DNA from: a virus
IMG/VR virus record: IMGVR_UViG_3300036785_000572
Location: 1-47,628 of that record
Length of the DNA stretch: 47,628 nucleotides
Reading direction: 5' to 3' (one strand)
Shown: positions 1 through 47,628 of the stretch, one piece after another
How the letters are laid out: each line of letters opens with the position of its first letter
Numbering within the stretch: position 1 is the first letter of the stretch
Translations under genes and position numbers: made by a program
The notes under the pieces: model-generated
What the model was told of the DNA's origin: nothing
What the model saw: the letters and a program-made list of their open reading frames with translations, nothing else
Database searches by the model: none

Positions 1-259
1 GAACCAGGGTCGGCTCCAGCCAGGTCTTGATGGTGGTGTTGCGCAGCTCCGGATAGGTGTTGCGCACGATGCCCCAGCGCGACCGGCGCGTGCCGGTGAG
101 CCTGGAGATGTTCTGGGTCTGGATGTGGCGCATGATGCGCGCCAGCATCGCCTGGGTCTTGCCCGAGCCCAGCGGGCCCTGGATGATGTCGAAGAACCCG
201 TTGGAGAGACAGAACTCGGCAACCCTGGTGTTGTTGCGTAGATGAAATTGTCCGCTCAT
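1..259 (-). CDS. Terminase large subunit, N-terminal fragment (left copy)
   Basis: This is the first 86 codons of the large terminase, cut by the contig edge. It holds the start ATG at 259 and the Walker A region (GPLGSGKT, residues 28-35). It is nearly identical to the start of the full gene at 45515-47008. It is not a second gene: it is the same locus seen again because the contig ends overlap. Confidence 0.85.
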   Translation of the reverse strand, partial: MSGQFHLRNNTRVAEFCLSNGFFDIIQGPLGSGKTQAMLARIMRHIQTQNISRLTGTRRSRWGIVRNTYPELRNTTIKTWLEPTLV

Positions 260-304
260 CGTCCTTTCCGCTCCGGCATCCGCCGACCGCTCATTGCCGC
301 TCAC

Positions 305-541
305 TCATTTGTGGCCGCCGGTGATGAAGTCGTGCATCGCGAACGCCAGCGCGCCCGCCATCGCCAGCTTGTTCTTGTGGCCACTCCCCCGCGTCATGAA
401 GGCGCCGTCGGAAGCGCGGACGATGACCGCCACGTAGCTTTCGATCTCGCCGGCCTTGGCGCGCCGCAGCAGGTCCTCCAGGCCCTCGATGACCTCCCGA
501 GGGTCCTCATTGCGCTTGAGGTCGACGACCTTGAGGGTCAC
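305..541 (-). CDS. Small conserved protein upstream of terL (left copy)
   Basis: 78 aa with no domain I recognise. The N-terminal half is charged (DLKRNEDPREVIEGLEDLL) and the C-terminal half carries GSGHKNKLAMAGALAFAMHD, which may form an amphipathic helix. Its stop lies 46 bases before the terL start and its start overlaps the DUF6496-like gene by 4 bases (ATGA), so it is translationally coupled in the terminase operon. The right copy (47045-47284) differs by a few substitutions and one extra C-terminal residue. That conservation supports a real gene. Confidence 0.7.
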   Translation of the reverse strand: MTLKVVDLKRNEDPREVIEGLEDLLRRAKAGEIESYVAVIVRASDGAFMTRGSGHKNKLAMAGALAFAMHDFITGGHK

Positions 542-684
542 CGGCTTCGCTTCTTCTTGGCCTTCGACTTACCCGCCGTCGACAGCGCAATCGCCACCGC
601 CTGCTTCTGCGGCCGGCCGGCGGCCTTCTCGGCCTTGATGTTGGACGAGATCGTCGCCCGCGATGAGCCTTTCTTGAGTGGCAT
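538..684 (-). CDS. DUF6496-like small basic protein (left copy)
   Basis: 48 aa starting MPLKKGSS and carrying the K-A-GRPQKQAVAIAL core and a Lys/Arg-rich tail, the pattern of DUF6496 proteins found in phages and bacteria. Function is unknown and the charge suggests nucleic-acid binding. I chose the ATG at 684 because AGGAGAGG lies 4 bases before it. The frame stays open up to an ATG at 744 (68 aa). In the right copy that extension differs by a 15-base in-frame indel, so the longer form may also be made. Confidence 0.65.
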   Translation of the reverse strand: MPLKKGSSRATISSNIKAEKAAGRPQKQAVAIALSTAGKSKAKKKRSR

Positions 685-730
685 GAGCCTCTCCTCCGCC
701 AAGCGTAACAACTCCGCAATGGTGAGCGCG

Positions 731-1003
731 CTATCCCGAGCCATGGACCTTCTCGCGGTGGTCGAGGCGGTACTGCAGCCGCTGGATGATCGCGATCTGC
801 GAGCGGATGGTCGCCGCCTGCTCGCCATTGACGTGCACCAGGTCGGCGATCCTACGCTCAAGCAGGGCCACCGGGCCAGCGCGCAGGTGGCGCATTTCCC
901 GCCACATGTCGACGACGAGGTCCTTGAGGTCGCGCATCTGGCAGCCGCGGTGGCAATGCTCGGCGTGGCGGAAGTACGAGACGCGGTCCTCGATCGAGGA
1001 CAT
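731..1003 (-). CDS. Small helical phage protein
   Basis: 90 aa with two Cys/His-containing turns near the N-terminus (HAEHCHRGC), then a long helical, coiled-coil-prone segment (LLERRIADLVHVNGEQAATIRSQIAIIQRL). It is not recognised. It lies between two small genes of the terminase-side operon, all on the minus strand with short spacing. A truncated copy of its 3' end closes the right contig edge with the same stop codon, which supports the frame. Confidence 0.6.
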   Translation of the reverse strand: MSSIEDRVSYFRHAEHCHRGCQMRDLKDLVVDMWREMRHLRAGPVALLERRIADLVHVNGEQAATIRSQIAIIQRLQYRLDHREKVHGSG

Positions 1004-1026
1004 GGCCGGTTACCCTCAAGATACCC

Positions 1027-1329
1027 TCAAGACAACATAACCCGCTTCAGGTTCCAGCAGTGCATGTCGATCAGGTTCTTGTCCCAGTCGCTGGCCGGCC
1101 GGATCACCATCGCCTGCTGGCCGCGGAACGGCTCGATGTCGGCAGTGAGCCACGCGCCCGACCACATCAGGCGCTCCTCGACGTCCATCGTCGGCGTCTG
1201 GCCCGGCAGCACGTCGAACACGATGGCGACCTTGCGCCCGCGGACCCAAAACTCCACCGCCCACTGGCAGAACTGGGCGTCGTATCGCTCGACAAAAATG
1301 TCAGGAATGTTGTCGAAGATTGTGATCAT
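1027..1329 (-). CDS. Hypothetical protein in terminase-side operon
   Basis: 100 aa. The start at 1329 (MITIFDNIP) is chosen because a GGAAAG sequence precedes it and because the open frame upstream is Arg-rich and overlaps another gene. It has aromatic and hydrophobic beta-like segments (FCQWAVEFWVRGRKVAIVFDVLPG) and no motif I can name. It overlaps the stop of the 57-aa gene upstream by 29 bases. Confidence 0.6.
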   Translation of the reverse strand: MITIFDNIPDIFVERYDAQFCQWAVEFWVRGRKVAIVFDVLPGQTPTMDVEERLMWSGAWLTADIEPFRGQQAMVIRPASDWDKNLIDMHCWNLKRVMLS

Positions 1330-1474
1330 GGCAGCTTTCCACCGCCTGCAGCGCTCGGCCCTGGGCGCGCAGCGCCACCGCCTTCCACTCCGCCGCCACC
1401 CGGGCGGCATTCTCCAGCAGCGCCGTGTCGAACTCCAGCTGGCGGCGCAGCTCGGCGCTCATCCCACTAGCCAT
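1301..1474 (-). CDS. 57-aa hypothetical protein
   Basis: A short frame of 57 codons starting at ATG 1474, which overlaps the TAG of the upstream gene and has GGGAG 8 bases before it. The product is an Ala/Arg/Glu-rich helix (SAELRRQLEFDTALLENAARVAAEW) with a less convincing tail after residue 45. Operon position and ribosome binding site support it. The family is unknown. Confidence 0.5.
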   Translation of the reverse strand: MASGMSAELRRQLEFDTALLENAARVAAEWKAVALRAQGRALQAVESCHDHNLRQHS

Positions 1475-1736
1475 CGTCGGGCTCCCGCCGCTTGTTCACC
1501 ACCATGTCCTGCTGGCTGATCATCGCCGCCACCGCCTTCAGGGCGAAGTCCCGGTTGGCCTTACCGCGCCCCATGCAGTCGTAGAACTCAGCGACGACAG
1601 CGCCGTCCTGGCCCATAATGAGCAGCGAGTTCTCATCGCGCTTGAACACCAGCCACGGCCCCGCCGAGCGCTGGCGGTTGCCCTCAAGCTCGCGCTTGCT
1701 CAGCCTGGTGGCGTCAAAGTCGAGCGGCTCGATCAT
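1467..1736 (-). CDS. Hypothetical protein, terminase-side operon
   Basis: 89 aa. The sequence reads like a small alpha/beta protein (GPWLVFKRDENSLLIMGQDGAVVAEFYD), ending in a charged tail. Its start overlaps the stop of the Zn-ribbon-like gene by 4 bases (ATGA), so the two are likely translationally coupled. I do not recognise a family. Confidence 0.6.
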   Translation of the reverse strand: MIEPLDFDATRLSKRELEGNRQRSAGPWLVFKRDENSLLIMGQDGAVVAEFYDCMGRGKANRDFALKAVAAMISQQDMVVNKRREPDDG

Positions 1737-1942
1737 TTTGACTTCACCTTCTCCGGCGGCGGCTCCGCGGGCGGACTCGCAAACTCACCGCACCACTCCT
1801 CGTGTCGCGTCACCGGCCATGCCACATGTCCCGACGCGCTCACCGTGGTCGGCGGATAGCGGCGGCACACCCCGACCGGCTCCTGCTTCAGCAGCCAGAA
1901 CCTGCAGTCGCCACAATGATCGACGTTCCTGCCCTCAGCCAT
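1733..1942 (-). CDS. Zinc-ribbon-like small protein
   Basis: 69 aa from ATG 1942, preceded by AGGAGGAGGG. It has CGDCRFW near the N-terminus, then a Cys and WCGEF further on. The CxxC...C...WC pattern is typical of small phage proteins with a predicted metal-binding ribbon; the precise role is unknown. It is the first gene downstream of the 500-base non-coding stretch and heads the set of tiny genes that leads to terL. Confidence 0.65.
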   Translation of the reverse strand: MAEGRNVDHCGDCRFWLLKQEPVGVCRRYPPTTVSASGHVAWPVTRHEEWCGEFASPPAEPPPEKVKSK

Positions 1943-2446
1943 CACCCTCCTCCTGATGTCGGACCGCGCTCACACCTCTCACCAAAACCGGCGGCGGACG
2001 CTTACAGTCGCCCCGAAGTATTGGCCCCAAAGTAATTCGGCGGGCAACATTTCGGGGGGAACAATTTCAGGGAACTCGTGCGTGTGGCGATGTTTCGGGG
2101 CCGGAACATTTCAGAGGAACTCGTGCGTGCAGGAGAGGGCCGCCCCGGTTTTTGTTCCAGTTTTCCCCCCGGTGGCCTTCATCGCTCAACCGGCGCGGGT
2201 CCTCTCTGCTGACCTTAGTCCTACAACCGTTCGCTCGGTTCCGTGCTGCCTGGTGTCACCTGGTGGCTGCCCGCCCTTCCGGCACCGAAGCGTGGGTGTC
2301 GCGCCAACACAGGCATGGACCGTGTAGGTTTCCTGAGCCCTCCGCACGTTTCCGGGACTGTAGATTAGAACGTTGATACAGCCGCAGCGATGCCGAATAA
2401 CGCAGCGTTATCAATAGCACGGCTCGGACATGCTCTCCGTGAGATG
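1943..2446. other. Non-coding stretch with a two-unit repeat and a hairpin
   Basis: About 500 bases without a convincing gene; frames here lack ribosome sites and read as low-quality protein. It holds two copies of a 38-40 base unit (2047-2084 and 2090-2129) built from TTTCGGGG, GGAACA, TTTCAG and GGAACTCGTGCGTG blocks. It also holds a perfect ATAACG-CAG-CGTTAT hairpin at 2397-2411, just past the small terminase-like gene. Possible roles are a packaging (pac) site, a leader RNA, or a replication element. Confidence 0.5.
2047..2129. repeat. Imperfect 43-45 base tandem repeat, two units
   Basis: Unit 1 (2047-2084) and unit 2 (2090-2129) share TTTCGGGG, then GGAACA, then TTTCAG, then GGAACTCGTGCGTG. 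The last block is an identical 14-mer 45 bases apart. The units lie next to the terminase-like gene. Confidence 0.7.
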
Positions 2447-2911
2447 TCAGCGAACCCGCTGTGGCAGTGGCTCAATCGGCTCAATCACCAGCGGTTCACT
2501 GCGTTGGGACACCGCTGGGCCCTGAGTGATGACAATCTGCAGGCCAGGCGCCCGGTTTAGCGCACCGGTTGCAGAAACCTCTTCCATCTGTTCCAGCACC
2601 TTGATGGCCTGCACGGCGGGCTGGTTGTCAGCTGCGTCCCGAATGGCACACAACCTGTGGATGTTCTTCGCCTTTTCGGAAGTACGGAGGGCCTCCAGTA
2701 ACCTCCCGTAGAATGCCTTCACCCGGGGCATTGCAAACGCGTTGTACAGCGTTTTCTCATTTAGCCCGACGGCGTTAGCCGCCTCGCGTCTCGTCATGCC
2801 CTGCCACACCATCAGCTCGATCGCCTGTCCGGTGCGGCCTCGCACCTGGGGTCCTGCGTCGTCGCCCGTCGTGGTGGGCTCTGCGCTGTGGGCTGCTGCC
2901 GGGACGTTCAC
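2447..2911 (-). CDS. Putative terminase small subunit (HTH DNA-binding protein)
   Basis: 154 aa. After a disordered N-terminus, residues 25-60 form a helix-turn-helix (GQAIELMVWQGMTRREAANAVGLNEKTLYNA). A helical middle with NIHRLCAIRDAADNQPAVQAIKVLEQM matches the usual shape of small terminase or packaging-recognition proteins in phages of this kind. It would bind the packaging start site and load TerL. The GTG start at 2911 has AGAGG upstream. It is the first gene of the late strand. A general phage DNA-binding regulator is the alternative. Confidence 0.6.
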   Translation of the reverse strand: MNVPAAAHSAEPTTTGDDAGPQVRGRTGQAIELMVWQGMTRREAANAVGLNEKTLYNAFAMPRVKAFYGRLLEALRTSEKAKNIHRLCAIRDAADNQPAVQAIKVLEQMEEVSATGALNRAPGLQIVITQGPAVSQRSEPLVIEPIEPLPQRVR

Positions 2912-2984
2912 GGGTTGCCTCTGGTTCGTGTGTATCTGCGCGCGAGGGGGGTCGCGATGGTCGTTTCACAACACGAATTTATTT

Positions 2985-2994
2985 GCAAAGCACC
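2985..2994 (-). promoter_or_regulatory. GGTGCTTTGC motif, copy 1
   Basis: The minus strand reads GGTGCTTTGC, 74 bases before the GTG of the small terminase-like gene and in an otherwise non-coding gap. It is one of five exact copies in the window (others at 22396, 36406, 42829, 45096), all in the direction of late transcription. Confidence 0.5.
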
Positions 2995-3112
2995 AGCCTT
3001 GCCCCTTGCAGCACAGGCACTTGTGAAATGGTGGGGGGCTTGACAGGTTTATGAACAACACCGGTTTTCGACACCCATATGCAATCGGCGTTTCCTTTAT
3101 GTCACCGGCTTC

Positions 3113-3141
3113 TTGCGGTATACCGCAGGATGCGGTATGAT
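3113..3141 (+). promoter_or_regulatory. Early promoter overlapped by a palindromic operator
   Basis: A -35-like TTGCGG (3113-3118) is followed after 17 bases by TATGAT (3136-3141). The perfect palindrome TGCGGTATACCGCA (3114-3127) covers the -35 box. A third TGCGGTAT half-site (3131-3138) covers the -10. This is a classic repressible promoter layout, reading into the small plus-strand genes from 3206. Confidence 0.6.
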
Positions 3142-3205
3142 GCGTATGGTGACCGCGGGGTCTGATACACCCTGCGGCCACCTGAGCCACGACAAGGAGC
3201 AAGCC

Positions 3206-3334
3206 ATGTCGCAACCCATCGATGACCATACACCACGTTTTCCTGAACGAACCGCATCTGCCGTTTTGTCGGCGGTGACGCTGTTGCTGGTGCTGGCGAG
3301 CATCGTCACGCTGATGGCGGCGCTATCGTCATGA
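3206..3334 (+). CDS. Small single-pass membrane protein
   Basis: 42 aa. A polar N-terminus (MSQPIDDHTPRFPERT) is followed by one membrane segment (AVLSAVTLLLVLASIVTLMAAL). The start is fixed by AAGGAG 6 bases upstream of ATG 3206. It is the first gene behind the palindromic early promoter. Function unknown; small inner-membrane proteins in this position may act on host physiology or exclusion. Confidence 0.65.
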   Translation: MSQPIDDHTPRFPERTASAVLSAVTLLLVLASIVTLMAALSS

Positions 3335-3386
3335 CCCCCAGCAGGGGCCGGGGAGGTGCCCCGGCCCCTCGTCGAACCGGAGCACA

Positions 3387-3572
3387 ATGGTGACAGCCAA
3401 CCAGTACCGCGTCGCCTGCGAGCGCCTCGACATCTCGATCCGCAAGAGCGCCAAGGTGCTCGGCATCCACGAGGACACCGCCTACCGCTACGCCAGGGGC
3501 AATACGCCCATTCCCGAGCCGGTCGCCATCGCGCTGCGCGCCATGGTGAGGCTCGGCACCATCGATATCTGA
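3387..3572 (+). CDS. Small HTH DNA-binding protein
   Basis: 61 aa, essentially a single helix-turn-helix: RKSAKVLGIHEDTAYRYARGNTPIP resembles the recognition part of Cro/XRE-like domains. ATG 3387 is preceded by GGAG at 4 bases. It may bind the palindromic operator upstream of its own operon (TGCGGTATACCGCA); that is inference from position only. Confidence 0.65.
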   Translation: MVTANQYRVACERLDISIRKSAKVLGIHEDTAYRYARGNTPIPEPVAIALRAMVRLGTIDI

Positions 3573-3593
3573 CCTCTGACCTGGAGCACCACG

Positions 3594-3770
3594 ATGCCGC
3601 AACTCATCCTCGCGTTCATCCTCTACACCAGCGCCGTTCTGTTTATCGTCGGCGTCCTCGCCGGCCTCCACCAGCTCGTTGCCATCGTCACGCTGATCAT
3701 GGTGTTCGCCGGCGCCGGCCTGCTGCTCGTTAAAATGGCAGGTCCGCTGCCGCCGGCAGGCCAGCGATAA
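3594..3770 (+). CDS. Small two-pass membrane protein
   Basis: 58 aa with two hydrophobic segments (LILAFILYTSAVLFIVGVLAGL and LVAIVTLIMVFAGAGLLLV) joined by a short HQ-containing loop, and a Pro-rich C-terminus. TGGAG lies 7 bases before ATG 3594. Size and topology are holin-like, but the lysis genes lie elsewhere (18353-20720), so an accessory membrane role is as likely. Confidence 0.6.
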   Translation: MPQLILAFILYTSAVLFIVGVLAGLHQLVAIVTLIMVFAGAGLLLVKMAGPLPPAGQR

Positions 3771-3798
3771 GCAGCATCTATATCTGAAGAAGACACGA

Positions 3799-3891
3799 AT
3801 GAGCCTGACGCCGGAACAGCGCGCCATCGCCGTCCGCCTCGGCGACCTGTCGCGGATACGCTGTGAGGGAAGAGACAATGACCGAAGATGA
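3799..3891 (+). CDS. 30-aa possible peptide
   Basis: A very short frame starting MSLTPEQRAIAVRLGDLSR with an AAGAAG sequence upstream. It overlaps the start of the next gene by 14 bases. The first 19 residues look protein-like and the rest less so. It may be a leader peptide coupling to the coiled-coil gene at 3878. Confidence 0.3.
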   Translation: MSLTPEQRAIAVRLGDLSRIRCEGRDNDRR

Positions 3892-4147
3892 GTTGCGCGC
3901 CGTTCTGCGTGCCGAACTCGCGCCAATCAGGGCGCAGCTCGACGGATTGCCGATCATCAACCGGTCGCTGGTCGTGCTGCAGCAGGACATGCGCTCGCTC
4001 AAGGCCGCCTTCAACGACTTTGCCCTCACCAACGTGACGGCGGGCGAGGTCGAGGCGCTCCATGCCGACGTCAACCGCGTGCAGGCAGACAATGCCGCGC
4101 TGGAAGCACGCCTCGCCACGCTCGAACGGCTCATCTCGGAGCGGTGA
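3878..4147 (+). CDS. Small coiled-coil protein
   Basis: 89 aa from ATG 3878 (GGGAAGAG upstream). It is nearly all helical with heptad-like spacing of Leu/Val/Ala (EVEALHADVNRVQADNAALEARLATLERLI). No enzyme motif. It lies in a run of small plus-strand genes. Confidence 0.6.
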   Translation: MTEDELRAVLRAELAPIRAQLDGLPIINRSLVVLQQDMRSLKAAFNDFALTNVTAGEVEALHADVNRVQADNAALEARLATLERLISER

Positions 4148-4184
4148 TCATGTCAGTCGTCGCCCTCGTTAAGGCTTGTGCATC

Positions 4185-4343
4185 ATGAGCGCGATCACGC
4201 GGCGGCTGCGCGAGGACAACGAAGCACTGCGCAAGCGCGTCGCTGAGCTGGAGGTCGCCTATCTCGATCTCGTCGCGGTGCGCATCGACGAGCTGGCCGC
4301 GGCGATCCTTCACCGCGCCAGCGTGGCACGGAAACTGCCATGA
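4185..4343 (+). CDS. 52-aa helical protein
   Basis: A short frame starting MSAITRRLREDNEALRKRVAELEVAY, a leucine-zipper-like helix, followed by a second helix. It sits in line with the coiled-coil genes on both sides. The ribosome site is weak, so confidence is moderate. Confidence 0.45.
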   Translation: MSAITRRLREDNEALRKRVAELEVAYLDLVAVRIDELAAAILHRASVARKLP

Positions 4344-4399
4344 CCTACATGTGCACCACGCACCGGCATTGACCATCTGACAAGGAAAGGGCGGCAGTC

Positions 4400-5017
4400 A
4401 TGAGCTTACATAAGGACGTAGACCGCGCACATAAACGATCGGCTGAATTGGCGGAAATGACCGATCAGGAACGCATCACCCGCCTCCGCTCCGAACTCGC
4501 CGAGGCCAATCGACAATCCCCTGGAGACGCGCAGTGCCATGTAACACGACTACTTGCCCGCGCCGAGAAAGCCGAAGCCCGCATTGTGGAGTTGGAGACG
4601 CTTAAGAGCACAATAGCCGACGTTTCGTGCCCTAAAGAGCACCTAGACTGGATGTGGTGTTTCAATAATTCCCATGCGGCTGCTGCGCGCATTGCGGAGT
4701 TGGAAAGCCAGAACGCGCAGATGTTCAATACAATCTGTGTCGAGCGCAATACCGTCGCCGGCCGGGACCGGCAGATTGCGGATGAATTCGCGCGAGGATT
4801 TGCTCTTGCCGAAGAGACGTATGCAAGGGGCATCACCGACCGGGACCGGCAGATAGCGGCGCTGCTAGATTTGCTGAAAACAATCGAGATTGAGATTGGC
4901 GAAGGAACGTCCAAAGGACGCGCTATCGATTTGCTGCCGCGAACGACTGTTCAGCGAATCCGCACCGCCCTCCATGCTTCGACAAGCGCTCAGCAGGACA
5001 AGCCGGTGCAGCCATGA
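4400..5017 (+). CDS. Coiled-coil phage protein with internal repeat
   Basis: 205 aa, strongly coiled-coil throughout. An internal duplication is visible: the segment around residues 118-125 (AGRDRQIA) recurs near residues 145-152 (TDRDRQIA), and the DNA shares ccgggaccggcagat. A central HLDWMWCFNNSHAAAARIAELE patch breaks the coil. It starts at ATG 4400, with AAGGAAAGG upstream, and overlaps the next gene by 4 bases. GC is a little lower than its neighbours. Function unknown. Confidence 0.6.
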   Translation: MSLHKDVDRAHKRSAELAEMTDQERITRLRSELAEANRQSPGDAQCHVTRLLARAEKAEARIVELETLKSTIADVSCPKEHLDWMWCFNNSHAAAARIAELESQNAQMFNTICVERNTVAGRDRQIADEFARGFALAEETYARGITDRDRQIAALLDLLKTIEIEIGEGTSKGRAIDLLPRTTVQRIRTALHASTSAQQDKPVQP

Positions 5018-5187
5018 GCGAAAAGATTATTAGCCGACTTAGCGATGAGCGTGGACTTGGTGACCGAAAGCTGCTGGCCAGAGAAGCGGCGAAAGAAATC
5101 ATGCGTCTATGCGCTGAGAATGCGGCGCTGCGGGATTTCATCGCCACTCGCGGGCTTGAAAAAGAGTTTGCGGATTTTCACGCCTGA
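5014..5187 (+). CDS. 57-aa helical protein, end of early plus block
   Basis: Starts at ATG 5014, overlapping the stop of the coiled-coil gene by 4 bases (ATGA). The product (KIISRLSDERGLGDRKLLAREAAKEIMRLCAENAALRDFI) is helical and compact. Its stop overlaps the end of the convergent minus-strand gene by 10 bases, so this point is where the two early transcripts meet. Confidence 0.55.
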   Translation: MSEKIISRLSDERGLGDRKLLAREAAKEIMRLCAENAALRDFIATRGLEKEFADFHA

Positions 5188-5684
5188 GTTTTATGCCAGC
5201 GGGCTGCCGCGGCGCGTCGCGCGCGCTCTCTGCGCTGCTCTGCCGGCCAACTTCGAGCGGCGCTGCCACCGCGGCGCCCCATCTCCGCAGCAATAAGACT
5301 TACCATGCGCCGGACAGTCTTCGGTCCTAAGCGCTTAGCACCTGGTGGACGCACCCGTTTGGCGTCGCGCTCCTCCCACAGCGGCTTCATCTTTCGGACC
5401 AGCATCGGATCGACGATCATCACCGACTTGACGCCGAGCACGCTCGCGATGCGAAACAGCGAGACCACCGAGAGGTGCTTGATGTGCAGGCCGGAGAGAT
5501 ACTTCTGGGTGCTGCCTTCGCCGAGCCCGGTCAGCTCGTCGAGCAGTCGATTGGAAAGCCCGATCTCGGCGATGCGATCGCGCAGCCTGTCGATCAGCGC
5601 ATCGTAGTCGGCAAACTCACCGATGACGGTCTCGCCGATCACGTCGACGATGCGCTTGCCGTCGAGATCGTGCCATGTCGTCAT
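5178..5684 (-). CDS. XRE-like HTH protein
   Basis: 168 aa. Residues 25-85 (LRDRIAEIGLSNRLLDELTGLGEGSTQKYLSGLHIKHLSVVSLFRIASVLG) have the order of helices of an XRE/Cro-type HTH. The middle carries a KMKPLWEERDAKR linker and the tail is rich in Arg/Ala (RRGGSAARSW...RRERARRAAAARW), a DNA-binding-like C-terminus common in proteins of this phage group. Last gene of the minus-strand early block and coupled to the alpha-CTD-like gene by ATGA overlap. Likely a transcription regulator; its target is unknown. Confidence 0.65.
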   Translation of the reverse strand: MTTWHDLDGKRIVDVIGETVIGEFADYDALIDRLRDRIAEIGLSNRLLDELTGLGEGSTQKYLSGLHIKHLSVVSLFRIASVLGVKSVMIVDPMLVRKMKPLWEERDAKRVRPPGAKRLGPKTVRRMVSLIAAEMGRRGGSAARSWPAEQRRERARRAAAARWHKTQA

Positions 5685-6103
5685 CGGTGGTAGCGAGATC
5701 GTTGTAGCGATAGCCCAAACTTTTGCAGGGCCTCCTCCACTTCATCGAGCGACAACTTGCCGAAGTTTGGAAGGCGCAGAAGCTCGCCGGGTGTGAGCTT
5801 GACCAGATCGCCGAGCGTCTTGTGGCCCGTGTTGTAGGTGGTGATGGCATTGTGGGCGCGCGCGCTAAGCTCAAGCTCGGCAATGCTCCTCGAAAGCAGA
5901 ACACCGTCTGGTTTGTCGGCGAAGCCAGCCAGGGCCTCGCGCAGCGCGACGATGTAGTTTGGCCCGCTGTCGCCCGACGAGCCGTCGAAGATGTGCTCCG
6001 GGTAATACTCTTCGAGCAGTGCGCGGCCGATGTGGACGATCGCCTTCCAGGCCTCGTCGCGGGCCAGCAAGGCGATCAGCTCCAGTCTCACTTCAGGGCT
6101 CAT
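5681..6103 (-). CDS. RNA polymerase alpha C-terminal-domain-like protein
   Basis: 140 aa. Residues 74-134 match the alpha-CTD fold: LELSARAHN, then TLGDLVKLTPGELLRLPNFGKLSLDEVEEAL. The positions equal to E. coli R265 and N268, used to read UP elements, are kept (R82, N85), as are N113, G115, K116 and S118. The residue equal to K298 is Leu. The N-terminal 70 residues replace the assembly domain with a different helical domain, so it cannot substitute for alpha. It may bind DNA or sigma and redirect the host polymerase. A GTG at 6109 overlapping the previous stop is an alternative start. Confidence 0.75.
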   Translation of the reverse strand: MSPEVRLELIALLARDEAWKAIVHIGRALLEEYYPEHIFDGSSGDSGPNYIVALREALAGFADKPDGVLLSRSIAELELSARAHNAITTYNTGHKTLGDLVKLTPGELLRLPNFGKLSLDEVEEALQKFGLSLQRSRYHR

Positions 6104-6105
6104 GT

Positions 6106-6501
6106 TCACCGCCCTTTGCAGCTGAGCTTGATGCCGACCAGATGCGGCGGTGGCTCAGGAAAGCCGCCGGGATGGCGCCACAGGTGCAGGCAATAGGGAT
6201 GGCAGTCGATATATTGCGAGGCGCGCGGATGAAATTGCACGACGCAGGCCTCGGCACTCCAGAACAGGTCCTTGACGAAACACATCTCGATCCAGTTGGG
6301 ACAGCGCCGATCGGTCGAGACGCTGACATGCTCCCAGCCCTGGGCATCGGGGTCCTGGCCGTCGGACGCCATGATGGTGAGCCTGGCGCCACATGGCCCT
6401 TGGACGATGAACAGACCGTTGCCGCCATAGGCCCGTGACGAGGCCAGCCGGCCGCGGTCGACACGGCCGGCCTCGAGCTTTTCCGGCAGCACGAGTTTCA
6501 T
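6106..6501 (-). CDS. DUF7694-like phage protein
   Basis: 131 aa. The C-terminal half has the conserved string of a family widespread in phages: GWEHVSVS, CPNWIEMCFVKDLFW, a QFHP segment, HPYCLHLWR. The Trp/Cys/His pattern suggests a small folded domain with possible metal or ligand binding, but the role is unknown. Start ATG 6501; it overlaps the preceding gene by 4 bases. Confidence 0.7.
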   Translation of the reverse strand: MKLVLPEKLEAGRVDRGRLASSRAYGGNGLFIVQGPCGARLTIMASDGQDPDAQGWEHVSVSTDRRCPNWIEMCFVKDLFWSAEACVVQFHPRASQYIDCHPYCLHLWRHPGGFPEPPPHLVGIKLSCKGR

Positions 6502-6722
6502 GCCAGCTGGCTCCGGTTCCGCGGTGCATCACCTGACAGGTGATCCCACCACGCTTTGAGCTTGACGCTCAGCGTGGTGGGACCTCGACGCTGCCCGTAC
6601 AGCGCCCCGCCCGGTACGGGCGAGCCGGGATTGAACTTAAACCCGACCGCACCGGGCGAGAGGTGACCATCCCAAGGCCTCGTACTCTCCGGTACGAGGC
6701 CGCCCATGCGTTGTTCAGGCAT
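6498..6722 (-). CDS. Hypothetical protein encoded over a run of strong hairpins
   Basis: 74 aa from ATG 6722, which overlaps the stop of the next gene. It is Gly/Pro-rich in the middle (GHLSPGAVGFKFNPGSPVPGGALYGQ) with a helical tail (TTLSVKLKAWWDHLSG). No known domain. Its DNA is unusual: four inverted repeats follow one another at 6528-6701, so the RNA may matter as much as the protein. Confidence 0.5.
   Translation of the reverse strand: MPEQRMGGLVPESTRPWDGHLSPGAVGFKFNPGSPVPGGALYGQRRGPTTLSVKLKAWWDHLSGDAPRNRSQLA
6528..6701. repeat. Cluster of four inverted repeats
   Basis: (1) ATCACCT-gac-AGGTGAT at 6528-6544. (2) TCCCACCACGCT (6544-6555) with AGCGTGGTGGGA (6571-6582), enclosing a nested GAGC/GCTC pair. 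(3) GCCCGTAC (6593-6600) with GTACGGGC (6614-6621). (4) GGCCTCGTAC (6676-6685) with GTACGAGGCC (6692-6701). All are perfect arms with short loops. Confidence 0.85.
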
Positions 6723-6987
6723 CGCCGCCACCTTGCTGGCTCTCGGGGGGCCCGGGCGCATCCTGAGCCTTCCTGGGTGTGTAATCCTTTGGCTCGTACT
6801 GTTTGAGCACTTCTACCGCAGCGGGTGATACCAGATACCCGCCGACCGACACCGGCGGCAGCTGCAGCCGGCGATACTCGGCGAGGATCGCTTCCGCGGT
6901 GATGAGCTTCGCGGCGCGGTCGCTGTCGAGGTACATCGTGAACCGGCCGTTGGCGGCCTTGGCTTTGCGCTTTTTTGTCGTGGTCAT
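6715..6987 (-). CDS. Hypothetical basic protein
   Basis: 90 aa. Lys-rich N-terminus (MTTTKKRKAKAANGRF), a helical middle (SDRAAKLITAEAILAEYRRL) and a C-terminus ending in Gly/Gln. AGGAGAGGG precedes ATG 6987. It may bind nucleic acid because of its charge. Family not recognised. Confidence 0.6.
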   Translation of the reverse strand: MTTTKKRKAKAANGRFTMYLDSDRAAKLITAEAILAEYRRLQLPPVSVGGYLVSPAAVEVLKQYEPKDYTPRKAQDAPGPPESQQGGGDA

Positions 6988-7008
6988 TTCCCTCTCCTGG
7001 TCTGCCGG

Positions 7009-7554
7009 TCATTTTCGCTTCAACGAGGCCACGAGTTCCGGCGACGCCGTGAGCCCTTTGCTTGCTTCATCGCTGGCCGCTTGCGGCGGGGCGGCAGCCT
7101 CGCGCGCGGTGACAGTCTCAGAAGGTTTAGTCTTACTATCTGAAGTCTGGGGGCCATTTGCTTGAGCATATGGCCGGCCATGTGGCTGGCCATATGGCTT
7201 AGGTTTTGGATAACTGCCGGCATAGAGTTTTGCCGTCACTTCGCCGCCTTTTGCGCTTGCGATCCGACGCTTAGTGTGGAGCGTATCCAGTTTGGCAAGC
7301 TCCAGGTCGATGCGTTTGTGTCGCCAGCCTTGATGAAAGAAGGGCTGGAGCGCTTTTTTCATCGAGCCCTGCCATTTCTGACGGGAACACCTGGTGATCA
7401 AGGCGAGCTGGGTGTCGTCATCCGGTAAGCTGCCGTGGTGCCAATAGAACATGATCAGCAACATGTACGCGCCGTGCTGTTCAGCATTCAGGTGCACGGT
7501 GTCGTCCAGATAGTCCTGGACGTAGAACTTCATCCATGGGCGGCGCGTCGTCAC
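7009..7554 (-). CDS. DUF1376 (YdaU-like) protein, probable replication function
   Basis: 181 aa. Residues 7-90 match DUF1376: WMKFYVQDYLDDTVHLNAEQHGAYMLLIMFYWHHGSLPDDD, with a winged-helix-like continuation. In lambdoid and other phages this family lies among replication genes and is thought to play a role like lambda O. The C-terminal half is low complexity (KPKPYGQPHGRPYAQ...). Start GTG 7554; ATG at codon 8 is possible. It is the best candidate for a replication initiator here, as no polymerase or helicase is present. Confidence 0.7.
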   Translation of the reverse strand: MTTRRPWMKFYVQDYLDDTVHLNAEQHGAYMLLIMFYWHHGSLPDDDTQLALITRCSRQKWQGSMKKALQPFFHQGWRHKRIDLELAKLDTLHTKRRIASAKGGEVTAKLYAGSYPKPKPYGQPHGRPYAQANGPQTSDSKTKPSETVTAREAAAPPQAASDEASKGLTASPELVASLKRK

Positions 7555-7559
7555 GCGGC

Positions 7560-7910
7560 TCAGTCGCCATAGGCGAAGCGATCGAGCACGTCGGCGAGTT
7601 CGCCCTTGGTGATGGTCGCGGCGGCGTCGACCGACTTGTTGTCGCCGCTGCGCCCGGCCTTCTCCTTGGCGGCGAAGATTTCGCGCACCACCTCGTGCAT
7701 CTGGCGGTGGGTGAGCCGCTTGAGCTGGGTCTTGATGGTTTCCAGCGGCCCGTAGTCGAGGCCGGCGCCGTGGTTGGCCGGCGATGTGGTGAGCGTCTTC
7801 TCGACGGCATCGAGCACCATCCGCTCGTGCTTCGGCGCGTAGGGCGAGCGCTCGGGCGATGCCGGCCGCTCCGGGGTGAGATCGCGCGGCATCGGGATGT
7901 CACTGGCCAT
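7560..7910 (-). CDS. Hypothetical protein of early operon
   Basis: 116 aa from ATG 7910, preceded by GAGGA. Disordered Pro/Glu-rich N-terminus (PMPRDLTPERPASPERS), then a helical core (TIKTQLKRLTHRQMHEVVREIFAAKEK...KGELADVLDRFAYGD). Its start lies inside a 17-base sequence repeated exactly at the start of the next gene upstream (8167-8183). Function unknown. Confidence 0.6.
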   Translation of the reverse strand: MASDIPMPRDLTPERPASPERSPYAPKHERMVLDAVEKTLTTSPANHGAGLDYGPLETIKTQLKRLTHRQMHEVVREIFAAKEKAGRSGDNKSVDAAATITKGELADVLDRFAYGD

Positions 7911-8172
7911 TATCGTCCTCCTTGTCGGTCTTGAGTTCGCGCTCGACGAGCTTTCCGGCCTTGGCCTGGGCGAGCGCGGAACGCAGACGGGCGGCGTTCT
8001 TGGGGCTGCCGAGAAGGAAGGCGGTTTCCCGCAGGCCTTGGCGCCGCGCGCGCCGACGAAATGCCCGTTTGATACGGGCCCGCTCACCGGCCGGAAATCT
8101 GAGCGCCTTACGGCCGCGTCTGGTGAGCGCGTCGTACTCGTCGCCGTTGATCATCGGGATTTCACGGGCCAT
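7900..8172 (-). CDS. Hypothetical basic protein of early operon
   Basis: 90 aa from ATG 8172 with GGAGGA upstream. It is Arg/Lys-rich (TRRGRKALRFPAGERARIKRAFRRRARR), suggesting nucleic-acid binding, and ends in KEDDNGQ. The IPMINGDEYDALTRRGRKALRF opening is of a type I associate with rhizobial phages, but the role is unknown. It overlaps both neighbours by 11 bases. Confidence 0.6.
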   Translation of the reverse strand: MAREIPMINGDEYDALTRRGRKALRFPAGERARIKRAFRRRARRQGLRETAFLLGSPKNAARLRSALAQAKAGKLVERELKTDKEDDNGQ

Positions 8173-8434
8173 TATCGTCCTCCCTTTTGTTGGTGCGGAT
8201 GTAGATGGTGCCCGTGCTGTCTTTGCGTTCGGTGAAATAACCCCTGTCCCGGAGCCGATGGATTTCATCGCGAATATTGGCCTGCCAATTGGTGGGCCTG
8301 TTCGGGATGGCGCGGCAAAGCTTGTAAGCGGCGTGGTAATAAACGATCGCATCGCCGCAGGGCATGGCCAGCAGCCGCTCGCGCACCGCGGTCTTGTGTG
8401 GCAGCGGAACGGGGCCGAACAGATCGGTCTTCAT
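8162..8434 (-). CDS. Hypothetical protein, possible winged helix
   Basis: 90 aa from ATG 8434 (ATGA overlap with the upstream stop). The second half (NWQANIRDEIHRLRDRGYFTERKDSTGTIYIRTN) has a helix, a helix and a beta-hairpin like a winged-helix DNA-binding domain. Ends in KREDDNGP. Member of the minus-strand early operon; its target is unknown. Confidence 0.6.
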   Translation of the reverse strand: MKTDLFGPVPLPHKTAVRERLLAMPCGDAIVYYHAAYKLCRAIPNRPTNWQANIRDEIHRLRDRGYFTERKDSTGTIYIRTNKREDDNGP

Positions 8435-8697
8435 GGCTTCATCTTCCGCCACGGATAGAAGTTTGTTGCCGCCGCCAAAATGTCCGCAGCCTCAGCGACG
8501 ACATCCCAATCCTCCATCGTCAACGCACACTCCAGCGCCATGACTGCAGTGCGCATGACTAGATCAGGCGGACAGGCATGCGGGCGGGCAAACCCAGCCT
8601 TCACGTCCATCGCATCGCGTTCTCGGTTGGTTTTGGCGGCGCGATCTAATCGCTTGATCATTTCGCGCCGCCGCACCTCGGGATCAGACCGCTTCAC
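8431..8697 (-). CDS. Hypothetical protein of early operon
   Basis: 88 aa if it starts at GTG 8697, which overlaps the upstream TGA as GTGA; an ATG at 8661 is the alternative. The N-terminus is charged (KRSDPEVRRREMIKRLDRAAK) and the C-terminus helical (VMRTAVMALECALTMEDWDVVAEAADIL). Not recognised. Confidence 0.55.
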   Translation of the reverse strand: MKRSDPEVRRREMIKRLDRAAKTNRERDAMDVKAGFARPHACPPDLVMRTAVMALECALTMEDWDVVAEAADILAAATNFYPWRKMKP

Positions 8698-9143
8698 GAG
8701 AGCGACCGAGGCGGCACCTGAATGCCGACTTGCTCCGCCTTGGTGGCAAGGCGCCTGGATGTTTGCTGCAGTCCAGCTATCCGAGCGCTTTGTTGCACGA
8801 GGCAACAAATCACCAGACCCGCATTCGTCTTGTCGGCGATGCCGTACCCGTAGGCCATCGCATGGTTGATCGCCATGAACTTATTCGGATGGAGATTGAT
8901 GTCGGCCTTGGGCTTTGTGTGGCGGTGGAAGTACCGTTTTGCGAGGCGGATCAACTCGCACTCATTGTCCTCTTCGAGTATCCTGACGACCATTTTCCAA
9001 TCGAACTCCACACCCTGCAGAGCCAGTGCGTCGCTGATTTCTTTCTTTGAGAAGTGCCCCTTCTCAATAAGCATCTGCGTGCATCGATCAACGATGTCCT
9101 GATAAAACTTAGACTTCCTTGCGGTTTTGATGTGGATAGCCAT
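8694..9143 (-). CDS. Hypothetical protein next to ParB-like gene
   Basis: 149 aa. The N-terminal 70 residues look like a winged helix (FYQDIVDRCTQMLIEKGHFSKKEISDALALQGVEFDWKMVVRILEE), followed by a basic patch (RLAKRYFHRHTKPKAD) and a helical segment. GGGAG precedes ATG 9143. It directly follows the ParB-like gene, so it could be a partner that binds DNA with it. Confidence 0.55.
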   Translation of the reverse strand: MAIHIKTARKSKFYQDIVDRCTQMLIEKGHFSKKEISDALALQGVEFDWKMVVRILEEDNECELIRLAKRYFHRHTKPKADINLHPNKFMAINHAMAYGYGIADKTNAGLVICCLVQQSARIAGLQQTSRRLATKAEQVGIQVPPRSLS

Positions 9144-9172
9144 TGTGGTTACTCCCTTTGGTTTTGAAAGTT

Positions 9173-10195
9173 TTATTTACGAGATAGCAACTTGAACGGT
9201 ACGACTTTTCCTTTAGGGGCGAGTTTCTTGCGCCAGCTGGGAGCAACGTGCTCACCCAACTCTGCCAGTGCGAAGTCGATCTTCCGCAATGCTGCGGCAT
9301 CCTCCTCCGTTTCCAGCTTGGGAAGAACCTTCACGATCTCAGCAAGCTTTTCCGCAGCCGCGTCGGTAGTGAGCATCTTGGAGATGCTGTCTGCCACGGC
9401 CTCGCCGAACATAGCGAACAGCGGGGACTTGCTCGTTGAGCCCTGCGTTGATTTGTAGGCCTCAAAATCAACCTGTCCCCGCAAATTGCCGATGCCAAGG
9501 CCAGGTTTATTTTTGCGAAAATCTTTGGCGACGCGCTTAGCGCCCTTACCGATATGCTTCTTGGCCCTCTCGATCTCACCAGGCGGCCGTTGGGTTTTCT
9601 TCCCAAGCGCCTCAACTTGCTCCATGCGGGCTTGAGCGCGTGTTACGATTTCTCGAACCGCTTTTACTGATAGCTCACGCAAATCCGACTTATCTAGATA
9701 ACCGGCCTCAATAAGATTATGGCCGGCACTACAAGCTGCAGCAGTCGCATTTGCATGTTGGTTGTTATCGTGAACCCAACCAAGAAGCCTAGCAATTTCT
9801 ATGGGCTTATGCGATTTGGGATCCGCGGCCCCCAAGAATGACGTGCCCGCCTCCCACGTTTCCAACATGCATAAAAAGTCGGCGTTGTAATCCTCCATAT
9901 TTTCACGACCCATATACTGCAACATTTTCTCATCATTAAGGTCCTGCATGATGAGCATCACTCGCTTTATCTTGTTCTGTCGAGCCGCCTCGATGCGATG
10001 ATGTCCGAAGGCAATCTGAAACCGGTTGCCGGCTCGGCGAGCGATTACGCCCGGCCACATGCCTACATCATCGAACGATCGCCTTAGGGCCTCGATCTTG
10101 CTCTCGACGAATGGATAGTCCTTGAGCAGTCGATACGGGTTCGCATCGATTGCGGTGATCTCAGCGTCGAGTATTTCATTGCCCTGTTTCATCAT
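9173..10195 (-). CDS. ParB/Srx-domain protein
   Basis: 340 aa. The N-terminal 120 residues carry the ParB-type core: IDANPYR near residue 15, then GVIARR and the FGHHRIEAARQ box where ParB-family proteins bind CTP or cut DNA. A helical middle has HTH character, and a basic C-terminal half follows. Start ATG 10195 has AGGAG 5 bases before it. No ParA lies nearby, so a partition role is not supported. Phage ParB-like proteins also act as nucleases, transcription regulators or methylation partners. GC is lower than the flanking genes, suggesting separate acquisition. Confidence 0.75.
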   Translation of the reverse strand: MMKQGNEILDAEITAIDANPYRLLKDYPFVESKIEALRRSFDDVGMWPGVIARRAGNRFQIAFGHHRIEAARQNKIKRVMLIMQDLNDEKMLQYMGRENMEDYNADFLCMLETWEAGTSFLGAADPKSHKPIEIARLLGWVHDNNQHANATAAACSAGHNLIEAGYLDKSDLRELSVKAVREIVTRAQARMEQVEALGKKTQRPPGEIERAKKHIGKGAKRVAKDFRKNKPGLGIGNLRGQVDFEAYKSTQGSTSKSPLFAMFGEAVADSISKMLTTDAAAEKLAEIVKVLPKLETEEDAAALRKIDFALAELGEHVAPSWRKKLAPKGKVVPFKLLSRK

Positions 10196-10209
10196 TGCTC
10201 TCCTGGTTG

Positions 10210-10626
10210 TCACAGCCTCTCGATCCGCACGGCGAGCCCGGGTGTTTCGCCGAAAAATTTATGCACCGTGGCATCGGCGATCTGGGCGTCGTCGCGCCAT
10301 GCGATCTTGTTGAGCGCGTCGCCGACGATCTTGCCGATGTTGTCGTAGTCGGGCTTGGTCCAGCGCCAGCGGTTGGCGTCGCGCTTCTTCTGCGACCACG
10401 CCCGCGGCCACGGATAGCAGGCGAGCAGCGTGAGCTTGATCGGCCCTTCGAGCGGCGGCGCGCCCTTCATCGCGGTCGAGCAGATCAGCTTGAGCGCGGT
10501 CATGTAGTTCGCTTGTTTCGATGGCGTGTAGTGCGGTACGGTCTTGCCGCCGCGGGCGCGCGCCCACGGGACCAGCTCGCCGGGCACGACGAACTCGATC
10601 GCCGCGGTGGTGGCTGAGGTCAGCAT
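10210..10626 (-). CDS. rusA: RusA-family Holliday junction resolvase
   Basis: 138 aa from ATG 10626 (GGAGG upstream). It shows the RusA pattern: FVVPGELVPWARAR near residue 12, then KPDYDNIGKIVGDALNKIAWRDDAQI with the acidic residues D93, D95 and D112/D113 that form the metal site. It cuts four-way junctions made during phage recombination or replication. It lies in the lytic minus-strand operon, while Exo and Bet are in the opposite operon. Confidence 0.9.
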   Translation of the reverse strand: MLTSATTAAIEFVVPGELVPWARARGGKTVPHYTPSKQANYMTALKLICSTAMKGAPPLEGPIKLTLLACYPWPRAWSQKKRDANRWRWTKPDYDNIGKIVGDALNKIAWRDDAQIADATVHKFFGETPGLAVRIERL

Positions 10627-11090
10627 GGCGAGCCTCCGCGCGCGTTGAGCCAAGCGTGGTGTGGGCAGTACCGCGAGCCCTCGACCGCCATGCCGCCGCA
10701 GTAGAGCTTCGCCCGGATGTCGCGCTCCTGGTGGCCCCACATCGGCCAGTGGCAGGCGTCCTCGGTCAGCTCGGTGATCAGACAGGGCGAGGCGTGCAGC
10801 TCGGGCTGGCCGTGCTTGGTGCGGCTGGGTTCGGGAAACCTGGTGCGCGGCTGCCGCACCCATGGTGCCGGCATGGGCGCGCGAGGCGGCGGCGGCTGGC
10901 GATGGTGGCTGCGCTTGCCGCTCGGCTTCGGCTTGGGCTCGGGCCCGGGAAAATGCAGGCCCATGCGCGCGGCCTTGCCGATGACGGAGTTTTTGGTGGT
11001 GCCGAGTTCATCGGCGATGGCGCGCGCGCTGCATCCGTCGGCGCACATCCGCTTGAGATCATTGATGGAGATCGGGTTCCAATCGAACAT
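10620..11090 (-). CDS. gcrA: GcrA-family transcription regulator
   Basis: 156 aa. Residues 1-46 form the GcrA HTH (SARAIADELGTTKNSVIGKAARMGLHF). A Pro/Lys-rich linker follows, and the C-terminus has CHWPMWG (C113), C131, and YCPHHA (C142, H144, H145), the usual GcrA ending. In Caulobacter, GcrA binds sigma70 and methylated GANTC sites and activates cell-cycle promoters. A phage copy could redirect host RNA polymerase or sense host methylation state. First gene after the cro-like gene; a repressor-type operator (11124-11140) lies 34 bases upstream. Confidence 0.85.
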   Translation of the reverse strand: MFDWNPISINDLKRMCADGCSARAIADELGTTKNSVIGKAARMGLHFPGPEPKPKPSGKRSHHRQPPPPRAPMPAPWVRQPRTRFPEPSRTKHGQPELHASPCLITELTEDACHWPMWGHQERDIRAKLYCGGMAVEGSRYCPHHAWLNARGGSPC

Positions 11091-11123
11091 GACCTGTCAC
11101 GGATTTCATTTATGACTGTTATT

Positions 11124-11140
11124 TATACCTGGACGGAATG
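11124..11140. promoter_or_regulatory. Repressor-type operator, copy 1
   Basis: TATACC-tggac-GGAATG, 34 bases upstream of the gcrA-like start, overlapping a minus-strand TATAAA that may be a -10 box. It belongs to the family TATNCC-N5-GGNATR found at four other regulatory points in 11464-12012. Confidence 0.55.
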
Positions 11141-11269
11141 TCGCAGATCGTTCATCATCGGCGTTGCAATGCCGAAAATACCTCGAAGTCGGAGCACCGG
11201 CATGAGGCTTTGCAGCATCACAACTCTCACTCCGGACGGCCTTTCCGAGTTGCGCCTGTACGAGCGCGT

Positions 11270-11455
11270 TCAGTCCGACGTCCAGTCGTCGTATGACACC
11301 TTGCCATTGGTCGCATGCTTGATGCGGGTCATGACTTCGAAGCTTGGGATACGTCCGCTGGCATATCTCGACACGGCTGCTTGGCCGACGCCGATTTTAT
11401 CGGCGAATTCGCGTTGCAAGAGCCCCTTGCATTCGAGGAATTCGGCTAGCCGCAT
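11270..11455 (-). CDS. Cro-like repressor
   Basis: 61 aa, one HTH domain: REFADKIGVGQAAVSRYASGRIPSFEVM. It diverges from the CI-like gene, the standard lambda-type switch. A promoter TTGCAT-N16-TATATT (11489-11462 on the minus strand) places the transcript start at or next to the A of ATG 11455, so the message may be leaderless. One operator (11464-11480) lies between its -35 and -10. It would shut down the repressor and favour lytic growth. Confidence 0.75.
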   Translation of the reverse strand: MRLAEFLECKGLLQREFADKIGVGQAAVSRYASGRIPSFEVMTRIKHATNGKVSYDDWTSD

Positions 11456-11463
11456 ATCCTCAA

Positions 11464-11480
11464 TATACCTCGACGGCATA
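11464..11480. promoter_or_regulatory. Switch operator between cro -35 and -10
   Basis: TATACC-tcgac-GGCATA, an imperfect inverted repeat lying exactly in the 16-base spacer of the cro promoter (-35 TTGCAT at 11484-11489, -10 TATATT at 11462-11467, minus strand). Bound repressor would block cro transcription. Confidence 0.65.
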
Positions 11481-11559
11481 AGAATGCAAGCCGCCGCTGC
11501 ATATTCATGCGCGTATGAGGACAGCTCAAAAGTTCCGGTAGACAAAAAAGCGCAAGCAA

Positions 11560-11576
11560 TATACCGTCTCGGCATG
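11560..11576. promoter_or_regulatory. Switch operator over the cI start
   Basis: TATACC-gtctc-GGCATG. The last three bases are the ATG of the CI-like gene, and TATACC can serve as its -10 box. This position suggests that the repressor limits its own synthesis. Confidence 0.6.
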
Positions 11577-11939
11577 CCGATTAGAGATTTGCGCATTAAA
11601 GCCAAGTTGAACCAAGCCGAGCTTGCCGCAAAAGTTGGTATCGGCCAGTCCAGCCTGTCCCGCTATGAGAAGGGACGGGTGCCCGACATAGAGACGGCAA
11701 GGCGCTTGGCAGTGGCATTGAATGTCGCTCTGACGGACGTCCGCCCGGACCTCAAGGATATAGACGCCGCACCACCCCAGCCGGCCCCGCCGGCGCAATC
11801 AGCCCCTGCGATCGACAGGCTCGACCAGGTGCTGGAGCTGTTAAAATACGAAACCCCAGAGGTCAGGGAGCGGATCAGAGAGCGTGTCGCACGCGAAATT
11901 TTGGCGGTCCTTGTGGAAACTTACAAGGACTGCGCCTGA
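11574..11939 (+). CDS. CI-like phage repressor
   Basis: 121 aa. Residues 2-60 are an XRE HTH (RDLRIKAKLNQAELAAKVGIGQSSLSRYEKGRVPDIETARRLAVAL). After a Pro-rich linker, a helical C-terminus (LDQVLELLKYETPEVRERIRERVAREILAVLVE) may dimerise. There is no S24/LexA-type autocleavage domain, so induction probably does not use RecA-driven self-cutting. No ribosome site precedes ATG 11574, and the predicted -10 is 8 bases upstream, as for leaderless lambda cI. Lysogeny repressor acting on the five operators around it. Confidence 0.75.
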   Translation: MPIRDLRIKAKLNQAELAAKVGIGQSSLSRYEKGRVPDIETARRLAVALNVALTDVRPDLKDIDAAPPQPAPPAQSAPAIDRLDQVLELLKYETPEVRERIRERVAREILAVLVETYKDCA

Positions 11940-11952
11940 TTAGCTCAATGAA

Positions 11953-11969
11953 TATTCCACCACGGAATA
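11953..11969. promoter_or_regulatory. Repressor-type operator, perfect palindrome
   Basis: TATTCC-accac-GGAATA is a perfect inverted repeat (with one more matched base on each side: ATATTCC/GGAATAT). It lies just past the cI stop and 43 bases centre-to-centre from the next operator, close to four helical turns, a spacing that allows cooperative binding. Confidence 0.6.
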
Positions 11970-11988
11970 TCCAGCCGTTATTCCTATA

Positions 11989-12015
11989 TTGACTTTATAC
12001 CGCGGTGGCATAAGC
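11989..12015 (+). promoter_or_regulatory. Early plus-strand promoter with embedded operator
   Basis: TTGACT (11989-11994) is a good -35. The operator TATACC-gcggt-GGCATA (11996-12012) fills the spacer, and a weak -10 (ATAAGC type) follows. It would drive the Exo/Bet/array/integrase operon starting at 12115 and be shut by the CI-like repressor. Confidence 0.55.
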
Positions 12016-12114
12016 ATCGTTATGCCGCCGGCCTCGGTACGTGCCCCCGGCTCGCCGGATCAATCGCCCCGATGAGCCAGAGACCGGCGGCGCCCCTTGA
12101 TGGGAGGCGTCCCG

Positions 12115-12360
12115 ATGAAATCGAAGCCCAAAACTTTTGCCGCAAAAAAGAAGTCGGCCCCAGCGCGTGAGCCGAAGCCTGCCCCGCGCAAGGTGATCCA
12201 GGTCGCGCCGCTCGACGTCAGCAGCCCCTACCTGGCGATCGCGCTGTGTGATGACGGCACCGTCTGGCTGGTCACGCAGACCGGCGGCCTCAAGACCGCG
12301 ATCCACGAGCTGGTGAACTTGCCGGAGCCGGAGCCAAAGCGGGAACCGGAGCCGGCGTAA
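12115..12360 (+). CDS. Small protein before exonuclease gene
   Basis: 81 aa from ATG 12115, with GGGAGG upstream. Basic, disordered N-terminus (KSKPKTFAAKKKSAPAREPKPAPRK), then a short beta-rich part (YLAIALCDDGTVWLVTQTGG) and a Pro/Glu tail. First gene of the recombination operon. It overlaps the exonuclease start by one base (TAATG). Function unknown. Confidence 0.6.
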   Translation: MKSKPKTFAAKKKSAPAREPKPAPRKVIQVAPLDVSSPYLAIALCDDGTVWLVTQTGGLKTAIHELVNLPEPEPKREPEPA

Positions 12361-13148
12361 TGCTCACAGCTGAACAGCTCAAGGCGCGCGCCGGCAAGCT
12401 GACCGGCAGCCGGATCGCCTGCCTGATGAAGGGCGATCCCGTCGCCATCGACCGGCTGTACCGGGAGATGATCGGCGAGGCCGAGGAGGAGGACCTCCGC
12501 CATGTCTGGCCGGTGCGCCTCGGCGAGGCGACCGAGCAACTCAACCTCGACTGGTTCGAGCAGAAGAACCAGATGCCGGTGACCAGCCGCGGCCGGGTGG
12601 TCGTCCATCCGAGGATCAACTGGGCGGCCTGCACACTCGACGGCTGGTGTGCCGACCTCAGCTGCCCGATCGAGTGCAAGCATGTCGGCGGCCGCGAGCC
12701 GCTGGAGGTGGTGATCGATCGCTACCAGCCGCAGTGCCAATGGCAGATGGAGATCACCGGCGCCAACCAATGCGCGCTGTCGGTGATCATGGGCGGCAAC
12801 GAGCCGATCGTCGAATACATCGACCGCGATGACGGCTACATCGCCGAGATGATCAGGCGCGGCCGGATGTTCATGGACTGCGTCGCACGCCGGGTGTCGC
12901 CGGTGGCGCTGCCGGCGGCGCCGTCGCCGATCGACGCCAGCAAGACGTACGATCTCAGCATGAACAACACGTGGGTGAATTACGCGACCGAGTGGCTTGC
13001 AACCAGACAGTCTGCCGAGAAGTGCAAGGAGGCAGAGAAGGTCCTGAAGTCGATCGTGCCTGTCGACGCGAAGAAAACGCACGGCGGAGGCGTCCAAATT
13101 ACCAGGGATAGGGCTGGCCGCCTTAGCCTGAGGGAGGCTGCACCATGA
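12360..13148 (+). CDS. YqaJ-like viral recombinase (lambda Exo-type exonuclease)
   Basis: 262 aa. It has the YqaJ/lambda-exonuclease core: GKLTGSRIACLMKGD at the N-terminus, RLGEATEQLNLDWF around residue 55, CTLDGWCAD with the metal-binding Asp near residue 93, and PIECKHVG (Glu/Lys catalytic pair) near residue 103, followed by QCQWQMEITGA. It digests 5' strands of double-stranded ends to give 3' tails. It sits two small genes upstream of bet, the usual Exo-Bet pair for single-strand annealing recombination. Confidence 0.85.
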   Translation: MLTAEQLKARAGKLTGSRIACLMKGDPVAIDRLYREMIGEAEEEDLRHVWPVRLGEATEQLNLDWFEQKNQMPVTSRGRVVVHPRINWAACTLDGWCADLSCPIECKHVGGREPLEVVIDRYQPQCQWQMEITGANQCALSVIMGGNEPIVEYIDRDDGYIAEMIRRGRMFMDCVARRVSPVALPAAPSPIDASKTYDLSMNNTWVNYATEWLATRQSAEKCKEAEKVLKSIVPVDAKKTHGGGVQITRDRAGRLSLREAAP

Positions 13149-13354
13149 TCCGCATCAACGCAGTGCCCGTGCTCGGCCGAGACCTCCGGCCCGGCGAGCT
13201 GTTCTCGACGGCAGGGCCCGAGTATTGGGATGGCTTCCCGATATTCCAGTCGATCGGCGAGCGCGTCTACATCCGCACCGCCTCGCCGGCAGACGAGGCG
13301 CCCGATGCCGACGAGGAAGTCTACCGCATCGAGATCAGGGAGGCCGCACAATGA
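13145..13354 (+). CDS. Small protein between exo and bet
   Basis: 69 aa with a beta-rich look ([32 protein letters not shown]). Its ATG overlaps the exonuclease stop (ATGA) and its stop overlaps the next start, so it is translationally coupled within the recombination operon. Unrecognised. Confidence 0.6.
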   Translation: MIRINAVPVLGRDLRPGELFSTAGPEYWDGFPIFQSIGERVYIRTASPADEAPDADEEVYRIEIREAAQ

Positions 13355-13590
13355 TCCCCGAATGTTTCATCGCGGCCTGGTGCGCGACGATCTATGCGAC
13401 CGCGCTCGAGACCGGCAGTCGTCACCCGTTCACGGAGCAATATCTGTTCGACGATGAGATCGCCTGCGAGATGTTCAAGTCCATCTGGGACGCGGACATC
13501 GGCAAGGTGCTCACCGGCAAAGGACTGCCGCAGTATCACCGCAGCATGATCATCGAGACGGTGACCTGCAGTCATCCCGGGAGGATTTGA
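13351..13590 (+). CDS. Small protein between exo and bet
   Basis: 79 aa ([20 protein letters not shown]...), mostly helical with Cys residues. ATG 13351 overlaps the previous stop by 4 bases. One base separates its stop from bet. Family not recognised; by position it may be an accessory to the Exo/Bet system. Confidence 0.6.
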
Positions 13591-13591
13591 G

Positions 13592-14512
13592 ATGACCAAG
13601 GTTGTCGCCGTTCCGCAAGGCACGAAGGCGGTTGCCTTCAGCACCGAACAGGTCGACCTGATCAAGCGAACGATCTGCAAGGGCGCGACCAACGACGAGC
13701 TGCAGTTGTTCATGCATCAGGCCGAACGCACCGGTCTAGATCCGCTGTCGCGGCAGATATACGCCGTCAAGCGGTGGGACGGTCAGCAGCGGCGCGAGGT
13801 CATGTCGATCCAGGTTTCGATCGACGGCTTACGTCTGATCGCCGAGCGAACCGGAAAATATAGAGGTCAGGTTGGCCCGCTCTGGTGCGGTTCCGATGGC
13901 GAGTGGTGCGACGTCTGGGTATCGGACGCGCTTCCTGCCGCAGCCAAGGTCGGCGTTCTGCGGTCGGACTTCACCGAGCCGTGCTGGGGCATCGCGCGCT
14001 TCTCCTCCTACGCACAGCGAAACAAGGAGGGCTTCCCAACTCGAATGTGGGCGACGATGCCCGACGTCATGACCGCCAAGTGCGCGGAGGCCCTAGCGCT
14101 GCGCAAGGCATTTCCGCAAGAGTTGTCCGGCCTCTACACGACCGATGAGATGGCACAGGCCGCCGCAGCACCGTCGGAACCAAGGCGCCCACCGCCACCG
14201 GCGCCCAACGTGATGGAGCCGCACGACCCCGAGACCGGAGAGATCGTCGACGACAGTTCGCCGCCGGCCCAAGTACCAAACTCGTCGACGGCGGCGACGA
14301 CCGCTCCGCCACCTCAGTTCCACGCCGAGGATGGCGGGGCGGTCCCTGACGAGCACGAGCTGACGCTCGACGAGGAGGCGCGCATGGCGGCGAGCCACGG
14401 TCGCGCAGCGTTCGAGGTGCTGTGGAAGCGGCTCAATTACGACGAGCGCAGGTCGCTCAACCCGATCATGGACGAGCTGGGCACGCTGACGCGGGAGGCG
14501 GATGCAAAATGA
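13592..14512 (+). CDS. bet: Bet-type single-strand annealing protein
   Basis: 306 aa. Residues 18-180 match phage recombination protein Bet: [42 protein letters not shown], then [12 protein letters not shown] and [13 protein letters not shown]. It coats the 3' tails made by the YqaJ exonuclease and pairs them with complementary strands. The C-terminal 110 residues are Pro/Ala-rich and may contact host single-strand-binding protein. Its stop overlaps the ATG of the array-bearing gene. Confidence 0.9.
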
Positions 14513-15327
14513 CGATCATCAAGGATGCCATGCACCGCGCCGGCTTCGACCGCAAGAAGTTCGAGCTGCGTGTCGTGCTCAAGAACTTCCTGCTGGCCGG
14601 CGGAACATACGAGGACGTCATCGGCATCCTCGACGAGCTGCGGAGCGAGGGCCACAGGACGGCTGTCCAACAGGACCAGAACGCGATTGCCCCCGCTCCG
14701 CCCCCGCTGCCGCGCGAGGACCATGGGAGCCGTGCCGTCTTGGGCCATGAACCTGCTGTCGACGCGCGGCAACCCATCACCGGCGAGGGCCAAATCTCGA
14801 TTGTCCAGCAGAACCATGTCGTAGATGCCTCCGCCGGTGCCCTCGTTCCCGGTGCTGACCAACTTGGTGGTGTCCAGCAGGACCAAGTTCATGTTGTCGG
14901 CGCCGGGACACCTCTTCCGGGTGAAGGCCGGTCCACAGTTGTCGGAGACGACCACCGATCGAGTGCCGACACCCGGAAACCCATCACGGGCGGTGTGGCC
15001 ACCCCAGGTGCGCCTGCAAAGGCCAGTATACCTCCGCCGCCCGCCCGTGAGCCCGACGAGGCCTACAAGCGTGCCGTGGCGCGGTCGCGGGCCGAGACCG
15101 CCAAGGTGCAGCTGGAGCTGCGCAAGACCAGCAACGGCACACCGTGGGGCAGTGTGAAGCCATACGAGTTCGTCGGCATGGAGCGCGATGGCCACATCGC
15201 CTGGGCCATCCGCGAAACCTTCGGACCGTTCTCACCCAAACAGGAGCAGATGGAGCTGCGGCAGTTCCTGCCCGATGAAATCTTCAAGAGGGCGCTGACG
15301 CTCGCCGAGATCGATCATGTTCGCTGA
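14509..15327 (+). CDS. Two-domain protein split by a 23-residue repeat linker
   Basis: 272 aa. Residues 1-44 are a helical domain ([28 protein letters not shown]). Residues about 45-180 are repeats of 23 residues beginning VQQDQ/VQQNH. Residues 180-272 are a conserved helical domain ([49 protein letters not shown]). The linker repeats are better conserved in DNA than in protein and fold as six stem-loops (see the array feature). The terminal domains are of a type I associate with rhizobial phages, without known function. It is coupled to bet (ATGA) and overlaps the next frame by 11 bases. Confidence 0.7.
14641..15050 (+). repeat. Array A: six stem-loop modules, 69-base period
   Basis: Modules: S1 14641-14700, S2 14710-14769, S3 14779-14838, S4 14848-14907, S5 14917-14976, S6 14984-15050. 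Each has an outer stem of 7-15 bp, CA plus 10 variable bases, an apical hairpin (GTCC-AGCA-GGAC type) plus CA, 9 variable bases, and the closing stem. Outer stems change in pairs: CGGAGCG/CGCTCCG in S1, ACCGGCG/CGCCGGT in S3, CCCGGTGCTGAC/GTCGGCGCCGGG in S4. Apical pairs also change together: GTCC/GGAC, GCC/GGC (S2), GCCT/AGGC (S6). Likely a structured RNA inside a coding sequence. Confidence 0.85.
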
Positions 15328-15559
15328 GCTGCGGAGCGAGGGCCAGCCAGCGCCCGTCCAACAGGACCACGAGGAGTATGCCCCCGCTCCGCTCCCGATG
15401 CCGCGCGTCGACCACAAAATAATTGTCACCGCGACCACAGCCCCGATGTCGACGCGCGGCAACCCATCACCGGCGAGGGCCAGAAAAGGCGTGTCCAGCA
15501 GGACCAGCGTATTCGCGCCCCCGCCGGTGACCCGTTTCGGAGATGACGATGTCCGCTGA
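15317..15559 (+). pseudogene. Partial duplicate of the array-bearing gene, frame slipped
   Basis: 80 codons starting [10 protein letters not shown]. Bases from 15327 copy 14636 onward of the previous gene (GAGCTGCGGAGCGAGGGCCA is shared), giving three more modules and none of the conserved terminal domains. Module two has one base fewer than its counterpart, so later DNA (TGTCGACGCGCGGCAACCCA block) is read in a different frame. The unslipped frame would end in TGA at 15544-15546, overlapping ATG 15543. Either a decayed copy or DNA kept for its RNA rather than its protein. Confidence 0.6.
15332..15528 (+). ncRNA. Array B: three stem-loop modules, candidate guide-like RNA
   Basis: Modules S1' 15332-15391, S2' 15401-15459, S3' 15469-15528. 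S2' has a perfect 12-bp outer stem (CCGCGCGTCGAC with GTCGACGCGCGG) where its counterpart S2 has mismatches, and a GTC-accgc-GAC apex. The variable strands (gccagcgccc/cgaggagta, caaaataatt/cagccccga, gaaaaggcgt/gcgtattcg) differ completely from those of array A. It lies 20 bases before the IS110-like gene, the place where IS110 elements can encode their bridge RNA. RNA status is inferred from structure and covariation only. Confidence 0.5.
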
Positions 15560-16343
15560 ACTCATCGCCGACATCCGCGCCGCGCACCGCGAGCGTTGCT
15601 TCGCCATGGAGCAGCGCAAGCGTGCCGATCTCGCGCTCGGCGCCTTCCTGCGAATGATGCTCGGCTGGCGCAAGGACCTGCCCGACAAGGAGCGCAAGGC
15701 GATCGCCGACCGGGCGGCGCTGCTCATGGCCGGCAAGGAGCCGTGCGAGTGGACGGCGATCATCGACGCCTCGCGACAAGCCCGGGCGCCCTTCGAGGCC
15801 GTGGAAAAGGACCGGCTCAAACGGATGGAAAAACTCGCCGAGCAATTGCCGGTGTGGTCCGCGTTCGGCGACGCCGTCCGCGGCTTCGGCCCGGGCTCTC
15901 TTGCCGTCATCGTCGGCGAGGCCGGCGACCTCGCGCTCTACGCCAGCGACGCCAAGCTGTGGAAGCGCATGGGCCTCGCCGTCATCGATGGCGTGAGGCA
16001 GGGCGGGCTGCGAAGCAACGCCAGCAAGGAGGACTGGATTATGCACGGCTACAGTCCGGTGCGCCGCTCGCGGATGTGGAACATCGGCGACGCCATGATC
16101 AAGGGCAACCGCGACGGCGTGTATCGCGCGGCCTATCTGCGGCGCAAGGCCTACGAGCACGCGCGCGAGCCCGAGATGTCGAAGCTGCACGCGCACCGGC
16201 GGGCGCAGCGCTACATGGAAAAACGCCTGCTGCGCGATCTGTGGCGGGCGTGGCGGCGGACCACAGCATCAGTGGCAATGCCCATCGTTGATTTGTCCGC
16301 CGCCATCATTGAAAGGCCGGGGCAAGAGTTAACAAAGTGTTAA
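15549..16343 (+). CDS. IS110 C-terminal (Transposase_20)-like protein without RuvC domain
   Basis: 264 aa. Residues 1-100 are helical (FAMEQRKRADLALGAFLRMMLGW). Residues about 108-135 carry a helix-hairpin-helix of Transposase_20 type (VRGFGPGSLAVIVGEAGDLALYASDAKLWKRMGLAV). A GYSPVRRSRMWNIGDAMIK block and a helix HAHRRAQRYMEKRLLRDLWRAW follow, resembling the IS110 C-terminal domain. The N-terminal DEDD/RuvC-like domain of IS110 recombinases is absent. ATG 15549 has GGAG 6 bases upstream; 15543 is an alternative. It lies immediately downstream of array B, so it may bind those stem-loops. Assignment by motif memory; a search is needed to confirm. Confidence 0.6.
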   Translation: MSAELIADIRAAHRERCFAMEQRKRADLALGAFLRMMLGWRKDLPDKERKAIADRAALLMAGKEPCEWTAIIDASRQARAPFEAVEKDRLKRMEKLAEQLPVWSAFGDAVRGFGPGSLAVIVGEAGDLALYASDAKLWKRMGLAVIDGVRQGGLRSNASKEDWIMHGYSPVRRSRMWNIGDAMIKGNRDGVYRAAYLRRKAYEHAREPEMSKLHAHRRAQRYMEKRLLRDLWRAWRRTTASVAMPIVDLSAAIIERPGQELTKC

Positions 16344-16364
16344 TAATTATTTGGATATGCTAGA
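16326..16364 (+). promoter_or_regulatory. AT-rich probable promoter before integrase genes
   Basis: A sharply AT-rich gap (GTTAACAAAGTGTTAATAAT, then TATTTGGATATGCTAG) in a GC-rich region. TATGCT can serve as a -10 box close to the start of the excisionase-like gene. It may let integrase be expressed separately from the early operon. No clear -35. Confidence 0.4.
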
Positions 16365-16796
16365 ATGGCATCGCGGGAGCTTCCCCTCTACTGCACCGAA
16401 GAGCAGATCGCCGAGTTCGTCCTGGGCCCCGGCCGCCTGCGCGACTGGAAGGATCGCGTCAGGATGCTGGAGCGCATCGGCCTGCCGCAGTCTGATCCGG
16501 TGATGGGTGGCCGCTACCGGCCGGCTGTCGAGCGGTTCTTTCAGCGGCGCAACGGCCTCACCACAGAAGCGGCCCCGCGGGTGAAGCCTGATCAACCGGA
16601 AAAATGGAAAACCGAATGTCCAGAGTCACCGACCTCCACCGCGACCTCGCCCCCGGAGACGCCCCCGGCCTCGAGTGGCAGCCCCGAGCCAACGGCAAGC
16701 GTGTCCCATATTGGGTCGCACCGCGCGCTGCGAAGGCCAAAGGGTTCACCCCGAAAACCGTCAAGCTCGACGCCGACGCCACCCCGGTCGAGCTAG
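16365..16796 (+). CDS. Excisionase-like small winged-helix protein
   Basis: Residues 1-75 match the small DNA-binding proteins paired with integrases in alphaproteobacterial prophages: YCTEEQIAEFVLGPGRLRDWKDRVRMLERIGLPQSDPVMGGRYRPAVERFFQRR. The frame stays open to 143 aa, but the last 60 residues are Ser/Pro/Thr low complexity and overlap the integrase gene by 193 bases. That tail may be a recent readthrough after loss of the native stop. Likely directs excision or regulates integrase. Confidence 0.6.
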   Translation: MASRELPLYCTEEQIAEFVLGPGRLRDWKDRVRMLERIGLPQSDPVMGGRYRPAVERFFQRRNGLTTEAAPRVKPDQPEKWKTECPESPTSTATSPPETPPASSGSPEPTASVSHIGSHRALRRPKGSPRKPSSSTPTPPRSS

Positions 16797-17944
16797 CCGC
16801 GGCGTGCCGCCTGTGGCAGGCGGAGGCGCTGGAGTTCATCGCGCACGGCGCCAAGGATGATCGGGCCGCGTTCGACGGCACCCTGCGCTGGCTGATCAAC
16901 ACCTACCAGACCGACCGCATCTCGCCGTTCAACACCAATTGCAAATGGAACACTCAAGCTGTCCAGACCACCTACCTGCGTGTGCTCTCCGAGCAGATCG
17001 GCATGCGCCAGATCGCCGACGTCACCGGCGCCGACGTGCGCGACTGGTACGAGCATTTCCGTACACCCAAGCGGCCGGACGACCGCGAGCGCGTCGGCTA
17101 CTCCAACCAGCTGATGTCGACGCTGCGCGCGGTGCTCCGCTTCGGCATCATCTCTGAGCCGATGGCGCGCGAGGACTGCATCCGCCTCGCCGGCAAGGAG
17201 CAGGGCATCCTGTCGTTCATGCGGTTCGAGGTCGGCGAGGCTCGCACCACCGTCGTCACCGCCGACATGGTCGACGCCTTCCGCGCCGAGGCGCACCGCC
17301 AGGGCTACCCATCGATCGCGCTCGCGACCGCCATCCAGTTCGAGACGGCGCTGCGGCAGGCCGACGTCATCGGGCAGTGGGAGCCGCTCAAGCGCGGCGA
17401 GGTTTCCGCGCAGGAGACCGCCATGGTCCGGCACTATCACCGGTGGGTCGGCGGCCTGCTGTGGGGCGAGCATGTCAGCGCCGACCTCGTGATGATCAAG
17501 CCGACCTCGAAGTCGAAGTTCAAGAAGAAGGCAGTGTCGGACTGGACGCTGTGCCCGATGATCATGGAGGAGCTGGCGCACGTCCCGCCCGAGCAGCGCA
17601 TCGGGCCGATCGTCGTCCATTCCGGGCCGCACTTCGTCACCGGCCCGTGGCGCCGCCTCGCGTTCTGGCGGCGGTGGAAGGAGATCGCCGCCGCCTGTGA
17701 GAAGACCGACCCGCGATGGAAGGGCGTCCAGAGCATGGACATGCGGTCGGGTGCGATCACGGAGGCGACCGAGGGCGTCGACGCCGAGGGCATCGAGTTC
17801 GCCAACGTGCAGAAGGTGCTCGGCACCCACGCGGCGCGGCAGATGACACAGCGCTACGCCCGCGGCACGCTCGACAAAGCACGCGCCATCCAGAGCCGTC
17901 GGGTTGCAGTTCGTAATGCCACACCAAGCACCGCCAAAACGTAG
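16604..17944 (+). CDS. int: Tyrosine-family phage integrase
   Basis: 446 aa. A core-binding SAM-like domain lies at about residues 90-185. The catalytic domain follows: ETALRQADVIG with the first Arg near residue 250, a Lys/Trp-containing beta strand, MDMRSGA near 378 (box II with Asp for the usual His), GTHAARQMTQRY with the nucleophile Tyr near 416. It inserts and excises the phage at attP/attB. ATG 16616 (MSRVTDL) is an alternative start. The repeat-rich segment right after its stop is the likely attP. Confidence 0.88.
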   Translation: MENRMSRVTDLHRDLAPGDAPGLEWQPRANGKRVPYWVAPRAAKAKGFTPKTVKLDADATPVELAAACRLWQAEALEFIAHGAKDDRAAFDGTLRWLINTYQTDRISPFNTNCKWNTQAVQTTYLRVLSEQIGMRQIADVTGADVRDWYEHFRTPKRPDDRERVGYSNQLMSTLRAVLRFGIISEPMAREDCIRLAGKEQGILSFMRFEVGEARTTVVTADMVDAFRAEAHRQGYPSIALATAIQFETALRQADVIGQWEPLKRGEVSAQETAMVRHYHRWVGGLLWGEHVSADLVMIKPTSKSKFKKKAVSDWTLCPMIMEELAHVPPEQRIGPIVVHSGPHFVTGPWRRLAFWRRWKEIAAACEKTDPRWKGVQSMDMRSGAITEATEGVDAEGIEFANVQKVLGTHAARQMTQRYARGTLDKARAIQSRRVAVRNATPSTAKT

Positions 17945-18062
17945 GCGTCCTATGCGCGTCCTATGCGTCCTACGGGCCCATTGAAATCATTGCATAAAAC
18001 GTCGCTAAATAATCCGTTCCACCAAGGTTAAGCAACTGATTTCATTGACACCCGTAGGACGG
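17945..18062. other. attP-like region: three direct repeats and a large inverted repeat
   Basis: Three head-to-tail copies of GCGTCCTATG/GCGTCCTACG at 17945, 17956 and 17965 begin one base after the integrase stop. The third begins an arm (17965-17989, GCGTCCTACGGG...TTGAAATCA) whose reverse complement returns at 18037-18062 (TGATTTCA...CCCGTAGGACGG). The AT-rich centre (17990-18036) could hold the crossover. Short direct repeats and inverted arms beside int are typical of integrase arm sites; a terminator role is the alternative. Confidence 0.5.
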
Positions 18063-18179
18063 TGTTTCTGAGGTGTTCACGGCCTGCAGGATGGCTGTTT
18101 CACCTACCTCGGCAGGGGTTAACCGATCGTAAAGAACCCCCGTCGCACCATGGTCGCCCTCTCAACAGGAGTGATGGAC

Positions 18180-18356
18180 ATGAAAGAGTTTTGGGTGACC
18201 GGGTGTCTGACGCTTGAGGGCGTCAGGTTCCGCATCGTGGCGAAGGACGAGGCCGAGGCGAAGCAGAAGGCCGCCGCCGGCAAGTGGGAGGACTACGAGC
18301 GCGGCACCGGCCAGAGTGCGGACTGGGAAATTAATCCCGACACGGTGGAGGCCTAG
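18180..18356 (+). CDS. Small hypothetical protein after attP-like region
   Basis: 58 aa from ATG 18180 (AGGAG 8 bases upstream; ATG 18174 also possible). The sequence KEFWVTGCLTLEGVRFRIVAKDEAEAKQKAAAGKWEDYERG fits a small beta-beta-alpha fold resembling short phage domains of unknown role. Last gene of the plus strand; its stop touches that of the convergent membrane-protein gene. Confidence 0.6.
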   Translation: MKEFWVTGCLTLEGVRFRIVAKDEAEAKQKAAAGKWEDYERGTGQSADWEINPDTVEA

Positions 18357-18565
18357 TGCCACATAGGCACATGCACGCCGGCCAGGGCGAGCAGCTGGAT
18401 GATGACGTAGATCACGATCACCGCCAGCAGGATCGCCAGCAGCACGCGGACGATGGTGGCGAACGGCTCGCCCATCGGCACGAGGGGCAGCAGCTGCTGG
18501 ACGCCCCACCACACCACGCCGAGCAGGACGAGCAGCAGGATGAGGCCGATCACTGCGCCGATCAT
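18353..18565 (-). CDS. Thivi_2564-like small membrane protein, holin candidate
   Basis: 70 aa, with two hydrophobic segments (AVIGLILLLVLLGVVWWGVQQLL and TIVRVLLAILLAVIVIYVIIQLLAL) separated by LVPMGEPFA. This pattern matches a small membrane-protein family (Thivi_2564 type). It is the last gene of the late operon, next to another membrane protein and the endolysin, so it may form or control the lysis pore. Confidence 0.6.
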   Translation of the reverse strand: MIGAVIGLILLLVLLGVVWWGVQQLLPLVPMGEPFATIVRVLLAILLAVIVIYVIIQLLALAGVHVPMWH

Positions 18566-18566
18566 G

Positions 18567-18800
18567 TCATGGCTCCTTCGCTTTCGGGATCACACACTGC
18601 TCGATGAACATCTGCCGCTCCTGGGCGAACAGCCTGCGCTCCTCGGTCATGTCCTGCTGCCGCTTGACGCTGTTGTAGCCGATCACGCCCAGCGTGACGC
18701 CCTGCAGGATCACCACCGCCAGCAGCCCGGGCGCGTTGCGCATGCTCTCCGCGACGCTGGTCGCGACCTTGGTTGCGCCCTCGGTGATGAGCTGGATCAT
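18567..18800 (-). CDS. Small membrane protein, holin or spanin candidate
   Basis: 77 aa. One membrane segment (GLLAVVILQGVTLGVIGYNSV) follows a short N-terminus, then a charged helix (EERRLFAQERQMFIEQC). The N-in, C-out layout with a coiled C-terminal part fits a holin or an inner-membrane spanin. It lies 13 bases after the endolysin stop, with GAGG before ATG 18800, and overlaps the next start. Confidence 0.55.
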   Translation of the reverse strand: MIQLITEGATKVATSVAESMRNAPGLLAVVILQGVTLGVIGYNSVKRQQDMTEERRLFAQERQMFIEQCVIPKAKEP

Positions 18801-18813
18801 CGCCGCGCCTCAT

Positions 18814-20457
18814 TCACCGCCGCGCCACCCGCTGCTTCTTCTTGGCCGGCACCCGCACGTGCTTGGCCACCTTGGTGCCATCGTCCTCCAGGTAGGCCTG
18901 CACCTGCTTGAACATCCGATCGGCATCGGACTTCAGCTCGACCTCCTTGCGGATGATCGGGCCGTAGTGGTTGCACAGGTTGCGCAAGGTGAGGCCGTGG
19001 CTCTCGACCGCGAACGCCGGGCACTCCTTGCACAGCTGCTGGAAGTCGTAGCCCTTGCCGCTGCCGTAGCAGCTCCATTCGCTCGACGAGCACGACACCC
19101 CGTCGTCAAACTGACTGAGGTAGCAGCTGGGCTTGTTCGCCGACTGCGAATATTCCGCCATCAGGTTGGAGAACTCGGGGTCGCTGGCGCTGTGGGCGTT
19201 GTAGCTGGTCTGGAACAGCCCCGCCTCGGCGGTGTCACTCGATGTGTTCGTAGCGCTCTGGTCGCGGCCCTCGCAATGGCGGCCGCTGCTCTCGCGCATG
19301 CCGCTGCCCAGCATCAGCGCATAGAGGTGGCGCAGGGTGTCGATGCCGTCGTTCTCGTTCGACATGCGCATGTTGTCGAACTCGTCGCGGTAGACGTTGA
19401 GCGCGTCCTTGTCCGAGTTCATTCGCGCCGACGCCATCACCAGCACGGCGGGGTGGCCGGTCTTGAGTTTCTTCACCGACTGGGCGAAGGCGCACGCCAT
19501 GCCCTGCATGTAGCCGACCGGCGCGATGCCGCGATCGTCCCACGAATAGTTGCTGATGACGCTCTCGTTGGCGATGTGGCAGATGTCCTCAATCTCCGCC
19601 TCGGTGAGCGCGTGAGGCGGCGGCGGCAGCGGCTCCTTGTGTGCGTAGAGCGCGCCCCAGGTCTGCTCGCCGGCGATGCCGTCATAGTCGAGGCCGCGGG
19701 TGGCCTGGTAGTCCATCACCGCCTCCTCGGTGAGGCCGCCGAAGTCGCCGTCGGTGGTGAGGTTCGGAGAGGGCCGCAGCTCCCAGTTCAGCATGGTCTG
19801 CAGGTCCTCCACGTGCCAACCCTCGTCGCCCATGCCGAGTACCGGGCGCGACGAGAGCGGAGTGTCGTAAGGGTTCTCAGGCCGCGATGGCGGCTGCTCG
19901 CCGGGCGGCTCGACCGGCGGCACATCGCCGATGTCCTGGCCGCTGAGCGCCTCGGCGATGGCGTGGCAGATCGCATCGAACTTCGGGTAGTAGCAGTTGT
20001 TGCAGTCGTGGCTGCTGTCGCCGAAGCACACTTCGAGGAGCACGGCCGGCTCTGCGGTGTTGCTCAAGAAATACAGCCCGCTCGACTGCTTGGCGCCGCG
20101 GTTGATCAGTCCGCCGGCCTCCGCCATCGCTCCGGCGATCTTGCCGGCGAGGTTCGCCTGCGAGTAGTGCCACACCTCCGTGCCCATGGGATTGCTGGTG
20201 GTTTGGTAGGCATTGAAGTGGACCGAGCAGTCATAATCGTGTGGGCCCTGCGCGTTGTGAAAATCACAGATGCGCTTGAGGTTCTCCTGCTGATCGTCGC
20301 TGACGTCATCGTGGTAGGTCACCACCTCAACGCCGACGGCGCGCATATACTCGGCGGCCTTCTCGACCACCTTGCGCGCCTCGTTGACCTCGTCGAGCCA
20401 TTGCGACGACATCCCGCGGATGTATTTGCCGTGCCCTGAGCTGATGACGATCTTCAT
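18814..20457 (-). CDS. Modular endolysin: amidase, peptidoglycan-binding and C-terminal lytic-type domain
   Basis: 547 aa. Residues 1-175 are an Amidase_3 domain: SSGHG (H9), E26, SVHFNA (H80) and LLEVCFGD (E142) supply zinc ligands and catalytic Glu. Residues 200-265 are a PG_binding_1 domain (MGDEGWHVEDLQTMLN, DGDFGGLTEEAVMDYQ). Residues 290-525 form a third domain with ESSGRHCEGRD and AEAGLFQTSYN, the look of a lysozyme/transglycosylase-type domain rich in Cys. It cuts the cell wall for lysis. The start is ATG 20457 with GAGGA upstream. Confidence 0.85.
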   Translation of the reverse strand: MKIVISSGHGKYIRGMSSQWLDEVNEARKVVEKAAEYMRAVGVEVVTYHDDVSDDQQENLKRICDFHNAQGPHDYDCSVHFNAYQTTSNPMGTEVWHYSQANLAGKIAGAMAEAGGLINRGAKQSSGLYFLSNTAEPAVLLEVCFGDSSHDCNNCYYPKFDAICHAIAEALSGQDIGDVPPVEPPGEQPPSRPENPYDTPLSSRPVLGMGDEGWHVEDLQTMLNWELRPSPNLTTDGDFGGLTEEAVMDYQATRGLDYDGIAGEQTWGALYAHKEPLPPPPHALTEAEIEDICHIANESVISNYSWDDRGIAPVGYMQGMACAFAQSVKKLKTGHPAVLVMASARMNSDKDALNVYRDEFDNMRMSNENDGIDTLRHLYALMLGSGMRESSGRHCEGRDQSATNTSSDTAEAGLFQTSYNAHSASDPEFSNLMAEYSQSANKPSCYLSQFDDGVSCSSSEWSCYGSGKGYDFQQLCKECPAFAVESHGLTLRNLCNHYGPIIRKEVELKSDADRMFKQVQAYLEDDGTKVAKHVRVPAKKKQRVARR

Positions 20458-20720
20458 TTGTCGGTCCTCGGCGGCGGCAAGGTCGGCATTTGAGGCGGCT
20501 GCCGCGGCGGCAATTGCTGCTCGACCTGCTCGTGCATCTGCGTCCGCTGCGCCTGGCGCTCGGCGTTCTGCAGGATCGCAATGACTTGGCCGTGCGCCTC
20601 GCGCGTCATCGGAATGCGGCTCAGCTCGGCGTCGAGCTGCGCCCGCCACTCGGTGAGCGGGATGATCTGTTGCGCGAACGCGCTCGACGTCAGCAGCAGC
20701 AAAGCGATGAACATTCTCAT
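20454..20720 (-). CDS. Secreted small protein of the lysis cassette
   Basis: 88 aa. Clear signal peptide (MRMFIALLLLTSSAFAQQ), then a helical region (WRAQLDAELSRIPMTREAHGQVIAILQNAERQAQRTQ) and a Pro-rich end. Lies between tail fibre and endolysin with ATGA overlaps on both sides. Coiled periplasmic shape suggests a spanin-like role, but no lipobox Cys is present, so it is not a typical outer-membrane spanin. Confidence 0.6.
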   Translation of the reverse strand: MRMFIALLLLTSSAFAQQIIPLTEWRAQLDAELSRIPMTREAHGQVIAILQNAERQAQRTQMHEQVEQQLPPRQPPQMPTLPPPRTDK

Positions 20721-22375
20721 GGACACGTCGCCTTCTTGTAGATGACGCCGTTGACATCGAGGCAGGCATAGCCCGCGGCACCTGTCAGCTGAGGGAACGA
20801 CACGTTGGTGGTGCCACTCAGCCCGACCTCAAACAGCGGCATACCGCTCGGCCCAACCAACAGGGATTTGTCCGCCTCCAGGCCGCCAACGTTGAACGCT
20901 GCGTTGGGCTGCGTCGATTGAAACTGAAATGCCCCAGACACATCGACGAACATCTGCCAGTTCTGGAACGCACCAGTGCCGTCGGTGTAGGAAAAGGCGA
21001 TCGACTGGCTCGCACTGTTGGCCACAACAGGCGCTGGTGGGCAGGGCGGATTTTGACCCGCTGTTGCACAGGGCGGAACGTGCTTGAGCGAGCCGATCGA
21101 CAAGGCAACGGCGGCCGCACCGTTGAGCGAGGAAAAGCAGGTATTCCAAAACGGGGGATTGTTGCCACTTATGGTCGATACGTTGCTGCAGGACCAACCG
21201 AAGGCGAAGTTCGGTTGCCGATCCATGAAGCTGCTGAGAATGACACTGCGGGCGCCGATGGTCGTAGGACCGTTTCCGCCGCTCACACACGGCCCGGTGA
21301 CGCCTGCCGCACAGGTGTTACCAGCGTAGAAATCGTCCTCGCCAGCGATGAGAATGGCGTTCTGTATCCCGCTGCACGCTGAAACATTCTCGCAGTCGAC
21401 GATGCGATAGTTCTCGGCCCAGCACGAGGTGCCGGTGACACCGCAGGTGAACAGGCCGTAATAGCCGACACCGCCGCCCCCGGACATTCCGCTTGAGGCG
21501 GATCGATTGCGGACGTAGGCGCCGAAGGCCTCGGCGTTGAGCACCGTGCTGTTGGGCGGGATGTAGACGACAGACTGCACGGCGTCCCACACCAAACCAG
21601 AGATGGCGGTGACCGGCCCGAAGATTTGTCCCTGAGTGACCGATGAATTCTGGATGGCGATCTGGAAGCCGGCAGCCGTGATCGGCACCAGGTTGTTGCC
21701 GATGAACGACTGCGGCGCGGTCCAGGTGCAGGCCGTGTTCAGCGATGCGCAGGCGCCAGGAGTGGTGCCACCACCGCCCGGCGGCTCGACGATCGGCTGG
21801 CCGTTGCCATCGAAGCCCAGCACCATGCCGGCGCGCGCCATCGCGTTCGGCAACCGCAAGAGCACCTCGCCGGGCTGCCCGCGGATCGTACCGTTGACCT
21901 CGTCCCAGACCTCGCGGTTCTGCGCGATGATATCGGTGATGACCTGATTGAGCTGGCGCGCGGTGACGCCGGCGCTCTCGGAGAACTGCGAGGCGCGGCG
22001 CGGCCGGCGATCGCCGACGATTACGACAGCGCCGGTCTGCGGAGCATTGAAGGTCAGCACGGCGTTGGTGATCGGCCGCGGGATAGAGCCGAGCGACCCG
22101 GTGGCGCTCGACAACGTCCAGCCGTGGCTGACATCGGTCGAGGGATAGGCCACGCCATTGACGAACACCTGCACCCAGGCGTCGACATCGGTGGCGTCGC
22201 CATAGATGGCGAACCCGACGGAGCAGGTGCAGGTCGAGGCGCTGAGGCTGTAGCTGGTGAGCCGGGCGGCATCAGGCAGCGCCGGAACCGGCGGCGGCGC
22301 CTGGGCTGCCACCAGGACGGTCAGACCGAGCAGGGCGAACAGGGCGAGGGCGATCTTGCGCATGGCCGGGACCAT
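20717..22375 (-). CDS. Tail fibre with T7-like N-terminal domain
   Basis: 552 aa. Residues 40-155 have the pattern of podovirus tail fibre N-termini (DVDAWVQVFVNGVAYP, LTFNAPQTGAVVIVGDRRPRRASQFSESAGVTARQLNQVITDI), which dock on the tail. The rest is beta-rich and Gly/Asn/Cys-rich, as in receptor-binding shafts. Oddly, the protein begins with a strong signal-peptide-like segment (KIALALFALLGLTVLVAAQA). Starts at 22375 or 22363 are possible; no strong ribosome site. A GGTGCTTTGC motif is 21 bases upstream. Confidence 0.75.
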   Translation of the reverse strand: MVPAMRKIALALFALLGLTVLVAAQAPPPVPALPDAARLTSYSLSASTCTCSVGFAIYGDATDVDAWVQVFVNGVAYPSTDVSHGWTLSSATGSLGSIPRPITNAVLTFNAPQTGAVVIVGDRRPRRASQFSESAGVTARQLNQVITDIIAQNREVWDEVNGTIRGQPGEVLLRLPNAMARAGMVLGFDGNGQPIVEPPGGGGTTPGACASLNTACTWTAPQSFIGNNLVPITAAGFQIAIQNSSVTQGQIFGPVTAISGLVWDAVQSVVYIPPNSTVLNAEAFGAYVRNRSASSGMSGGGGVGYYGLFTCGVTGTSCWAENYRIVDCENVSACSGIQNAILIAGEDDFYAGNTCAAGVTGPCVSGGNGPTTIGARSVILSSFMDRQPNFAFGWSCSNVSTISGNNPPFWNTCFSSLNGAAAVALSIGSLKHVPPCATAGQNPPCPPAPVVANSASQSIAFSYTDGTGAFQNWQMFVDVSGAFQFQSTQPNAAFNVGGLEADKSLLVGPSGMPLFEVGLSGTTNVSFPQLTGAAGYACLDVNGVIYKKATCP

Positions 22376-22395
22376 GCCGGCCAGGCTTCACCCCG

Positions 22396-22405
22396 GCAAA
22401 GCACC
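22396..22405 (-). promoter_or_regulatory. GGTGCTTTGC motif, copy 2
   Basis: Minus strand GGTGCTTTGC in the 44-base gap between the large internal virion protein gene and the tail fibre gene, 21 bases before its start. The minus-strand context is CTC-GGTGCTTTGC-CGG, similar to copies 3 and 5. Confidence 0.55.
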
Positions 22406-22419
22406 GAGGTTGCGGTTCG

Positions 22420-25400
22420 CTATGGGATGCCCAGGTTGCGGTTCGCTTTGGTGAGCGTCTGCTGGAGCCAGTAGAGATGTTGTGTCGCCGTCAGCCGCCG
22501 ATGGGCGGTAACGTCGTCCGCATTCCAGTCTCCCGGCACCCCCTCGCCGCCACCGGTCATACCCGTGAGCTTGTCCATGGTGGTGGGACCGACCAGCTGG
22601 TCGAGCCTGGAGCGGTCTTCGTTGCGCTTGGCTGACGGCTTCCCGGTCAACGTGCGGAACAGATCGACGCTCCCCCTGGCCGCCTTCGTCCCCGTTGAGC
22701 CCTCGCCGAGGAGCTTGCTGCGCTCGACCATTTCCCGGACCCAGTCGCCGGCGTGACGCGACGTCTTCTTGCCACCCGCCGTCGACTCAAGTTTGTACTT
22801 GAGTGCGGCCATTGCCAGCGAGCCGACCGTGCCCTGCAGCAGCCATGCCGCCGCCCGCGGCAGGTTGGCTTTGAGAAGTTCGGTGGTCGAGGCGCCCAGG
22901 AACTCTTTCATCGGCTCGATCACACCGAGGATAAAGTCGTGGATGAAGTCCGGCTTGCCGCCCCGGTTCACCCCGGTGTCGACATCGCGCCGAACCGCAC
23001 CCTCGAACGCCTCCCGCGTCTCCGATGTCCAGGTCTCGGTGTTCGGCAGCATGACGCCATCGATCTCGGTGCCGCTCTTCTCGTACTGCTCTGCGATCTT
23101 GCCACGCAGTGCCTCGGGGATACCGGCGCGCTCCAGCGCAGCGAGCTGCTCCGCGGTGGCGGTGCCCGCCTCTGCCGCCTTGATCGTCCGGTAAAGCTCG
23201 GTCGACGACACCACCGACGCCGCCGTCCGCAGGATGTTGGTCTGCGGTGCGATCATGTTGAGGAGCTGCATGGGGTCGGCACCGGCCGCCAGCGTGGTCT
23301 CGATCGGCGAGCCGAAGGTGCGCGCTGCCCTGGCATCGGCCGCATCGAGCGCGATGCCCATCACCTTGGCCTGCCGGGCCGCCTCGACGGCGAGCTTCTG
23401 ATCACCCGCCAGCGAGCGGAACAGCGGCCCCCAGGCATCCTTGAACGTCGTCTCCAGGCCCCAGTGCGAAATGGCGGAGGCAATCCCGGGGATCGACTGC
23501 AGGGCGGAGAGGCCCATCATGTGGACGCCCGCGAGCGCCTGCACCGCCTCGGCGACCTTGCCGATGTTGCGGATCGGCGCCTCCGACGAAATGCCATGAT
23601 TGCCGCTCACCCGGTCGAGCAGGGTCTGGAGGTCGGCGAGGTCCGCGTCGCGATGCTTCTCCAGCCGCTTCGACATCTCGGTGGGGCCGCCCGGGCCCCC
23701 GGCCTCGGCGGCGGCGATCTTCTCGGCATAGTCCGCGGTGACGGCGTCGAGCAGCGGCTTGCCGGTGGGATCACCCACTCGCTCGGCCATGACTGCGTCC
23801 GGCGCGACGGTGCGCAGATAGGCCTGTGCCACCTTCTCGATGTCCCGCTCGATCCAGTTGCGCGCAAACGCATTGGAGACATCGAGCCCCGGGCCGCGCG
23901 CGACCTGGCCGTCGGGGGTGGCGAGGATGTCGTCGGTCGCCTTCTTGGCCTGGGCGCGCAGCGCCTGCATGGAAGCGTCGGGCGTGCCCATGGGCCTGGG
24001 CTCCGGCTTCTCCACCGCCTCTTTGAGGCGGCCCTTGTAGGCCTGCCGGATGTTCGCATTGAAGTGCTTCCCCGCCGATGGCGCAGCGGCGAATTTCTCG
24101 TACTCGTCCTTCGGCACCCCCTCATAGACGTAGGTCTTCCCCGTCTTGAAGGTGACCTCCATCGTCTTGGTCGCCTCGTCGTAGGAGTAGCCCGAGAAGG
24201 CACTGGACTTCGGCGGCTCTGGTTTCGGCGCCTCTGCCGCAGCGGCGGCCTCCGGCTTCTGGTTGGCGGCGAGGTGGTCGGTGAGCTGCGCCTCGAACTT
24301 CTCACGGTCGGCGGTGATCGTGGGCTTGTCCCACAGGCGCGGGAATGATCCCTCGCCCTCGATCGGCGGCGGCGCGGGCTCGGTAGTGCGGGCGCCCCAC
24401 CCGTCAAGGAAGGTCTTGAAGTCGCCGGCGGCGCGCTGGACCTGCGGCAGCTCGTGCTTACCGCCCGCCATCACCGCATCGGCGACGGCCCTGGAGAAAT
24501 CCTCGTAGGGCAGCTGCGCGGCGCCCTCCGCCTTCTCCTTCAAATTGTGCTCGGTCCACGCCTCGCTGATCGCATCGTGGAGCTTGGTCTGCGCGGCCTC
24601 CTGCTGGGTGCCGACCGTGCGGTCGAGCGGTGGGCCGCCGCTCAGCGTCGACGGCTTGCCCTCGGTGCCGACCTTGCCGACGGCCGCATCGCCGAGCAGC
24701 TCGTTGAGCGCGCGCCGCGTGGCGACATTGTCGCTCTGCGCGAGACGCCCGGCCGCGCCCTCGCCGAGGTCCACGCCCGGGCCCGACGACGGCACCCCCA
24801 TTACATGCGCGTCGACCCTGGCGCGGCTCGCATCCATCGAGGCAGTAGCAGCGGCACGGTCCGCCGGCGACATGAAAGCGGCGCCGGTGCCGAGCAGGGC
24901 GCCAATGATGGCGGCGCTGCCGATGCTATAGACGCGGTCCTCCGCCGTGCGTGCGCCCGGCTGCTGGGTGGCGAACAGCGCCTCCTGGGCGCTCTGCTGG
25001 GTGGCCGCCCCCATGCCCACCTGGATGGCGCCGCGCACGATGGCGGGCCCCTCCTTGAGCGCCTTGATGGCGATGCTGCCTGGCAGCGCCAGAGTGGGGT
25101 CCATCAGCCCGCTATAGGCGCCGGCGATGACACCGAGGCCGCCCGAGGCCGCGAGCGTCTTGTGGTCGGCCTCGCGCTGCTCCAGGCCGCGGCCGATCGC
25201 TGCCGACTGCTCAGGCGAGCGCGAACCGGCAAACTCATCGGCATACTGCAGCCAGAGCGGATTTTTCTTGACCTCGTCCCAGGGGCGATAGCCGTCGACC
25301 ATGGGGAAGCCGCCGGGCGGCGTGTTGGCCATCCGCGTCAGCGCCGAGACCAGCCAGTTGCTTTGCCGCAGCGAGGCGTTGAAAATTTCATCCGCCGGCG

Positions 25401-25470
25401 GGCGCGGTGGCTCGGCCGGCAATGGAACAACGGGACGGAAGCCAAGCTCCTCGTCGGAAATGAAAGGCAT
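22420..25470 (-). CDS. Large internal virion protein with a KTSC domain
   Basis: 1016 aa. By size and order (last of the internal virion genes, before the fibre) it corresponds to T7 gp16-type ejection proteins, which enter the cell with the DNA. Gly/Ala-rich amphipathic helices (SGGLGVIAGAYSGLMDPTLALPG, AAIIGALLGTGAAFM) could span the envelope. Around residues 420-475 is a KTSC-like domain (SYDEATKTMEVTFKTGKTYVYEGVP, HFNANIRQAY). No lytic transglycosylase motif at the N-terminus, unlike gp16; that activity may lie in the next protein. Confidence 0.7.
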   Translation of the reverse strand: MPFISDEELGFRPVVPLPAEPPRPPADEIFNASLRQSNWLVSALTRMANTPPGGFPMVDGYRPWDEVKKNPLWLQYADEFAGSRSPEQSAAIGRGLEQREADHKTLAASGGLGVIAGAYSGLMDPTLALPGSIAIKALKEGPAIVRGAIQVGMGAATQQSAQEALFATQQPGARTAEDRVYSIGSAAIIGALLGTGAAFMSPADRAAATASMDASRARVDAHVMGVPSSGPGVDLGEGAAGRLAQSDNVATRRALNELLGDAAVGKVGTEGKPSTLSGGPPLDRTVGTQQEAAQTKLHDAISEAWTEHNLKEKAEGAAQLPYEDFSRAVADAVMAGGKHELPQVQRAAGDFKTFLDGWGARTTEPAPPPIEGEGSFPRLWDKPTITADREKFEAQLTDHLAANQKPEAAAAAEAPKPEPPKSSAFSGYSYDEATKTMEVTFKTGKTYVYEGVPKDEYEKFAAAPSAGKHFNANIRQAYKGRLKEAVEKPEPRPMGTPDASMQALRAQAKKATDDILATPDGQVARGPGLDVSNAFARNWIERDIEKVAQAYLRTVAPDAVMAERVGDPTGKPLLDAVTADYAEKIAAAEAGGPGGPTEMSKRLEKHRDADLADLQTLLDRVSGNHGISSEAPIRNIGKVAEAVQALAGVHMMGLSALQSIPGIASAISHWGLETTFKDAWGPLFRSLAGDQKLAVEAARQAKVMGIALDAADARAARTFGSPIETTLAAGADPMQLLNMIAPQTNILRTAASVVSSTELYRTIKAAEAGTATAEQLAALERAGIPEALRGKIAEQYEKSGTEIDGVMLPNTETWTSETREAFEGAVRRDVDTGVNRGGKPDFIHDFILGVIEPMKEFLGASTTELLKANLPRAAAWLLQGTVGSLAMAALKYKLESTAGGKKTSRHAGDWVREMVERSKLLGEGSTGTKAARGSVDLFRTLTGKPSAKRNEDRSRLDQLVGPTTMDKLTGMTGGGEGVPGDWNADDVTAHRRLTATQHLYWLQQTLTKANRNLGIP

Positions 25471-25473
25471 TGG

Positions 25474-26934
25474 CTATGCTCGATCTGCTGCCCTTGATCG
25501 CTTTCCGCTCTTCGGTGGGGCCTTGATTTCAGAGGCATCGGGAAGACGGGCCGGCGGCGCAGCGCGCGGTTCATCGCGCGATCTCCGCTCGGGCTCTCTG
25601 ATTGGTTGTTTGGCGGCTTCGGTGGCGACCTCCTTGGCTCCAGGCAGAGCCACTCCGCTGCCGAGCGACGGTTTCATGGCCGGCCGGCCAACCGTGCCCA
25701 ACGCAATGCTTCGCGCTGCCGCAATGCCTTCGGGGCTCGTCGGATCAAGGTCGCCAGCAAATACCTCTTCCATGGCCTTCGGGCCCGCAAGTGCACTGCT
25801 GACGACGCCTCGTGCCATGGTCGGAATAATATGGGTGGCGACGTCAGTGGCGGCGCCCTCTCGACGGCCACCCTCAGGGCGCACGGCGCGCCGCATGCGG
25901 GTAGCAGCCACGGACCGTGCATCATCGGCCATGTCGCCGAACCCGCCTTCCGCCACGTTCCGTTGCTGGTTCTCGGTCCACTGTCGTGAATAATCCACGC
26001 CCCGGTAGCCACCCCAATGGTTGAACCGCTCCCCGTTGATGTTCACCCCAACCCCGCCAGTGTAATAATTTGGATCACCGGCGCTTCCTTGATCGGTGTG
26101 ACCCTTAATGACATTGGAGCCGCCCAACGCCTGGTCAATCGACCGGTCGAGCCTGTCCCGCCACGCAGGATCACGCTCGATCTGTCTCATCCGCGGCTCT
26201 ACGAGGCCTTTTCGCACTGGACCGTAAAAGCTGCCTGCTCCGCCACCCATGCCCTGTTCGAGCCTGTCGCCGGTCATCGACATGCGGTTCATCAGGCTCT
26301 CGGGGACACCAGGGCCAGCGCCCTCATTCTCCAGACTGAGGATCGCACGAAGTCGGCCGCGCAATTGAGGATTTGCCTGCATTTCCTCGCCAAACCGGGC
26401 GCGCTGGTTTGCGAGATAGCTTGAGCCACCCGGAGTTACTTGCGGCGCCGGTCCCGGCAGCTCGACATCATTGCCATGGGGCTTCTCGACGCTGTCAAAA
26501 TAGCTCCGCAGCCCGTCGGCCCCGTGGTGTTCCAGGTTGGTCGCGCCGGGCTTGAACGAATACTGGGGCTCACCGTCCTCCGCCTGCACAGTGGGTATCT
26601 CACGCCAGTGCCCGCCCACATTGCCGGCAACGCCGTGATACTGGCTCTCGTCCGAAAATGTCGGGTGGTTTGGCTTCTTGAACGCATCGGTGAGATGGCC
26701 CTGGCCGAGCTGCGGGCCCTCGTCGGTGTCGCCGATGTTGGCGCGCCAGTAGCCCTGCATGTCGTAGTCGTACATCTCCCGATGGACGTCGCGCCCGATC
26801 TTGTCCGACTGATCCTTTTCCCATGCGTCATAGCTCGCCTGCTCCGGTGGCGAGAGCTGCGTGTTGTAGAACTTGGTGAAGTCGTTGGCATCAGGGACTT
26901 GGGTGCCGGTGGCCTGGTTATCATTGTCCGCCAT
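25474..26934 (-). CDS. Virion protein with putative murein-hydrolase domain
   Basis: 486 aa from ATG 26934 (GAGG upstream). Residues about 190-340 (LRAILSLENEGAGPGVPESLMNRMSMTG, GSFYGPVRKGL, a GHTDQGSAGDPN segment, FNHWGGYRG) have the order of a muramidase-like domain seen in phage ejection proteins, with Glu in LENEG as possible catalytic residue. The flanks are disordered and the C-terminus is basic. It would thin the wall during DNA entry. Confidence 0.6.
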   Translation of the reverse strand: MADNDNQATGTQVPDANDFTKFYNTQLSPPEQASYDAWEKDQSDKIGRDVHREMYDYDMQGYWRANIGDTDEGPQLGQGHLTDAFKKPNHPTFSDESQYHGVAGNVGGHWREIPTVQAEDGEPQYSFKPGATNLEHHGADGLRSYFDSVEKPHGNDVELPGPAPQVTPGGSSYLANQRARFGEEMQANPQLRGRLRAILSLENEGAGPGVPESLMNRMSMTGDRLEQGMGGGAGSFYGPVRKGLVEPRMRQIERDPAWRDRLDRSIDQALGGSNVIKGHTDQGSAGDPNYYTGGVGVNINGERFNHWGGYRGVDYSRQWTENQQRNVAEGGFGDMADDARSVAATRMRRAVRPEGGRREGAATDVATHIIPTMARGVVSSALAGPKAMEEVFAGDLDPTSPEGIAAARSIALGTVGRPAMKPSLGSGVALPGAKEVATEAAKQPIREPERRSRDEPRAAPPARLPDASEIKAPPKSGKRSRAADRA

Positions 26935-28729
26935 CGCGCCACCTCGCATGATTGGCCATGTTCTGCAGCGGCGGCGGCAGCAGGTTGAGCCGGCCGAGCC
27001 CGCCGACAATGGGCCCCGTGACGGGACCGGACATCACACCTTCGCTCATCTCGTCTTTGCGCATGGCCCCTTGCAGCTGCTTGGCCTCATACTCGGCATA
27101 GTGTCCGGTCGGCTCCGAGGTGCCGGTGCGCGGCTGGCCCGGATCGAGGGTGATCCAGGAGCTGCCCGTTCCAGGCTCGATGAGCGGCTGCTCCTTCCCG
27201 CGATCGTCGCGGTACCAGATTTGATACGGCATGCCCTTGCCCGGCACTTCCTTGCCGGGGACCAGCTTGGAGAACGTCCACTTCGGCGTTCCCGGCAGCT
27301 CCGAGCCAGGAGAGGTCTCCATTGTCGCGCTCGTCCGCATCGCCTCGGCCACCTGCGCAAAGTATCCCTTCGCCGGTGGCGTCGTCGCCGGGCCGAGCAC
27401 GCGCGTCAGGTTTTGCATCACGTCGTCCTTGGTCCAGTCCCAGGTGCCGCCGATCTTGGGATAATGCAGCTCGGGCGCGTCGGTCATCAGCTGGCTGTTG
27501 TTCGCCACCGAGGGTATCCATCGCCCGCCCATATCCTCTCTGGTTTTCTCGAACGCCTTGTCTTTCGACAGACCCACCTCACGGTAACCCTTGTAGGTGG
27601 TGCTCCAGTCCTCCGACAAAGCATTCTGTTGGAGTTCATCGGGAGGCAGGCGTGGCTGGGCACCGCCGCCAAGTCGTGTGATGTTGCCAAAATAAGAATG
27701 GCCAAGTTGATAGGCGATTTCGGTCGGATCGACCTCCCTCGTTCCGAAACTGCGCTTCAGCTCCTCGGTTGCCTTCTCCAGGTTTCGCTTGCGCGCATTC
27801 TCCATCTCAGTGCTGACCGCCGGCTGTACCATCTGCACGCGCTGCGCCAGTGGAAGGCCCTGCAGGCCGGCAAAGCTGCTCACATCCTTGCTGACGTCCT
27901 TGAAGTCCCTCGCATAGTCGGCGGCGGACTTGCTCTGCAGTGACTGCAGCGTATCGAACGCCGCCTTCACCACACCGAGACGGTTGGGATCGGTGCTGCG
28001 CGTGGCGCCGATGAGGCCCTCCTTGATGTCCGGCTGTGTCATCGTCGCATAGAAGTCGTCGTTGCTCATGGTGGTCGGGAGCAGCTGCAGAAACTTCGCC
28101 GCCCTCTCGGGGTCGTCGTACATGATCTGCTGCGCGATGCGCTTGGCATCCTGGCCGCCGATCGTCTTGACCGGGCCGAACGGCACGCCACCCTGCTGCA
28201 GGAACGCGGTCTGCAGCTGCTTCGCCTGCGTTCCGCGCTTCGTCATTTCGACGCCGACCCCAGGGTCGTTGAGATCGAGGTCGCCGGGTTTCTCGCCGAT
28301 CAGGTGGGCGTTGTATGCCCCGATCAACGGATCATCGTGGAGCTGCTTGTCGCGGGCCGCAAAGACCTTGTCCGCCAGCTGGAACATCGCCTCCTTCTCT
28401 GGCGATACGCCCTGCGCCCGCATGCGCCGCATGTTCTCGATCTGCAGCGCCATCGCGCCCGGGGGCGTGCGGCCGACCAATTCCATCGAGCCCGCAATCG
28501 CCTGCACGCGGTTGGCCAGTTTGCTATCGCCGGCGTTCTCTGCTGTCTCGCGGGCATCGTTCAGCTCTTCGGGACTGAACTGGACGTCCGGATTTTCCAT
28601 CCGCTCTTCCAGCCGCTTGACCATGCCTGGAGCATCGCGCGTCGCATCCGCTTTTCCCTTCATGAGCAGCTTGCGCCACAGCCATTCCGTGGCGCCGTCC
28701 TGGCTGACATCGACGTCGATATCGGGCAC
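26921..28729 (-). CDS. Internal virion protein
   Basis: 602 aa, mostly helical and hydrophilic, with no enzyme motif seen. Placed second in the block of four internal virion genes, equal in position to T7 gp15-type proteins. GTG start at 28729 with GGGGAG upstream; 3 bases separate it from the preceding stop... the next gene overlaps it by 14 bases. It likely forms part of the ejected core tube. Confidence 0.6.
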   Translation of the reverse strand: MPDIDVDVSQDGATEWLWRKLLMKGKADATRDAPGMVKRLEERMENPDVQFSPEELNDARETAENAGDSKLANRVQAIAGSMELVGRTPPGAMALQIENMRRMRAQGVSPEKEAMFQLADKVFAARDKQLHDDPLIGAYNAHLIGEKPGDLDLNDPGVGVEMTKRGTQAKQLQTAFLQQGGVPFGPVKTIGGQDAKRIAQQIMYDDPERAAKFLQLLPTTMSNDDFYATMTQPDIKEGLIGATRSTDPNRLGVVKAAFDTLQSLQSKSAADYARDFKDVSKDVSSFAGLQGLPLAQRVQMVQPAVSTEMENARKRNLEKATEELKRSFGTREVDPTEIAYQLGHSYFGNITRLGGGAQPRLPPDELQQNALSEDWSTTYKGYREVGLSKDKAFEKTREDMGGRWIPSVANNSQLMTDAPELHYPKIGGTWDWTKDDVMQNLTRVLGPATTPPAKGYFAQVAEAMRTSATMETSPGSELPGTPKWTFSKLVPGKEVPGKGMPYQIWYRDDRGKEQPLIEPGTGSSWITLDPGQPRTGTSEPTGHYAEYEAKQLQGAMRKDEMSEGVMSGPVTGPIVGGLGRLNLLPPPLQNMANHARWRDGGQ

Positions 28730-28734
28730 CGCGG

Positions 28735-29934
28735 TTACTCCCCAACGTCAGGAATTTTGAACTGCAGAAGCTTGCGCATGATCTCCGCCCGTTTCACCGG
28801 GTCGGTGATGGTGCCCAACTGCTGGATGAGCGGATACTGCGTCTTGAACACCTGGAGGCGCTTCACGGTCTTGACGTCGTCGAGGTCCTTCGCGCGCTGG
28901 ATCATGTTGTCGACCTTGCGCTCGTCGTAGTGGCCGGGCGTCTCGATGATGTCGTTGGTGGTGAAGTCGACCAGCCTGCGGTGATCGCCGATGGCATCGG
29001 TGTCCTTCGCCGTCAGCATGTCGAGCGCCTGCTTCCCCTGGCCGATATAGTGGAGCCGCTTCTCGATCGGGATGTGCTGGAGCTGGGTGTCGGGCCCGAG
29101 GAAGGCCTCACCGAGCCGCCGATATGCTCCGGCCTTGGCGCCATCCTCGCCCTTGTGCGCCTGATACCAGCGCTGGGTGTCGCCGATCACGCTCTGGCCT
29201 TCGTTGCTGTCGAACAGCTCCATCATCTTGAGCCGGGCGCGCTCGGGAGCCATCTTCATCTTCGGGTTGGCGACCTGCTCGTCGAGCCACGTCTGATAGC
29301 TCTGCCACAGCGCCTTGTATTCCCGCGTGCCGGTGCCGCCCTCCTGGCGCGCGAGCAGGGACATCTGCTCCTCGTTCTCCTTCTCCCGCGCCTCGTAGGT
29401 CTGTTTCTGGTCGAGCGTGTCGTGCTCGTCCTTGGCAGTGATGGTCGAGCGCACATTCTGGGTGGAGATGTTGTCAACCATCCGGCCGACGCCGAGCTGC
29501 AGCGCGGGGTCGCTGCCGATGTTTTTCATCAGCTTGACCTTGTAGGCATCGGCGGCGCGCTTGAACCCTTCCGGGTCGTAGGGGGTCTTGAGCCTTTCCT
29601 GGAGGAGGTCGTTCTCGATCTGCGGCTGCAGCTTGCCGGCGATGGTCATCCGCGCCGCCCGCGCGGCGCTACCGAGCAGCGGCGGCAGACTGTCGACGAC
29701 GAGGTTGTTCTGATCGTCGCGCCGCACCAGCTTGTCGGCCTCACCCACCGCCAGCGGCACCGAGATGGCTTCGAGCCCCTCGCTCGCCTTCTCGGAGGCC
29801 TGCGCAATCATTTTGTAAGGCGACGCGATATCGCTGGCCGACAAGTTGTACTGGATCGGCTGGGTGGTCGAGCTGGGGACGCCGACGCTCGGTAGGTTCG
29901 AAGAGGGCCGTGTGACTTGAAGCGTGTCGGCCAT
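28735..29934 (-). CDS. Internal virion protein
   Basis: 399 aa, strongly helical and charged (DEHDTLDQKQTYEAREKENEEQMSLLARQEGG, KAGAYRRLGEAFLG). No recognised domain. It abuts the 159-aa gene with no gap and lies 5 bases from the 602-aa gene; this tight order matches the core/ejection protein cassette of T7-like phages. Confidence 0.6.
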   Translation of the reverse strand: MADTLQVTRPSSNLPSVGVPSSTTQPIQYNLSASDIASPYKMIAQASEKASEGLEAISVPLAVGEADKLVRRDDQNNLVVDSLPPLLGSAARAARMTIAGKLQPQIENDLLQERLKTPYDPEGFKRAADAYKVKLMKNIGSDPALQLGVGRMVDNISTQNVRSTITAKDEHDTLDQKQTYEAREKENEEQMSLLARQEGGTGTREYKALWQSYQTWLDEQVANPKMKMAPERARLKMMELFDSNEGQSVIGDTQRWYQAHKGEDGAKAGAYRRLGEAFLGPDTQLQHIPIEKRLHYIGQGKQALDMLTAKDTDAIGDHRRLVDFTTNDIIETPGHYDERKVDNMIQRAKDLDDVKTVKRLQVFKTQYPLIQQLGTITDPVKRAEIMRKLLQFKIPDVGE

Positions 29935-30414
29935 TTAGCCCCCCGTGGGCAGACCGGTGCCGCCGGTCGGCGGCGTCAGCGCGCCTGAAATCGCCTTGAG
30001 CATGTCGGACCCGGCGGCGATGTCGCCGGACAGCAGCGCATACTTTGCCGTGCTCTGCAGATAGAGCGCGTCGCTGTCGTCCTGGTTCGCCTTGGCCACG
30101 AGGTTGTCGACGTCGATCGACTTCTTGGTCAGCCCGAGGTCCTCCTGCATATCGCTGTAGGCCGCCGCCATCGGCGAGGTCGGGTCGCCACGCGCGGCCG
30201 CCCGCGCGGCGCGGATGTTGCCGAGCGTCGAAGCGAGCTGTTCGCTTTCAGCGGCGCCGGTCTGCACCGCCGCAACGCGGGTGCGCTGCGCCGTCTGCTG
30301 CAATGTCTCGGCGCGATATCGCTGGCCGGCAGCGGTCCCCTGCGCCGATACGATATCGCCATAGGCCTTGAGGCCAGAGGAGCCGACCGAGGCGGCCGAC
30401 GCGAGGCTGCCCAT
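29935..30414 (-). CDS. Small internal virion protein (gp14-like)
   Basis: 159 aa. Starts with a Ser/Ala/Gly-rich segment (GSLASAASVGSSGLKAYGDIVSAQGTAAGQ) followed by long helices (QQTAQRTRVAAVQTGAAESEQLASTLGNIRAARA). This is the usual form of the first internal virion protein in T7-like phages, which makes the outer-membrane pore of the ejection tube. Position right after tail tube B agrees. Confidence 0.65.
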   Translation of the reverse strand: MGSLASAASVGSSGLKAYGDIVSAQGTAAGQRYRAETLQQTAQRTRVAAVQTGAAESEQLASTLGNIRAARAAARGDPTSPMAAAYSDMQEDLGLTKKSIDVDNLVAKANQDDSDALYLQSTAKYALLSGDIAAGSDMLKAISGALTPPTGGTGLPTGG

Positions 30415-30424
30415 CTGAACCCTC

Positions 30425-32692
30425 CTATACGGTCACCTCGGTGCCGATCTCCAAAACCGTGAACGGCCCGACGGTATCCTTGACGATTGCGATCCGCGGA
30501 TCGTAGGCGCGCCCCTTGGGCCGCCAGAACTCGGCGCCTTCGCGCACCGGCGCCGACTGCGTTGGGTCGTCGCCCATCAGGTATGTCGCCACCCGATAGA
30601 AGCCCATCACCGTGCCGGGCGCCGGCGACGTCGGCAGCTGCGGCCCCGAATACATGCGCACGAACAGAAAGCCGGTGCTATTGGAAAAATAGCACGACAG
30701 ACGCGACACCCGGCGGCGGAGCATGCGCTGCTTGATGTCCTGGCCGGGCCCCGACGATGGGATGAACGGCTCGATAGTGCCGGTCCACATCTGGCCGGCG
30801 ACCAGCTGCGGCGAGGTGAGGTCCTCACCGCCGATGAACTGCGGGACGATGAAGCCGTTGGCATCGACCTGGTAGACGCCCATCTGACGCAGGCCCTTGT
30901 CGAGCAGCGACACCGGTTGGCTCGGCGCCCACCACAGCGGGCCCTTTCCGGTCGGCGGCACCAACTGAAGCGGCGGCGCATTGACGGTAATGCTCGCGTC
31001 CATGAAGCGCAGCGGATTGCTGAGTTCGGCCAACGGCCCCGTCGCGCCGGGATAATTCGTGGTGAACCACACGTCGTTAAGGCGCGACGCGACCCAGCTG
31101 ATGCTGCCGACACCGGTCCAACGGACGAAACCAGGCGGCGCCTTGAGCTGGCCGTTCTCGATGTCGACATAGCCGACCGCCAGTGAGCCGTCGCCGTTGA
31201 GGATGTAGATGTAGCGCTCCGAGAACAGCGGGTCATCGCCGTCGGGACAGGCAATGGCGACCGGCGTGATCAGCAGCGCGCGGTGCAACTCGGAGAGATC
31301 GCGCGCCTCGTAAGGCCTATTATAGGCACCGGTCGCCGCCATGGCGCGTATCTGGTTTGCCGCGGCGTTGACGTAGATGATGGCGCCGCGAAAGAACCGC
31401 GGCTGCACCGGTGCCGCGCCCTCGTCGATGCGGTTGAACACCACCGCGCCGGTCGCGCTGAGCGGGTTCTGGACGTTGATCGGTATCCAGTAGGTGGCGT
31501 TGTCGCCGAATACGAACTCGTCGCTCTCGGCGCCGGCCACCACAAAATAGACCTGGGTCTTGCCGGGCGCCAACTCGAAGATGGCATTGTCCGCGGTGAG
31601 ACCGAGCGACGGGATGTAGAGATCGAACGGCGAGCCGATCGCCGACCAGATGACGCCGGACGGCACCCGCGGGATATTGCACAGCCCGAGACGCTGCTGA
31701 TCGGCAAAGCACGATGCCGGCCAGCCCTGGAAGGCGTTGATCACCTCCTGGTCCCACAATGTCACCGCCTGGGACGCCATTGGCGTCACCGCCGTCGCCG
31801 TGCCGAGACCGCCGCCAGGAGACACCAGTTCGTCGGCGGCGCCGATCAGCGGGTAGACGCCGTTGAGCAGCTGGGCGGTGAAGTTGGCCGCGCCGCCGAA
31901 CGAGACGATCTGCATCTTGCTGCCGCTGACGGCGCCGATGACCACGTCACCGACGGTCGCAATGGTCCGGATGTCCTGGGCACTGTTGGTGTTGATCTGA
32001 ACGCCGGCATACAGCGTCTCCATGACGGTGCCGCTGCCATGCTGGGCATCGGTGACGCTGGTGATCAGAATTTCCCGATCGATGTAGCGGATGTAGGTGC
32101 CGACCATTCCGGGGTCGAGGACATTGGCCGAGAACGTCAGACTGATCCCGACGCCGCCGCTGCCGCTCCCGGCGATGCCCGGCAGCAGCGTGATGTCGTG
32201 CGGCGCGATGCGATAGAACGGCGCCCGCTTCTGGGTCCCGAGGACCAGCACGTTGTAGAGCGCGATCGCGAACGTCGAGGTGTTGACGGTCCAGGTGATC
32301 ACCCGCGGCTGCATTCCGGGGAAGGTGATGAACAGCTGCGACTGCAGGATGCACCAGACGATCTGGCTGACGTTTGCCGCGGTCCACGGCAAGCCGGTGG
32401 CGGTGAACACCACGGTGCCGTTCATCTGGCGCAGCTGCAGCTGGCCGGCGGCGAAGCACAGCAGGAACGGGAAGCCGGGCCCCATCAGGATTTCCTCGAC
32501 GCGCGGGCCGTCGAGGAATTGCGCCGAGCGGCCGAACCGGTTGGCGAGGCCCTTGGTGTTGAGCTGGCGTGCGTTGATACACTGGCGCAGCCCGGCCTTG
32601 TAGGCCGGGTGATCCTCGTTGCGCTTCACATTGGGATCGACCTGACCGGCCGAGAAGTCGCGCTGCGCGGTGACGATCTGGACGGGCGACAT
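30425..32692 (-). CDS. Tail tubular protein B-like (T7 gp12 type)
   Basis: 755 aa from ATG 32692, which shares a base with the previous stop (TAATG). The N-terminus (QRDFSAGQVDPNVKRNEDHPAYKAGLRQCINARQLNTKGLANRFG) is typical of podovirus nozzle proteins, followed by long beta-propeller-like stretches. It forms the tail tip that the fibres attach to. Confidence 0.7.
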   Translation of the reverse strand: MSPVQIVTAQRDFSAGQVDPNVKRNEDHPAYKAGLRQCINARQLNTKGLANRFGRSAQFLDGPRVEEILMGPGFPFLLCFAAGQLQLRQMNGTVVFTATGLPWTAANVSQIVWCILQSQLFITFPGMQPRVITWTVNTSTFAIALYNVLVLGTQKRAPFYRIAPHDITLLPGIAGSGSGGVGISLTFSANVLDPGMVGTYIRYIDREILITSVTDAQHGSGTVMETLYAGVQINTNSAQDIRTIATVGDVVIGAVSGSKMQIVSFGGAANFTAQLLNGVYPLIGAADELVSPGGGLGTATAVTPMASQAVTLWDQEVINAFQGWPASCFADQQRLGLCNIPRVPSGVIWSAIGSPFDLYIPSLGLTADNAIFELAPGKTQVYFVVAGAESDEFVFGDNATYWIPINVQNPLSATGAVVFNRIDEGAAPVQPRFFRGAIIYVNAAANQIRAMAATGAYNRPYEARDLSELHRALLITPVAIACPDGDDPLFSERYIYILNGDGSLAVGYVDIENGQLKAPPGFVRWTGVGSISWVASRLNDVWFTTNYPGATGPLAELSNPLRFMDASITVNAPPLQLVPPTGKGPLWWAPSQPVSLLDKGLRQMGVYQVDANGFIVPQFIGGEDLTSPQLVAGQMWTGTIEPFIPSSGPGQDIKQRMLRRRVSRLSCYFSNSTGFLFVRMYSGPQLPTSPAPGTVMGFYRVATYLMGDDPTQSAPVREGAEFWRPKGRAYDPRIAIVKDTVGPFTVLEIGTEVTV

Positions 32693-33093
32693 TACAGCGC
32701 TCCCCCATTGGTGCTCATCAGTATCCACCGGCCCGGACCGGCCTCGGCGCCGTCGAAACTCAGGACCACAAAAGACGGGCCGGCGCGCATGGCCGCGTTT
32801 GCACCTGTCAACGTCCGAATGCGCCACTGCGCTGGCGACGTCGAACCGTCCTCGTTTGCAATCGTCATCACGAACGCCAGCGGGCTGTATATCTGGATGA
32901 TACGACCGTCCGTCCCACCGAGAATGCCGCCAATCGTAAACGCCCCCGTCGGGCCGGCGATACGGATGCGACCGGTCGCTGGTGCGGGAATGTTCGAGTT
33001 AAGGCCATTGACGAGCGTGACCACAGTTGTCGGTGGGCCAACAAGGCCCTTGTTCATCGCATCGGTGATGCCAAGCAGCGTTCTGATGCTCAT
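32692..33093 (-). CDS. Small beta-rich protein after tailspike
   Basis: 133 aa. The N-terminal 60 residues are Gly-rich beta sequence (GRIRIAGPTGAFTIGGILGG), and the C-terminal half resembles a small jelly-roll with GPGRWILMS. It is coupled to the tailspike stop by ATGA overlap. It may be a chaperone or cap for the spike or nozzle; not recognised. Confidence 0.5.
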   Translation of the reverse strand: MSIRTLLGITDAMNKGLVGPPTTVVTLVNGLNSNIPAPATGRIRIAGPTGAFTIGGILGGTDGRIIQIYSPLAFVMTIANEDGSTSPAQWRIRTLTGANAAMRAGPSFVVLSFDGAEAGPGRWILMSTNGGAL

Positions 33094-35594
33094 ACCAGCG
33101 TCCCCTGGACAGGCAGCATCACTCCCGACGAGGTCTCATGGAATTGGGTCGTCAGCACCTTTCGCAGCTGTCCGGTGTCGAACATGAATGTCGCCTTGAT
33201 CAGCGGCGACTGCCATAAATTGGAGCCGAACGAGTTGGCGCCCCACTGGGCAAGGTCAAATGCAAGGGCATTGGTCGGAAGATACGGCTGGGTAACGGCG
33301 TTGACGCTGACGAAATCGTTTGGCGCTTTGCCGATGAAGGCGTTCTGAGTGACGATCCGCCTGCCGGCGACGCCGCAGTTGATCTGAAGCAGCACGTTAC
33401 CAAGGTTGACAAAACCACCGACCGCTGGTGTGCGCCCGGGCCAGCTGAAATTAATGACGTCGTTGACATTTGCGCTCGGCCGAATGACTTCGATGTCAGC
33501 GGCGATCACATTGCCCTGCCACCCCGCCAGTCGACCGGGCGTCGCAAGGCCGTTGATGGTGTAGGTCTTGTAGTTCCAATAGTCGTAGCCGTTGGCATTG
33601 GCCTCGCTGACGAGGCGGGCCTGATCGCTGCCGTTACAATTCTGGAACAACACGCTTGGGCCGAACACCCTGGACATCGTTGCCTGGACGCCGGACACGG
33701 CAAAGGCCGGCAGCGTCGCGTACGGCAACGTTGTGTTCATGTAGAGGTTGGTGGCATCCTCGGTGTAGCTCATGATGAGGCCGACGCCGATGTCGCCGGG
33801 GAACTGACTGGCGAGCGCGTCCGCTGGAACGAGAACCACGTATTGCCCTGGAAGACCGGAGAACGTCACCGGCAAGCCGGCGGCATTGGCCTTGTTCAGA
33901 ATGAACTGACCATTGGCGTAGGTGATCGGCGTAGAGCCGTCGGTGCTGATGGTGAATGGAGTGGTGCCATCGAGGATGAGAGGCTCGTGGATATTGGGAA
34001 GATACGTCTCCAGCTTGCTGTTGCGAATGGATACGACGCCACCACCGCCCTGCTTGGCGCCGAAATTAATCACGTTGGTCAGGCCGCCGCCGCTGACATT
34101 CGGCAATATCTCGCAATTATCGATGACCGTTTCCTTCGCTCCCGTTCCGAGCCCGCAGATGATGCAGCCGTAATATTCGATCTTCTCGACGCTGGATGAC
34201 TGCGCCACCGAACCGAACTCGAATACACAATTGCGATAAACGAGGTGACCGACGTCCTTGTCGATCTCTGTCCCACCCCAATAATGGTCGCCGATGGCGA
34301 TGTGCTCATCGCACAGGCTCTCCGAGAACCCTGCGCCCTTCCAGTTTATGGTGGTGAACCTGCGACCCACCAGCGACGTATAAACGCCGCCGAGCGCCCC
34401 TGGCGGTATGTTGACCTGGATACCTTCATAGGTGTGATCGAGATCCCAATAGTTCGGCTGATTGCCATAGCCATATCCGGTCGTATCGAGCTTCCAAATC
34501 CGGGCCTTGCCGCAGCGGCTCATCTCCGGCGCTCCAGGCGCGATGAAATCGGTGAACGTCGACAATATCTGATACTTCGACGCCTGAACCATCGTTATGG
34601 CCCCGGTCGACGCATTGATGTCGAGGATTTGCATCCGCTGATTAAATTGTGCATTGAACGGGAACCCAGACATCTGGATGTCGAGACCGGCGATCATCAC
34701 CCATTCGCCGATGTTGAAATAAGACGTCCGGGCCGGCGTCTGCAGCACGACCTGCTTGTCGCTAATCTGCACATCGTTGATGAGGAACCCCAACGGCTGG
34801 TTGGGTCCCGCCGCAATAACGCCGTCACCGGCCCAATTCGGGCCGGTGACCAGCGAATTACACATGTAGAGCCACGGCTGACCGGTGTACTTCGATCCGC
34901 TGACGGTTTCATTATAGGTGTTGGTGAAGACCGCTTCATATCCCTTGATGTGAAGCTTGCGAATGCCATAGAACCCGCCAACACCGTTGGTAGCGTTGGT
35001 TGCCATCGTGTCCAGATTGAAATTGTAGCTGCCGGGCGGAAAATTCACTTTGACAAAAACACCGAGGCTGGAAAGATACCGCATCGTCTGCAGCATATTG
35101 AGCCAAGCTATGCTGTTGTCGGTGCCGGACACGACTTGGGTTGTATAGGAACACACTATCACCGTCCCTTGCGCATAGGGCGGGTTCACCAAATTGACGA
35201 CGCCGTCGCCGACAAAGCCGAACCATTTCGCATTCATCCATTCTTCGAACATGCGCACCCAGGCGCCGCTGCTCCCGCTCGATGCGGACGACGGCGCGAC
35301 AAACAGGCCCTGCTCAGGATCGGCGGCAACCGCCGCGGACATGTTTGCCAAACTCCACATGAACATTCCACCGATCACGGTGTCGGCCAGATAGACGCTT
35401 GAGGCACCGACGGGAATGGCAAGCGCAGCCAGTGCCGCTTTGGTGGCAACGGTATTGCTGCCGCCGCCGCCGCCACCGCCGATCAGCGCGTTGATGTCGT
35501 TGATCGCGCGCTGCCAGTTCGCACGGAATGCCGGCCCACTCTCTTCCACCAGCGAGCCGGGAACCGGGACGTTGGGGTCGATAGTCGACGCCAT
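33090..35594 (-). CDS. Tailspike with right-handed beta-helix (pectate-lyase-like)
   Basis: 834 aa. The N-terminal 60 residues are a linker with a run of glycines (GGGGGGGS). From residue about 115 the WFGFVGDG...NSIAWLNMLQTMRYLSSLGVFVKVNFPPGSYNF pattern marks the start of a pectate-lyase-type beta helix used by phage depolymerases. The long repeat-rich body contains many Asn turns. It probably binds and trims host surface polysaccharide. Active-site residues cannot be named by eye. Confidence 0.75.
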   Translation of the reverse strand: MASTIDPNVPVPGSLVEESGPAFRANWQRAINDINALIGGGGGGGSNTVATKAALAALAIPVGASSVYLADTVIGGMFMWSLANMSAAVAADPEQGLFVAPSSASSGSSGAWVRMFEEWMNAKWFGFVGDGVVNLVNPPYAQGTVIVCSYTTQVVSGTDNSIAWLNMLQTMRYLSSLGVFVKVNFPPGSYNFNLDTMATNATNGVGGFYGIRKLHIKGYEAVFTNTYNETVSGSKYTGQPWLYMCNSLVTGPNWAGDGVIAAGPNQPLGFLINDVQISDKQVVLQTPARTSYFNIGEWVMIAGLDIQMSGFPFNAQFNQRMQILDINASTGAITMVQASKYQILSTFTDFIAPGAPEMSRCGKARIWKLDTTGYGYGNQPNYWDLDHTYEGIQVNIPPGALGGVYTSLVGRRFTTINWKGAGFSESLCDEHIAIGDHYWGGTEIDKDVGHLVYRNCVFEFGSVAQSSSVEKIEYYGCIICGLGTGAKETVIDNCEILPNVSGGGLTNVINFGAKQGGGGVVSIRNSKLETYLPNIHEPLILDGTTPFTISTDGSTPITYANGQFILNKANAAGLPVTFSGLPGQYVVLVPADALASQFPGDIGVGLIMSYTEDATNLYMNTTLPYATLPAFAVSGVQATMSRVFGPSVLFQNCNGSDQARLVSEANANGYDYWNYKTYTINGLATPGRLAGWQGNVIAADIEVIRPSANVNDVINFSWPGRTPAVGGFVNLGNVLLQINCGVAGRRIVTQNAFIGKAPNDFVSVNAVTQPYLPTNALAFDLAQWGANSFGSNLWQSPLIKATFMFDTGQLRKVLTTQFHETSSGVMLPVQGTLV

Positions 35595-35597
35595 GGC

Positions 35598-36374
35598 TCA
35601 ATCCCAGACAGGGGGCGGACACGTTGGCGTTGGCGATGACGACGATGGCGGTGCTGGGGCGCCGCCGGCAACATTGCCGACACTCGGCACGCCCGTGCCG
35701 AACCATCCTCCCGGCGTCGGCGGCCACGGCCGGCGCATGCGGCGCGATGCCGCCAAGCGAGAATTGTAGAGCGCGCGCTTGGGCATCTGCTGGTCATGCC
35801 GCGCCATCGCCTCGCGCAGGACGATCGCCGCCTCGGCGTCCATCTTGGTGGCGCGGTCCTCGTCCTCGTGGTGACCGCGATAAATGCCGGCGATGGTGAA
35901 CTTGAGCAGCGCCTCGACCAGCAGCGGTGTTGCGTTCTGGATGTCGCTGGTGTTCGACGAGATGTAGAGGATCGACACCGGCGCCGGCACCTGCGGCGGG
36001 ATCGGCGCCGGCGGCCCGCCCTGCGCGTTGAGGCAAAGCTGCTTGGGCGACCCGTCGGGACCCTTCATGATCTGGTAGATGCAGGGCAGGTCCTCGATGC
36101 GGGCGTAGATCAAGTGCACGAGGTCGGCGGGCAGATTGTAGGCCGTATCCCAGTATGGGTCGCTCGGCGGATTGGGCGCCGGCTGCAGCACCCTCATGGT
36201 GCGGGTCCAGCACCATGGATGGCGCTCGCAGATCGAGGCGAGGCTGGTCTCGTAGGGCGACGAGGCGGCCTTCCACTCGTCCGAGCCGTCGTCGGCCACG
36301 GCAACATTGTTGTCGTTGGTCTGGTCGAGCGCCCGATTGATCAGGGCGAGCTTGTCGAGGGGCCATTCGAACAT
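35598..36374 (-). CDS. Tail tubular protein A-like (T7 gp11 type)
   Basis: 258 aa. The opening (LALINRALDQTNDNNVAVADDGSDEWKAASSPYETSLASICERHPWCWTRTM) matches podovirus adaptor/gatekeeper proteins. The C-terminal 60 residues are Pro/Ser-rich. It joins the portal to the tail nozzle. A GGTGCTTTGC motif is 32 bases upstream. Confidence 0.7.
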   Translation of the reverse strand: MFEWPLDKLALINRALDQTNDNNVAVADDGSDEWKAASSPYETSLASICERHPWCWTRTMRVLQPAPNPPSDPYWDTAYNLPADLVHLIYARIEDLPCIYQIMKGPDGSPKQLCLNAQGGPPAPIPPQVPAPVSILYISSNTSDIQNATPLLVEALLKFTIAGIYRGHHEDEDRATKMDAEAAIVLREAMARHDQQMPKRALYNSRLAASRRMRRPWPPTPGGWFGTGVPSVGNVAGGAPAPPSSSSPTPTCPPPVWD

Positions 36375-36405
36375 CGCCAGTTTCTGCGCTCACGCGCAAA
36401 AGCCG

Positions 36406-36415
36406 GCAAAGCACC
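36406..36415 (-). promoter_or_regulatory. GGTGCTTTGC motif, copy 3
   Basis: Minus strand GGTGCTTTGC in the 45-base gap between the 136-aa gene and the tail tube A gene; context CCC-GGTGCTTTGC-CGG. Confidence 0.55.
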
Positions 36416-36419
36416 GGGC

Positions 36420-36830
36420 TCAGGGGATCATGCCACCCTGGCCATCCTGGAACGGATATTTCGAGCCGACGAAGATCGGCTGCATCCACAGCCGCTGGAA
36501 CGTGGCCTCGGTGAAGTAGCGCGTCAGCAGGACCTCGCCGGTGTCGTGGTCGATCACCAGCTGGGTGGGCGATGACGCAAGCAGCGCGTCCGAGGCTTCC
36601 GGCAGTGAGACAATCACGCGCCAGATGAAGTCGTAGGGCTGATGCACGATGCCGCCGGTGTCGGGATCGGTGGTGTCGAACGCCGGGTCCCAGATGAGAA
36701 TGTTGGTGATGCAGCGGGACGGGTCCCAGCCGCTGGGCGAAGTGTCGGTGGCCGGATTGTGATACTGCGCCCACTCCGGGTAAGCCAGAGCCGTTGCTTC
36801 GTCGGCGAAACCACCCATGTGGTCGATCAT
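36420..36830 (-). CDS. Hypothetical structural-region protein
   Basis: 136 aa. Central segment IVHQPYDFIWRVIVSLPEASDALLASSPTQLVIDHDTGEVLLTRYF suggests a beta-rich fold; the ends are Trp/Pro-rich. It is coupled by ATGA overlap to the 647-aa structural protein and precedes tail tube A. Possibly a head-completion or adaptor protein; not recognised. Confidence 0.5.
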   Translation of the reverse strand: MIDHMGGFADEATALAYPEWAQYHNPATDTSPSGWDPSRCITNILIWDPAFDTTDPDTGGIVHQPYDFIWRVIVSLPEASDALLASSPTQLVIDHDTGEVLLTRYFTEATFQRLWMQPIFVGSKYPFQDGQGGMIP

Positions 36831-38770
36831 GTGGTCAGCCCTATCAAGTCAGCACTGCTTGCGACAATGCCGTTCCAAGTGCCGAACTGTTCAATATTGC
36901 CATATACAGGAGAAATGCTGGTACTACCGTAGTTTCCCAAGCCAGCCACCGTGGGCGTCACTGCTGTTAGTGAACCGCCATCCGTGACAGGAACAGCGCC
37001 GTCGGTTGTGATGCTGCGACCCGCGCCGCTTCCGCTAATCGCCGTCTTGTGAGATGGCGTTAGTCCGCCCGCGTAAGTCGAACTAAGAGTTGTTACAGCA
37101 TTATAAGTGGAGAAGTTCGTAGTATTATTCGCCTGTATGAAGATATACGCATTAGACCCGGTGCCACTGCCTCCGAAGAGGACGCCGTTGGCCGGCACAA
37201 TGGCCTGATTGTTGCTCTTCACCAGCGCCGTGAACGTCGTCTGCGTGAACGGGAAGGTGAAGCTGTCCGCCGCCTGCGTCACCGTCGCAGTGGTGGTGGG
37301 GATTACGTCTGAAATGAACGCAGCGTCACGTTCGCTGACATAATCAACTGCAATCGCATCGCCATTGGTGACGATACGAAAACCTATTACCGGGTTTGCA
37401 AGTGTAGCGCTCGGGAGCGAATAGAATGACCACGCACCCGTAATCGTGATCGGCGTCCAGGTGGACCCGTTGTCTTGCGTAATGTTAATAGCCCCGCTTC
37501 CGGTGATGCGCTTTACATACGCGCCCATGGTACGGACTGAGCTGCCATCGGTGATCGATTGAAGGGCCGTGGCATTCGCTGCCGTTGCGATAAGGCTCGA
37601 AGCCGCATTCGCAACACTATCGGCTCCCGTCTGGTCCTTGGCGGCCGTCACATTGGTCTTCGTCCATGACGTATTTGTAAGATCGCGATTTTGCAAACAA
37701 AGTTCCGTTTGCGCCCCGGTCAATCGGATGCCCTGGGGCACCCCGGCAAGGCTGGTTGGGAACCTAGCCACATTAGCCGCAGCGGTCTGGACGACCCCGG
37801 CCTGGAGGTAGGTTGCAGTTGAGGCCCGGGAATAAGTGGCACCGATGGCAGTCATCCAAGCGGCGAAACTCGGCTGAACGGCGCCAGCGGCCCAGTACTG
37901 GCTGCCGGCGAAGTCGCCGAACAGCGTTGGGTTGACGCCGCCAACCTGCGGCGGGAACGCTGGCGTAGATGCCGCGATCACGCCCGAGGTGCCAGTGACG
38001 GAAGTGGTCACCGTATCGGTCGCCGTGATGGTCTGATTGCCGGCCGTGTTGAGCGTCGCCGAGAACGTGCCGACGCCGGCGGTGAGCGTGCTGTTTGCCG
38101 GCAGCACCGCGGCGCCGTCGGTCGAAGTGAAATGCACCGTGCCCGCATAGCCAGGGAACGTCGCGCCGAACTGATCGAGCGCGGTGACGGTGACGCTGAA
38201 CGGCGTGCCGGCCGTTGCCGCCGATGGCGCCGAGACGGAAAACCGGGTGAGCACCGGGGTGCCGCCAGTGACCGGCGCGAAGCCGAGCGTCTGGAGCCAG
38301 GAGACGTCGGCGGCCTGGGCGACGATAAAGCCGCGGCCGTTCACGACGTAAGTGTTGCCGGTGGCTGGATTGACGATGACGCCGGGCGATGCCTGGCTCG
38401 GCTGCAGCGGCTCCTGCATCACAGTACCGGACGGCAATTGCACGTAGCCCTGGCTCAGGAACCACGGCAGGTCGGCCGTCGCGACGGCAGCGGCGCCATA
38501 GCCATTGAAGACGTAGCTGTTGCCGGTGTTGCGATTGGTGACCCGACGGGCCGGCGCCTGGTCCGGCCCGAGCGGCGCATAGACGACCACGCCTGAGCCG
38601 GCGTCCGGTGTCGTCGTGTAGCCCTGCGTCAAAAACCACGGCGTATCGGCGTCGGCAACGACCGCCGCGCCCTGGCCATTAAAGGCGTAGCTATTGCCGG
38701 TGTTGGGGTTGGTGACTTGCCGGGCTGACCCGGCAGCCGGCCCCGGCGGTGCGAAGACGGTCGAGACCAC
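36827..38770 (-). CDS. Surface structural protein: PWFLxQG repeats, Ig-like and lectin-like domains
   Basis: 647 aa. Residues 1-170 hold three copies of a roughly 55-residue module (TNxNTGNSYxFNG...ADxPWFLxQGY). Residues 175-265 look like an Ig-like domain (FSVSAPSAATAGTPFSVTVTALDQFGATFPGYAGTVHF). The rest is beta-rich and may be a LamG-like carbohydrate-binding fold. This suggests a capsid decoration protein that binds surfaces. GTG start at 38770 is uncertain. Its repeat module is shared with the adjacent 197-aa protein. Confidence 0.6.
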   Translation of the reverse strand: MVSTVFAPPGPAAGSARQVTNPNTGNSYAFNGQGAAVVADADTPWFLTQGYTTTPDAGSGVVVYAPLGPDQAPARRVTNRNTGNSYVFNGYGAAAVATADLPWFLSQGYVQLPSGTVMQEPLQPSQASPGVIVNPATGNTYVVNGRGFIVAQAADVSWLQTLGFAPVTGGTPVLTRFSVSAPSAATAGTPFSVTVTALDQFGATFPGYAGTVHFTSTDGAAVLPANSTLTAGVGTFSATLNTAGNQTITATDTVTTSVTGTSGVIAASTPAFPPQVGGVNPTLFGDFAGSQYWAAGAVQPSFAAWMTAIGATYSRASTATYLQAGVVQTAAANVARFPTSLAGVPQGIRLTGAQTELCLQNRDLTNTSWTKTNVTAAKDQTGADSVANAASSLIATAANATALQSITDGSSVRTMGAYVKRITGSGAINITQDNGSTWTPITITGAWSFYSLPSATLANPVIGFRIVTNGDAIAVDYVSERDAAFISDVIPTTTATVTQAADSFTFPFTQTTFTALVKSNNQAIVPANGVLFGGSGTGSNAYIFIQANNTTNFSTYNAVTTLSSTYAGGLTPSHKTAISGSGAGRSITTDGAVPVTDGGSLTAVTPTVAGLGNYGSTSISPVYGNIEQFGTWNGIVASSADLIGLTT

Positions 38771-38773
38771 GTA

Positions 38774-39367
38774 TCACGTCTTTCTCTTCGCCTTTTGCGG
38801 TTGCGGCTCCTCGTCGGCCTCGGGCTCCTCGTCAGCCTTGGGCTTTTCATCGGCCTCGAGGAGGGTGCCGGCGAGGACTGGCGAGAAGCCCTGGGCTGTA
38901 AGCCAGCCCACATCGGCGGCTTGAGCGACAACAAAGCCGCGGCCATTGACGACGTAGGAATTGCCGGTGGCTGGATTGGTCATGGGGCCCGGAAGGGCCT
39001 GGCTCGGCCCCGGCGGCTCGGCCAGGACAGTACCGGCCGGGACCTTGGTGTAGCCCTGATTAAGAAACCAGGGCAGGTCAGCGGCGACGATGGCGGTGAT
39101 GGTGAAGCCGGCGCTGTTGAAGATGTAGCTGTTGCCGGTGTTGGGGTTGGTAACCTGACGGGCCATCCCGCGATCGACATCGAACGGCATATAGAGCGCC
39201 CCGGTCGGTGCCGCCACAAAGCCCTGGCTCAAGAACCACGGGGTATCGACATCGGCCGAGACGACTACGCCCGAACCATTGAGGGTATAGACGTTGCCGC
39301 TCGGCGGGGTGACGGCGCGGGCAAGACCAGAAGCCGGCTGCAGCGGCGCATAGACAGTCGTGGGCAC
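38774..39367 (-). CDS. Decoration-like protein made of PWFLxQG repeats
   Basis: 197 aa. Three copies of the module found in the neighbouring 647-aa protein (VTPPSGNVYTLNG...DTPWFLSQGF; TNPNTGNSYIFNS...DLPWFLNQGY; TNPATGNSYVVNG...VGWLTAQGF), then an acidic/basic tail (ADEKPKADEEPEADEEP). The GTG start at 39367 has a perfect AGGAGG 7 bases upstream; the frame stays open further but without a ribosome site. Likely binds the capsid or is exposed on it. Confidence 0.65.
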   Translation of the reverse strand: MPTTVYAPLQPASGLARAVTPPSGNVYTLNGSGVVVSADVDTPWFLSQGFVAAPTGALYMPFDVDRGMARQVTNPNTGNSYIFNSAGFTITAIVAADLPWFLNQGYTKVPAGTVLAEPPGPSQALPGPMTNPATGNSYVVNGRGFVVAQAADVGWLTAQGFSPVLAGTLLEADEKPKADEEPEADEEPQPQKAKRKT

Positions 39368-39495
39368 GTTCGGCCTCCTAAAAAATTGCCGCGACAACGC
39401 CGCCGCGGCCAGTCCAGGGAGGAAACCCACATTTCACGTGAAACGTGGCCGTCAAAACGTCAGCGTGATGAACCCACGGCGTAGGCCGCAACGCT

Positions 39496-39933
39496 TCATG
39501 CGTCGACCTTGCCCTTGCCCATGTGCGGATCGCGCTCCTTGATCTTCGCGGTTTCCTCGGCGCGCTTGGCCGCGACCGCCTCGGCCTCGATATGCGCCCG
39601 GCCCGGCTTCATGCCCGGCGGCAAATCCTTGGCCCAGCGCTCCGACTGGACCTCGATCCGGTGATTGCCTTCGTGCGGCCAGCACTCATCCTTGATCGGG
39701 CCGGCGACATTGAGACGGTGGTCGTCGAACTCGCGCTTGTCCCTGGCGTAGCGCGCCAGGTCGCGCTTGTAGTCGGTGAGCGCATCCTCGTAGTTCTGCA
39801 TCGCCACGGCATCGTCGGCGCCGCGCCCGGTCTTCTTCGGCTCGATCGGCGGATCGGGGGCGATCGGTCGCACCGGGCCGAGGTCCCAGATTTCGACCAT
39901 GCCGTTCGGCTTGATGTCGTGCTCGGTGTACAT
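39496..39933 (-). CDS. Hypothetical capsid-region protein
   Basis: 145 aa, hydrophilic and helical (YEDALTDYKRDLARYARDKREFDDHRLN) with a Lys-rich end. It shares one base with the stop of the 158-aa gene (TGATG). By position it could be a head-associated protein. Not recognised. Confidence 0.55.
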   Translation of the reverse strand: MYTEHDIKPNGMVEIWDLGPVRPIAPDPPIEPKKTGRGADDAVAMQNYEDALTDYKRDLARYARDKREFDDHRLNVAGPIKDECWPHEGNHRIEVQSERWAKDLPPGMKPGRAHIEAEAVAAKRAEETAKIKERDPHMGKGKVDA

Positions 39934-40409
39934 CAGGTCCTCGGAAGCGTGCAGACAAAGGCCCTGAAGGTCGTCGAGCCGGCGCCGCCGAGGACGACGT
40001 AGAGCCCGACATACTGGTAGAGAACGCCCAGCTGGTTGGTGGTGAAGAAAACCTCGATCGAGCCCGGGGCGGCGGGGCTGGTGCCGCCACCCGGGATCGG
40101 CAGCGAGGCGCCGGCACCGACATCGGCGGCGCCGAGCACGGCGTTGCCGCTGGCCAGGGCGGGATCGTTGGAGCCGACCACCTTGAACCCGTAGCTGAAG
40201 CCGGCGCCGGTGTTGAGCGCGCTGACGTCGACCAGCATCACGCCGTCGAAACGCGCCTGCTGCTTCGGGTTGGTGCCCTGGTTGCCGCCGAGGTCGACGA
40301 CGCCGGTGACGCCACCGACCTGGGCAAAGCCCGACGCGGCGAGCGCCGCGGCGCCATCACCGACCTGCAGGTTGATGTCGCGATGATAAGTGCGGTCTTG
40401 TAGAGCCAT
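39933..40409 (-). CDS. Putative capsid decoration/head protein
   Basis: 158 aa, beta-rich and Gly/Ala-rich (RFDGVMLVDVSALNTGAGFSYGFKVVGSNDPALASGNAVLGAADVG, YQYVGLYVVLGG). The pattern with a central loop resembles small head-decoration or tail-tube-type jelly-roll proteins that follow the major capsid gene. The HNH endonuclease gene lies between it and the capsid gene. Confidence 0.55.
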   Translation of the reverse strand: MALQDRTYHRDINLQVGDGAAALAASGFAQVGGVTGVVDLGGNQGTNPKQQARFDGVMLVDVSALNTGAGFSYGFKVVGSNDPALASGNAVLGAADVGAGASLPIPGGGTSPAAPGSIEVFFTTNQLGVLYQYVGLYVVLGGAGSTTFRAFVCTLPRT

Positions 40410-40422
40410 CGCTCCATCTCCC

Positions 40423-40929
40423 TTAGGCTGGGCTGGCGTATTCGCCGAACAAACGATTGGCCGCGGTCAGATACGCGGAATGGGCTTCCTGGGCGGTCGC
40501 AAAGCGGCCGAGATTAAGTCTTGCGCCGCCGCGATTGATGGTCGCTCTCCATGGCTTCTTGGAATTTCCACCAGAGGGATGGACCCCTTTGAAACCACTT
40601 TTATTGTTGGCAAAAGCCACCGTATTCATCCGGTTCTGCGACTTGGTCGCCTGCCGAAGATTGTCGATCCGGTTGTTCGCGCGATCCCGATCCTTGTGAT
40701 CGATCTCAGCGGTCGGCCACTCCCCGTGAACCCAGAACCACGCGAGGCGATGCCCGGAGTACTGAACGCCGTCCAGCCGCATCTGGATGTGGCCCTTGCC
40801 GTCCACCGTCCCCGCCCGATCGCCCGGCTTGAGGCGGTTGGTATTCGGACGCTTCCAGCGAAATTCTCCGCTGCCCGGATCGTAGTCCAGGCAGTGCCGA
40901 AGTCTTTCCATGGTAAGCGGCAAGCTCAT
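40423..40929 (-). CDS. HNH-AP2 homing endonuclease
   Basis: 168 aa. Residues 58-100 form the HNH_3 type core (SGHRLAWFWVHGEW, EIDHKDRDRANNRIDNLRQAT), with His in IDHKD and Asn in NNRIDNL. Residues 110-160 are an AP2 DNA-binding domain (SGFKGVHPSG, WRATINRGGARLNLGRFATAQEAHSAYLTA). Free-standing HNH-AP2 genes move between phages. It is inserted between major capsid and decoration genes with its own AAGGG ribosome site, as expected for a mobile insert. Confidence 0.88.
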   Translation of the reverse strand: MSLPLTMERLRHCLDYDPGSGEFRWKRPNTNRLKPGDRAGTVDGKGHIQMRLDGVQYSGHRLAWFWVHGEWPTAEIDHKDRDRANNRIDNLRQATKSQNRMNTVAFANNKSGFKGVHPSGGNSKKPWRATINRGGARLNLGRFATAQEAHSAYLTAANRLFGEYASPA

Positions 40930-40944
40930 CGTAACCCTTTGTAA

Positions 40945-41904
40945 TTACGCGACTATAGGGGCGTTTGTCCACGAGTCGAGCCGGGCCATGCAGTACTTGT
41001 GTTCGTCGACCATGCCGACGTCCCAGTTGATGTGGGTGCGGAAGGTCTTGCCGTCCTGCAGCAGACCGATGTCGTGGACCTCGAGCGGGCGCAGCTGCAG
41101 CCCGCGCAGGCGGCCCTCGCCGAACGACACGACGTAGAGCGACGCGGTGACCGCGGCGCCACCACCCGATGCGACTTCGTTGAAGTCGAGCATGTAGGGA
41201 TGATCGTCCTTCGGGTAGCCCCAGCAGAACGGCAGCCCGGCGTAGCTCGCCTTGAGGCCGCCGACGCCCTTGGCGCCGCTGATATCGAACTCCTGCATCA
41301 CAAAGCCCGACAGCGACTGGGTGCGCGCCAATTGGATCCACAGCGGCCGCGACAGATACGGCGCGATGATGTGGGTCGGCTTGTTGACGAGGTTGATGGT
41401 CTGGTCGAGGTTCGACAGCGACAGCGCGGCGCCGCCCGAGGTGGCGGTGTTGTGGACGTCGCGGCCGTACTTGGTGGCGCGCACCCGCATGCCGTTGAAC
41501 ACCCGCGGATTGATCGACTGGTCGCCCGAAATCACCGTGGTCGCCCACAGCTGACCGAACGACGTCATGCCCATCTGCTGCTCGTAGGTGCGCCGCTCGG
41601 GACCGTGACGGTCGATGATGGCGCGATCGACATCGATGTCGTGGTCGATGATGGCGGTCGACTCCTGGAGCGGCGTGATGAAGTTGTGCCCGGACGACGA
41701 GGCCTCGTTGATGGCGCGGAACGCCGGCGTCATCAGCACCGCCTGCCGATAGAACTGAAACACCGAGCCCTTGAGGCCCTCGAACGGCATCGCGTCGAAC
41801 ACGTCGGTCGATGCCGCGAACATCTCGATCGGCGGGCGCCGCACGTCGGTGTTGTCGAGCGATTTGGCGTATTCCGCCACGGTGATCAGGTTGGAGACGG
41901 GCAT
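40945..41904 (-). CDS. Major capsid protein
   Basis: 319 aa. Placed directly after the scaffold gene. The sequence (ITVAEYAKSLD, FITPLQESTAIIDHDIDVDRAIIDRHGPERRTYEQQMGMTSFGQLWATTVISGDQSINPRVFNGM, a FCWGYPKDDHPYMLDFNEV segment, ending in ARLDSWTNAPIVA) fits capsid proteins with the HK97 fold in temperate podophages. It builds the procapsid shell. Confidence 0.75.
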   Translation of the reverse strand: MPVSNLITVAEYAKSLDNTDVRRPPIEMFAASTDVFDAMPFEGLKGSVFQFYRQAVLMTPAFRAINEASSSGHNFITPLQESTAIIDHDIDVDRAIIDRHGPERRTYEQQMGMTSFGQLWATTVISGDQSINPRVFNGMRVRATKYGRDVHNTATSGGAALSLSNLDQTINLVNKPTHIIAPYLSRPLWIQLARTQSLSGFVMQEFDISGAKGVGGLKASYAGLPFCWGYPKDDHPYMLDFNEVASGGGAAVTASLYVVSFGEGRLRGLQLRPLEVHDIGLLQDGKTFRTHINWDVGMVDEHKYCMARLDSWTNAPIVA

Positions 41905-41922
41905 CGGTCTTTACTCCTCAGA

Positions 41923-42756
41923 TCATCCGCGGCCGTTGGAGAACCGCGACTGGTCGAATTGGCGGGCGTATTGTTCTTTCTCGCCAAAGGTCAGCTTGGC
42001 GTAGTCGGCATCGCTCAACCGCTGCGGCTCACGCCCATGCGTGGCGTCGCGACCGCCGGAGGGGTTGCCCGACACGCCCTGACTGACAAAGCGGCGAATG
42101 AGGCCCTCGAACGCCTCGATCGACCTCGATGTGACCATCATCTGGCGCAGCGCGCCGGCAAGGTCGCTGCCGATCTGGGCATCGAGCCACGTATTGACCG
42201 CGTCGACGCGGGTCGGTGCGTTGACGCCGAGCTTGGCGACTTCCGCCTTGGCCGCCGTCGCGACCTGCTGCTGCTCACCGATCCGCGATGCCGCATAGAT
42301 GCCGAGCAGCTTGCCGAAACCTTCCTGAGAAATACCGTTGGCGTGGGCGAACTGGCGCGCCTCGTCGATCATCCCCGGGTTCGTGGTGTCCCACGTCCAC
42401 TCGACGCCGACCGGGAGCTGGTAATCGGAATTGAACTTCAGCTCGTACTTGTCGGGAGCGGGGACGCTCGCCCTGCGGCTGGTTTCAGCAGCGACATCCG
42501 CGGCGAGGCGATTCAGCTCGGCGGCGTTGACGGAGCCTTTGGCGGTATCCCAGAAGCGCTCCGGAATGTCGCTCGGCCGCGCGTTAGGCTGCGCTGTCGC
42601 CGGGGCCTGGGTGGCCGTCGAGGCCGGGCTGGCCGGTGAGGGGATCGAGCCCGGCGGCGAGGCGGGCGCGGCGGCGGCCGATGTAGCTGTCGGCGCGCTG
42701 CTCGGCGGCGGCGCGGTGCTCGAAGTAGATGGCGCGCTCGTGGCGGGCTCTGGCAT
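41923..42756 (-). CDS. Capsid scaffolding protein
   Basis: 277 aa. Pro/Ala/Ser-rich N-terminus, then RPSDIPERFWDTAKGSVNAAELNRLAADVAAET, helical body, and a C-terminal QRLSDADYAKLTFGEKEQYARQFDQ, as in T7-type scaffolds. It lies just ahead of the capsid gene. Its first 57 codons overlap the end of the 125-aa gene in another frame. A GGTGCTTTGC motif is 73 bases upstream of its start. Confidence 0.75.
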   Translation of the reverse strand: MPEPATSAPSTSSTAPPPSSAPTATSAAAAPASPPGSIPSPASPASTATQAPATAQPNARPSDIPERFWDTAKGSVNAAELNRLAADVAAETSRRASVPAPDKYELKFNSDYQLPVGVEWTWDTTNPGMIDEARQFAHANGISQEGFGKLLGIYAASRIGEQQQVATAAKAEVAKLGVNAPTRVDAVNTWLDAQIGSDLAGALRQMMVTSRSIEAFEGLIRRFVSQGVSGNPSGGRDATHGREPQRLSDADYAKLTFGEKEQYARQFDQSRFSNGRG

Positions 42757-42961
42757 GGTCCTCGGCGACCCCTGCGCTCAGGCAGCGCATCAATTCGGTC
42801 GCGAGAATGCGAGCGCCCTCGTTAGCTTGCAAAGCACCGGGTTCGAGAGAATTGGCCAATTCGAGCAGCCGCCACTGCAGCCAGACGTACAAAATCTCGC
42901 CATCCGGGGTCAGACCGACACGGTTGAGCGCATCCCGCATGTCCTTGTCGTTGATGATCAT
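42584..42961 (-). CDS. Hypothetical protein between portal and scaffold
   Basis: 125 aa. Residues 1-75 look like a real helical domain (MRDALNRVGLTPDGEILYVWLQWRLLELANSL, GARILATELMRCLS). The last 57 codons overlap the scaffold gene and are of lower complexity, set by the other frame. Its ATG is 4 bases after the portal stop. It may be a head-completion protein. Confidence 0.5.
   Translation of the reverse strand: MIINDKDMRDALNRVGLTPDGEILYVWLQWRLLELANSLEPGALQANEGARILATELMRCLSAGVAEDHARARHERAIYFEHRAAAEQRADSYIGRRRARLAAGLDPLTGQPGLDGHPGPGDSAA
42829..42838 (-). promoter_or_regulatory. GGTGCTTTGC motif, copy 4 (inside a gene)
   Basis: Minus strand CCC-GGTGCTTTGC within the 125-aa gene (codes PGALQ), 73 bases before the scaffold start. 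This spacing is almost the same as for copy 1 (74). Confidence 0.4.
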
Positions 42962-42965
42962 CGTC

Positions 42966-44573
42966 TCACGGCAACGCCGCTCCGGCAGCCTGGGTCGGCG
43001 GCTGGGCGCCTGGAACCTGGCCGCCGAGCAGCTGGGTGATGCCCGCCAGCGCCGCCTGGACGTGGTCGTCGGGCCGGAACGCCAGGAGCTTCACCCGCAT
43101 CTTGGCAATGATGCGCTTCATACTCTCGCCGCCATCGATGTGCATCTTGAACTCCTCGGGGAACGCCTGCCCGAGGATTGCGATGGCCTGCTGGGTGGTG
43201 GCGATCTCCTGCTGCTCGGCGGCGCGCTGGGCCGGGTTCATCGGCATGGTCGAGATCAGGCCGCCGTTCTTGGCCTCCAGGCGCTTCACCACGCCGACCT
43301 TTTCGAGCAGGTACTTGAAGCGCGCAAAATACTGCGCCGGGCCCTCGCGCCAATACGCCATGCCGGGCGTGCCGATGCGGCGCTGCGCGCGTGCCATCTG
43401 GTCGAGCCACTGGCCGAGCGTCGGCGGGGTGTCGCCCGACTGCTCAGGAAAATCAATATAAAACAGCCGCCGCATGCGGTGTTCCATCTCTTCAAGCTGG
43501 TAGATCGCCGGCTCCATGTTGATCGGCGGGTAGATCGGCTTCACCGCGCCCTCGGTGCCGGGACGGATCGGATAAGCGAAGCCGTCTTCGAGGCCCTGCT
43601 CGACGTGGGTGAAGCTGTCGTTCGGGTAGGTGATCGGCGGGTTGATGTTGCGGCCGATGCCTTCGATCTTGCGCGCGACCAGCTCGTCGGCCTGACGTAG
43701 ATCGGGCAGCGTCTTGAACAGCGGGCCAAGGCCCGTCGGCCAGTCGCTCGACGGGTCGAACCTGGTGATGATCAGCGGACAGCAGCCCTCGCCGCGGATT
43801 TTGACGCTGTGGACGAGCTTGTTGTTGATCAGCACGATGTGCTGCCAGACTTCGTCGCCGAGGTCGAGCCAGTCGCGCCAGAACCCCCATACCACGCCGA
43901 CGCGCTCGTTGGGCTTGCCGCCTTCGATCGAGCGCTTCTCCTCGGCAGAAATTTTGCCCCACACCTCCTCGCCGATCAGGCCGCGGACGTGGTGCTTGTA
44001 GGGCCAGCGCACGGCGAAGCGGTCGTCGATCTCGCCATAGGGGCCGAGGTTGATCTCGATCTCGCGGATCGGCAGCGCCATGCACTGGACCGCGGCGCCG
44101 CGAACATCGATCCACATGCCGGTGAGGCCGCAGGCGAGGTCGGGATTATAGGACTTCGGTATTTCGGCGTAGAAGTTCGACGCCTTGATCGCTTCGAAGA
44201 TCAGGAGGTCATCGTCGCGCGCCCGGTCGGCAACCTGGTCCCATGCCTCCTGCGGCACGAACATCCCCTTACCGCGCTCACACCACGGCTGCGCTTCGGG
44301 CATGAAGGTGTTCACCACCTCGGTGACGAACTCGCCGCACAGGTCGAAGCCCAACGAGGTGTTCAGCTCGGGGTAGTCCATCCAGCGGATGGTGCCGGGC
44401 GCCGTCATCGATGAAATCTGCCGCTGCCGGTGCGGCGCCGTCATAAAATACATCTCGCGCAGGTCGAGCTCGAAATACGATTTCCAGGTGCGCGCCGCGG
44501 CGAGCTTGGAGAGCGACTCCTCCTCCAGCGGATTGTCGCGAGCGAACGCGACTGGGTCGACGAGCGCGTTCAT
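42966..44573 (-). CDS. Portal (head-tail connector) protein
   Basis: 535 aa. The sequence follows T7-type connectors: SSMTAPGTIRWMDYPELNTSLGFDLCGEFVTEVVNTFMPEAQPW, a long central part with DDLLIFEAIKASNFYAEIPKSYNPDLACGLTGMWIDV, and a C-terminal helical crown (QRAAEQQEIATTQQAIAILGQAFPEEF). It forms the 12-fold ring through which DNA enters and leaves. Two genes and the 164-aa gene separate it from terL. Confidence 0.85.
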   Translation of the reverse strand: MNALVDPVAFARDNPLEEESLSKLAAARTWKSYFELDLREMYFMTAPHRQRQISSMTAPGTIRWMDYPELNTSLGFDLCGEFVTEVVNTFMPEAQPWCERGKGMFVPQEAWDQVADRARDDDLLIFEAIKASNFYAEIPKSYNPDLACGLTGMWIDVRGAAVQCMALPIREIEINLGPYGEIDDRFAVRWPYKHHVRGLIGEEVWGKISAEEKRSIEGGKPNERVGVVWGFWRDWLDLGDEVWQHIVLINNKLVHSVKIRGEGCCPLIITRFDPSSDWPTGLGPLFKTLPDLRQADELVARKIEGIGRNINPPITYPNDSFTHVEQGLEDGFAYPIRPGTEGAVKPIYPPINMEPAIYQLEEMEHRMRRLFYIDFPEQSGDTPPTLGQWLDQMARAQRRIGTPGMAYWREGPAQYFARFKYLLEKVGVVKRLEAKNGGLISTMPMNPAQRAAEQQEIATTQQAIAILGQAFPEEFKMHIDGGESMKRIIAKMRVKLLAFRPDDHVQAALAGITQLLGGQVPGAQPPTQAAGAALP

Positions 44574-44579
44574 CTCTCG

Positions 44580-44801
44580 TCAGGCCTTTCCAAAGCCCGC
44601 CATAAGCGGGCTGCCTCTGCCGAACGGCGCCCCCGAGGTGCCGCCGAGCATCTGCCGCACGCCGTAGCGCGCCATCAGCGACGCGGTATCGCCGGCGGCC
44701 TCGCTCTGCATCGCGACCTGCTGCTGACGCCCCGCCGTCTGCATCAGCTGGTCGAGCATCGGGTCGGGCTGCGGCGGCGGCGCCTTGGCGGGGGTACCCA
44801 T
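44580..44801 (-). CDS. Small hypothetical protein before portal
   Basis: 73 aa. Pro-rich start (GTPAKAPPPQPDPMLDQLMQTAGRQQQVAMQ), then a helical segment and a Gly-rich end. Such small proteins between terminase and portal are common in podophages and have no assigned role. Confidence 0.5.
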   Translation of the reverse strand: MGTPAKAPPPQPDPMLDQLMQTAGRQQQVAMQSEAAGDTASLMARYGVRQMLGGTSGAPFGRGSPLMAGFGKA

Positions 44802-44810
44802 TGGTGCACC

Positions 44811-45026
44811 CTACGGCCGCAAGGCCGACGACACGTAGGTCCAGGCGCCGAGGGTCGAGTTGGGGACGCCGGCGTTGGAGTAGCTGACGATGGTGCCGGC
44901 GGTGATGTTGCCGTTGCCGCGACCAAGCTCGGTCAGCACCGTGCCGAGGCAGCGCTGGATGTAGGCGACCTCAGCCGCCTTCGACGGCATTGTGGGATCG
45001 TTGATCGTGATAGTCAGCAGCGCCAT
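44811..45026 (-). CDS. Small hypothetical protein
   Basis: 71 aa from ATG 45026 (MALLTITINDPTMPSKAAEVAYIQRCLGTVLTELGRGNGNI). Beta-alpha opening and a Ser/Asn/Gly C-terminus (SYSNAGVPNSTLGAWTYVSSALRP). It overlaps the end of the 164-aa gene by 56 bases in another frame. Copy 5 of the GGTGCTTTGC motif lies 70 bases before its start. Confidence 0.55.
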   Translation of the reverse strand: MALLTITINDPTMPSKAAEVAYIQRCLGTVLTELGRGNGNITAGTIVSYSNAGVPNSTLGAWTYVSSALRP

Positions 45027-45465
45027 GACAGCCTCCGACAGGAATTGCACCGTTTTTAAGACAGGCACGATAGAGAGCATCCGGCCTCAAACATGGCAAA
45101 GCACCGGGTAGGCCGAGGAGATGGGCGATCGCGGTGGTGCACAACAGGGGCTGGAAAAACCGGGCAATAGGAGAGGGGCTAATTCCCAGTTTTTCGATCA
45201 CCAGGACGTCGGCGCTGGCGGCCCATTCCGTCATCAGGGCGCGGGCGCCGTCGCCGCGGGCAAGCTGCAACACGGTGCCGCCGAGTTGGACGTCGTAGAA
45301 CAGGTAGGCGTCGCATTCGTGGACGTAGCCGAAGGCGCGGACGTGCTTGTAGTGGCCGCAGGCGATCAGGTTCAACCACCACGATGCCGCCACCCGGTCG
45401 AATGCGATCAGCCACCGCGAGGGTGAGCCGATGACGTCAGTCTGAAGAGGGCGGCCCACTGTCAT
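44971..45465 (-). CDS. Conserved protein downstream of terL
   Basis: 164 aa. Central part SWWLNLIACGHYKHVRAFGYVHECDAYLFYDVQLGGTVLQLARGDGARALMTEW and LLCTTAIAHLLGLPGALPCLRPDALYRACLKNGAIP belong to a family often found between terminase and portal in rhizobial phages. The Cys/His residues recall papain-like or other small enzymes but I cannot assign activity. AGAAG precedes ATG 45465. Confidence 0.6.
   Translation of the reverse strand: MTVGRPLQTDVIGSPSRWLIAFDRVAASWWLNLIACGHYKHVRAFGYVHECDAYLFYDVQLGGTVLQLARGDGARALMTEWAASADVLVIEKLGISPSPIARFFQPLLCTTAIAHLLGLPGALPCLRPDALYRACLKNGAIPVGGCHGAADYHDQRSHNAVEGG
45096..45105 (-). promoter_or_regulatory. GGTGCTTTGC motif, copy 5 (inside a gene)
   Basis: Minus strand CCC-GGTGCTTTGC-C, within the 164-aa gene (codes PGALP), 70 bases before the start of the 71-aa gene. 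Together with copies 1 and 4 it forms a group at 70-74 bases from the next start. Confidence 0.4.
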
Positions 45466-45514
45466 TGATCTTCTGAACTAACCTGTCGACATCAGCCCGG
45501 TTGCACATCACTTG

Positions 45515-47008
45515 TCATGCACTGATCCTCCGCATCGAGCGCCGCGCATAGACCTTCATCGGCTTCATCGCATTGACGTCGCCGGAGCCCGCCATGCGGC
45601 CGCCTTCGCCGAGCGCGATGCAGCCGTACTGCAGGCAGTCGCACAGGTTCGAATACTTGTCTTTTTTCGGTCGCAGCTCGCCGTCCTCCTCCTTGACCAG
45701 GTGATAGCGGCCGGCCATGCCGATGATCAGGGTGCGGCATAGCGGCGAGAACACCAGGCGGTTGATGCCGGAGGGGTTGTCGTTGAGCGCATAGGCCACC
45801 GCCTCGATGCGCAGGTCGATGTTGTTGTACTTCACCGGCGCCGGGATGACGTGCATGCCGTGGCCCTCGAACACCTCATAGGCCGACTGCTCGGTCGCCT
45901 GGCCGCGCTGCTTGCCGGCGGGGTCGCCGGTGCAGCGGAACGCCAGCCCCGGATAGTTTTGCGCCAAAAACCGTTTTACCTTCGGCGCGAAGATCGTCGC
46001 CCCTTCGTTGAAGCCGAGCATCTCGTACTGCACGTTGATGCGGCCGTTGATCTCCTGGGCGAACAGCGCCGCCGGGAAGACGCGCCCGAAGTCGAGCCAC
46101 ACCAGGACATCGTGACCGGGGATCGGGCGCAGCGGCTCGGCGGCGACATGGAAGTCGCGGCGGAACATCGGCCACACCGGCGAGCCCTCGACCACCAGGG
46201 CGACGACATTGCGCAGGCGAGAGTCGATCCACGCCTTCGACTTCGACTTGAGCGCCTGGGGATAGTAGCCGGGGCGCAGGTTTTCGAGGTTCTCGGCGTC
46301 GGGGTTGATCTTGTAGCCGGAGAGGATGCCGCGGGCGTCGCGCTCCTCGATCACCGCCGGCGGCTGCATGAAGAACTGCCATTCGCCCGGCCACTGGTAT
46401 TCGAGGCGCTCGTCGTCGGTGAGGTCGGGCGGCATCGGCACCTGGCCGGTCATAATGGCGAGCCAGTGGTCCTCGTCGGGCGCGTTGGTGTCGGCGATCA
46501 TGCCGTGCCACGCCGAGCCGCCATGGGCGGGCCCGGGATAGCGCAGGCGGGCGGAGGCCTCGTCGACCAGGGTCTTGGGGATGAACGACAGCTCGTTCCA
46601 GGCGATGCCGGTGAATTCGAACGAGCGCAGCTTGTTGTAGTCGTCGGGCTTGTCGAGGGCGAGGAAGATCACCTCGGCATCGACGTCACCGAACTTGAGG
46701 TGGTGCGAGGGCGGCGGCGCCCAGTTGATGCGGCCGTAGATTTCTTCGGGAACCAGGGTCGGCTCCAACCAGGTCTTGATGGTGGTGTTGCGCAGCTCCG
46801 GATAGGTGTTGCGCACGATGCCCCAGCGCGAGCGGCGCGTGCCGGTGAGCTTCGAGACGTTCTGCGTCTGGATGTGGCGCATGATGCGCGCCAGCATCGC
46901 CTGGGTCTTGCCCGAGCCCAGCGGGCCCTGGATGATGTCGAAGAACCCGTTGGAGAGACAGAACTCGGCAACCCTGGTGTTGTTGCGTAGATGAAATTGT
47001 CCGCTCAT
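45515..47008 (-). CDS. terL: Terminase large subunit
   Basis: 497 aa. ATPase half: Walker A GPLGSGKT (28-35), Walker B-like strand ending in FTGIAWNELSFI with the catalytic Glu. Nuclease half: VLVWLDFGRVFPAALF with a metal-binding Asp, GDPAGKQRG, and DKYSNLCDCLQY near the C-terminus. It packages DNA into the procapsid through the portal. ATG 47008 has GGAAAGGAC upstream. The first 86 codons recur at the left contig edge. Confidence 0.92.
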   Translation of the reverse strand: MSGQFHLRNNTRVAEFCLSNGFFDIIQGPLGSGKTQAMLARIMRHIQTQNVSKLTGTRRSRWGIVRNTYPELRNTTIKTWLEPTLVPEEIYGRINWAPPPSHHLKFGDVDAEVIFLALDKPDDYNKLRSFEFTGIAWNELSFIPKTLVDEASARLRYPGPAHGGSAWHGMIADTNAPDEDHWLAIMTGQVPMPPDLTDDERLEYQWPGEWQFFMQPPAVIEERDARGILSGYKINPDAENLENLRPGYYPQALKSKSKAWIDSRLRNVVALVVEGSPVWPMFRRDFHVAAEPLRPIPGHDVLVWLDFGRVFPAALFAQEINGRINVQYEMLGFNEGATIFAPKVKRFLAQNYPGLAFRCTGDPAGKQRGQATEQSAYEVFEGHGMHVIPAPVKYNNIDLRIEAVAYALNDNPSGINRLVFSPLCRTLIIGMAGRYHLVKEEDGELRPKKDKYSNLCDCLQYGCIALGEGGRMAGSGDVNAMKPMKVYARRSMRRISA

Positions 47009-47044
47009 CGTCCTTTCCGCTCTGGCTACGCCAACCGCTCAAAA

Positions 47045-47284
47045 CTATTCGGTGCGTCCGCCGGTGATGAAGTCGTGCATCGCGAACGCCAACGCGCCCG
47101 CCATCGCCAGCTTGTTCTTGTGGCCGCTCCCCCGCGTCATGAAGGCGCCGTCGGAAGCGCGGATGATGACCGCCACGTAGCTTTCGATCTCGCCGGCCTT
47201 GGCGCGCTGCAGCAAGTCCTCAAGGCCATCAATGACCTCCCGAGGGTCCTCATTGCGCTTAAGGTCGACGACCTTGAGGGTCAC
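47045..47284 (-). CDS. Small conserved protein upstream of terL (right copy)
   Basis: 79 aa, a variant of the gene at 305-541: E to D, R to Q and V to I changes and a TE ending instead of K. The changes are conservative and the frame is kept. The copies are therefore two functional alleles rather than sequencing noise. Confidence 0.7.
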   Translation of the reverse strand: MTLKVVDLKRNEDPREVIDGLEDLLQRAKAGEIESYVAVIIRASDGAFMTRGSGHKNKLAMAGALAFAMHDFITGGRTE

Positions 47285-47421
47285 CGGCTTCGCTTCTTCT
47301 TCGCCTTGCCGGCGGTGCGCAGCGCAATCGCCACCGCCTGCTTCTGCGGCCGGCCGGCGGCCTTCTCGGCCTTGATGTTGGACGACACCGTCGCCCGCGA
47401 GCTTCCCTTCTTCAATGGCAT
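47281..47421 (-). CDS. DUF6496-like small basic protein (right copy)
   Basis: 46 aa, variant of 538-684 with a tail shorter by two residues. AGGAGAGG again precedes this ATG (47421). The upstream open extension holds five extra residues relative to the left copy. Same family and same caveats on start choice. Confidence 0.65.
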   Translation of the reverse strand: MPLKKGSSRATVSSNIKAEKAAGRPQKQAVAIALRTAGKAKKKRSR

Positions 47422-47482
47422 GAGCCTCTCCTCCGCCAAGCGTAACAACTCCGCAATGGTGCGAGACTTCATGATGAGACCG

Positions 47483-47628
47483 CTATCCCGAGCCATGGAC
47501 CCTCTCGCGGTGGTCGAGGCGGTACTGCAGCCGCTGGATGATCGCGATCTGCGAGCGGATGGTCGCCGCCTGCTCGCCATTGACGTGCACCAGGTCGGCG
47601 ATCCTACGCTCAAGCAGGGCCACCGGGC
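47483..47628 (-). CDS. Small helical phage protein, C-terminal fragment (right copy)
   Basis: The last 48 codons of the gene seen whole at 731-1003, cut by the contig edge. It has the same stop codon and nearly the same protein, with one visible K-to-R change near the end. Confidence 0.65.
   Translation of the reverse strand, partial: PVALLERRIADLVHVNGEQAATIRSQIAIIQRLQYRLDHRERVHGSG

Follow-up and report, generated by a model that had tools for sequence, protein, structure and literature searches.

The switch region and its question

Does a cluster of five near-identical inverted repeats, lying among the early genes of an uncultured virus, constitute the operators of its lysis/lysogeny switch? 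The repeats were identified in a first-pass annotation of the complete IMG/VR record IMGVR_UViG_3300036785_000572, a stretch of 47,628 bases that we refer to as the window. Based on the analyses described below, we consider it very probable (approximately 0.9) that the five sites are operators of a lambda-like switch, with binding predicted from sequence. What the DNA shows directly is that the sites exist, where they lie, that they occur nowhere else in the record, and that they co-vary with the repressor genes.

Five copies of one inverted repeat

The motif scan covered all 47,628 bases. It found exactly five copies of TATNCC-N5-GGNATR, all within 11,124-12,012 and each at the position originally reported:

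11124..11140, no strand: operator site 1, TATACCTGGACGGAATG; 33 bp upstream of the gcrA start; leave-one-out rank 1, 17.8 bits
11464..11480, no strand: operator site 2 (OR-like), TATACCTCGACGGCATA; 8 bp before the cro start codon, overlapping the proposed cro -10 element and spacer
11560..11576, no strand: operator site 3 (OR-like), TATACCGTCTCGGCATG; the cI start codon makes up its final three bases
11953..11969, no strand: operator site 4 (OL-like), TATTCCACCACGGAATA; a perfect 6+6 palindrome directly after the cI stop codon
11996..12012, no strand: operator site 5 (OL-like), TATACCGCGGTGGCATA; between the -35 (TTGACT) and -10 elements of the proposed recombination-operon promoter

The sites share a pair of 6-base arms separated by a centre of constant length. 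Thus, the first-pass description of shared half-sites around a 5-base centre was correct for the arms and for the centre's length, but not for its sequence, which differs among the sites. Similarly, the site at 11953 is a perfect palindrome in its 6+6 arms but not over its whole length. Sites 11953 and 11996 are 43 bp apart, between cI and the recombination operon.

The first-pass annotation had named numerous sites elsewhere in the genome as evidence against its proposal; none occurred in the rest of the record, even with one mismatch allowed. Specifically, the one-mismatch scan yielded 10 strand-matches, every one of them from the five sites, against an expectation of 1.89 ± 1.50. None of 100 shuffles reached 10 strand-matches, and a reversed control pattern had 0 matches in the record. 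As the motif had been fitted by eye to the same five sites, leave-one-out scoring was added, in which each site was scored against all positions of the record using a matrix built from the other four. All five sites ranked first, at 17.2-19.9 bits versus at most 10.1 bits at the best other position. A motif-free test found a cluster of five in a 1,026-base region, compared with a maximum of four in 400 shuffles. This last test carries little weight, since GC-rich tiles in other parts of the window likewise yield clusters of 4-6.

Genes and promoters around the sites

The genes and proposed promoters of the region are as follows:

10620..11090, minus strand: gcrA-like gene (phage-encoded GcrA cell-cycle regulator; PF07750, E 6.1e-19)
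11270..11455, minus strand: cro-like gene, 61 aa, XRE/HTH_3 (PF01381, E 5.9e-9)
11574..11939, plus strand: cI-like repressor gene, 121 aa, HTH_3 and a short C-terminal region (PF01381, E 5.5e-17)
12115..12360, plus strand: p81, 81 aa, first gene of the putatively controlled operon; homologues in L003, L004, and L013
12360..13148, plus strand: YqaJ-type recombination nuclease gene (PF09588, E 3.8e-13)
13592..14512, plus strand: RecT-type recombinase gene (PF03837, E 1.2e-29)
11462..11489, minus strand: proposed cro promoter, TTGCAT-N16-TATATT; 8/12 consensus bases, below the scanner threshold
11539..11565, plus strand: proposed cI promoter, TAGACA-N15-TATACC; 9/12 consensus bases with a short spacer
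11989..12017, plus strand: proposed recombination-operon promoter, TTGACT-N16/17-TAAGCA/AAGCAT; 7-8/12, architecture kept in L003, L004, and L013

The cro and cI genes form a divergent pair of HTH repressor genes, both matching PF01381, and their products resemble each other (39.6% over the HTH). Pfam searches matched the 121-aa CI-like protein to the HTH and found no S24 peptidase domain in it, and gave no match for the p81 protein. Annotated phages gave no match, either by nucleotide similarity or in a tblastn search with the CI-like protein. Other searches with the CI-like protein were uninformative: IMG/VR gave only two weak HTH-only matches, and genome contigs gave one HTH-only match in a rumen bacterium (L036). 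Cro alone had no match in IMG/VR. Solved structures matched only as designed or generic HTH proteins; the HTH fold was already clear by sequence.

The promoter scanner reported no promoter above threshold in the switch region, the -35 element before gcrA is poor, and the promoters listed above are proposed from weak consensus matches. From the geometry of these candidates, cro RNA is predicted to start at the cro ATG and cI RNA at or next to the cI ATG; both mRNAs would be leaderless. Site 11464, first placed within the spacer of the cro promoter, does overlap that spacer and additionally the proposed -10 element, such that binding would block cro. Site 11560 covers the cI start, as first noted, and its occupancy would autoregulate cI. 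Site 11996 indeed falls inside the spacer of the candidate TTGACT-N16/17 promoter, and site 11953 overlaps no obvious promoter. The cro and gcrA genes are approximately 180 bp apart, and the gap (11091-11269), which contains no clear gene and houses site 11124, contrasts with the arrangement in L003, L004, and L013.

Proposed mechanism

In the proposed switch, the 61-aa Cro (minus strand) and the 121-aa CI-like protein (plus strand), two related XRE repressors, would bind the 17-bp TATNCC-N5-GGNATA sequence as dimers; use of the same operators by both is suggested by the similarity of their HTH regions. One OR-like pair of sites would act in the divergent cro-cI region. An OL-like pair would act between cI and p81-YqaJ-RecT, where occupancy would block the early recombination operon. 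The remaining site, 11124, lies before gcrA, and from it we predict that the same repressors switch off the GcrA encoded by the phage. The sites would be occupied by CI in the lysogen, and Cro would lower the activity of the early promoters during lytic growth. We infer binding, dimers, and promoter positions as well as which protein dominates at each site. Because the CI-like protein is short and lacks S24, RecA-dependent cleavage is not expected. The initial suggestion that site placement explains control of both early operons and of the switch itself is supported, with binding predicted and the promoters proposed from weak consensus matches.

Relatives with other repressors

Relatives of the window were obtained from a YqaJ search, which returned 15 loci. 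Three of these, L003, L004, and L013, retain gcrA (67-78%) and p81 and YqaJ (88-93%) but differ in their repressors, and they contain zero copies of TATNCC-N5-GGNATR. In L003 and L004, the equivalent promoters carry CCAAYT-N-ARTTGG: CCAACTCAGTTGG (with one base changed in L003) and CCAATTGAGTTGG occur in the cro-like and p81 promoters, with a one-mismatch copy of the repeat between these two promoter sites. The number of sites in L003 and L004 is only moderately above chance, being reached by 4/200 and 2/200 shuffles. In L013, whose Cro is 50% identical to that of the window, the equivalent promoters carry DTTACC-N5-GGCATA, which in the cro-cI region and the p81 promoter reads GTTACC/ATTACC-N5-GGCATA. 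A one-mismatch site at 6753-6769 in L013 is 8 bp from the cro ATG (cro start, 6744), the same offset as window site 11464. One more exact copy of the L013 repeat lies outside the switch, at 14832. Free clustering of palindromes in the three relatives gave nothing useful, as GC-rich coding palindromes dominate.

In both types of relative, a different inverted repeat is placed as window site 5 is, in the recombination-operon promoter. As relatives with other repressors carry other repeats at equivalent promoters, the operator changes with the repressor cassette. This is the co-variation of repressor and motif that the first reading had suggested looking for, and at the sequence level it matches the shift in operator specificity expected of heteroimmune relatives.

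Recurrence beside related switch genes

Cro was compared with annotated phages and plasmids using tblastn, which matched Microcystis, Pseudomonas, and other phages as well as a Shinella plasmid. The Microcystis phages Mae-JY02 and Mel-JY03 have an exact match to the motif 12 bp before cro. Mae-JY35 contains four related sites and the Shinella plasmid five, two of them beyond cI, and L047 has GTCACC-N5-GGTGAC sites in the same layout. Overall, a CC-N5-GG palindrome ends no more than 15 bp upstream of cro in 7 of 17 Cro homologues, as compared to at most 1 in 1,000 shuffles; a clear gap-5 CC/GG palindrome is absent upstream of cro in the other 10. Among all gap/core combinations, CC-N5-GG was the best, and no other exceeded 3 of the 17. 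Leaving out the window and L028, which had been selected by motif, the count was 5/15.

Within the motif-sharing phages, the Cro proteins belong to one subfamily and are 30-50% identical to the window's Cro. The CI proteins vary, being 121, 139, or 178 aa or longer with LexA-like C-terminal parts. The first-pass annotation had expected a specific operator that could predict immunity groups. The proposed operator has a sequence of its own; as the motif is common to unrelated phages, it cannot alone define an immunity group. Sharing it suggests a common immunity group and is not proof.

IMG/VR was also scanned by DNA alone for two nearby motif sites, with TATGCC-first and TATACC-first pairs run separately. 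The TATGCC-first scan retrieved nine loci, L028 included, and 7/9 have a site at most 150 bp upstream of an XRE domain, compared to a random-position rate of 0.026. L028, found solely through its DNA motif, has four sites, two at cro and two beyond cI. Its second pair lies between cI and the next rightward gene, which has a weak nuclease-like match, following the plan of the window. L065 repeats the whole plan, with site pairs on both sides of cI. Sites flank cI on both sides in L013, L028, L039, L054, L058, and L065, and more weakly in L037, L047, and L050. The operator scan thus retrieves switch regions in unrelated phages.

The TATACC-first scan retrieved 10 loci, one of which, L028, has XRE genes. 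The other nine look like chance matches or repeats: they are mostly AT-rich contigs in which the pattern is likely chance or simple repeat, and the motif pairs of L027 and L032 are repeats in AT-rich DNA.

The centre spacings of operator pairs are often 24-25, 34-35, or 42-43 bp, based on L028, L039, L054, L047, L050, L058, L065, and window positions 11953-12012; the data are few and other spacings occur. These steps of approximately one helical turn would fit cooperative binding.

Alternative explanations

Three other readings of the sites were weighed. That they are chance or promoter-composition matches, with TATA-like -10 elements taken for half-sites, draws on the facts that the half-site TATACC adds to -10-like hexamers and that these five sequences were themselves the source of the motif. 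This reading is barely credible given the leave-one-out scores (17-20 bits versus at most 10 anywhere else), the failure of any of the 100 shuffles to reach the observed count, and the recurrence of the motif beside switch genes in independent phages. The location of the sites in or near promoter elements would also suit a host transcription factor site used by phage early promoters. The close relatives speak against this: they share the flanking genes, and hence probably have similar hosts, but have no copies of the motif. Moreover, the motif follows Cro homologues across phages of different recorded hosts and onto the Shinella plasmid. A host factor is accordingly very improbable, if slightly less so than chance.

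A stronger competitor, although still unlikely, is a Cro regulon: the sites, and their equivalents in relatives, would be bound only by Cro, and the CI-like protein would recognize something else. It gains from the pattern among the motif-sharing phages, in which a single Cro subfamily accompanies CI proteins of varying length and type. However, the switch region shows no other prominent repeated inverted repeat, and the HTH of the CI-like protein resembles that of Cro. Site 11560 over the cI start and the two sites past the cI 3' end are also where control by CI predicts them, and lambda-like switches as a rule have operators that CI and Cro share. We therefore favour operators shared by both repressors.

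Comparison with known systems

The lambda operators are 17 bp, with the EMBOSS consensus TAtCACCGCcaGTGaTA (PMC10742460). As in lambda OR/OL, the sites in the window are 17-bp imperfect inverted repeats clustered on both sides of cI: 11464 and 11560 lie in the cI-cro intergenic region, and 11953 and 11996 form a second cluster beyond cI, at the proposed promoter of the early recombination operon. Two HTH proteins that use common operators to control cro, cI, and this operon, as predicted here, would also be lambda-like. In contrast to lambda, the specificity is another one, with CC at positions 5-6 and a 5-bp centre, and the sites are arranged as 2+2+1 rather than 3+3 and are spaced by up to 96 bp in the cro-cI region. 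There is also an extra site at the phage gcrA, and the 121-aa CI-like protein lacks the S24/LexA-like self-cleavage domain associated with SOS induction. The layout is thus lambda-like, and the CI-like protein is not classed as a lambda-type CI. The switch of phage 933W has only five operator sites (PMC10742460), as here; host and sequence differ, and the likeness is one of site number.

Lysogeny modules of Paracoccus phages such as vB_PthS_Pthi1 contain a divergent XRE CI/Cro pair, mostly without S24 (PMC6536676). The window resembles these phages of Alphaproteobacteria in both respects. The Pthi1 Cro is 58.6% identical to the Microcystis-phage Cro whose gene has the exact motif match; Pthi1 itself has one-mismatch versions only, whereas the window has exact sites. 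The words 'operator' and 'palindrome' are absent from the main text of the Paracoccus phage paper (PMC6536676). The stoperators of mycobacteriophages L5/Bxb1 are 20-30 asymmetric sites distributed genome-wide, whose sequence co-varies with the repressor (PMC6550527). The window shares with them several repressor sites per genome and a site sequence that co-varies with the repressor, but its five near-palindromic sites are confined to 0.9 kb, and they are not stoperators. Phage-encoded GcrA is known from Caulobacter phages (PMC3556154).

The operators of Rhizobium phage 16-3 provide a further lead for comparison. A search of the PubMed Central literature found no description of the present operator, which is not proof of absence. 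Overall, the arrangement is classical; the binding sequence is distinct and is found again next to related switch genes in phages that infect other bacteria. The system is thus a known kind with a new, predicted operator specificity.

Implications

DNA alone suffices to read the switch of this uncultured phage, whose host is probably alphaproteobacterial. As a broader reading, which we offer tentatively and hold to be somewhat less than an even chance, small phage Cro proteins of a single subfamily would recognize CC-N5-GG repeats, with outer bases that differ from repressor to repressor (TATNCC here, DTTACC in L013, GTCACC in L047), making the immunity specificity of uncultured phages predictable from DNA; here, the same repressors would also directly control the phage GcrA and so couple the lysis/lysogeny decision to a regulator of the host cell cycle. 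If the CC-N5-GG code is true, it would become possible to predict the operators of many temperate phages known from metagenomes, and their likely immunity groups. The gcrA operator, if real, would connect a prophage repressor directly with a cell-cycle regulator.

Other features of the record

GANTC, the CcrM methylation site, is strongly depleted in the window (9 occurrences versus 212.6 expected), and L003, L004, and L013 have 5-9 versus 60-77 expected. Taken with the phage gcrA, this depletion suggests that the host is alphaproteobacterial and that GANTC is selected against. A 142-aa protein encoded at 5681-6109 (minus strand) ends in an RNA polymerase alpha C-terminal domain (PF03118, E 2.1e-15) and is a possible phage-encoded transcription factor. 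A ParB_N protein (PF02195) is encoded at 9173-10213 (minus strand), and no integrase was found among the window proteins searched; a plasmid-like prophage is possible on these grounds. Finally, the first 876 bases (1-876) match the last 879 (46750-47628) at 91.7%. The two ends of the contig probably join, through an overlap that is imperfect or a terminal repeat that has diverged.

What the first reader, a model, noticed from the sequence alone, without database searches (positions are those of the whole stretch)
14641..15528. Array of nine guide-loop-like stem-loops with covarying stems and variable strands
Nine modules (S1-S6 at 14641-15050; S1'-S3' at 15332-15528) share one architecture: outer stem, CA + 10 variable bases, apical hairpin + CA, 9 variable bases, closing stem. 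Outer stems change by compensation (CGGAGCG/CGCTCCG, ACCGGCG/CGCCGGT, CCCGGTGCTGAC/GTCGGCGCCGGG, and a 15-bp TCACGGGCGG... stem with one bulge in S6). Apical pairs also covary (GTCC/GGAC, GCC/GGC, GCCT/AGGC). Two facing variable strands in an internal loop capped by a hairpin is the layout of the target and donor loops of IS110 bridge RNAs. I know of no described tandem array of such loops in a phage. RNA expression and function are inferred.
Basis: partly seen in the sequence, partly recalled or inferred. Interest (0 to 1): 0.95.

Follow-up and report, generated by a model that had tools for sequence, protein, structure and literature searches.

The report
Phage guide-RNA array inside a gene
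This soil-phage locus is a TIGR-Tas system, a recently described RNA-guided DNA-binding machine, and unusually its hairpin guide array is written inside the reading frame of a conserved protein gene, in a genome slot where sister phages carry a different RNA-guided system.

Summary
All nine hairpins fold (9 of 10 modules z -3.8 to -6.0), and a tenth lies in the 3' end of the next gene (16250-16306). Correct anatomy: stem, CCA, 9-nt spacer, UG (or CG), linker hairpin, CCA, 9-nt spacer, UG, stem. CCA and UG are box C and box D of TIGR guide RNAs. The gene at 15543-16343 is a nuclease-less Tas protein (TasA): NCBIfam TIGR_Tas E 3e-25, PDB TasR E 8e-10, Foldseek best hit TasR. So this is a TIGR-Tas stem-loop array (Faure 2025), a relative of IS110 bridge RNA but not one. 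New here: (1) array 1 lies in frame between the two domains of an undescribed companion protein found upstream of tas in most relatives; across 16 loci the array frame has 0 stops in 1403 codons, the other two sense frames have 81. (2) Sister modules keep 92-98% of stem and linker but share spacers at about chance level, so whole spacers are replaced. (3) Close sister phages (capsid 99-100% identical) lack the cassette; in the same recT-side slot two carry VIPR, another phage RNA-guided system used against rival phages. Targets were not found. Most likely role: RNA-guided silencing of competing mobile DNA (inferred).

The parts
14640..14701 (+). TIGR module S1 (spacers CAGGACGGC / GAACGCGAT)
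   Evidence: (z -4.35)
14708..14771 (+). TIGR module S2 (TGGGAGCCG / TGAACCTGC)
   Evidence: (z -2.08)
14778..14839 (+). TIGR module S3 (AATCTCGAT / TGTCGTAGA)
   Evidence: (z -3.81)
14847..14908 (+). TIGR module S4 (ACTTGGTGG / AGTTCATGT)
   Evidence: (z -4.83)
14915..14978 (+). TIGR module S5 (GTCCACAGT / CCGATCGAG; first box C is CCG)
   Evidence: (z -4.66)
14984..15050 (+). TIGR module S6 (CCCCAGGTG / GTATACCTC; both box D are CG)
   Evidence: (z -4.13)
15331..15392 (+). TIGR module S1' (same stem and linker as S1; spacers GCCAGCGCC / CGAGGAGTA)
   Evidence: frame 46/48, spacers 6/18; z -5.36
15399..15461 (+). TIGR module S2' (CAAAATAAT / CAGCCCCGA; linker one base shorter than S2)
   Evidence: z -5.23
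15467..15530 (+). TIGR module S3' (GAAAAGGCG / GCGTATTCG)
   Evidence: frame 44/48, spacers 3/18; z -5.98
16250..16306 (+). tenth TIGR module, inside the 3' coding end of tasA (CAGCATCAG / TCGTTGATT)
   Evidence: z -4.17; 31 of 90 tas genes (copies counted) have a module at this place
15543..16343 (+). tasA: Tas protein of 266 aa with Nop domain and no nuclease domain
   Evidence: NCBIfam NF052498 E 3.4e-25, 89.3 bits against a cut-off of 100; PDB 9mty TasR E 7.6e-10; model pLDDT 91.6; Foldseek 9mty 3.4e-07
14509..15327 (+). array-hosting companion protein, 272 aa; its ATG overlaps the recT stop (ATGA)
14512..14607 (+). companion N-terminal helical domain
   Evidence: profile hit; helices 3-46, block pLDDT 72-94
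15046..15303 (+). companion C-terminal domain
   Evidence: profile hit in 73 records; block pLDDT mostly 91-97 over residues 181-270
14506..16328 (.). exchange slot: segment absent from, and replaced in, close sister phages
13592..14512 (+). recT (left flank of the slot, shared with sister phages)
   Evidence: phrog_2780 E 1.2e-71

Best explanation
The locus is a horizontally moving TIGR-Tas cassette of the TasA (nuclease-less), stem-loop-array type in a temperate-type phage, probably of Hyphomicrobiales (host inferred from relatives). The transcript carries at least ten hairpin units; each holds two 9-nt spacers, each between box C (CCA) and box D (UG). Units are cut out as single tigRNAs and bound by a TasA dimer, and the two spacers pair with opposite strands of one DNA site, about SpacerA - 0 to 2 bp - reverse complement of SpacerB. 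Without a nuclease TasA should bind, bend and block the site, most likely to silence genes of competing mobile elements or of the host. Array 1 also codes, in frame, for the disordered linker of a conserved companion protein, so guide precursor and mRNA are the same molecule there. Shown by sequence: TasA identity, unit anatomy, stem covariation, in-frame embedding, spacer replacement, exchange with VIPR in sister phages. Inferred: transcription, processing, dual-strand DNA pairing (from published TasR/TasH work), silencing of competitors.
For: TasA. Units with the box C/D motifs of published TIGR guides (CCA/UG, PMC12045711 section 8) beside tas in many phages: 279 on the tas strand within 2.5 kb against 19 on the other strand, 0.59 per kb against about 0.05 elsewhere. 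Covariation. Embedding: companion N and C domains always in one frame (19 of 19 records with both, 16 non-redundant); 0 stops in 1403 codons against 81 in the other two sense frames; module phase in the frame 35:8:0 (p 6e-11); embedded loci cluster in one tree region, 17 of 23 rows, support 97/90. Array-coded linker predicted disordered, pLDDT about 44-66, between well-predicted domains. Spacer replacement. Slot exchange with VIPR; VIPR targets competing phages (PMC13142463).
Against: No spacer target was found: no enrichment of two-spacer sites in 2.46 Mb of held phage and prophage DNA over permuted pairs, and three pattern scans of IMG/VR gave 1-4 hits each, in unrelated AT-richer contigs. 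The window TasA scores 89 bits, just under the NCBIfam cut-off of 100 (a homologue, L006, scores 123.5). No sigma-70-like promoter or terminator was detected. No RNA data.
Confidence: 0.85

Rival explanations
1. IS110-type bridge RNAs: the loops are target and donor loops of a transposon.
For: Two facing variable strands under a hairpin; PHROG names the adjacent protein 'transposase'; IS110 structures are the next fold matches.
Against: The protein is 266 aa, almost all helical, with no DEDD/RuvC domain; its best matches are TasR and TasH. Ten single-loop units rather than one two-loop RNA, and every unit carries the TIGR box C/D pattern.
Confidence: 0.03
2. The repeats are only protein-coding: a repetitive low-complexity linker whose DNA happens to look palindromic.
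For: Array 1 is in frame in a conserved gene, and modules keep a preferred phase.
Against: Stems change by compensation; spacers show no stop avoidance in phase 0 across all loci; S2' loses one base and keeps its fold while the frame changes; many arrays lie outside the companion gene; 279 same-strand units sit beside tas genes.
Confidence: 0.04
3. TasA with these guides acts on the phage's own biology, for example helping its integrase or regulating its own genes, rather than on competitors.
For: A TasA-integrase role is suggested in PMC12045711; an integrase-like ORF (by eye) lies just downstream (16604-17944).
Against: No two-spacer site of the window's guides with up to 2 mismatches in the window itself; sister phages with the same downstream ORF lack tas; spacers are replaced fast, unlike a fixed self-target.
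Confidence: 0.2
4. The guides act on RNA, as box C/D snoRNAs do.
For: Same Nop domain and box C/D logic; stem-loop units resemble snoRNAs (PMC12045711).
Against: Characterised Tas proteins act on DNA, and TasR had no activity on RNA (PMC12045711); no methyltransferase-like partner was seen in the cassette.
Confidence: 0.06

Closest known systems
TIGR-Tas, stem-loop array type with TasA (Faure et al. 2025, PMC12045711)
   Same: Nop-domain Tas protein; tandem hairpins; two 8-12-nt spacers per unit between box C and box D; variable but palindromic outer stems; sub-arrays around tas
   Different: Here array 1 is nested in frame in a conserved companion protein gene and further units run into the tasA 3' coding end; the main text of the paper does not describe such a companion
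TIGR-Tas with dual-repeat arrays (TasR, TasH)
   Same: CCA/UG boxes and 9-nt spacers
   Different: No constant edge repeat; each unit has its own outer stem; no nuclease domain
IS110 bridge RNA (IS621, ISCro4)
   Same: Two guide strands in an internal loop capped by a hairpin; related RNA-binding domain
   Different: No transposase catalytic domain, no donor/target loop pair, many units
VIPR (PMC13142463, 2026 preprint)
   Same: Occupies the same genome slot in two sister phages; small phage RNA-guided system
   Different: Unrelated protein (RAMP) and guide code (GGY/NN pentamers)

Membership tests
TIGR-Tas (stem-loop array, TasA) | Nop-domain Tas protein encoded next to the array | tested here: met
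[quoted passage not shown]
   ten units with CCA (one CCG)-N9-UG/CG, twice per unit
TIGR-Tas (stem-loop array, TasA) | Variable palindromic outer stems in place of edge repeats | tested here: met
TIGR-Tas (stem-loop array, TasA) | Array transcribed and processed to single units bound by Tas | not testable with these tools
   needs RNA-seq and pull-down
TIGR-Tas (stem-loop array, TasA) | Spacers pair with opposite strands of one DNA site | tested here: inconclusive
   no target found in held DNA or in three IMG/VR scans
TIGR-Tas with nuclease (TasR/TasH) | RuvC or HNH domain fused to the Nop domain | tested here: not met
   no Pfam match at E 0.001; 266-aa, almost all-helical model
IS110 / bridge RNA | DEDD (RuvC-like) catalytic domain plus Tnp domain | tested here: not met
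IS110 / bridge RNA | One RNA with a target loop and a donor loop at the element end | tested here: not met
   ten separate one-loop units
CRISPR | Constant direct repeats, single long spacers, Cas proteins | tested here: not met
   two 9-nt spacers per unit with variable stems; tas gene and no cas match among the cassette proteins tested

The most novel reading that the evidence does not exclude
A guide-RNA array that is at the same time protein-coding: in a clade of alphaproteobacterial phage TIGR-TasA systems the array sits in frame between the two domains of an undescribed companion protein, and further units often run into the 3' coding end of tasA. Guide production and translation therefore share one transcript, spacers are replaced without breaking the frame, and the whole cassette is swapped with VIPR at one phage locus.
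Probability: 0.7. Interest if true: 0.78.

Novelty: new variant of a known kind. Interest (0 to 1): 0.7.

Why it matters
TIGR-Tas has three open questions that this locus makes testable: what the nuclease-less TasA does, how spacers are acquired, and how pre-tigRNA is made. The exchange with VIPR in otherwise near-identical phages points to a role in conflict between mobile elements. Pairs of units with 92-98% identical frames and chance-level spacers show that spacers are replaced as wholes on a kept scaffold. A translated guide array would mean that ribosomes and guide processing meet on one RNA, and that some repeat-rich phage 'hypothetical proteins' may be hidden guide arrays.

Tried and rejected
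Rfam scan: nothing. IS110 transposon and coding-only repeat: rejected, see rivals. IMG/VR scan for close copies of the S1 linker: 15 records, only L127 (the L052 contig) real. Companion protein: no consistent Pfam, NCBIfam or PHROG family among members, no PDB fold match below E 0.001, and profile hits only to designed helical repeats and a few others. VIPR guides of the sister phages against held loci with the 1-nt skip rule: not clearly better than shuffles. The window's RecT, RecE, ParB-like, TerL and downstream ORFs were sought near other tas loci: one weak RecT match only, so the cassette moves between unrelated phages.

Full report
CHECK. The nine hairpins exist at the given places and fold better than shuffled sequence (z -3.8 to -6.0, S2 -2.1). 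Reading them against the published TIGR motif gives one pattern: stem, CCA, 9 nt, UG/CG, linker, CCA, 9 nt, UG/CG, stem. The same pattern finds a tenth unit at 16261-16295 with a stem of about ten pairs. The first strand is 9 nt, not 10: the tenth base is the box D pyrimidine.

IDENTITY. The gene just after the second array (15543-16343) encodes 266 aa matching NCBIfam TIGR_Tas (E 3.4e-25; 89 bits, cut-off 100; homologue L006 scores 123.5), TasR of PDB 9mty (E 7.6e-10) and, by fold, TasR, then TasH, then IS110 recombinases. It has no nuclease domain, so it is a TasA. In 90 fetched records with a tas gene, 279 units lie on the tas strand within 2.5 kb against 19 on the opposite strand; density is 0.59 per kb against 0.04-0.05 elsewhere. 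PMC12045711 (section 9) describes such stem-loop arrays with box C/D motifs around TasA. The finding is therefore a TIGR-Tas stem-loop array.

STRUCTURE. Six orthologous units upstream of tas in different loci show four stem pairs with changes on both sides; the covariation score exceeds all 500 shuffles and all slid controls. S1 and its L052 orthologue differ by compensated changes at two pairs. S2' has a linker one base shorter than S2 with a different but still paired apical stem, and the outer stem is kept.

EMBEDDING. Array 1 lies in ORF 14509-15327, whose ATG overlaps the recT stop. Its ends are homologous to the ends of an ORF in L052 that also carries units in the middle. Profiles of the two ends were iterated over all tas loci: the C domain occurs upstream of tas in 73 records (E < 0.05; some are copies of one contig), the N domain in 19, always in the same open frame as the C domain. 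In some clades the companion is compact (about 180 aa) and the array lies between it and tas; in the window's clade the array is inside. Between the domains, 16 non-redundant loci have 0 stops in 1403 codons, against 81 in the two other sense frames. Embedded units prefer one phase (35:8:0; 17 of 19 loci), and embedded loci cluster in the Tas tree (7 changes against 17.8 in shuffles). The segment is predicted disordered between two folded helical domains. Units also overlap the 3' coding end of tas in 31 of 90 records. Across all loci spacers show no stop avoidance in phase 0, so coding constraint is local and not the reason for the units. The main text of PMC12045711 mentions only a ParB-like companion; its supplement was not read.

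SPACER REPLACEMENT. The second array copies S1-S3: S1/S1' share 46/48 frame positions but 6/18 spacer positions; S3/S3' 44/48 and 3/18. By direct reading S2/S2' share 4/18 spacer positions, so the three pairs share 13/54, the level of chance. The same holds elsewhere, for example two units in L037 with 45/46 frame and 1/18 spacer identity. Bins of 80-95% frame identity have mean spacer identity 0.28-0.36 against 0.26 background. Intermediates are few, which suggests replacement of whole spacers rather than drift; the mechanism is unknown. RecE- and RecT-like genes lie next door, but recT is a shared flank, so a link is only a speculation.

CASSETTE AND SLOT. Records with 99-100% identical capsid protein (G001, G003) and a RecT relative (G032) lack tas. 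DNA similarity runs to about window 14506 and resumes at about 16328, the ends of the companion-array-tasA cassette. In G001 and G003 the slot holds a protein of PHROG 4652 (E about 1e-15); the G001 protein matches SUSP1 Vipr (E 1.2e-4), and both slots hold arrays with 5-nt periodicity, the GGY/NN code of VIPR (PMC13142463). None of the other 37 records searched, the window included, has that protein. Thus TIGR-TasA and VIPR alternate at one locus. VIPR is reported to repress competing phages, which is the best current hint for TasA here.

TARGETS. With the rule SpacerA + 0-2 bp + reverse complement of SpacerB (my derivation from the 8-nt 3' overhang and C-5 rule in PMC12045711) no enrichment was found and collection scans gave chance-like hits. 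The function therefore stays inferred.

CONFIDENCE. TIGR-Tas identity about 0.97; in-frame embedding under selection about 0.85; guide function on DNA about 0.85; action against competing elements about 0.55.

Noticed in passing
L207 (G001:34500-42500), 3130-5000 minus strand; L209 (G003:29200-46234), 10314-12200: Two sister phages carry VIPR-like systems in the same slot: a PHROG 4652 protein (the G001 one similar to SUSP1 Vipr) plus pentanucleotide-phased arrays; G001 has 11 repeat-tailed units marked by CAGGCGACAGCC.
   Followed up: partly
L210 (G032:13000-20000): In a third relative the slot holds two ORFs that look like DNA adenine methyltransferases and a ParB-like ORF (by eye).
   Followed up: no
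window 16329-16360: Right edge of the slot is the conserved near-palindrome TTAACAAAGTGTTAATAATTATTTGG in the sister phages; it supplies the last codons (LTKC stop) of tasA and of open frames in both sister phages.
   Followed up: no
window 9176-10213 (-): ParB-like protein about 5 kb upstream of the array on the other strand; ParB-like genes have been reported beside other TasA systems.
   Followed up: no
window 16604-17944: 446-aa protein, tyrosine-recombinase-like by eye, with no Pfam, PHROG or NCBIfam match.
   Followed up: partly
spacers of 227 unique modules: Spacer G+C is 0.56 against 0.72 in stems and 0.61 in the loci.
   Followed up: no
L027 and L028 (Rhodoplanes elegans): One host contig carries two tas loci 63 kb apart with the same module positions around tas.
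   Followed up: no
L068, L016: Units lie in a stop-free N-terminal extension of tas itself; over all loci 91 of 279 near units lie in such upstream extensions, so some arrays may be translated as part of Tas.
   Followed up: partly

What the first reader, a model, noticed from the sequence alone, without database searches (positions are those of the whole stretch)
15549..16343. IS110-C-terminus-like protein directly downstream of the structured array
The product has a Transposase_20-like helix-hairpin-helix (VRGFGPGSLAVIVGEAGDL) and a C-terminal block (SRMWNIGDAMIK, HAHRRAQRYMEKRLLRDLW) resembling the IS110 Tnp domain, but it lacks the DEDD/RuvC-like N-terminal domain. IS110 elements encode their bridge RNA beside the recombinase gene; here array B lies 20 bases upstream. 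A domesticated RNA-binding or DNA-joining partner for the array is a reasonable hypothesis.
Basis: partly seen in the sequence, partly recalled or inferred. Interest (0 to 1): 0.85.

Follow-up and report, generated by a model that had tools for sequence, protein, structure and literature searches.

The report
Phage guide-RNA arrays inside genes
This phage protein is TasA, the RNA-binding protein of a recently discovered RNA-guided DNA-targeting system (TIGR-Tas), and most of its guide RNAs are written in frame inside protein-coding genes, including a conserved neighbour gene that the published main text does not describe, so one transcript appears to serve as both message and guide-RNA store.

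Summary
The 264-aa product (15549-16343) is a nuclease-less TIGR-Tas protein (TasA). It matches NCBIfam TIGR_Tas_endo at E 3e-25, just under that model's cut-off. A 69-sequence profile finds TaTasR (9MTY) at E 8e-25. Its AlphaFold2 model (pLDDT 93) aligns to TasR at Z 17.4, TasH 17.1, IS621 13.2 and archaeal Nop5 8.5.

The 'structured array' is a stem-loop TIGR array: palindromic stem, CCA, 9-nt spacer A, TG, loop, CCA, 9-nt spacer B, TG, stem. There are six units in array A, three in array B and one inside tasA. Across the related loci this unit occurs 145 times on the tas strand and once on the other.

New relative to the published main text: (1) arrays lie in frame inside ORFs: the linker of a partner gene, the N-terminal extension or C-tail of tas, or, for array B, a small coupled ORF; (2) that partner, with no Pfam or PHROG family, lies directly upstream of tas in 81 of 89 loci; (3) window units A1-3 and B1-3 are near-identical copies except that their spacers match only 13/54, suggesting spacer replacement.

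Translation, guide processing and targets are inferred. New variant of a known kind.

The parts
15549..16343 (+). tasA: 264-aa solo Nop-domain TIGR-associated protein, no nuclease domain
14509..15327 (+). Partner gene (272 aa): helical N-domain (aa 1-59), disordered linker encoded by array A, helical C-domain (aa 184-271). Start ATG overlaps the RecT stop (ATGA). Family found directly upstream of tas in 81 of 89 loci
   Evidence: no Pfam/PHROG match
14638..15050 (+). Array A: six stem-loop tigRNA units (A1-A6), period 69 nt between A1 and A5, read in frame by the partner ORF
14638..14703 (+). Unit A1: spacer A CAGGACGGC, spacer B GAACGCGAT
14707..14772 (+). Unit A2: spacers TGGGAGCCG / TGAACCTGC
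14776..14841 (+). Unit A3: spacers AATCTCGAT / TGTCGTAGA
14845..14910 (+). Unit A4: spacers ACTTGGTGG / AGTTCATGT
14914..14979 (+). Unit A5: spacers GTCCACAGT / CCGATCGAG (first box C is CCG)
14985..15050 (+). Unit A6: spacers CCCCAGGTG / GTATACCTC (both box D are CG; gapped stem)
15329..15531 (+). Array B: three units (B1-B3) whose stems, loops and linkers are copies of A1-A3 but whose six spacers are unrelated (13/54 identities)
15329..15394 (+). Unit B1: spacers GCCAGCGCC / CGAGGAGTA
15398..15462 (+). Unit B2: spacers CAAAATAAT / CAGCCCCGA (9-nt loop)
15466..15531 (+). Unit B3: spacers GAAAAGGCG / GCGTATTCG
15317..15559 (+). 80-aa ORF through array B. Its ATG lies 8 nt before the partner stop codon and its own stop lies 8 nt after the tasA ATG: coupled at both ends with the junction geometry seen in relatives
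16247..16309 (+). Unit-like element C1 inside the tasA 3' coding end: 11-bp stem, 7-nt loop, spacers CAGCATCAG / TCGTTGATT. Relatives have a unit at the same position, just after the conserved W-R-x-W-R
13592..14512 (+). RecT-type annealing protein (context; overlaps the partner start)
12360..13148 (+). YqaJ/RecE-type exonuclease (context)
16604..17944 (+). 446-aa ORF with tyrosine-recombinase-like motifs (integrase by inspection only; no family match)

Best explanation
This is a phage-borne TIGR-TasA system of the stem-loop-array type, in which the guides are embedded in coding sequence. RecT, the partner, the array-B ORF and tasA form overlapping ORFs, presumably on one transcript (inferred). 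On that RNA each unit can fold into a hairpin presenting box C (CCA) and box D (UG) around two 9-nt spacers (anatomy shown by sequence). A TasA dimer binds the boxes, and a host RNase trims each unit into a stem-loop tigRNA (inferred from the published stem-loop TasA system). The RNP then binds 18-bp DNA sites, spacer A on one strand and spacer B on the other, and bends or blocks them without cutting (inferred from TasR; TasA has no nuclease). Making a guide should cut the message for the partner or for TasA, a built-in negative feedback (inferred). The partner may be an RNP cofactor, a processing factor or an effector (inferred from constant linkage). The role is most likely interference with competing phages or prophages, but no target is proven.
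For: TasA membership: NF052498 E 2.9e-25 in the window protein (89.5 bits, cut-off 100) and hits in 69 of 69 aligned Tas proteins; 9MTY E 8e-25 by profile (9MTY is the deposited TasR structure); fold match led by TasR and TasH. Array: the unit model finds 145 sense against 1 antisense matches; within selected units all ten stem pairs change on both sides, covariation score 0.67 against at most 0.17 for slid controls. Co-occurrence: at least 59 of 72 non-redundant loci. Coding: tas N-terminal array regions have 0 stops in 1098 codons in the tas frame against 14/1111 and 37/1113 in the other frames; partner-linker arrays have 0/595 against 6/596 and 18/602, with most partner units in one codon phase. 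In most loci with an array between partner and tas, an in-frame tas start overlaps the partner stop at offset -1, -5, -8 or -11, the geometry also seen where no array intervenes. The array-encoded linker is predicted disordered between confident helical domains. Partner upstream in 81 of 89 loci.
Against: No RNA, ribosome or protein data exist here. ORFs were partly chosen because they are open, so the stop counts are partly circular; the start/stop overlap and the N- and C-domain frame agreement are less so. In the marine-type clade and several others the region between partner and tas has stops in every frame, so coding embedding is lineage-specific. In the window, array B is not in the tasA frame. 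The covariation count used units already selected for stems. The partner survey used an iterated profile built partly from these loci. Thirteen of 72 loci had no unit at the strict thresholds, though several of them show weaker ones.
Confidence: 0.82

Rival explanations
1. The protein is a domesticated IS110 recombinase fragment and the arrays derive from bridge RNA; it would act as an RNA-binding or DNA-joining partner.
For: Real similarity to IS110/IS621/ISCro4 C-terminal regions; guide RNA beside the gene.
Against: The closest structures and profile are TasR and TasH, not IS110. Units have two 9-nt spacers per single stem-loop and occur in tandem, unlike one two-loop bridge RNA. There is no DEDD domain.
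Confidence: 0.06
2. The system is TIGR-TasA, but the arrays are ordinary non-coding arrays; the ORFs through them are accidents of high GC content.
For: Many related loci have non-open array regions; third-position GC is lower in array A than in the flanking coding parts (0.65 against 0.91 and 0.85); each single array has a sizeable chance of being open (P 0.07-0.82).
Against: Zero stops across 1098 plus 595 codons in the frames set by neighbouring domains, a constant codon phase in most partner units, mostly multiple-of-three spacings, coupled start codons, and partner N- and C-domains in one frame in all nine loci with arrays between them.
Confidence: 0.15
3. The repeats are peptide-coding tandem repeats or phage regulatory hairpins and have no link to TasA.
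For: They are inside ORFs and form hairpins.
Against: Exact box/9-nt spacer geometry, strand bias 145:1, and co-occurrence with tas; the loop sequence alone retrieved tas loci from IMG/VR (L009, L015).
Confidence: 0.02
4. TasA with these guides helps the phage's own integrase or another site-specific step rather than acting on competitors.
For: An integrase-like ORF follows tasA, with inverted repeats that may be attP; Faure et al. raised this possibility for TasA.
Against: Flanking genes differ between loci (structural, replication, repressor genes); the listed sites with 2 or fewer mismatches to window guides are not in the window itself.
Confidence: 0.12

Closest known systems
TIGR-TasA with stem-loop array (Peromyscus leucopus gut contig, Faure et al. 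2025, PMC12045711)
   Same: Solo Nop-domain protein; tandem stem-loops; box C and box D; two short spacers; subarrays around the tas gene.
   Different: Here the arrays lie in frame inside a conserved partner gene, a small coupled ORF and tasA itself; the main text read here places arrays upstream, downstream or between genes and reports no constant partner for this type.
TIGR-TasR / TIGR-TasH (9MTY; 9W03 and others)
   Same: Same Nop/coiled-coil core; spacers of 9 nt (TasR); CCA/UG boxes.
   Different: No RuvC or HNH domain here; stem-loop rather than dual-repeat array.
TasParB-TasA operons (Faure et al. 2025, fig. S14 as described in the text)
   Same: A second gene operonic with tasA.
   Different: That partner is ParB-like with dual-repeat arrays; this partner has no Pfam match, ParB included, and the arrays are stem-loops.
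IS110/IS621 bridge-RNA recombinases
   Same: Related RNA-binding C-terminal fold (Z 13.2).
   Different: No DEDD domain; multi-unit guide array instead of one bridge RNA.
Box C/D snoRNP Nop5 / Prp31
   Same: Nop fold (Z about 7.5-8.5) and box C/D guide logic.
   Different: No N-terminal domain recruiting fibrillarin; phage setting; no K-turn family match.

Membership tests
TIGR-Tas system | Nop-domain Tas protein | tested here: met
   NF052498 E 2.9e-25 though 10 bits under its cut-off; 9MTY E 8e-25 by profile; fold Z 17.4
TIGR-Tas system | Adjacent array of tandem units, each with two short (8-12 nt) spacers between box C and box D | tested here: met
   Ten units with two 9-nt spacers each, CCA and TG with some CCG/CG variants; 145 sense vs 1 antisense in relatives
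TIGR-Tas, stem-loop array type | Variable but palindromic stems in place of edge repeats | tested here: met
TIGR-Tas, dual-repeat array type | Alternating 8-12-nt edge and loop repeats without stems, 36-nt units | tested here: not met
   Period 68-71 nt with stems of 10 or more paired positions
TasA subtype | No RuvC or HNH nuclease domain | tested here: met
   264 aa, helical Nop-type fold only; no nuclease Pfam hit
TIGR-Tas system | Array transcribed and processed into Tas-bound tigRNAs | not testable with these tools
   Needs small-RNA sequencing
TIGR-Tas system | tigRNA directs tandem-spacer DNA binding | not testable with these tools
   Target searches were not decisive
IS110 recombinase | N-terminal DEDD/RuvC-like domain | tested here: not met
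   N-terminal domain absent
IS110 recombinase | C-terminal Transposase_20-like RNA-binding fold | tested here: met
   IS621 Z 13.2; not specific, as it is shared with Tas
Box C/D snoRNP Nop5/Nop56/58 | Nop domain with N-terminal fibrillarin-binding domain and K-turn/L7Ae guide RNAs | tested here: not met
   No such N-terminal domain; no Rfam snoRNA hit

The most novel reading that the evidence does not exclude
Guide arrays that double as protein-coding sequence: each message is spent to make guides, giving self-limiting expression, and spacers are replaced as whole, frame-preserving 9-nt cassettes by an unknown exchange mechanism, perhaps helped by the constant partner protein or by the phage annealing protein RecT. 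The partner would then be the missing accessory (processing, adaptation or effector) of TIGR-TasA.
Probability: 0.3. Interest if true: 0.88.

Novelty: new variant of a known kind. Interest (0 to 1): 0.68.

Why it matters
Faure et al. list as open questions what TasA does without a nuclease, how tigRNAs mature and how spacers are gained. A large clade of stem-loop TasA systems with a constant, uncharacterised partner gene and with guides inside predicted translated ORFs gives each question a concrete handle: a candidate accessory protein, a predicted trade-off between translation and guide processing, and duplicated units whose scaffold is kept while their spacers differ. Guides inside coding sequence also mean that such arrays are missed by searches limited to intergenic DNA.

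Tried and rejected
Rfam on the whole window at gathering scores and on 14400-16500 at E up to 1: no relevant family. Single-protein scan of IMG/VR: no relatives; the four-sequence alignment solved this. Plasmids: none. Partner in phage records by tblastn: none. Partner fold against the PDB: nothing credible, though the disordered linker makes this a weak test. Self-targets or targets in fetched loci: real spacer pairs no better than shuffled pairs. Guide A1 against IMG/VR: 10 exact sites, five on the same codons of divergent portal genes; A2: three of nine in one gene family; A4: 2 sites; B2: 11 sites, ten of them one near-identical sequence; the wrong-geometry control gave 11 sites with no homologous cluster except two identical sequences. 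Suggestive only, not counted as evidence. Orthologous spacer comparison in relatives gave 12 units, some doubtful, so it is used only as an example. A conserved integrase neighbour was considered and rejected. The supplement of the TIGR-Tas paper could not be read, so some of these loci may be drawn there.

Full report
What the protein is. The ORF 15549-16343 encodes 264 aa. PHROGs calls its relatives 'transposase' (phrog_4285, E 2e-17). NCBIfam's TIGR-Tas model matches at E 2.9e-25, 89.5 bits against a cut-off of 100, and all 69 members of an alignment of Tas proteins match it. phmmer finds 9MTY, which is the deposited TaTasR RNP structure; the 69-sequence profile finds it at E 8e-25. The AlphaFold2 model from 68 sequences has mean pLDDT 93 and pTM 0.85. 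VIA-align ranks TasR (Z 17.4, 190 residues, 2.8 A) and TasH (Z 17.1) above ISCro4 and IS621 (13.6, 13.2) and archaeal Nop5 (8.5). There is no nuclease domain. By the definitions of Faure et al. 2025 (PMC12045711) it is TasA.

What the array is. Scanning for CCA-N9-TG-loop-CCA-N9-TG with paired flanks finds nine ungapped units on the plus strand and none on the minus strand; one more, A6, has a gapped stem. With strict boxes and at least 10 of 14 paired flank positions there are six, against a mean of 0.005 per second-order Markov shuffle. All spacers are exactly 9 nt, as in TIGR arrays, and the stems replace edge repeats, as in the stem-loop arrays of that paper. Folding of array B is 6.7 s.d. 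below dinucleotide shuffles. Among 25 ten-nt-loop units from the window and seven relatives, all ten stem pairs change on both sides, covariation score 0.67 against at most 0.17 for slid controls; these units had been selected for stems, so this is supporting only.

Relatives. The loop pattern alone pulled contigs that turned out to carry tas genes (L009, L015) or an array near a contig end (L011). An alignment search gave 80 viral and 5 genome loci. On the tas strand the unit model scores 145 matches against 1 on the other strand. At least 59 of 72 non-redundant loci carry units by strict definitions, one of them a second box/loop type in a further clade, called marine-type here as a working label.

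Where the arrays lie. In the window, array A is inside the ORF 14509-15327, which starts at an ATGA overlap with RecT. Array B lies in an 80-aa ORF (15317-15559) whose ATG is 8 nt before the partner stop and whose stop is 8 nt after the tasA ATG. A tenth unit-like element is in the last codons of tasA. Relatives repeat these placements: the partner linker (nine loci, window included), the tas N-terminal extension (about 20 loci) and the tas C-tail after W-R-x-W-R. In loci without an intervening array the tas start overlaps the partner stop by the same few bases, and in most loci with an array that start is kept and the array is read through in frame. Stops in the coding frame: 0 of 1098 codons (tas extensions) and 0 of 595 (partner linkers), against 14 and 37, and 6 and 18, in the other frames. 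Because ORF membership helped choose the loci, part of this is circular, and many loci, the marine-type clade above all, are not open. The claim is therefore lineage-specific.

The partner. A profile grown from 27 sequences finds the partner directly upstream of tas in 81 of 89 loci; several exceptions are cut by contig ends. It has no Pfam or PHROG match, no match among phage isolates by tblastn and no credible PDB fold. AlphaFold2 predicts confident helical N- and C-domains joined by a disordered stretch (pLDDT under 50 at about residues 72-157) that is the array-encoded part. Other neighbours vary, so partner plus tas plus array looks like a movable cassette. The TIGR-Tas main text mentions a ParB-like partner for some dual-repeat TasA loci but neither this family nor in-frame arrays.

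Spacer change. Units A1-A3 and B1-B3 are a duplication about 690 bp apart: stems, boxes, loops and linkers are nearly identical, while the six spacers share 13 of 54 bases, the chance level. In two related contigs of 89% identity (L056, L058) one unit differs at all nine bases of spacer A, with spacer B and long flanks identical. This suggests whole-spacer replacement, but a wider count is small and mixed.

Targets. Guide pairs have no more near matches in the window and the fetched loci than shuffled pairs. Guide A1 matches five divergent phage portal genes on the same codons, which fits a role against other phages, but the background of about ten hits per pattern, control included, prevents a claim.

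Mechanism and confidence. Shown here: family membership, array anatomy, co-occurrence, constant partner, in-frame placement in part of the clade. Inferred: transcription as one message, translation through arrays, host-RNase processing with TasA, non-cleaving DNA binding, feedback, role against competitors. I put about 0.95 on TIGR-TasA membership, about 0.8 on genuine coding embedding, and about 0.4 on the anti-competitor role.

Noticed in passing
window 14638-14841 and 15329-15531: Duplicated three-unit blocks keep stems and linkers but have unrelated spacers; similar start-stop junctions (ATGttcgcTGA and ATGtccgcTGA) stand at the two ends of the array-B ORF.
   Followed up: partly
L107, L112, L114, L115, L116: Guide A1's predicted 18-bp target occurs exactly, with a 1-nt gap, at one conserved codon stretch (QDGYRVL) of five divergent phage portal genes (phrog_1216).
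   Followed up: partly
window 17942-18061: Direct and inverted copies of GCGTCCTAY and a CATTGAAATCA/TGATTTCATTG pair after an integrase-like ORF; a possible attP region.
   Followed up: partly
L072-L101 (for example L082:4072-4860): A further clade has arrays with box D mostly CG and an 8-nt CAGMAATG loop between partner and tas, often starting at a TAATG overlap with the partner stop; one frame is nearly but not fully open.
   Followed up: partly
window 10521-11939: 472-aa protein with an HTH_3 domain at residues 354-406 and about 350 preceding residues without an assigned domain; probable phage regulator of unusual length.
   Followed up: no
L006:7512-8567 (Rhizobium phage RHph_X2_25): An isolated, cultured rhizobial phage carries a relative annotated as hypothetical protein; a practical laboratory starting point for testing the system.
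   Followed up: no
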